DNA from: a virus
DNA length: 23,428 nucleotides
Strand: one strand, 5' to 3'
Virus record (IMG/VR): IMGVR_UViG_3300031524_000747
Coordinates: 1 to 23,428 of that record
Shown: piece by piece, positions 1 through 23,428 of the stretch
Numbering within the stretch: position 1 is the stretch's first letter
Layout: each line of letters begins with the position of its first letter
Notes under the pieces: model-generated
What the model was told of the DNA's origin: nothing
The model's input: only the letters and a program-made list of their open reading frames with translations
The model's database searches: none
Program-made: the position numbers and the translations under genes

Positions 1-81
1 GATCAGGGTTGATGGATCGAGGGAACGGGCAAGGAAGGTGGAAAGGGTGTTCCAATTCTCACCTAACCCGCTGATTGAAAA

Positions 82-126
82 TGGTGCCAGGGGCGGGGAT
101 CGAACCCGCGGCCAAAGGCTTATGAG
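82..126 (-). other. 3' fragment of tRNA-Met(CAT), candidate phage attachment site
   Basis: Read on the minus strand, the segment gives an anticodon loop CTCATAA (anticodon CAT), the 3' anticodon stem, a variable loop, a T arm with 5-bp stem GCGGG/CCCGC around TTCGATC, an acceptor 3' strand CCCTGGC, a discriminator A and an encoded CCA. The bases that should form the 5' anticodon stem (just right of 126) do not pair with GCCTT, and no D arm follows. The tRNA is therefore cut at the anticodon loop. A duplicated tRNA 3' end is the classic crossover site of tyrosine-integrase phages, and an excisionase-like gene lies 180 bp away. I infer att core identity of up to 45 bp, with the intact tRNA expected at the opposite prophage end. 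Confidence 0.75.
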
Positions 127-250
127 GGCGATTTGCCGATGTCGATGCATTTCATGGGCTTCCGTGGGTTGCCGTCCCAGAGGGAGAACGCCCCCGGAAG
201 GCCGCCAGCGGTGTTCACGGGCTGCATGGATTACACCCGTTTTAGGGCAA

Positions 251-277
251 GGTGGTATAACGGGGGTGGTATAACGG
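251..277 (+). repeat. two 13-bp direct repeats between att and the excisionase-like gene
   Basis: GGTGGTATAACGG occurs at 251-263 and again at 265-277, a period of 14 bp. The pair sits between the tRNA/att fragment and the excisionase-like gene. That is where arm-type integrase sites or excisionase sites lie in temperate phages, so such a role is a reasonable inference, but nothing here proves binding. A promoter role is possible because each copy contains TATAAC. Confidence 0.5.
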
Positions 278-307
278 CGGTGCCGGTTGACCCAGGTGCT
301 GTAACGT

Positions 308-529
308 ATGGAACCAATGAAAACGGCCGCCGCTCAGAAACTGGACATCTTCCCGCTGCTCATCAGCGTGGCCGAGGCCGCCCGCCTGCTCAGCGTATCA
401 CGTGGGCAGGTTTACAAATGGGTCGAGTCCGGCGTGCTTCCGCGCATCCCCGAAGCGGTCTCGACCCGGGTGCTGATCCCCAGGCTCTCCGTCATTCATT
501 TCGTTGCAACAGCATCGAAGGCGGCCTAG
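308..529 (+). CDS. excisionase-like helix-turn-helix DNA-binding protein
   Basis: This 73-aa protein carries one MerR/excisionase-type helix-turn-helix (HTH_17 style). The pattern is LISVAEAARLLSVSRGQVYK followed by WVESGVLP, with the recognition helix around residues 30-40 and a basic wing ending in IPRLSVIHFV. Length and domain fit recombination directionality factors, small proteins that bend att DNA and push integrase towards excision. The neighbouring tRNA 3' fragment and the 13-bp repeats support that role. The start at 308 is chosen because GTTGACCC lies 14 bases upstream, as at many starts here; an ATG at 317 would give 70 aa. No integrase is in the window, so a transcriptional regulator remains possible. 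Confidence 0.6.
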   Translation: MEPMKTAAAQKLDIFPLLISVAEAARLLSVSRGQVYKWVESGVLPRIPEAVSTRVLIPRLSVIHFVATASKAA

Positions 530-601
530 CTAGTCGGGCAGTAACTCCCGCCCTTGAGCCGCGAGGCTCATGTCCCCCCGGGGATAATGGCACTCACAAA
601 C

Positions 602-622
602 GCCGCCGGCACCCCCGGCGGC
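602..622 (+). terminator. GC-rich hairpin after the excisionase-like gene
   Basis: GCCGCCGG at 602-609 and CCGGCGGC at 615-622 form a perfect 8-bp stem with a 5-base loop, followed by CTCTAATCTGT rather than a clean T run. It lies 73 bases after the stop of the excisionase-like gene and 16 bases before the next start. It may be a weak terminator or an RNA structure between the two genes. Confidence 0.4.
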
Positions 623-637
623 TCTAATCTGTCGTCC

Positions 638-859
638 ATGAAGCTGCGCCACATTCTCACCGCTCTTTCCCGGCTGAACCTTTCCAAGGCGGCCCGGGAT
701 GCGGCAGCATTGAAGGCCGAATTCCGCCGGGAGGATGAGGCGCTTTATCGCCAACGGCGAGGAGCGGAGGTCTTGGCGGACAGAAAACGATCCCTAGGTG
801 GTTCGCTCAACGCCCGCGCTGAGGTCCTCACCATCAATGGCGTTAGGGTGAAAAAGTGA
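638..859 (+). CDS. small protein of unknown function
   Basis: This is a 73-aa charged protein starting MKLRHILTALSRLNLSKAAR, predicted mostly helical with many Arg, Lys and Glu and no membrane segment. I do not recognise a family. The frame has high G/C at third codon positions, as expected of a real gene in this genome. It ends directly against the stop codon of the convergent metallophosphoesterase gene (stops at 857-859 and 860-862), a tight tail-to-tail arrangement without a visible terminator. I prefer the ATG at 638 because the in-frame upstream extension reads through the hairpin at 602-622. Earlier ATGs at 554 and 590 are possible. Confidence 0.45.
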   Translation: MKLRHILTALSRLNLSKAARDAAALKAEFRREDEALYRQRRGAEVLADRKRSLGGSLNARAEVLTINGVRVKK

Positions 860-2215
860 CTACGCCGCCGGGGTCTTAGGAGCGAATGTCCAATCCCCGC
901 CGCGATCGGCGAGCTGAACGACGAGCTGGCCTGATCCGTCCGGCCAGATGAGCGCCGAGGCGGGCAGCCAAGTCGATGGGCCGCGATTGTAGGGGAGCCT
1001 TAGTTTCGTGGTCGTCCCGACGACAATGAGACCCCTGAAGACCTGGGGCGAGTGAGTGTGGCCAACGACGGCGTGCCCGGCCGCCGCTTCGATTGATCGG
1101 ATACCTGCCCCGCCCCCGTTTATCCCTAGGTCCCCGTGCTGGCCCAGCTCCCAACCACCGACCCGGAGGGATTCGTCCCGGGCGAGGAACTGGACCGCCT
1201 CAAGTTTGGCATGGTTGCGCCTCAGGCCAACCGCGAGCGGGTCCTTGCCATCGACGGCCGCAGCCGCGAGGTCGAGTGCGATCCGGTAGTTCTCCGCGTC
1301 GTCCACGAAGCGGGCGGACTCAAGATACCGGGCGAGCCACTCGTCATGATTCGACTTGGCGACAAAGACCTTCCCGTCCGCCGGCATCGAGCGGCAAAGT
1401 TCAGCGACCTCGTCGGCGCACGCTTCCAGCTCTTTCTCTAGCCCAAGACGGCCTTTATCAGCAGCTATGGCCCGGCTCACACCCTTCCCAGCTTCGTGGT
1501 GGGAAATCGAGTGTCCGTTGAAAATGTCATGGAGCACCAATTTTTTGGGCCGGTACTCGCGCATCATCGCGAGGACGCTGGCCCGTGCGACCGGGTCTGT
1601 GTCGCCCGCGTGCCAGTCCCCGGGGATGATCGCCTCGGCGCGGACCTTCTCGAAGACCGCCTTGCCCTTTTGGAGCGTCACCATCGTCCCCAGGTCCGTG
1701 AACCCCCGGGTCGTTTTCTTGTATCGGATGTGCCGCGCATGGAAAAGGTGGCCGTCGGTCTCGACTACGACGGCACCGATCACGTGGTCCTCCGTCCCGA
1801 TGTCCCCCACCCGCGTGTCCGAGTAGTCGGGCTCCGTGCAAGCTCCCGTCGTATAGAGGACCTTTGGCAGGCCGACGATGCAGGCGGCACCCCGGAAGAA
1901 CTGTTTTGGCGACGGGATCACCGCCGAGCGCCCGAACTGAATGAAGCGCGAGAGGCCCGTGAGTGGATCGATCTGGGAGGCCCGGAGCCGGAAGACCCTC
2001 AAGTCGAGGGTTTCGCAGAGCGGACGATCAGTGGCCGCGACGGTGTACTTTCGTTGCAGGCTGCGGGCGATCCTTTCGTCCCGCCGGGCGCCTGGGATCG
2101 GGCAGATGATAATCTCGGCGCTGATGCGCTTGGCGTAGGCGTCGAGGCAGGTTAGGAAGCCCTTGCTGGGCGGGGCTCCGGTTGCGGCGGCCGTGACAAG
2201 GTAACGTGTTACCAT
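860..2215 (-). CDS. calcineurin-like metallophosphoesterase, resembling phage T5 A1 protein
   Basis: This 451-aa protein has the ordered metal-binding motifs of calcineurin-like phosphoesterases: GDWHAG (about residue 199), HDIFNGHSISHH (229), SNHDEW in place of GNHD (288), GQHGD (358) and GHTHSP (385). The size, the C-terminal position of the domain after a roughly 190-residue N-terminal region, and the phage setting recall T5 A1. A1 takes part in degradation of host DNA early in T5 infection; the substrate here is unknown. It is the last gene of the leftward block, an unusual place for a host-takeover enzyme. I take the ATG at 2215, where ACTGACGC lies 13 bases upstream; a GTG at 2221 would add two residues. 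The enzyme family is firm, the A1 comparison moderate. Confidence 0.75.
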   Translation of the reverse strand: MVTRYLVTAAATGAPPSKGFLTCLDAYAKRISAEIIICPIPGARRDERIARSLQRKYTVAATDRPLCETLDLRVFRLRASQIDPLTGLSRFIQFGRSAVIPSPKQFFRGAACIVGLPKVLYTTGACTEPDYSDTRVGDIGTEDHVIGAVVVETDGHLFHARHIRYKKTTRGFTDLGTMVTLQKGKAVFEKVRAEAIIPGDWHAGDTDPVARASVLAMMREYRPKKLVLHDIFNGHSISHHEAGKGVSRAIAADKGRLGLEKELEACADEVAELCRSMPADGKVFVAKSNHDEWLARYLESARFVDDAENYRIALDLAAAAVDGKDPLAVGLRRNHAKLEAVQFLARDESLRVGGWELGQHGDLGINGGGAGIRSIEAAAGHAVVGHTHSPQVFRGLIVVGTTTKLRLPYNRGPSTWLPASALIWPDGSGQLVVQLADRGGDWTFAPKTPAA

Positions 2216-2235
2216 GCTCACGGCTTGCGCGTCAG

Positions 2236-2508
2236 TTAGCGCTTCGATTCGAGCGCCCGGATTCGGGTCTCATGATCCGCGAGTTGCTTGTTCTGCTCGG
2301 TCATGAGGACAATCGCCTTTTCGATGCCGTCGAGTCGGGAATCGACCTTGTCGGTCTCGACCCTTCGCGCGACATCCGTGGCGGTCTTGTCCGCTTCGTA
2401 CCGCTCAAGCGATACGAAGCTGTGGTTCAGGAAATATAGACCAGCGATCATGATGGCGGTGAGCCACCAGCGTAGCATGTCTCCGTACTTGTTGAGGAAG
2501 GCGTTCAC
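2236..2508 (-). CDS. membrane-anchored coiled-coil protein, possible lysis accessory
   Basis: This 90-aa protein has one hydrophobic segment near residues 14-30 (WWLTAIMIAGLYFLNHSF) followed by a charged C-terminal half, about 35-90, with heptad-like spacing ending in HETRIRALESKR. The start is a GTG at 2508 with AAAGG about 11 bases upstream. It is one of three consecutive N-terminally anchored coiled-coil proteins downstream of the tail fibre, where many phages keep holin and spanin genes. The topology would suit a holin accessory or inner-membrane spanin, but no outer-membrane partner or endolysin is recognised. Function is inferred from position only. Confidence 0.55.
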   Translation of the reverse strand: MNAFLNKYGDMLRWWLTAIMIAGLYFLNHSFVSLERYEADKTATDVARRVETDKVDSRLDGIEKAIVLMTEQNKQLADHETRIRALESKR

Positions 2509-2541
2509 GTGTGCGGACGCCTTTCGGCGGCTCGGCAGAGG

Positions 2542-2748
2542 TTAGACCTTCTTGACCTCGGCGACCACGTCGGCCTTCACGGCGGCGACTTCGGCAGTGG
2601 CGTCGGACTTGACGGCCGCGACGGCCTTCGTTTCGAGGGCGGCGACCTTGCTCTTCAGGGCCGCGACTTCAGCCGCGATCTTGGAGTGGAGCAAGTACGT
2701 TGCGAGGCAGGAACCGACGACGATAGCGAGAACGATGAGGAGGTGCAT
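2542..2748 (-). CDS. short membrane-anchored Ala/Lys-rich coiled-coil protein
   Basis: This 68-aa protein has an N-terminal hydrophobic segment (residues 2-20) and a helical tail rich in Ala, Lys, Val and Glu, built of repeating AEVAALKSKVAALETK-like units. I do not recognise a family. It has no clear Shine-Dalgarno; the 25 bases before the ATG are A/C-rich. A TGACGCC copy lies further upstream, after the stop of the 311-aa gene. The tail resembles the periplasmic helix of small inner-membrane spanins and Lpp-like proteins, but it lacks a lipobox Cys at a signal-peptide cleavage site. A lysis or envelope role is inferred from position. Confidence 0.5.
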   Translation of the reverse strand: MHLLIVLAIVVGSCLATYLLHSKIAAEVAALKSKVAALETKAVAAVKSDATAEVAAVKADVVAEVKKV

Positions 2749-2804
2749 TTTGTGTTGGGTGTTTATTTCGTGGCTTCTAACAGAATAACGGCGTCAGCCT
2801 GGGG

Positions 2805-3740
2805 TTACTGGCGCAGGGTTTGAGAAACGACGGCCTTGATCGCGGTCTCCGACTTTGCGTCGCCGGAGAACCACTCGTGCTCTTTCGCTTCCATTTCCTC
2901 GGCCGTGTGCGAGATCCCGGCCACAACCTTGCCCTTGGCCCACGTGTAAAGGGCGCAGGCGTCGGCAAGGGTCTTCTTCGCCCCGAGGAACTTGATTGAG
3001 AGGACGACGACGAGCGCGACGGCGAACACGCTGAACCAGCCGGCGGCCGCGAATCTCTGTCGCCATTTCTCGGAGTCGTCTGCCCACGCTTTCTGTGCGT
3101 TCGCGAGGGTCGTCGCGGACTTGGCATAGATCGTGAGTTGCTTCGTGCTCGCCGTGAGCTGCGTCTCTTTGACGAGCAACGCCGCGTCCGCGGATTTGGC
3201 GTGGTCCGTCACCGCCGCAATCGTTGCCGCCTGAGCGGCGGTCGAGGTTACTAGGTCGGCTATCTTAGCGTCTCTAGCGGCGATGCCGTCCTTATCCTCC
3301 GCGTGGACCGCGAGCATCGAATCCCAAAGGGCCTTCTGCGAGGGGGTGAGTTGTTTGCCGATCGCTGCCCAGGTGACCTCATTGGCCTCAAGCGCGAGCC
3401 GGACGTTGGCCGAAGGGTTGACCTCGCGCGAGAGCGCGGCTTGCGTAGCGTAGGAACCGCCGGCGGCAGCTGCCTCGTTCTTGGCAATGGCGGCCAACTC
3501 GTCCTTGTGAGACTGCACGGCATCGGCGGCCGCTTTGGCGGCCGCCTGAGCGCTCGCATCGACCTGCACGGCCTGGGTCTGTGTCTGGACGACAGCCGCA
3601 GCCGTCTTGTCCGCAACTTTCTTGTTACGGCCCGGCTCGAAGACCTTGTAGCCCTCGTAAAGGGCTCCGCCCGCGAGGACGATGACAAGGTAAGGAACGA
3701 GGGCGGCTAGGGCAATGAAGCCACGCGCGGATCGATTCAT
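2805..3740 (-). CDS. two-pass membrane protein with long helical middle, unknown
   Basis: This 311-aa protein has a hydrophobic segment at about residues 9-31, a long Ala/Lys/Asp-rich helical region (about 45-235), a second hydrophobic segment at about 237-257 (FSVFAVALVVVLSIKFLGA) and a short polar tail. This suggests both ends on one side of the membrane and a large coiled-coil domain on the other. I do not recognise the family. GTTGACCC lies 13 bases before the ATG and GGGGGG about 5 bases before it. It follows the tail fibre and precedes the two shorter anchored proteins, so it could belong to a lysis or superinfection-exclusion group; neither role is shown. Confidence 0.55.
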   Translation of the reverse strand: MNRSARGFIALAALVPYLVIVLAGGALYEGYKVFEPGRNKKVADKTAAAVVQTQTQAVQVDASAQAAAKAAADAVQSHKDELAAIAKNEAAAAGGSYATQAALSREVNPSANVRLALEANEVTWAAIGKQLTPSQKALWDSMLAVHAEDKDGIAARDAKIADLVTSTAAQAATIAAVTDHAKSADAALLVKETQLTASTKQLTIYAKSATTLANAQKAWADDSEKWRQRFAAAGWFSVFAVALVVVLSIKFLGAKKTLADACALYTWAKGKVVAGISHTAEEMEAKEHEWFSGDAKSETAIKAVVSQTLRQ

Positions 3741-3765
3741 GCCAACCCCCCGGGGGTCAACCGGC

Positions 3766-6678
3766 CTAGAAGAGCGAGGATTGGACGGCGATCGCGTTGC
3801 CCGAGGTGGTCACGCCGGAAACCGCCGTGGTTGCGTTGGTCTCGCATCCCGGCCCGATGTAGGCCGTCGCCCCGGTGGACGAATAGAGCGCGTTGCCAGC
3901 GGAGCCACAGATCAGCTCGGGCACCTGCACGATCGTCTTGCCGGGCGCGCCCGAAAAATATATGCAGACAGGGTTGCCGCCGGCGCCACCCCCTGGGTTG
4001 TGTATGCGCGCGCCGCGTAGAATCACGCTACCGGCGTTATATCCAGAGATTTGGACAGCTGGGCCCGTGTTGTAGCTCGTCCCCGCTTTAATGCTTCGAA
4101 AATTCACCTGGGTAACTTCCCCAGCAACAGCCGAAGGCGTGACTTGGAGACCACAGTAGGTGGCCGGCCCGGAGACGTAGGCGCAGTGGAAGTCCCCCAA
4201 GTCGATGCTCCAAGGGCCATACCCCACCGCGCCAATGATGATTCCCTCGTTTCCATAGAGCTTGGCGATCTTGAGCGAGTCCGTGCTAAATATGCTATCC
4301 CAGTAGAGGTGCCAGATTCCATGGGGCATCGCGCTGTTTATGACGCCCATATCCAGATCGATTCGGGCATGGTTGGCGGACGAGATTCTGATAAAGCCGC
4401 CGGAGGACGCGAGAGCCGAGAGATTGTCATAGTATGACTTTTGCCGGTACGAAAGGCTTGAAGCCGCACCCTCACCGTAGCTGTAAATCATCGTGAACGC
4501 AGGGCCAGCTGTGGCAGGGTCAGAAACGTAAATTACATTCCCAAAATCAATCACGGTGTCGATGCCATGGGTAGGCGTGAGCGAACCTGCGCTTCCATAA
4601 AGCCCCCAGCCAGTGGCTACGGTTGAATTGCCGATGATCTGTACGTCCTTCGCGCGGATAATTAGGGATGATTGGGCCGTGTCCGCATCGTTAACTAACG
4701 CGAACATGTTCGTGTTTCCGCTGCCGGATGTAGATGTGGCGTCCAAGACGAGTTGCAGCGCCGCGACATCGATCTGTCCGCGCGCGCCATTGAAGGTGCA
4801 TGCCCAGAATGGTGTCGGCGCGCCGCCGGGGAGGTAGAAGTCCAGCCGTAGCGTGCCAGCCCCAGTAATTGCCCAGCTGGTCGCAGACGCCGCTATGCAG
4901 CCACTTGAGGTACCTTTGATGATGAGAGTCGCTCCCTCAGCAATCACAAGGTGCAGGTTGTTCACCGATAGGAGCGCCGCGCCTGACGCCGGGGTCTCCG
5001 TGTATGTCGAACCCGACATCAGGACGATCGTTTGCCCGGCCGAGGACGCCGCGACGGCCGCGTGCAAGGTCGCGAACGGCTTTGCAAGGTTGTTGGCAGC
5101 GCCGGTCGAGTCGTTGCCATTCACTCCGTCCACGATGGTCGTATTGATCGCGACCGTGGAGCTGCCGCCACCCCCGCCGCCACCTGTAGCCGAGATTTTC
5201 CCTGAGCCATCGATCGTGATTGAGGTCCCATCGACCTTGACGACCCCGAGGACGCTTGCCGTCGCAACGGGGACTTCGATGTTCCCCGCCCCGTCGATCG
5301 TGAGATTGCCGGCAACCGGGACCTTTACGACACCCACGGTCGTTGCCGTGGCGTCGGCCACAGACCCGGCGGTGACGCCAGCAATGGCGGCAGTCAGTGC
5401 GGCGGTCGTAGCAAGGGGAGCGATGGCGGTCGCGATCTCAGCAGCAACAGCCGTCGAGCTAGCCAGGGGGGCCACGGCAGCGGCGATAGCCGACGTGACG
5501 GCAGCGGAGCTGGCCAGCGGGGCAACTGCGGTCGCAATCGCGGCAGTAACAGCCGAAGACGCGGCGAGCGGGGCAACTGCCGCAGCAATGGCGGCCGTGA
5601 CGGCAGCGGAGCTGGCCAGCGGGGCAACAGCAGCCGCAAGGGCCGCCGTGGTCGCACCGGTTGAGGAGATGACCCCACCAGAGGTGACCGTGATCGTGGA
5701 CCCGTCCGGCTTGACGCCGCCGAGGGCGGCCGTGGTCGCTGCCGGGAGCGCGTAAGTCCCGGCCGTCACGCCGGCAATCGCGGAGGCCAACGCGGCGGAC
5801 GTGGCAAGGGGCGCCACCGCAGCGGCAAGAGCCGCCGAAGTCGCCAGAGGCGCGATGGCTGCCGCAAGCGCGGCGGGGGTCGAGAACATCGACACCGCCT
5901 CAGAAAGGGAAATGTAGGTACTGCCCGCCGGCGCGGTGACAAGGGCCGTCTCGTCGATGAGTGCCGCAACGACCGGGAGCTGGGCCTGGGCAAACGTGCG
6001 AACGCCGATTGCCGGGCCGCTCACGCGAATCGCGAGCGTGACGGTCACATCCGGATCGTCGCCAAGCATGTCGTAGAGTCCGGCGGTCGCCGTGACGAGC
6101 GAACCCTGCCAGCCGGTCCCGACTGCGGTGAAGGTGTCCGTGTAACTCACCGGGATCGTGGCAACCCTGAGCATTTGAATCTGAGGAACGCCCGTCGCCG
6201 CCTCACGGGTGGTCACGCAGGTGACAGCCGAGGCCGGGAAGAGGTCGCTGGAATCGCCCGTGATCGCCGGGAGGTCCGTCGAGAGCAGTGTGCCAGCTCC
6301 AACGATCTGCCAGGGGCCGCCGGCCGGGCCGGTGACCAGACAGTTTCCTGCGCCGATTCCCGCGATGGCCTGAAGAACCGCCTGCACCTGGGCAGCCGTT
6401 GCGTTTGCCGGGAGCGGCGTTCCCGCTGTGCCGCCAGCCGAAAGGGTGAACGTGCCGTCGCTAGGCCGCGCATTGGCGATGCCTAGGGCCGCTTCGATCA
6501 CGTAGCCGGACGCGCCGGACCACGAGCACACGCCGTTTTGGTCGCAAAAGACGAGATTCAACGCGAGCGCATCGCCCAGCGGAATCTGCCCGAGCTTCAC
6601 ATACTCAGAGGTGCTCGGGGCAAAGAGAAACGGCGACGAAATGTCGCTAGCGGTCGTATCGATATAGAGCGTGCGCAT
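3766..6678 (-). CDS. tail fibre / receptor-binding protein with beta-helix C-terminus
   Basis: This 970-aa protein reads as a trimeric fibre. Residues about 1-45 may anchor it to the tail. Residues 55-130 form a beta-rich domain of the GTFTLSAGGT...GAGNCLVTGPAGGPW type. Residues 268-304 and 344-433 are Ala-rich APLA repeats. Between and after them are Gly/Asp-rich fibre segments (LGGVKPDGSTITV and two VGVVKV-like copies). A Gly-only hinge follows at about 499-505. From about 515 a right-handed beta-helix begins with DGVNGNDSTG...KPFATLHAAV, as in tailspikes that bind or cut surface sugars. I choose the ATG at 6678, with GTTGACGC 14 bases upstream; a TTG at 6699 would add seven residues. No separate chaperone is seen. 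Confidence 0.8.
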   Translation of the reverse strand: MRTLYIDTTASDISSPFLFAPSTSEYVKLGQIPLGDALALNLVFCDQNGVCSWSGASGYVIEAALGIANARPSDGTFTLSAGGTAGTPLPANATAAQVQAVLQAIAGIGAGNCLVTGPAGGPWQIVGAGTLLSTDLPAITGDSSDLFPASAVTCVTTREAATGVPQIQMLRVATIPVSYTDTFTAVGTGWQGSLVTATAGLYDMLGDDPDVTVTLAIRVSGPAIGVRTFAQAQLPVVAALIDETALVTAPAGSTYISLSEAVSMFSTPAALAAAIAPLATSAALAAAVAPLATSAALASAIAGVTAGTYALPAATTAALGGVKPDGSTITVTSGGVISSTGATTAALAAAVAPLASSAAVTAAIAAAVAPLAASSAVTAAIATAVAPLASSAAVTSAIAAAVAPLASSTAVAAEIATAIAPLATTAALTAAIAGVTAGSVADATATTVGVVKVPVAGNLTIDGAGNIEVPVATASVLGVVKVDGTSITIDGSGKISATGGGGGGGSSTVAINTTIVDGVNGNDSTGAANNLAKPFATLHAAVAASSAGQTIVLMSGSTYTETPASGAALLSVNNLHLVIAEGATLIIKGTSSGCIAASATSWAITGAGTLRLDFYLPGGAPTPFWACTFNGARGQIDVAALQLVLDATSTSGSGNTNMFALVNDADTAQSSLIIRAKDVQIIGNSTVATGWGLYGSAGSLTPTHGIDTVIDFGNVIYVSDPATAGPAFTMIYSYGEGAASSLSYRQKSYYDNLSALASSGGFIRISSANHARIDLDMGVINSAMPHGIWHLYWDSIFSTDSLKIAKLYGNEGIIIGAVGYGPWSIDLGDFHCAYVSGPATYCGLQVTPSAVAGEVTQVNFRSIKAGTSYNTGPAVQISGYNAGSVILRGARIHNPGGGAGGNPVCIYFSGAPGKTIVQVPELICGSAGNALYSSTGATAYIGPGCETNATTAVSGVTTSGNAIAVQSSLF
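5380..5649 (-). repeat. 17-codon tandem repeats in the fibre gene
   Basis: Five units of 51 bp encode variants of AAAVAPLASSAAVTAAI. Hydrophobic positions are fixed while the small residues drift (SSAAV, ASSAV, SSTAV, TTAAL). The register suggests a rod section of a trimeric fibre whose length could change by recombination between units. Confidence 0.75.
5769..5877 (-). repeat. 13-codon tandem repeats in the fibre gene
   Basis: A second APLA block just before the 17-residue block uses a 39-bp period: two full units like AAAIAPLATSAAL and a third that breaks into the segment AIAGVTAG. The same AIAGVTAG closure ends the 17-residue block, so the two arrays probably arose by duplication followed by a change of unit length. 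Confidence 0.6.
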
Positions 6679-6699
6679 CGGAAATGCGCGGGGCGTCAA

Positions 6700-7098
6700 C
6701 TACCTCTCCCAATACCAAGCGGTCCCGGTCGCTGGGACAGGGATCGAAACTGGAACCCCAGGGACCAGCGTGACCGTCATTGTCGAAATGAGCGTCGCAG
6801 CCGGGGCCGGAGCCCCGTACAATGGGCCGAACGGCCATCCAACCGTGAACGCCCTAAGGCCGAGAGTTATGACGCCGCCAACGGTGTCGCCTGAAACACA
6901 GGAGATTTGCAGGTTCAAAGGTGTGATGCCGCCGACGCCGGAAATTCCAGTCGGCGTAAAAAGGCCAGTCGCCCAACCGCTATGCGACGGATAAAGGGCC
7001 GCGATCGAATAGGAATAGTCCGTCGTATATTCCACCGTCAGCTCAATCGACGCCGGAGGAGTGCCGGTCGCCTTAAAGAATTGCCAGCGGCGGACCAT
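6700..7098 (-). CDS. unknown protein of the tail region
   Basis: This 132-aa protein is rich in Thr, Gly, Pro and Val with few charges, suggesting a beta-sandwich structural protein. It starts MVRRWQFFKATGTPPASIEL and ends TAWYWER. I recognise no family. A clear GGAGG lies 9 bases before the ATG, inside the end of the preceding gene, and the two genes are one base apart, so translation is probably coupled. Its place between the tape measure and the fibre suggests a tail-tip or fibre-attachment part. Confidence 0.55.
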   Translation of the reverse strand: MVRRWQFFKATGTPPASIELTVEYTTDYSYSIAALYPSHSGWATGLFTPTGISGVGGITPLNLQISCVSGDTVGGVITLGLRAFTVGWPFGPLYGAPAPAATLISTMTVTLVPGVPVSIPVPATGTAWYWER

Positions 7099-7099
7099 G

Positions 7100-7675
7100 T
7101 TACTCGGCCTCCGCGGCTTCGATCGCGAACGAAAGATCGGTCGTCCCGGACGTGATCGCGCTCACCGAAATAGGAAGATTGGAGCCGATCGCGAACACCG
7201 CTGGGGTCACGAATGTGAGCGAGGCGAGCGCGGTGCTCGCGGCCAAAGATTGGCCGGCGAGAGTTACAGTGCATCCGCCAGCGGTGCATTTCACCTTTAT
7301 CGAAAGCACCGTGAGTGTCCGAGCCACCAACAGGTCGAGCATGTAGACCTTTGCAGCCGGAGACTCAATCATTCCGGCGATCGTTACGTTCTGTGGCGCG
7401 CCAGAGGTGGCCGGGGCAGCTGTCGCCCCGAGATTGTTGAGGGGGTCCGGCGGAAGCGAAGACGGTTGCTTCTGCGCGTCATCCTGCACCGGGTCCTTTC
7501 CGGGAGAAATTTCGAGTACCGCGGACTTGCCTGTCATGAAGAATCGGCCGCCCACAACGCGAAGGTTGCGGAACGCCTTGACCGTATCGACAACGCCGAT
7601 CCATGCGTCATAGGGCACAAGGATCTTGCGCGCCTTGGGCGACGGGGCGGGCGTGTAATTATCAAACGGTTCCAT
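7100..7675 (-). CDS. unknown protein of the tail region
   Basis: This 191-aa protein has an N-terminal part (1-60) with KARKILVPYDAWIGVVDTVK and FRNLRVVGGRFFMTGKSAVL, a Pro/Gln/Ser-rich linker (60-90) and a Thr/Ala/Val-rich beta-type C-terminus. I do not recognise a family. It overlaps the upstream 286-aa gene by 14 bases. GAGGG lies 9 bases before the ATG, and a TGACG copy sits just before that. Context points to a virion tail protein. Confidence 0.55.
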   Translation of the reverse strand: MEPFDNYTPAPSPKARKILVPYDAWIGVVDTVKAFRNLRVVGGRFFMTGKSAVLEISPGKDPVQDDAQKQPSSLPPDPLNNLGATAAPATSGAPQNVTIAGMIESPAAKVYMLDLLVARTLTVLSIKVKCTAGGCTVTLAGQSLAASTALASLTFVTPAVFAIGSNLPISVSAITSGTTDLSFAIEAAEAE

Positions 7676-8522
7676 TTGGAATAACCCTCGTCACGCGCTC
7701 CCAAATGTTGCCCTTCCAGCGCTTGAGTGTGGACGGCTCGACGACCATGCCGGTCGTCAACGGCGTGAAGCCGATGATCGGGGCCACGGCCGGCGGAACG
7801 ACCGGGGGATAGGGGAACTGGTCGAGCGTGTTGAAGAGCGGGACCGAGTCCAATGTCGAGGTCTGGAAATAGTCGTATTGCAGGTGAGAGGCCACCGGCT
7901 TCGACTTCACTGTGCCCTGCTGGTTCGTCGGCAGGAAGGCTTGAAGCGGTATGCTGAAAAGCCGCTTGTAATACACCGTAGAGACCGCCCCCGTGGTCCC
8001 AGACGATCCGCCGGCCGTGGCCGTCAGCGGCACGCCATAGTTGGTAGTCACCGAAATGATGACGCAATCCGGAGGGACGGCACCCTGCATTGTCTCTAGC
8101 GCGGCTTCGTCCGCAGCTTCCTGAGTCGTCGTCAAGATCAGCTGGCTCATCGACAGGTCGCCCGGGATCGCGACCCGGAAGGTCATCCAGAAAGCGTCCG
8201 ATGCGTCAGGGGTGTACACGTAGCTTTCCAACTCAAGGCGTGACTGCGGCACCTTCGTGTACCGGCGCGTGAACTCCACGAGGCCCGGTTCAACGGCCTG
8301 GGAATCGCTCTGCTCGACGAAGAACATTCCCGGAGCCAGTGACGAAAGCGAGTCGAGGGCCGCGATGCCTTTTGAAACGAAGTTCGATGCGAACATGACG
8401 TAGTCCATTTCGAGGATTTGCGTCGCATAGTCGCCGGCCTCCCGAAACGGGAACGTGATCCTCTTAGGGCGCGTCCGCTGCGGCGTAGCGAGAGACAGGT
8501 CGCTAAATGATGTGGCGGGCAT
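7662..8522 (-). CDS. unknown structural protein after the tape measure (possible distal tail protein)
   Basis: This 286-aa protein is acidic to neutral and beta-rich, with TFRVAIPGDLSMSQLILTTT in the middle and a Pro-rich stretch near residues 235-255. I recognise no motif. In siphophages the gene after the tape measure usually encodes the distal tail or tail-tip protein, so that is the best guess from order alone. GCTGACCG lies 13 bases before the ATG, and its TGA is the stop codon of the tape measure gene. Confidence 0.55.
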   Translation of the reverse strand: MPATSFSDLSLATPQRTRPKRITFPFREAGDYATQILEMDYVMFASNFVSKGIAALDSLSSLAPGMFFVEQSDSQAVEPGLVEFTRRYTKVPQSRLELESYVYTPDASDAFWMTFRVAIPGDLSMSQLILTTTQEAADEAALETMQGAVPPDCVIISVTTNYGVPLTATAGGSSGTTGAVSTVYYKRLFSIPLQAFLPTNQQGTVKSKPVASHLQYDYFQTSTLDSVPLFNTLDQFPYPPVVPPAVAPIIGFTPLTTGMVVEPSTLKRWKGNIWERVTRVIPNGTV

Positions 8523-8538
8523 GGTATTCGCGACGCGG

Positions 8539-10179
8539 TCAGCCTGTTAGGGTCTTGAGCTGGGCCACCGTCGCCTCGGCCTGGGTGAGAATGCCCTGAA
8601 GCACCGTAATCGATTCCTTGGCCGCCGCTGCGGCATCGGCTTGCCCAGGGGCCATGCCTTGATTGTCTAGCCCTTTGAGCGCCCAAACGCGTGACCGAAC
8701 AGCATCGTCGGTCGTCCCAACAGAGCTGCGGGCGTCGACATTATTAGCGAGCTGAGCAATTGTGTCGGAGGTCGGCACGTTTTCGATCGCGTGCCGCTTC
8801 TGGTCTGGCTCCTTCGTTTCCTCTTCAGCCTTTTTGGCGATTTCCTGGGTGAGCCGCGCGATCTCTCCGCCCAGCTGCGAGTATTTCTCGGCGGCCCGTT
8901 CGCGCTCTTCATCCGTGAGCGAAGAGTTGTTGGAGTCCGACAGGGCCTTTGAGCGATCGTTAACGAGGTCGGCTCGTTGCGCGTCGAGGGGCTTCGCGTC
9001 CCTCAAAATCTTGGCGTCAGAAGCGTCCCGGATTTCCTTAATGCGAGACGTGCGGTCCTGTTCTTTCGACGCCCTGTCCCCAGCGTGTTGGTCAGACTTC
9101 GCGAGCTGTTCGGTTAGGCTATGGAGCTTTTCACCTAGTTGCCCATATTCCTTGAGCAGCTTCGCGCGATCTTCTCCGTCCAAACTTAGGTCATGAGCAT
9201 CGTTTAGCACCTTGGTGCGTTCGTCCTTCACGTCCGCGATTTGGTCCGCGAGAGTCTTGTCCTTCTCGGCAATCTTTGCGTCGATTGCGGCCGCTGCTGC
9301 GTCCGTTTGAGCGTCGGCCAACTCCACCTTCGATTTCTTCGGAGCGGCGGGAGCCTTAGGCACTAGCGAGTCGTCAGGTGCAGCCGGCTCCCCTGGCTTG
9401 CCGTAGTCGGCCCGGATCTCCCGGGCCACCTCGTTGCCGGCGCGCTCGCTTTGACGGAGTTGGTCTCCAATGAAGTTGCCGAATGCGGCCCCGACGGTGC
9501 GGAAGAAACTGTGGGCCTCGCTGTTGGCCTTCGCCATGGCCTCGGTGTTCTCTTTCGTGACCTTCGAGGCCCGTTCAATCGCATCCGCAAACGCTGTTGG
9601 CCTCTGGCTCAAGATGTCCACTACACGGCCGGCCCTCGTTCCGTAAAGGTCCATGACGGCCGATGCGCGGGCGCCGGGTTCAGTAATGTCCTGAAGGGCT
9701 GCATTAGTATCCAAGATGACGGATTCCAACGGCCGCGCATGGTGCGCTGCATCTTCATATTCAACGCCGATGCGTTTGAACGAGGCTATCGCCTCCTCGT
9801 TGCCGTTCATTGCGTCGCCCTGCGTCTTTTGGAGGTGGTCGAGGGCCTTGGTGGCTTGCTCAGTGCTGATTCCAAAGTCCTCGGCAGCGCCGGACCAACC
9901 CTGAAGAAAGTCTGTGCTGGTCCCCAGGCGTTCAGACTCGGCGACGAGATTCGTGGCGCTCTCAAGCGCCCCCTCAATCGCGCCCTTAATGCCCTCCCCG
10001 AGACCTTTCACCAGCTCGAAAATACCCAACCCGCCGGCGACGCCGGCCATGGTCGAGCCGATCCCGGACATCCGGCCCTTGAGGTTGTCCAAGATCGAAC
10101 CGGAATCCGACACTTCTTTCTTGAAATCAGAGGTATCCAATCCCAGCTTGGCGATGATTGACCCGATGATGTTGCTCAT
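8539..10179 (-). CDS. tail tape measure protein
   Basis: This 546-aa protein is almost wholly helical. It has an N-terminal coiled region, a Gly/Ala-rich hydrophobic stretch (about 39-75: STMAGVAGGLGIFELVKGLG) typical of tape measure proteins, and a long charged coiled coil from about 280. Residues about 303-361 and 393-450 are two diverged copies of one unit (KDERTKVLNDAHDLSLDGED against VNDRSKALSDSNNSSLTDEE), an internal duplication about 90 residues apart. It overlaps the upstream gene by four bases (ATGA), indicating coupling. By the usual length rule (about 1.5 angstrom per residue) the tail would be short, roughly 80 nm. Confidence 0.8.
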   Translation of the reverse strand: MSNIIGSIIAKLGLDTSDFKKEVSDSGSILDNLKGRMSGIGSTMAGVAGGLGIFELVKGLGEGIKGAIEGALESATNLVAESERLGTSTDFLQGWSGAAEDFGISTEQATKALDHLQKTQGDAMNGNEEAIASFKRIGVEYEDAAHHARPLESVILDTNAALQDITEPGARASAVMDLYGTRAGRVVDILSQRPTAFADAIERASKVTKENTEAMAKANSEAHSFFRTVGAAFGNFIGDQLRQSERAGNEVAREIRADYGKPGEPAAPDDSLVPKAPAAPKKSKVELADAQTDAAAAAIDAKIAEKDKTLADQIADVKDERTKVLNDAHDLSLDGEDRAKLLKEYGQLGEKLHSLTEQLAKSDQHAGDRASKEQDRTSRIKEIRDASDAKILRDAKPLDAQRADLVNDRSKALSDSNNSSLTDEERERAAEKYSQLGGEIARLTQEIAKKAEEETKEPDQKRHAIENVPTSDTIAQLANNVDARSSVGTTDDAVRSRVWALKGLDNQGMAPGQADAAAAAKESITVLQGILTQAEATVAQLKTLTG

Positions 10180-10790
10180 TTCGATTTGTCGTTGGCGTTA
10201 ACTAGGGCGTCGCGGTAAAGCGCGGATTCCACTGCGTTTTTGGAATCGTCCTTGATGCCGTTCCGGACCATGACCCGCCGGTTAAGCCCCCAGAGGCAGT
10301 CGAGCGGGAGGTCGAGGACGTATTCCGGGGTCCACCCGTACTCCGACGCAAAGAGGTCAATGAAGTTCGTCAGGATTGAGGTCCTTGGGATCTTGTCCGA
10401 CGAGCCGGAGGGATGCGGAGCGTCCGCGAAGGCCCTGTGAACGATGTCGTCCGCCTCGGCAAAAGCAGCCTTGAGGTCGGCCTTCATGACGGCACGGACA
10501 ACCCGGCGCTTGCCAGAGGGAATCAGACTCATCGGCCAGCTGCGCGCCCGCTCCGTCGAATAGCTTTTTGAAAGATACCAGACGAACAGGCATAAGTCCG
10601 AAACCCTGGCGGAATGGCTGCCCTGAAGGATTGGGCTCCCCGCGAGGTCCAAGGCGATCCAAGTCCGCAGCGATAGGGGCGAACACTCTATGCCGGCCAC
10701 CGTCGCCATCGGCACAAGCCAAGCGGCATGCCGCACGGCCTGCGATTCCTCTATCTTCTCGGCGGGGAATAGAACGTCGCGGTCGTCCAT
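10176..10790 (-). CDS. protein at the tail assembly chaperone position
   Basis: This 204-aa protein starts MDDRDVLFPAEKIEESQAVR and has a helical, mixed-charge composition. Its place between the candidate tail tube gene and the tape measure, with an ATGA overlap into the tape measure, is where tail assembly chaperones (lambda gpG/gpGT) are encoded. I see no second overlapping frame or slippery run, so if it is a chaperone it lacks the usual frameshift extension. The ATG at 10790 is preferred: GTTGACCC lies 14 bases upstream, within a strong hairpin. A start at 10844 would read through the hairpin and gives an unlikely Trp-rich leader. Confidence 0.5.
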   Translation of the reverse strand: MDDRDVLFPAEKIEESQAVRHAAWLVPMATVAGIECSPLSLRTWIALDLAGSPILQGSHSARVSDLCLFVWYLSKSYSTERARSWPMSLIPSGKRRVVRAVMKADLKAAFAEADDIVHRAFADAPHPSGSSDKIPRTSILTNFIDLFASEYGWTPEYVLDLPLDCLWGLNRRVMVRNGIKDDSKNAVESALYRDALVNANDKSK

Positions 10791-10798
10791 AATAATGA

Positions 10799-10828
10799 GG
10801 CCCCGGGTCAACCAATAGACCCGGGGCC
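10799..10828 (-). terminator. 11-bp hairpin between tail tube and chaperone-position genes
   Basis: GGCCCCGGGTC at 10799-10809 pairs perfectly with GACCCGGGGCC at 10818-10828 around an 8-base loop. On the transcribed minus strand it follows the candidate major tail gene by about 30 bases and is followed by TCATTATTATGG, which is only weakly T-rich. Leaky terminator or 3'-end stabiliser are both plausible. Its 3' arm contains the GTTGACCC motif that precedes the next start by 14 bases, so folding could also hide that motif. Confidence 0.65.
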
Positions 10829-10860
10829 AGCACCAATGAACCAATGAACCAAGGAAAGCG

Positions 10861-11235
10861 TTAGCTCGCGGTCGCGGTCAGCGGATTGATGACCTCGCGG
10901 CCGGTCACGGCCCAGGATGTGACGTTGTTGTCGGAACTCGACTCGTCGACGCTTCCGATCACCCACGTGCGGGAATTGGCCGCGTCGTAGACGAAAACGT
11001 CATGCCGGTTGGGGCGGGGGTTGGTCGTCAGACCGGTGAGCGTGAGGCTGATCTTGCCGTAGTCCGAGGTCTGGAACCCGCCGGCAGGCTTGTCGGTGTC
11101 GTCGTACACCAGCTTTTCGCGCGTGCCGTCGGTGATCTTTACGTCGCTAGCGATGTACGCCAGCGTATTGATCGTGATGAGGCGGCCCGCCCGCAGGAAC
11201 TTGCCGTCGTTGAAAGATGTGTTCGGAGTGCTCAT
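10861..11235 (-). CDS. candidate major tail (tube) protein
   Basis: This 124-aa protein has alternating polar and hydrophobic beta-type sequence (KISLTLTGLTTNPRPNRHDV, FVYDAANSRTWVIGSVDESS) and no membrane segment. Size, composition and position just before the chaperone-position and tape measure genes fit a tail tube subunit; no diagnostic motif is visible. The 5' leader is about 40 bases, A/C-rich, without Shine-Dalgarno, and begins with a GTTGACGC copy at 11276-11283. A strong hairpin follows the gene. The long unstructured leader and the hairpin suggest high expression with separate control. Confidence 0.6.
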   Translation of the reverse strand: MSTPNTSFNDGKFLRAGRLITINTLAYIASDVKITDGTREKLVYDDTDKPAGGFQTSDYGKISLTLTGLTTNPRPNRHDVFVYDAANSRTWVIGSVDESSSDNNVTSWAVTGREVINPLTATAS

Positions 11236-11278
11236 TTAGGAAGTGGGTTGAGGTGTGTTCTAATCAAAGATCGGGGCG

Positions 11279-11770
11279 TCAACTGGACGGCCATGATGCC
11301 GTGTTTATCTCAAAGGTGATCGTGAACCGCTGGACGCTCACATCGATGCCCACGGACAGGGAGCGCTCCACCCCATGGTCGCGCAGATCCGTGACGATGT
11401 GGTTGGGCAGAAGCGCGTTCAGGGCGCCCGCGTTGGCCCGGATCATGGCCGCGCGCACATTCGCGAGGATCGCGTCATGGAGCAGCCGGGGGCCGGTGTT
11501 CGTCTTCTCACGACGGCGATCTGACATGACGGAAATTTCGAGGATGCCCGTGCGCGAGATGTACTCCATCCCCGCCCCAACGAGCGAAAGCGACTCCGGA
11601 TCAGCCGCACCTGGGTCCAAACGGACCTCGACCCGCGTGTCCTTTGCATACGCGTACTGCCCGCGAGTGAGGATGTCGCTCACGCCGGCCGCCGTAAGCA
11701 TAGCCGAGACAGCAGCCTCAATCGGTCCTTCAAACGCGAAGATGTCCTGAAGTGTCGCGGGAGTGCTCAT
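11279..11770 (-). CDS. candidate tail terminator / tail completion protein
   Basis: This 163-aa protein starts MSTPATLQDIFAFEGPIEAA and contains two stretches typical of small tail-completion proteins: an N-terminal helix (IEAAVSAMLTAAGVSDILT) and a later beta strand pair (VSVQRFTITFEINTASW). I recognise no named family. It lies between the 106-aa connector and the tail tube gene, the place of the tail terminator in many siphophages. It overlaps the connector gene by four bases. Confidence 0.5.
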   Translation of the reverse strand: MSTPATLQDIFAFEGPIEAAVSAMLTAAGVSDILTRGQYAYAKDTRVEVRLDPGAADPESLSLVGAGMEYISRTGILEISVMSDRRREKTNTGPRLLHDAILANVRAAMIRANAGALNALLPNHIVTDLRDHGVERSLSVGIDVSVQRFTITFEINTASWPSS

Positions 11771-12087
11771 CGGTTGGCCTTGCGCATGGTGAGGGTAAAG
11801 AACGCCTGGGCGGCCGACGGACGGACCCCGATGATCTCGTAGGTGCCATCCGTGAGGACTACGTCCTCATCCACCTGGGGAATCCCCAAGTCGGCGACGT
11901 TGTCGTCCGTCATATAGAGTTCGATCGCGGCAGTTTCCTTAAAGCCGGCCGGAAGCATCTCGCGCTGGTGGAATGCCTCGGTGCGGCGCAAAACGATGCC
12001 CGCCACGCCACGAAAGGTGGCCAGCTCGGAGTCGTCGCCGATGAGGTCCACAATCTGTGAACGGAGAGCGGCTTTATCGATGCCCAT
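11767..12087 (-). CDS. candidate head-tail connector protein
   Basis: This 106-aa protein starts MGIDKAALRSQIVDLIGDDS and has a beta-rich rest with ETAAIELYMTDDNVADLGIP and DGTYEIIGVRPSAAQAFFTL. A similar layout (short N-terminal helix, then a beta barrel) is found in head-tail joining proteins of the lambda gpFII type, and the gene follows the capsid gene. The ATG at 12087 is supported by ACTGACCG 13 bases upstream; the longer frame from 12249 would read through the hairpin and back into the capsid gene. Confidence 0.5.
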   Translation of the reverse strand: MGIDKAALRSQIVDLIGDDSELATFRGVAGIVLRRTEAFHQREMLPAGFKETAAIELYMTDDNVADLGIPQVDEDVVLTDGTYEIIGVRPSAAQAFFTLTMRKANR

Positions 12088-12093
12088 ACGCAG

Positions 12094-12124
12094 AAGGGCC
12101 CGGTCAGTTACGACCGGGCCCTTT
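12094..12124 (-). terminator. hairpin after the major capsid gene
   Basis: AAGGGCCCGGTC at 12094-12105 pairs with GACCGGGCCCTT at 12112-12123, a 12-bp stem with a 6-base loop, 23 bases after the capsid stop. On the transcribed strand the stem is preceded by A's but followed by CTGCG, so it lacks a U tract. It may attenuate transcription or protect the capsid mRNA 3' end. As at 10799, its 3' arm holds a start-site motif (ACTGACCG) 13 bases before the next ATG. Confidence 0.65.
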
Positions 12125-12146
12125 GAGAGACTATGCCTTGCCCACC

Positions 12147-13031
12147 TTAGGCAGTGATCAGGCGCTGGCCGTTGTTGGGGTTGCCAACCGCGACGCCCAT
12201 CATCCAGCAGAGGCGGATGTTGGCCGAGTTGTCGGTCGGGCTGATCCACTCGTTCACAACCACTGACAGGCCCGTGGTCGGATCGGTGACAACACCGTAG
12301 TTGCCGGGGTACGAGGCGCTCGGGAGCTGCTCGCGGGGATCGGTCGGCACGCGCGTCGCGATGACGCAGGCGTCGGCTGAGCCGGCGAAGCCCACCAGAT
12401 TGCCGGTCGTCGGCAGCGCGGGGTACTCGCTGATCTGGAAGCCATCGACGGGGCTGATCGAGCCGCTCGTGATCGAACCAGCGGAGTTGTTCAGGATCGA
12501 CACGATCATCGGATCGCTGAGCAGGCTGCCGTACACGTCGGAGTTCACCGAGGCGAACAGGTCACCCGGGGCGCCGCGCTTCGAGAGAGCGGTGCGGAGG
12601 GGAATGACCGTGTTGGCGCGGGACCAAGCGTCCGCGACAGTCGTCTCGTTCGCGAAGTTGCCAGCCGTGTAGAGGGCCGCGACCTGGTCGACGAAGTAGT
12701 TGGCCATGGCGGCGGCGATCGGGTCGGCCTGCTCGTCGATCAGGTTCCGGTCGGTCGAAGACATTTCTGCCTGCGTGAACGACTTGAAGATCTGCTTGAA
12801 CTGGTTGACCGTGACCGGGACATCCGTGAGGACGGCCGCGTCAGCTGCATCGCCGAAGTTGCCCACCGCGGGGAGGGTCTTGAGGCGCGAGATGACGGAC
12901 TGCCCGAACTTCACGCGCTGATCGCTGAGGTCGAGGGAGATCCGCTTGAGGAGCGGGCGCTTGGTGTTAACCAGCGCGAGTGCCCGCTGGATGATTACAG
13001 CGGAGGCTAGTGTGCCGAGAGTGTTGGGCAT
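12147..13031 (-). CDS. major capsid protein, P22 coat-like
   Basis: This 294-aa protein begins MPNTLGTLASAVIIQRALAL, followed by a short helix and VKFGQSVISRLKTLPAVG. It then has VTVNQFKQIFKSFTQAEMSS and NLIDEQADPIAAAMANYFVD, the pattern of the P22 coat family, which has the HK97 fold. It is shorter than P22 coat (430 aa), close to many siphophage relatives. The C-terminal half carries beta segments such as GLSVVVNEWISPTDNSANIR. It lies directly after the protease-scaffold gene. There is no Shine-Dalgarno; the 40-base leader is A/C-rich, and a strong hairpin follows. It shares these flanks with the tail tube gene, consistent with both being the most abundant virion proteins. Confidence 0.85.
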   Translation of the reverse strand: MPNTLGTLASAVIIQRALALVNTKRPLLKRISLDLSDQRVKFGQSVISRLKTLPAVGNFGDAADAAVLTDVPVTVNQFKQIFKSFTQAEMSSTDRNLIDEQADPIAAAMANYFVDQVAALYTAGNFANETTVADAWSRANTVIPLRTALSKRGAPGDLFASVNSDVYGSLLSDPMIVSILNNSAGSITSGSISPVDGFQISEYPALPTTGNLVGFAGSADACVIATRVPTDPREQLPSASYPGNYGVVTDPTTGLSVVVNEWISPTDNSANIRLCWMMGVAVGNPNNGQRLITA

Positions 13032-13066
13032 GGGAGTAGGAATCTGACTGTTTTAGGTTGAGCGCG

Positions 13067-13579
13067 TTAGCGCTTGAAAAGTGGGGCGATCTTGTCCGCG
13101 TAGTGCTTCGCACGGGCGGCTGAGTCGGATACCGGGATGGAGTTGTACGCGTCCATGGCGGCGGAGAATTCGTCGGGCTGCTTGGTGGCGGCACCGGGGA
13201 TGCCAAGGACAACCGGATCAGCTCCGGAGGTCTTGATGGTCTCGAACTTTGCCTTCCAGTCCGCAGCCGAGGCTTCGGCGGCGGTGACCTTGCCGTTAAG
13301 CTCGACGATGGCTGTTTCGTGCGCCGTCTTGAGGCCGGCGATCTCGCCGTCCTTGGCCGCCAGGGCGGTCGTCAGCTCGCCAACCTTGGTCTCGTGGACC
13401 TTGGAGGCCTCAACCAGGCGGGCGTTCTCGGCGATCTCATCCTGACGCGCCAGCATCGTTTCGATGTCGGCGAGGCTAAGGTTCGCGGCAGCGGCGGGCT
13501 CTGCGGCGATTGCGACCGCGCGGGCCAAGCGGCCGGCATCGGAAGCGAACTTAGCGGAAATGTCCTTGAGGAGACTCAT
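13067..13579 (-). CDS. predicted internally started scaffold protein
   Basis: An in-frame ATG at codon 241 of the protease-scaffold gene would give a 170-aa protein, MSLLKDISAKFASDAGRLAR onward, consisting of the coiled coil and C-terminal tail only. The evidence is the GTTGACGC copy at 13593-13600, 13 bases upstream, matching the spacing at many gene starts here. The precedent is lambda, where Nu3 scaffold starts inside gene C. No Shine-Dalgarno is visible. Confidence 0.45.
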   Translation of the reverse strand: MSLLKDISAKFASDAGRLARAVAIAAEPAAAANLSLADIETMLARQDEIAENARLVEASKVHETKVGELTTALAAKDGEIAGLKTAHETAIVELNGKVTAAEASAADWKAKFETIKTSGADPVVLGIPGAATKQPDEFSAAMDAYNSIPVSDSAARAKHYADKIAPLFKR

Positions 13580-14299
13580 GTCATTGGACTGCGCGTCAAC
13601 GAAAGGGGCAGCAGCGGCCGAGACGGGGGTTGTGACAGCCGGGGTCTCAACCGCCGGCGTGGCCTTCTTGGGCATCTTCGCGAAGAGGACCTTGAGTTGG
13701 CCGGCGGCAAAGAGGCTGGACGTCGCCGCCCCCTCAGAGACCAGGGCGGCACCCGTGAGGTTCGTCACCCGGAAGCTCGGGATATCGCGGACGAAGTCGA
13801 TTGAGTCGGCCGCGGCGTCATCGATGTCGGCAGAGATTTCCTGTCCATCAGGCAGCACGAAGACCGTGTAGCCGTAGGCTTCGATCGAGAAATTGATCAG
13901 CGACGCATCGGTCGCAGCCATCTCCATGATCTTCGCGTAGTCCGATTCCGGGTCCGCCTTGTAGGCATCCCAGAAGATCAGGTCGGCCTTGAGGCAGTTA
14001 TCCTCAATTCGGCATTTCTCCAGGTAGCCAACCGAGTCCTCGAAACGGTCCATGCCGTTGCCGGCGATGTTGTCTATCATCGAAGGATGGTGCAGGTAGG
14101 CGAGAATCCGGCCGCTCGCGGGGAGGGAGGCCAGCGCGCTTTCGAGAGTGGCCGTGTCGATCCAAAGGCCGTGGCCAAGCGCCTCACGGTCGCCTTCCAT
14201 GAGGATGACGCCATTGATGCGACCGGCGGCGGAATCGACGCCAGCCTTCAGGGCCGAGGCGGAGAAATACACTTCACGAGCTGAGTTCGGTTTGATCAT
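13067..14299 (-). CDS. prohead protease fused to capsid scaffold
   Basis: This 410-aa protein joins two parts. Residues about 1-200 look like a phage prohead protease, with an AYLHHP segment (His70/71), the strand KADLIFWDAY and INFSIEAYGY, whose Ser138 would be the nucleophile of the His/Ser fold. A Pro/Ala/Thr linker (210-240) follows, then a long coiled coil (about 245-350) with AIVELNGKVTAAEASAADWK, as in scaffolds. The order portal, protease-scaffold, capsid matches lambda-like head clusters. An in-frame ATG at 13579 (Met241) has GTTGACGC 13 bases upstream, predicting a free 170-aa scaffold as in lambda C/Nu3. The start at 14299 avoids overlap with the portal gene. Catalytic residues are inferred. 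Confidence 0.75.
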   Translation of the reverse strand: MIKPNSAREVYFSASALKAGVDSAAGRINGVILMEGDREALGHGLWIDTATLESALASLPASGRILAYLHHPSMIDNIAGNGMDRFEDSVGYLEKCRIEDNCLKADLIFWDAYKADPESDYAKIMEMAATDASLINFSIEAYGYTVFVLPDGQEISADIDDAAADSIDFVRDIPSFRVTNLTGAALVSEGAATSSLFAAGQLKVLFAKMPKKATPAVETPAVTTPVSAAAAPFVDAQSNDMSLLKDISAKFASDAGRLARAVAIAAEPAAAANLSLADIETMLARQDEIAENARLVEASKVHETKVGELTTALAAKDGEIAGLKTAHETAIVELNGKVTAAEASAADWKAKFETIKTSGADPVVLGIPGAATKQPDEFSAAMDAYNSIPVSDSAARAKHYADKIAPLFKR

Positions 14300-14307
14300 G
14301 GCGGAAA

Positions 14308-15930
14308 TTATTTTGCGGGTGGAGGAGCGGGCGGAGTTGGGTCGCCTTCGATCTTGTTGGAGACGGCGGCGTCCTGAATCTCTTCGCCGTCCACCTGCTC
14401 CTTTGCGGCCACGAGTCCGTTGAACAGCCACACGAGCGGGACGATGATCTTCGAGGAGTCAGCCCCAGCCTCCAGCTGGCCTGAGAATTCAAGTCCGAGG
14501 ATGTAAGAAGCGCGGCGCTTGCTGAGTTCCTGGGAGAGGTCCTTGCCCTCTTTCTCAAGCTCGTCGGCGATCGAAGACAGGCCGCATGCGATGCGGGCGA
14601 GCGCAGCCTTGGCTTCCTTCTCTTCGTCGAGTACCGGCGTGCGGGACCAGCCCCACACGATGTTGTCTACGCGGCCACCGGGAGCGACTGCAAGGTCCCC
14701 TTCATTGATGGCCTTCGACGCGCGCCACAGCTGAAGCGGGTTGAGAAATGCCTGCTCAAACCACGCAGCGTGACGCTTGCGGCGGCCGTTCCACTGGACA
14801 CCCAGGCCCTTGAATCCCGAGTAGTTGACATCGCCGATTCCGGACCACCATAGCTCGACCGGCAGGCCGAGAGGCGTCGAGACGGTGTGCATCAGGAACA
14901 CCATGAACTTCTCGTGGTCCGCGGACTGGTACTGCGGACGCGAAAGCTCCATCTTCTCGCCCTCTTCGAGGGCGATCACCGTACCGTCGCGGAGCGCGAT
15001 CTGGGGGAGCTGGGCAGCCAGCTGTGCGGGAGACGCGCCATTTGCGACGCCGCCAGCTGCGGACGGGTTCGCGGGCATGTCGGTCGTCTCCGGACCGTTC
15101 TGAACGAAGCCGGGGCCGAGACCGGCGAAAGGCTGCGCCATGTTCTGAGGCGTCCGCGTGAGCCAGCCGAAAATCTGGTTCGCGTCCTTGATCTGCTTCG
15201 TCTTGGCCTGATGCAGTTCGTAGAGATCACGGAGACCGACGAGCGAAGCGATCAGCCACGGAATTCCGCGACCCAGGTGAACCCGGTCCTGCTTGAACAC
15301 GTGGTTGACGAAACGCGCGTCAACGATTTGGGGCGTGGCCTTCGGATCGATGAACCCGTTGCCGTCCGCCGCTTGAAAGTGGTACGTGACCGGCCGCCCC
15401 ATCGGGCTGTAGTCGATCTTGATGCAGTATTCCGACGGGACGAGCTGCACCTGCCCGCTCTTAAGGTAGACGACGAAAATCTCGCCGGCCAAGAGCATCT
15501 CCATCCACACGATCTCTTCCAACTCCCAGAGCGTGAGCCCGGTCGGCTCGCAATACTTCGCCCATTGCTTCCACCAGGCGTCCTTCGCCGTGTTGTACGC
15601 GGCATCCGGGCCGGTGGAGCGCAGATTGCTTGAACCGATCGCGGTCGAGAAATGTTCGATCAGCCCCTTGGCGAGCGGGTTGTTCCTCGCCTCGCGGCGA
15701 AGGCGCGAGAGCACCGTGGCGCGGGTCCACTGGTCGAAAAGGCGGTCGTCCGCATTCTCACACGCGGTCCAAAACCAGTCGCGGCGATGGTCGCTCCACG
15801 ACCCAGCATCGTAGTACGTTGTTCCCATGGAGAACGCGACAGAGCGCCCGGACGGCTCGCGAAGGATCACCGGGGCAGGAACTGTCACCGGGGCGACTGC
15901 AAGGGACCTGGGCTTTTTGCGGGCGGCCAT
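14308..15930 (-). CDS. portal protein, lambda gpB family
   Basis: This 540-aa protein has lambda-type portal features: TTYYDAGSWSDHRRDW near residue 38, LRREARNNPLAKGLIEHFST (about 75-95) followed by IGSSNLRSTG, then EIVWMEMLLAGEIFVVYL and VQLVPSEYCIKI (about 142-175). A central SRPQYQSADHEKFMVFLMHT segment precedes GLPVELWWSGIGDVNYSGFK. It forms the dodecameric ring through which DNA enters the head and to which the connector binds. It lies between the gpW-like gene and the protease-scaffold gene, as in lambda. Its start is one base after the stop of the gpW-like gene, so translation is probably coupled. The C-terminus is Pro-rich. Confidence 0.9.
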   Translation of the reverse strand: MAARKKPRSLAVAPVTVPAPVILREPSGRSVAFSMGTTYYDAGSWSDHRRDWFWTACENADDRLFDQWTRATVLSRLRREARNNPLAKGLIEHFSTAIGSSNLRSTGPDAAYNTAKDAWWKQWAKYCEPTGLTLWELEEIVWMEMLLAGEIFVVYLKSGQVQLVPSEYCIKIDYSPMGRPVTYHFQAADGNGFIDPKATPQIVDARFVNHVFKQDRVHLGRGIPWLIASLVGLRDLYELHQAKTKQIKDANQIFGWLTRTPQNMAQPFAGLGPGFVQNGPETTDMPANPSAAGGVANGASPAQLAAQLPQIALRDGTVIALEEGEKMELSRPQYQSADHEKFMVFLMHTVSTPLGLPVELWWSGIGDVNYSGFKGLGVQWNGRRKRHAAWFEQAFLNPLQLWRASKAINEGDLAVAPGGRVDNIVWGWSRTPVLDEEKEAKAALARIACGLSSIADELEKEGKDLSQELSKRRASYILGLEFSGQLEAGADSSKIIVPLVWLFNGLVAAKEQVDGEEIQDAAVSNKIEGDPTPPAPPPAK

Positions 15931-15931
15931 G

Positions 15932-16204
15932 TTAGTTTGAGAGTCGGGTTGTGCGGAACACAGCTGCGTTCACGCTGTCGGCGGTGCCGGCCAGCCGTGC
16001 CTCAAAGCTGCGGATCTGAACTTCGAGCCGCCCGGCGCGCTCGATAAGCCGGTCGTACTGGACCGAAGTGACTGAGACCCCGCCCATCGAAAACGAGGCA
16101 CCGTTCTTGTCCGACCGCATCAGCGCCTGACGGACACCAGCCAGCTCCGCGCGCAAACGCGTGAGGGCTTCGCCAATCGTTTCACTTCCAGTTGGAGTCG
16201 GCAT
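15932..16204 (-). CDS. gpW-like head-tail joining protein
   Basis: This 90-aa protein starts MPTPTGSETIGEALTRLRAE and has the gpW pattern: an N-terminal helix with LRAELAGVRQAL, a short loop with SFSMGGVSVTSVQYDRLIER and a second helix with RLEVQIRSFEARLAG. In lambda, gpW closes the portal and binds the tail connector, and its gene lies between terminase and portal, as here. The ATG at 16204 is chosen because ATTGACGC lies 14 bases upstream; the frame extending to 16438 encodes an implausible Arg/Ser-rich leader overlapping the 79-aa gene. Confidence 0.7.
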   Translation of the reverse strand: MPTPTGSETIGEALTRLRAELAGVRQALMRSDKNGASFSMGGVSVTSVQYDRLIERAGRLEVQIRSFEARLAGTADSVNAAVFRTTRLSN

Positions 16205-16232
16205 CGGAGAAGGCGCGGGCGTCAATGCCGCG

Positions 16233-16472
16233 TCATTTCGGCTCGGCGAACTTCTGGGCGACCTTGAGCGTCGCGGCTGCGCCGAACGCCGTCTCGCAGA
16301 ACGAGGCGATCGACGACGGGAATTCCTGGGGGGCATGCTTCGCAATTGAGAGCACCCCCCAGACGAGAAGCGGCAGAAGGATGCAGGCGACGAACGCGGC
16401 AAGCAGGATCGCGCGAGCCAGCGAGACCTCGCCGACATCCTCTTCGAGCAACTGAAGGACGAACTTCTTCAC
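16233..16472 (-). CDS. holin-like small membrane protein
   Basis: This 79-aa protein has one strong membrane segment at about residues 20-44 (ILLAAFVACILLPLLVWGVL) and a second, more amphipathic Ala-rich segment at about 54-72. The N-terminus is acidic (LLEEDVGEV). Size and topology resemble small holins, but it lies in the packaging cluster between SSB and the gpW-like gene, not in a lysis cassette. It starts with GTG at 16472, two bases after the SSB stop. Function is not proven. Confidence 0.55.
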   Translation of the reverse strand: MKKFVLQLLEEDVGEVSLARAILLAAFVACILLPLLVWGVLSIAKHAPQEFPSSIASFCETAFGAAATLKVAQKFAEPK

Positions 16473-16474
16473 GG

Positions 16475-16870
16475 TCAGAACGGAACGTCCTCAGATTCGA
16501 CGGCGGCCGGCGCGGCGCCCTCCCCTGCCGGCGCTTCCGCGCGGCCGAGAAACTGGAAGTTGTCCAAGACGACCTTTAGCTTGCTGCGCTTCTGGCCCGT
16601 GGCCTTGTCCTCCCACTGGTCGAACTTCAGGCGGCCTTCGATGAAGAGCTGTTTGCCCTTCGCGCAATACTTGGAGATCACCTCGGCGGTTTTGCCCCAG
16701 GCTTCGACATCGACGAAGCAAACCTCCTCGCGTTTCTCCCCGGTCGCGGTTTTGAACTCGCGGTTGACCGCGAGGCCAAATTGGCAAATCGCGGTGCCCT
16801 GCGGCGTGACGCGCATCTCGGGATCGCGAGTCAAGTTTCCGATCAGCATTACTTTATTCAGTGAGGACAT
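16475..16870 (-). CDS. ssb: single-stranded DNA-binding protein
   Basis: This 131-aa protein is a standard bacterial-type SSB: an OB fold starting MSSLNKVMLIGNLTRDPEMR, with CQFGLAVNREF, EVCFVDVEAWGKTAEVISKY and LFIEGRLKFDQWEDKATGQK. A short linker and the acidic tip ESEDVPF, which docks replication proteins, follow. It coats single-stranded DNA during phage replication or recombination. Its placement in the late packaging/head block is unusual. It overlaps the kinase gene by 13 bases. The sequence style recalls SSBs of the Planctomycetes/Verrucomicrobia group, a weak hint about the host. Confidence 0.95.
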   Translation of the reverse strand: MSSLNKVMLIGNLTRDPEMRVTPQGTAICQFGLAVNREFKTATGEKREEVCFVDVEAWGKTAEVISKYCAKGKQLFIEGRLKFDQWEDKATGQKRSKLKVVLDNFQFLGRAEAPAGEGAAPAAVESEDVPF

Positions 16871-17415
16871 GAGTGTGCAGTTGTGTTTTGAGAAAAAGGG
16901 AGCGAGGGCTTCGAACTACGCGCTTGCTGGTCAACGAACCGTTCGAGTTTTTTCCAGAGCGCCGACGGCTCGCCGTCGTTCACGATGATCCGGTCAGCGT
17001 CGTCCGGCGTGACCTCGGTGTTGTCTTTGTCCGGCTTTACGCAGCCTGGGCGAGATACCCAGACGATGACGTAGCGCTGCTTCGCTGCGTCCATCACATC
17101 GCAGAGCGCGTGAAGCTCCTCGGGCCGGCGAATGCCGCTGATGACCCGGCAGCCGTTGCTCCAGTGGAAATATGAGAGCGCGGCGGGGTTCACCCAGCAC
17201 AGCTCGTCGCCAACGTCGATGAGCGCCGGCCGGATCTGCTCTTTGGGGATTTTGCGTAGGCGCTCGACCGAGAGACCAAGACGCTTCGCAAGCACCTCAT
17301 AGACGATGTCGCTCGTTTCGCCGTGCTTCACACACGCGAGAGCCGCGCACATTTTCGCTGCCGTGGACTTCCCGCTACCCGGGAACCCAATGAAAAGGAA
17401 GGTCGGCGTGGACAT
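16858..17415 (-). CDS. P-loop nucleotide kinase, deoxynucleoside-monophosphate kinase-like
   Basis: This 185-aa protein has a Walker A motif GFPGSGKST at residues 10-18. Further on come DIVYEVLAKRLGLSVERLRK, VISGIRRPEELHAL (about 91-104), where the Arg pair may contact phosphate, and VIVWVSRP (about 117-124). The pattern and length fit the adenylate-kinase-like fold of phage dNMP kinases, which supply dNTP precursors. The C-terminal 25 residues overlap the SSB gene and look unstructured. GTTGACCC lies 15 bases before the ATG. Pairing with SSB suggests a DNA-synthesis pair inserted into the packaging operon. Substrate is not evident. Confidence 0.7.
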   Translation of the reverse strand: MSTPTFLFIGFPGSGKSTAAKMCAALACVKHGETSDIVYEVLAKRLGLSVERLRKIPKEQIRPALIDVGDELCWVNPAALSYFHWSNGCRVISGIRRPEELHALCDVMDAAKQRYVIVWVSRPGCVKPDKDNTEVTPDDADRIIVNDGEPSALWKKLERFVDQQARSSKPSLPFSQNTTAHSCPH

Positions 17416-17438
17416 TCACCCACGCCGGCGGGGTCAAC

Positions 17439-18203
17439 TCACTTCATCTTCATGCCGGCGTATTTGGCGACGATCTTCCCGATGTCGCCGGCCTTTGCCT
17501 TCGACATGGCGGTGAAGAAGCTCTTGGCGCGGCCGTTGAGCGCAACCGTCATAATCTGGCCGCCGTTAACGCCGCGCGCCGTGCCACCGAGAAGGTAAGG
17601 GTTGCTGACGATCATCGTGACACTTGGGCTCTGCCCTGTTTCACGGCGACCGTCCGACTGGTTGGCGTAGGTGTTGCCCTTGTAGTTCGCGCGCAGCGCG
17701 TACGCCGGGGCCTTCACGGCAATACGAAGAGCCCTTCCAGCCTCCACCCAAGACCGCTTTGCGAGGCCCCAGGCTTCGACATAGAGCTTCGAGAGTTCCG
17801 CCTGCCGCGACTCGCGCCACGCCTTACGTTCCTCCGCTAGCGCGAGCACCCGTGCCCAGGTCGAATCGACGAGCCTCCATTTTGACGTGAGAAAAGTCTT
17901 CCCGCCGATCTTGGCGAAAGCAGGGACGTTCTCGTCGAGCGGGAAACCCTTGGCATCGACAGGAACCTCAACGTGATCGCCCCAACCATAGGGGAATATC
18001 ACCGCCGCGCGCGCTGCGCTCTTTCGGGCTCGCTCCAATTTTTGAGCCTTCGAACTCTTAGGCGTAAGCGTGACGCATTTCGACAAAATGGCACCTGCCT
18101 GATCGTTCAGCACGTCATCGACTGACTTCCCCGGCTGCGCGGCAGCCATCGCTTTGATAAAGCGATCGAATCGGGACGAGTCGAAAGTGAGCTTGGGTGT
18201 CAC
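17439..18203 (-). CDS. unknown protein in the packaging/head cluster
   Basis: This 254-aa basic protein starts VTPKLTFDSSRFDRFIKAMA, has a short segment DVLNDQAGAILSKCVTLTPK and a Lys-rich helix. Its C-terminal half contains AYALRANYKGNTYANQ, IVSNPYLLGGTARGV and ends FFTAMSKAKAGDIGKIVAKY. The helix-then-strand layout is faintly like HK97 gp10-type tail completion proteins, but position and length do not match well, so I leave it unnamed. I choose the GTG at 18203: GGTGACGC lies 13 bases upstream and supplies the terminase stop codon. An ATG at 18151 is the alternative; the frame upstream runs far into terminase and is not coding. Confidence 0.55.
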   Translation of the reverse strand: MTPKLTFDSSRFDRFIKAMAAAQPGKSVDDVLNDQAGAILSKCVTLTPKSSKAQKLERARKSAARAAVIFPYGWGDHVEVPVDAKGFPLDENVPAFAKIGGKTFLTSKWRLVDSTWARVLALAEERKAWRESRQAELSKLYVEAWGLAKRSWVEAGRALRIAVKAPAYALRANYKGNTYANQSDGRRETGQSPSVTMIVSNPYLLGGTARGVNGGQIMTVALNGRAKSFFTAMSKAKAGDIGKIVAKYAGMKMK

Positions 18204-18219
18204 CCAAATAGGGCCGGCG

Positions 18220-20073
18220 TCACCCGATGGACCCGGCGATTCGGCTAGGCGTTGCGGCCTTTTTGACAGCACGGTCACGCGCCGTGGTGTGCGCCATTTG
18301 CAGGAACCGGAAGAGCGCAAGCGCGTAAACTTCACAGTCGAAAAAGTGGTTGTTCCCGGTGCGCTTTTTGAACTCACACGGCGGCTTTCCTTTGATGAGG
18401 CGCTTGCGTGGCACCCGGCGCTCGTCGAGGAGCTGCGTGAAGTATTCCGCCAGCTCCTTCGCCGACGAAGCGTCCCCCGGGGTCGCAGTATAGCACTTCC
18501 AGTTCTTGACCTCGCCCTTGAGCCGCTTCTCAAGCTCGACCTTGAATTCGTAGAGGCTGACGACGAGCTTCTGAACCATCGCGCCCAACGCTGCCTGTTT
18601 GCCGCCGGCAAAAGCGTTCGTCTGGACGAGCCTGAACCCGTCCTTCGTGGTATCGAACCCCTCAGCTAGAATCCAGCCGACATGGGCGCGACGGTAGGTC
18701 TGTTCCATCTGCTCAGCCCTGCGCTCTTCAAAGTTGGAATCACCGATCACGAAATTTGCCGTGTAAGTTTTCTGCGTTGCGTCGAGGTCCGCCCACCCGG
18801 CCGCCACGCCGTGGTCGAGCAAGTAGCACGTCCCGTCCCAGCTGAACACCCGGACGATCCACGGAAGGCCCCAGGTCTGCACGTCATAGGAGAGAAGCGT
18901 GACATCCGGCTTGAAGCCCTCGGGCGGAAATCCGCGCGAGTATTTTTCGCAAAGATGAGCAAGCTTTTCGAGCGTCAGACTTGCGATCTCATCGACCCAG
19001 GGGAGGCCCATACGTGAGTTCCAAAAGTCTTGGCGGTCCGCGATCCACCCGGACGAGCGCGAGGCGATAAAGGCCGTGACCATCTCGCCCATTGAGTTTT
19101 CGCGCCACGGCCCAGCGAGGCCGCAAAGCTGATAGGACCGGACGCCGGGGAGTTTGGGCGATGCGCTCGCCAGCCAAAATCCCAGACGCTTAACGGCGTC
19201 CAGTTCGGCCTGGGTGTGAGCGTGCAGACAGTGGGGGCAAACGTAGCGAGCCGAGGCCGCAGCCGCTTCGATGATCCACTCGCCGTCCTCGTCGCGGGCC
19301 GACTGATCCCATTTGACGTGGTCGAACGCCATCGCGTGCGTCCCTCCGCAGGCAGCGCAACCGATGTGCCACTTGCGCTGATCTCCCTTGAGGAACCAGA
19401 TCCAAATTTGGCCATGCTCCGTCGTCGGCGTTGAGACGAAAAAATGCTTTCGCTCGCCCTCGAACGAGCCGGTCCTGTGCCGGACAAGGTCCACAACCCC
19501 GGCCTCTTTGTCCGTTGCGCCCAGCCACTTGTCTACCTCGTTGCCCCACACCCGGGCGACCGTCTTGCCGGCCACGTTGCCGGGCGAGTTTGCCCCGGTG
19601 AGGTACAACGACGCACCGGGGAAGAGCATCTTGAGATTCCCAAATTTGTGCCGATCACGCGGCTTCCTGTCGCGCAGCGCAGCGTTGAAATTTATGACCG
19701 GCTGAAGCTCCGTTTCCGAGACGGCGCGCGCGTTGTCCACCGTGTCGTTTACCCATATCGCCGGAGCTGGATCGCCGGCCACGCCAAACAGGGCGCCGGC
19801 CCGCAACATGAGCGTCTTGCCCGTTCGGGTCGGAGCGACGAGCACACAGTCCTGCACGCTCGGGTCGTCGAGGGCGTCTAGCGGCTCGCGCAAATAGGGC
19901 GTCTCGTCGAAGCAAATACGGCCGGGTTTCGACTCGTGCCCCGGGGGCAGGAAAAGAAACTTCTCAACCCACTGCGAGGGACTCAGCCGTTCCCGTGGAC
20001 TGAAGATATCGGCGAGAGCCGCCTTGAAGCGTGCTGCCGCCGTAGTGCCAGCGCGGTTACAGCTGGGCATCAT
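18220..20073 (-). CDS. terminase large subunit, lambda gpA family
   Basis: This 617-aa packaging ATPase-nuclease belongs to the lambda gpA type. Walker A is APTRTGKT (residues 80-87). The Walker B-like strand VARVWGNEVD (172-181) has Asn where Asp is usual. A FVSTPTT coupling segment follows at about 212. Cys pairs CAAC and CPHC (about 239-282) form a zinc knuckle. The nuclease domain has SYDVQTWG (Asp397), IGDSNFE (Asp445) and HFFDCEVYALAL (Asp579). It cuts concatemers and drives DNA into the portal. A GGAGG 9 bases before 20073 sets the start, overlapping the small-subunit gene by 17 bases; a start at 20142 would add 23 basic residues. Confidence 0.92.
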   Translation of the reverse strand: MMPSCNRAGTTAAARFKAALADIFSPRERLSPSQWVEKFLFLPPGHESKPGRICFDETPYLREPLDALDDPSVQDCVLVAPTRTGKTLMLRAGALFGVAGDPAPAIWVNDTVDNARAVSETELQPVINFNAALRDRKPRDRHKFGNLKMLFPGASLYLTGANSPGNVAGKTVARVWGNEVDKWLGATDKEAGVVDLVRHRTGSFEGERKHFFVSTPTTEHGQIWIWFLKGDQRKWHIGCAACGGTHAMAFDHVKWDQSARDEDGEWIIEAAAASARYVCPHCLHAHTQAELDAVKRLGFWLASASPKLPGVRSYQLCGLAGPWRENSMGEMVTAFIASRSSGWIADRQDFWNSRMGLPWVDEIASLTLEKLAHLCEKYSRGFPPEGFKPDVTLLSYDVQTWGLPWIVRVFSWDGTCYLLDHGVAAGWADLDATQKTYTANFVIGDSNFEERRAEQMEQTYRRAHVGWILAEGFDTTKDGFRLVQTNAFAGGKQAALGAMVQKLVVSLYEFKVELEKRLKGEVKNWKCYTATPGDASSAKELAEYFTQLLDERRVPRKRLIKGKPPCEFKKRTGNNHFFDCEVYALALFRFLQMAHTTARDRAVKKAATPSRIAGSIG

Positions 20074-20851
20074 CGGTCGGTCCCTCCGCTTCGGTTTCCG
20101 CTTGGGTTTCCGGCTTCTCAACAGATTCTTTCGGCTCGCCATGCGATAGCGCCTGAGCCGTGCGCGAATCTGCCGACTCTATCTCGGCCATCAGCAAATC
20201 CACCTCGCGATCAATCGCGGCCTTCGCGGCGGCAGGATCAGCCGGGTTCGCATTCGAGGCGGCGCGCTCGCCGAGCTTCACGATCCGGCGCCGAAGAGAC
20301 CCGAGCAACACCGACACGGCCTCAAGGGCGTCGTCGAGCGAGAGCAATTCGCGGCGCTCTAATTGCGACTTAGTGAATCGATCGCGCAGGCTTGCGACTT
20401 CGCGCATAGCAGCGCCCCAATTCTTTACGCTGACAGCGGCCATCATTGGGGAACGCAGGGACGCGCGGACCTCGCGGTTGGCAATGGCCGCCACGTCCTC
20501 CGCTTCGAGCACCATTCGCGTCTCGAAATCGCCCTCGAAGACGGGCGGTTTCTCCTCTGTAGAGGCCCCCAGGGGGGTGGCCCCCCGGGGGGTAGGCGGC
20601 AAGGGCTCCGGCCCGGGCTGGTCTGAAGTGGTCGGCGGGGGCGACTTGATGTCGCATTTTGCGACCTCAAGTTTGCAATCCGCTAAATCAGCGGCCTTTA
20701 CGTGAGTTCTGGCCGGTACGTTGGCAACGCGCCACGCCTGGGCCTCGTCGGCGTTCGCGAATTGGGTCGGCTGGACGCCCCTCCGCTTCAGCGTGCTCGC
20801 TGCCGTTTGCTTGGTAACACCCCAAGCTTTTGCGATTCCAGAAAGCGTCAT
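20057..20851 (-). CDS. terminase small subunit, Nu1-like
   Basis: This 264-aa protein begins with a helix-turn-helix, MTLSGIAKAWGVTKQTAAST then LKRRGV, as in Nu1-type DNA-recognition subunits. A Pro-rich linker (about 70-100) is followed by a helical region (110-235) with VSVKNWGAAMREVASLRDRF for oligomerisation, and an acidic tail (PTDDAQL) that may bind the large subunit. It should pick the packaging site on phage DNA. The four CTGAC repeats directly upstream of its start are the natural candidate site. The linker coding DNA contains two G/C palindromes at 20566-20593. The ATG at 20851 has GCTGACGG 12 bases upstream and no clear Shine-Dalgarno. Confidence 0.8.
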   Translation of the reverse strand: MTLSGIAKAWGVTKQTAASTLKRRGVQPTQFANADEAQAWRVANVPARTHVKAADLADCKLEVAKCDIKSPPPTTSDQPGPEPLPPTPRGATPLGASTEEKPPVFEGDFETRMVLEAEDVAAIANREVRASLRSPMMAAVSVKNWGAAMREVASLRDRFTKSQLERRELLSLDDALEAVSVLLGSLRRRIVKLGERAASNANPADPAAAKAAIDREVDLLMAEIESADSRTAQALSHGEPKESVEKPETQAETEAEGPTDDAQL

Positions 20852-20863
20852 ACTGACGCCGCA

Positions 20864-20907
20864 CCGTCAGCCGGACTGTCAGCCCACCCGTCAGCTTAAT
20901 CGTCAGG
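20864..20907 (-). repeat. four CTGAC repeats at exact 12-bp spacing before the small terminase gene
   Basis: On the plus strand GTCAG occurs at 20866, 20878, 20890 and 20902, each exactly 12 bp apart. On the transcribed strand this reads CTGAC four times, mostly CTGACG. Inverted copies (CTGAC on the plus strand) flank the array at 20853-20857 and 20908-20912. The array ends 12 bases before the small terminase start. Lambda keeps its cosB R sites just upstream of Nu1, so a terminase-binding packaging site is the leading reading. An operator is the alternative. Confidence 0.65.
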
Positions 20908-21091
20908 CTGACTTTCATTAGTTTTAAGGGGCGTCGCGGGATACCTCGTGACCAAAAATAGGGCCGGAAAGGACCCGTTCACACACGGCCTCGGCTGCCG
21001 GCCAGGCAAAGGGTCAGCTCGCGCGACCAGAACAGAGTTAAACCACCGAACGGGAACGACCTAGACGGGGTAATGAGGGTCGAGGGTCAAC

Positions 21092-21183
21092 CCCGTTCCC
21101 CCAGCACCCCGTGCTCTATATAGCATTGGAAAACACCGGCGTTTTTCTATAGATAGTAGAGCACGGGGTGCTGGGGGAACGGG
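21092..21183. repeat. 27-bp perfect inverted repeat with nested hairpin
   Basis: The arm at 21092-21118 (CCCGTTCCCCCAGCACCCCG and seven more bases) is perfectly complementary to 21157-21183, separated by 38 bases. The spacer is AT-rich at its edges (TATATAG, CTATAG) and holds an inner stem, GGAAAAC at 21128-21134 with GTTTTTC at 21141-21147 (one G-T pair). Possible roles are a strong bidirectional terminator between the divergent blocks, a replication origin element or a packaging/recombination site. I recognise no insertion-sequence ends or transposase. Confidence 0.75.
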
Positions 21184-21473
21184 AAGCGACTTTCGCCCAA
21201 TTCCTCCCCGTCTTGGCCGTCATTCCTTCCGAACTTCGTGGCCCGGAATCGATCCGATCTGGCCGGCTCAGGCCGCCGTCTGACGGCCCAGGTCAGCCGT
21301 CGGCGCGGCCAATGGCCGTGACCGATACTCGATGGGCTTCAAGCGCGCCGCATTAACAACCCTACTGACCTTGCGGCATCGCTTTGTTTTGGGTGTACAA
21401 CTCAATAGAGCGGGACGATGCTGTCGGCACTCGCAGCGCGTAACGCTTCAATCACAACTGTTTTCCTAAGGCC

Positions 21474-21662
21474 ATGACCGCGCCACAGAAGAACCGGAAC
21501 GCAGCCAAGCCGGACTACAAACGGGCAACTGAGAAGCTGATCGTCCGTGTAACCGTCGCAGAGAAGGCCCGCTTTGCCCTAGCAGCTGCCGTGGCGGGCC
21601 AGAATCTAAGCAAATGGTGTCGGGCGCAGCTGGACGCAGCCTCTACCCGCCACACCCCATAA
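21474..21662 (+). CDS. ribbon-helix-helix DNA-binding protein
   Basis: This 62-aa protein has a basic N-terminus (MTAPQKNRNAAKPDYKRATE) followed by a strand KLIVRVTV, then EKARFALAAAVAGQNLSKWC and a closing helix RAQLDAAS. That is the Arc/MobC-type ribbon-helix-helix pattern. Such proteins bind DNA as dimers and repress their own operon or control early phage genes. It is the first rightward gene after the control region, which suits a regulator acting on the repeats there. TAAGG lies about 4 bases before the ATG, a short-spaced Shine-Dalgarno. Confidence 0.65.
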   Translation: MTAPQKNRNAAKPDYKRATEKLIVRVTVAEKARFALAAAVAGQNLSKWCRAQLDAASTRHTP

Positions 21663-21706
21663 TTTCAAGCAGGCGCACCTCGCGCCGTCACCAACACGAA
21701 ATCACC

Positions 21707-22177
21707 ATGACATCTGGACAATACTCGCAGGCGATCATCGCCGCTCTTGAACTCAACGGGGTTAAACCCGTCGCAACGCACACGGCCGCCCCGGGGCCGG
21801 ATGCTGGACGCGTTGAGGCGTTCCTCATCGGGCCGGGGCAGTATGCCATCCGGTTTCGCGTCGGCTCCGCTACCCGGCACGCTACCGATGACAACATAGA
21901 CGACCTCGCCGGCTGGATCGTGACCACGGACGATCCCGTGGACGTGGCCAACATGCGCGACGCAAACCCTGTCGAGGTGCCGAGCCACTTCGCCAGCGCC
22001 GTCAGGATCATCTGCCTGAGCGCGGCGGCCTTCCGGTCGAGCTTCGCATGGGTCGCAACGTCTGCCGGCGAGCCGTGCCACTTCCCATCGGTCTTTGCTG
22101 CGCGTGCGTGGATTCGCGGCGCGTGCATGCTAGACTCGGGCTCCCGGTCGTATTTTGTCGTCCCGGCTGAGTCATGA
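21707..22177 (+). CDS. unknown early-region protein
   Basis: This 156-aa protein starts MTSGQYSQAIIAALELNGVK. An N-terminal region (to about 90) carries beta strands such as RVEAFLIGPGQYAIRFRVGS, and an Ala-rich C-terminal part follows with two Cys. I recognise no family. The start context AAATCACCATGA, without Shine-Dalgarno, is repeated exactly at the gene starting at 22723. It overlaps the next gene by four bases (ATGA), so the two are probably co-translated. I choose 21707 over the frame start at 21614, which would overlap the end of the ribbon-helix-helix gene. Confidence 0.5.
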   Translation: MTSGQYSQAIIAALELNGVKPVATHTAAPGPDAGRVEAFLIGPGQYAIRFRVGSATRHATDDNIDDLAGWIVTTDDPVDVANMRDANPVEVPSHFASAVRIICLSAAAFRSSFAWVATSAGEPCHFPSVFAARAWIRGACMLDSGSRSYFVVPAES

Positions 22178-22461
22178 CCCCCGGCTTCCAAGCTCGCGTG
22201 AATGCGCTGATCGCCAGAGGCATCGCGCGCGGCGAGCTGCTTCCGCCGTCCGGGCTAAGGCCGGTGCCCGGGAAGCCGGGGTACTACCGGCTGGTCTTTC
22301 AGGTTCCCTTCAGCGACCGGCGACTCAAGTGCAGAGTGGAAGAGACTGTCCTATTCGAGTGTCGAGTCAAAGGCGCGTTCGTCGCCGAGGGCAAGCTTGA
22401 GGACCATGGGGACTCGCTCCGGTCGGCGTTCCTCGTGCGCACGCTAGATTTAGCGAAATAG
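22174..22461 (+). CDS. unknown early-region protein
   Basis: This 95-aa protein starts MTPGFQARVNALIARGIARG, continues with a Pro/Gly turn (LRPVPGKPGYYRLVFQVPFS) and ends in strand-helix segments with FECRVKGAFVAEGK. I recognise no family; a small alpha/beta fold is likely. It is coupled to the preceding gene by an ATGA overlap. A weak 5-bp hairpin (ACGGC/GCCGT, 22480-22494) follows 18 bases after its stop. Confidence 0.5.
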   Translation: MTPGFQARVNALIARGIARGELLPPSGLRPVPGKPGYYRLVFQVPFSDRRLKCRVEETVLFECRVKGAFVAEGKLEDHGDSLRSAFLVRTLDLAK

Positions 22462-22509
22462 TTAGGATCGGCGGTTAAAACGGCGAAAAGCCGTGTTACA
22501 GTAGTATCC

Positions 22510-22716
22510 ATGATTCGGATACCTACTGAGGAAGAGGTCGCGAAACTGGGACGGGAAGAGCGGATCGACCTCTATATCAAGATCAGGGACCAGCTCAACG
22601 TGAACCGCGTCCAGCTCGACGCCGCGCTCAAAGAGCTGCCCGGACTGCTGCTTTCCGACGTTGCGAATCCCGACGAAGCCGTGGCCGCAAAAACGACTGC
22701 CCGCGAAACCTTCTAA
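22510..22716 (+). CDS. unknown small helical protein
   Basis: This 68-aa acidic protein starts MIRIPTEEEVAKLGREERID and continues LYIKIRDQLNVNRVQLDAAL, so it is mainly two amphipathic helices. I recognise no family. There is no clear Shine-Dalgarno; the 15 bases before the ATG contain GTTACAGTAGTATCC. It is separated from the next gene by six bases, indicating an operon. Confidence 0.5.
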   Translation: MIRIPTEEEVAKLGREERIDLYIKIRDQLNVNRVQLDAALKELPGLLLSDVANPDEAVAAKTTARETF

Positions 22717-22722
22717 ATCACC

Positions 22723-22914
22723 ATGAACAAACACGAAGATAACCACCAGAGAATCAATGGCGTCCGGGTGCGCGATATTCGCGACCCCGAACTCAAGAAG
22801 GCGAAGGCGTTCCGCGCCTTGCTCCAGAGCAAGGCGAAAGCGCCTGTAATCCATCACGTATTCAGCCGCGTCCGCAGGCTGCCGAATACACGCCAGCACC
22901 GCATCGCCGCCTAA
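22723..22914 (+). CDS. unknown small basic protein
   Basis: This 63-aa, strongly basic protein starts MNKHEDNHQRINGVRVRDIR and ends HHVFSRVRRLPNTRQHRIAA, rich in Arg, Lys and His. Charge suggests nucleic-acid binding, but no motif is seen. The start lies in the AAATCACCATGA context shared with the gene at 21707. Coding status is less certain than for its neighbours because of the short length. Confidence 0.4.
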   Translation: MNKHEDNHQRINGVRVRDIRDPELKKAKAFRALLQSKAKAPVIHHVFSRVRRLPNTRQHRIAA

Positions 22915-22974
22915 GGCCATTTTCGGCCATCGCATTGAAATCCAAAACTATCGACCGATTACCTATACGACACC

Positions 22975-23428
22975 ATGAACGAAGAACACCAAGTCACTCT
23001 TAGCCCGCAGCCGCTACCTGAGCTGCCGTCCACCGCCACCATTGAGCAGATAACCCGGCGGGCGCGGGAACTGCGCGCTGCCGAGCTTGGCGGCCTCTGG
23101 GGTCTCACCGAGGCACGGCTATCGCTCGGACAGGCTCTTTCACTGGCCCGCGAGAAACTCACGGGGCGCAAGTTCGCCGAGTTCCTCGACGAGGTTCAGA
23201 TCCCGCACGCAATATGGAGGACCTACACTATGTTTTGGCAAAGCCGGGATCAGGTGCGGCTCAAGCTCTCCGAAAACCTCAGCGGGCAGACATTGCTTCC
23301 CGGCATTGCACCCCACGCCCCTTCCGGCGATGGCAGTAACGAGGAAAACTCGCTCAAGATCGTCGCCGAGAAGGGTGAGTTTGGTGGCGTAGATTTCACC
23401 GACATTGCAGCGCTCTTCGGCGAGCTAA
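22975..23428 (+). CDS. DUF3102-like protein, cut by the window edge
   Basis: This frame runs open from the ATG at 22975 to the last base, giving at least 151 residues without a stop; its start context is CACCATGAAC. The visible part starts MNEEHQVTLSPQPLPELPST. It has a long helix (TRRARELRAAELGGLWGLTE) and then GQALSLAREKLTGRKFAEFL followed by DEVQIPHAIWRTYTMF. That last region fits the DUF3102 pattern, seen in phage and plasmid proteins near replication and partition genes. It is probably a DNA-binding or replication-associated protein, but the remainder is needed to name it. Confidence 0.55.
   Translation, partial: MNEEHQVTLSPQPLPELPSTATIEQITRRARELRAAELGGLWGLTEARLSLGQALSLAREKLTGRKFAEFLDEVQIPHAIWRTYTMFWQSRDQVRLKLSENLSGQTLLPGIAPHAPSGDGSNEENSLKIVAEKGEFGGVDFTDIAALFGEL

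Follow-up and report, generated by a model that had tools for sequence, protein, structure and literature searches.

We identified a 92-bp element with perfectly paired arms next to a putative lambda-like cos site in the virus record IMGVR_UViG_3300031524_000747 (positions 1 to 23,428, hereafter the window), and we suggest, at a probability of roughly 0.5, that this inverted repeat (IR), situated just beyond cos, serves as the stem-loop of a replication origin or as the core of such a stem-loop to which an initiator binds. A replication start was one of the functions proposed in the first-pass annotation, and it is supported by the position of the element and by the IRs that occupy the same place in related phages, several of them behind a D5-like helicase gene.

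Structure and authenticity of the inverted repeat

The perfect 27-bp IR described earlier was confirmed in its coordinates, in its pairing (27/27 bp) and in its 38-base spacer (21092-21183; Table 1), and it is by far the longest IR of the window. The description of the repeat as far beyond chance also held: the longest perfect IR measured only 0-12 bp when the window was resampled six times under a first-order Markov model, and the region folded far more stably than expected, with z-scores of approximately -12 on both strands for DNA compared with shuffles and of -11.2 (+ strand) and -7.8 (- strand) for RNA. The RNA fold energy was -87 kcal/mol on the + strand versus -79 kcal/mol on the - strand, and extra G-U pairs lengthen the + strand stem beyond 27 bp. 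The inner hairpin that had been reported within the IR does exist, although it is weak, consisting of 6-7 pairs, one of which is G-U/G-T, and a 6-nt loop (+ strand). The nesting of an AGCAC-N3-GTGCT dyad inside each arm is stronger; this dyad has no other copy in the window (P = 0.02 versus shuffled arms). The spacer has a GC content of 37% versus 62% for the window, which places it in the lowest 0.2% of the window's 38-nt stretches, and as a whole it forms no palindrome. Additional GAACGGG words occur near the IR, and a search of the region against Rfam gave no match.

One question is whether the element could be an artifact of assembly, the possibility under which the first-pass annotation would have withdrawn it. 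This is unlikely because a second contig, IMGVR_UViG_3300029955_000821, from a different metagenome record, is 100% identical to window positions 13223-21805 and carries the whole 92 bp letter for letter; a third identical contig stops at window position 20901, short of the IR. The near-identical contigs (L003, L004, L010 and L025, corresponding to 3300029955_000821, and L005 and L011, corresponding to 3300029915_000583) displayed zero variation, and the IR sequences of the distant relatives are unrelated to that of the window. Among 2.9 million viral contigs, no other phage carries a 26-mer of the IR. Four further sequences (L030-L033) have 17 bp of an arm in common with it and were rejected as chance cases, the match being embedded in unrelated sequence. 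Nothing related to the window turned up among known phage genomes at the nucleotide level.

At the left end of the window, a tRNA gene with the anticodon CAT is represented by its 3' half (84-128, - strand), probably an attachment (integration) site, and an excisionase-like gene (308-529) lies nearby. One genome of the Cerasicoccus phylum contained an intact tRNA that shares this 3' half with 2 mismatches, the single match in 340 genomes searched (195 of the Cerasicoccus phylum and 145 of the Omnitrophota phylum), which is too little to name a host. Because of the tRNA half and the excisionase-like gene at its left end, together with the intact tRNA found elsewhere, the window appears to be part of a temperate phage or prophage.

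Neighboring genes and the putative cos site

The IR lies between divergent gene blocks, as the first reading of the sequence had indicated. To its left, the - strand carries a late operon of terS, terL, portal, head protein and tail genes, and to its right lead the + strand ORFs. Homologs of terS were found in all six other records searched and were 30-36% identical in the four distant ones among them. The first product of the divergent operon may be a ribbon-helix-helix protein, to judge from a very weak sequence match; structure prediction returned a single long helix at low confidence. The + strand ORFs leading away from the IR gave no replication match and no useful matches, and searches with their proteins found no relatives outside this phage. 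No sigma-70-like promoters were found at 20800-21720, and the GC skew does not turn at the IR.

Table 1 Features of the window around the inverted repeat
Feature	Position	Strand	Basis
Terminase large subunit (terL), lambda gpA type	18220..20142	-	PF05876, PHROG 15
Terminase small subunit (terS)	20057..20851	-	Weak PHROG 141 match
Repeated GCTGAC/GTCAGC words between cosN and terS, at the place of lambda cosB	20860..20912	-	Read from sequence
Predicted cosN; nick ~20948/20947	20930..20948	-	Lambda spacing from cosQ, inferred by alignment
cosQ-like motif GGGTCCTTTCCG	20965..20976	-	Letters as in the lambda cosQ region
IR left arm	21092..21118	+	Perfect 27-bp pairing
Dyad AGCAC-CCC-GTGCT, left arm; possible protein-binding site	21103..21115		
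Spacer, 38 nt, AT-rich; TATATAG / CTATAGATAG adjoining the arms	21119..21156		GC content
IR right arm	21157..21183	+	Perfect 27-bp pairing
Dyad AGCAC-GGG-GTGCT, right arm	21160..21172		
First ORF of the divergent operon, 62 aa	21474..21662	+	Very weak NikA-like match, E 6e-4, under the Pfam cut-off

Between the IR and terS lies a lambda-like cos motif with cosQ at 20976. Upstream of terS, the window reads GGGTCCTTTCCGG, identical to the right end of lambda; the spacing to the predicted cut is likewise that of lambda. At the place of cosQ, seven of the eight relatives compared have GGGTCCTT and the remaining one (L006) has GGGTCCTCC; 28-29 bp further, most of them have GGTTCCGC, which corresponds to the lambda distance between cosQ and the cut. 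The window has GGTATCCCGCG where the relatives have GGTTCCGC, and its cosN is less clear. The presence of a cosQ-like motif beside terS, at the right spacing from the predicted cosN, points to a putative cos site of the lambda type. The repeated GCTGAC/GTCAGC words are probably TerS-binding sites; in several relatives, GGTTAA words stand in their place. A ninth relative (L026), a contig of an Omnitrophota metagenome-assembled genome (MAG), starts exactly at GGTTCCGCG (positions 1-12), the predicted cohesive end, which suggests that the contig start is a binned virion genome end and not host DNA. The GGGTCC motif also occurs in uncultivated phages and in prophages that are remote from lambda, one of them in Cerasicoccus arenae (L027).

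The IR is located 116 bp from cosQ and ~145 bp from the point where the right end of the virion DNA is predicted and is therefore not cos itself. In contrast to the window, no IR adjoins cosQ in the ~100 bp of the lambda right end that were read. The replication origin of lambda is located elsewhere than cos.

Possible counterparts in related phages, and known origin systems

Relatives were found through TerL and are distant (40-46% identity); eight of them (L006, L007, L008, L009, L016, L018, L027 and the prophage G221) entered the IR comparison, in which stretches of 17-38 kb were examined for their best IR. In the window and in L006-L009 and G221, the top-scoring IR of the whole stretch lies beyond cosQ on the side away from terS, at a distance of 125-527 bp in these relatives; the window's best IR falls within the ~700 bp next to cosQ. 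The probability that five of eight relatives have their best IR there by chance is P ~7e-6, a value from a small set and from a test designed after the first cases had been seen. L016 and L018 have only a weaker IR at the cos-adjacent place, and in L027 none scores there. The closest counterpart in spacing and size is G221, whose element measures 86 bp and lies 125 bp from cosQ. The gpA-type phages AcaML1, Rostov 7 and ep3 have no such cosQ motif and no comparable IR near the terminase genes.

In four of the five relatives with a top-scoring IR at this place, the IR either overlaps the stop of a helicase-type gene or begins no more than 15 bp from it: the IR begins 2-12 bp past the stop of the gene at the helicase position in L006, L007 and L009, and overlaps or follows that stop in L008. 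Proteins matching DUF5906 (a D5-like helicase domain, SF3-type) were found in L006 (just under the Pfam cut-off), L008, L009 and L027, the gene being situated in front of the IR in the first three and further upstream in L027. The arms of most relatives consist of tandem repeats such as GCGACGGTT, CGGACAGCA and TTGTGACAGC, and direct repeats within the arms were significant (P of 0.03 or less) in L006, L007, L008, L009, G221 and Bordetella phage BPP-1; L016 and L018 are without them. Alternating purine-pyrimidine tracts (CGCGCG, TGTGTG) occupy the centers of the iteron repeats in L006 (3560-3600), L008 (3090-3125) and L009 (3140-3180) and are absent from the window spacer. By analogy with known origin systems, the IRs of the relatives may be replication origins.

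Known origin systems offer several points of comparison. Replication of the Sulfolobus plasmid pRN1 requires a stem-loop of 100 bp located 3' of the SF3 helicase-primase gene, with a 21-nt stem, a 58-nt loop and no iterons; an origin of this type has also been proposed for Bordetella phage BIP-1, with genetic proof for pRN1 only (PMC4234260). The initiator helicases of SaPI and SCCmec bind repeats immediately downstream of their own gene (PMC7581432), and the P4 origin contains repeats bound by the alpha protein (PMC4234260). The window element has the pRN1 shape, that is, a single stem-loop of ~100 bp (92 bp) with a perfect stem longer than 20 bp (27 bp), a large loop (38 nt) and no iterons beyond chance (P = 0.77), and, as in the pRN1 family, the sequence is not conserved between relatives. 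Unlike the pRN1 origin, which follows its SF3 helicase-primase gene, the window IR adjoins terS and small + strand ORFs. The iteron origins of SaPI and P4 are resembled more closely by the elements of L006-L009 and G221, with repeat arms mirrored around a center and the same place relative to cos; the layout of the relatives, with the IR directly behind a helicase-type gene, is that of SaPI and is also similar to that of the pRN1 stem-loop origin. The window shares with these origins an AT-rich segment between the repeat sets but differs from them in having neither tandem iterons nor an adjacent initiator gene.

BPP-1, whose replication protein belongs to the P4 primase family, has, between its primase and terminase genes, an iteron IR whose outer arms are perfect over 22 bp. 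This order of primase, IR and terminase genes is a likeness to the window group, whereas the arms differ from those of the window in consisting of tandem GCCTCGTTT repeats. The stem-loop described in the literature behind the primase gene of BIP-1 is not exceptional in BPP-1 (DNA folding z of 0.3). The strong IR of BPP-1 (L054:2608-2711, equal to 26607-26710 of the BPP-1 record) is located ~470 bp from the primase gene and that stem-loop, and it may be the better origin candidate.

An origin model and alternative readings

The window IR resembles these origin-like elements in position, in its AT-rich center and in size (92 bp, compared with 86 bp for G221 and ~100 bp for pRN1) and is most simply read as their functional counterpart. 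A mechanism can be proposed, each step of which we infer: the mirrored arms would be the binding sites of an initiator, probably a phage helicase/primase whose gene lies beyond this fragment, and melting of the AT-rich spacer, either directly or through cruciform extrusion, would create the place at which replication is primed. Several facts speak against an origin. The arms are free of iterons, unlike those of most relatives, and carry nested dyads instead; the IR has no replication gene beside it, and the fragment lacks the remainder of the genome; the GC skew is without a turn at this place; and three of the eight relatives (L016, L018 and L027) have their best IR elsewhere. Owing to the lack of iterons and of an adjacent helicase gene, we grade the origin reading no higher than the value given above and do not file the element in a known origin family.

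The main rival, favored by the nested dyads, is regulatory: the element would control the divergent region as a pair of operators or a site of looping, and a regulator, perhaps the 62-aa protein, would occupy both dyads and switch between the early + strand and late - strand operons. We regard this reading as possible but tentative. It fits the uniqueness of the dyads in the window, their location between early-like and late genes, in the intergenic stretch from which the two operons diverge, the GAACGGG words around the IR and the weak match of the first divergent gene to a family of DNA-binding mobilization proteins. However, an operator pair does not need 27 bp of perfectly mirrored sequence, the surrounding region lacks a sigma-70-like promoter, the ribbon-helix-helix match is below threshold and unconfirmed by structure prediction, and the IR is also there in relatives without a divergent operon. 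A role at the RNA level, as a + strand leader or small RNA with a ~40-pair hairpin (including G-U pairs in the outer stem) acting in antitermination, processing or stability, would account for the better fold of the + strand through its G-U extension; it is unlikely, since such pairs are few, Rfam holds nothing similar and no promoter lies upstream.

The other two functions listed in the first-pass annotation fared less well. An intrinsic terminator, possibly bidirectional, would suit a very stable GC-rich intergenic hairpin, but the stem is followed by no T-run on either strand, the IR is absent from the terminator scan and neither strand of the window has a gene running into it; we consider termination improbable. 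Slightly more doubtful still is an extended packaging signal or virion end, that is, a cos accessory element: the proximity to the predicted nick (~145 bp) would agree with it, but the spacing from cos is variable among relatives (116 to 720 bp), and lambda has nothing similar in the part of its right end that was read. Site-specific recombination is disfavored because the integration site is recognizable elsewhere, at the tRNA-CAT 3' half. More generally, a mobile or recombination element (MITE, attachment site or telomere) or an assembly artifact is the least probable reading of all; perfect arms could stem from a recent duplication, but among the 2.9 million viral contigs the 26-mer is confined to this phage, no target-site duplication was seen, the same sequence recurs in a second contig and the spacer is not palindromic as a whole. 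The earlier rejection of an N15-type telomere was sound, as a protelomerase site is a palindrome without a long asymmetric spacer and the spacer here measures 38 nt.

Returning to the replication origin, origins formed by stem-loops or iterons behind helicase genes have been described before; possible novelties are that the IR consistently lies beside cos in a little-known phage group and that, in the window, a stem-loop free of iterons stands apart from an initiator gene. More speculatively, this family of cos-type phages might place a fast-changing IR origin beside the packaging cut, and in the lineage of the window a long iteron-free stem-loop might have replaced the iteron origin and become uncoupled from the initiator gene, so that structure, and not repeated binding words, would mark the origin. 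Experimental knowledge of stem-loop origins of the pRN1 kind comes from very few elements. If the origin reading is true, the origins of uncultivated cos phages could be found as the strongest IR just past cosQ, and the question would arise of whether initiation beside the packaging cut helps to couple replication to packaging. The late operon of the window also contains, between terL and portal (16475-17415), genes for a single-strand binding protein and a deoxynucleoside monophosphate kinase.
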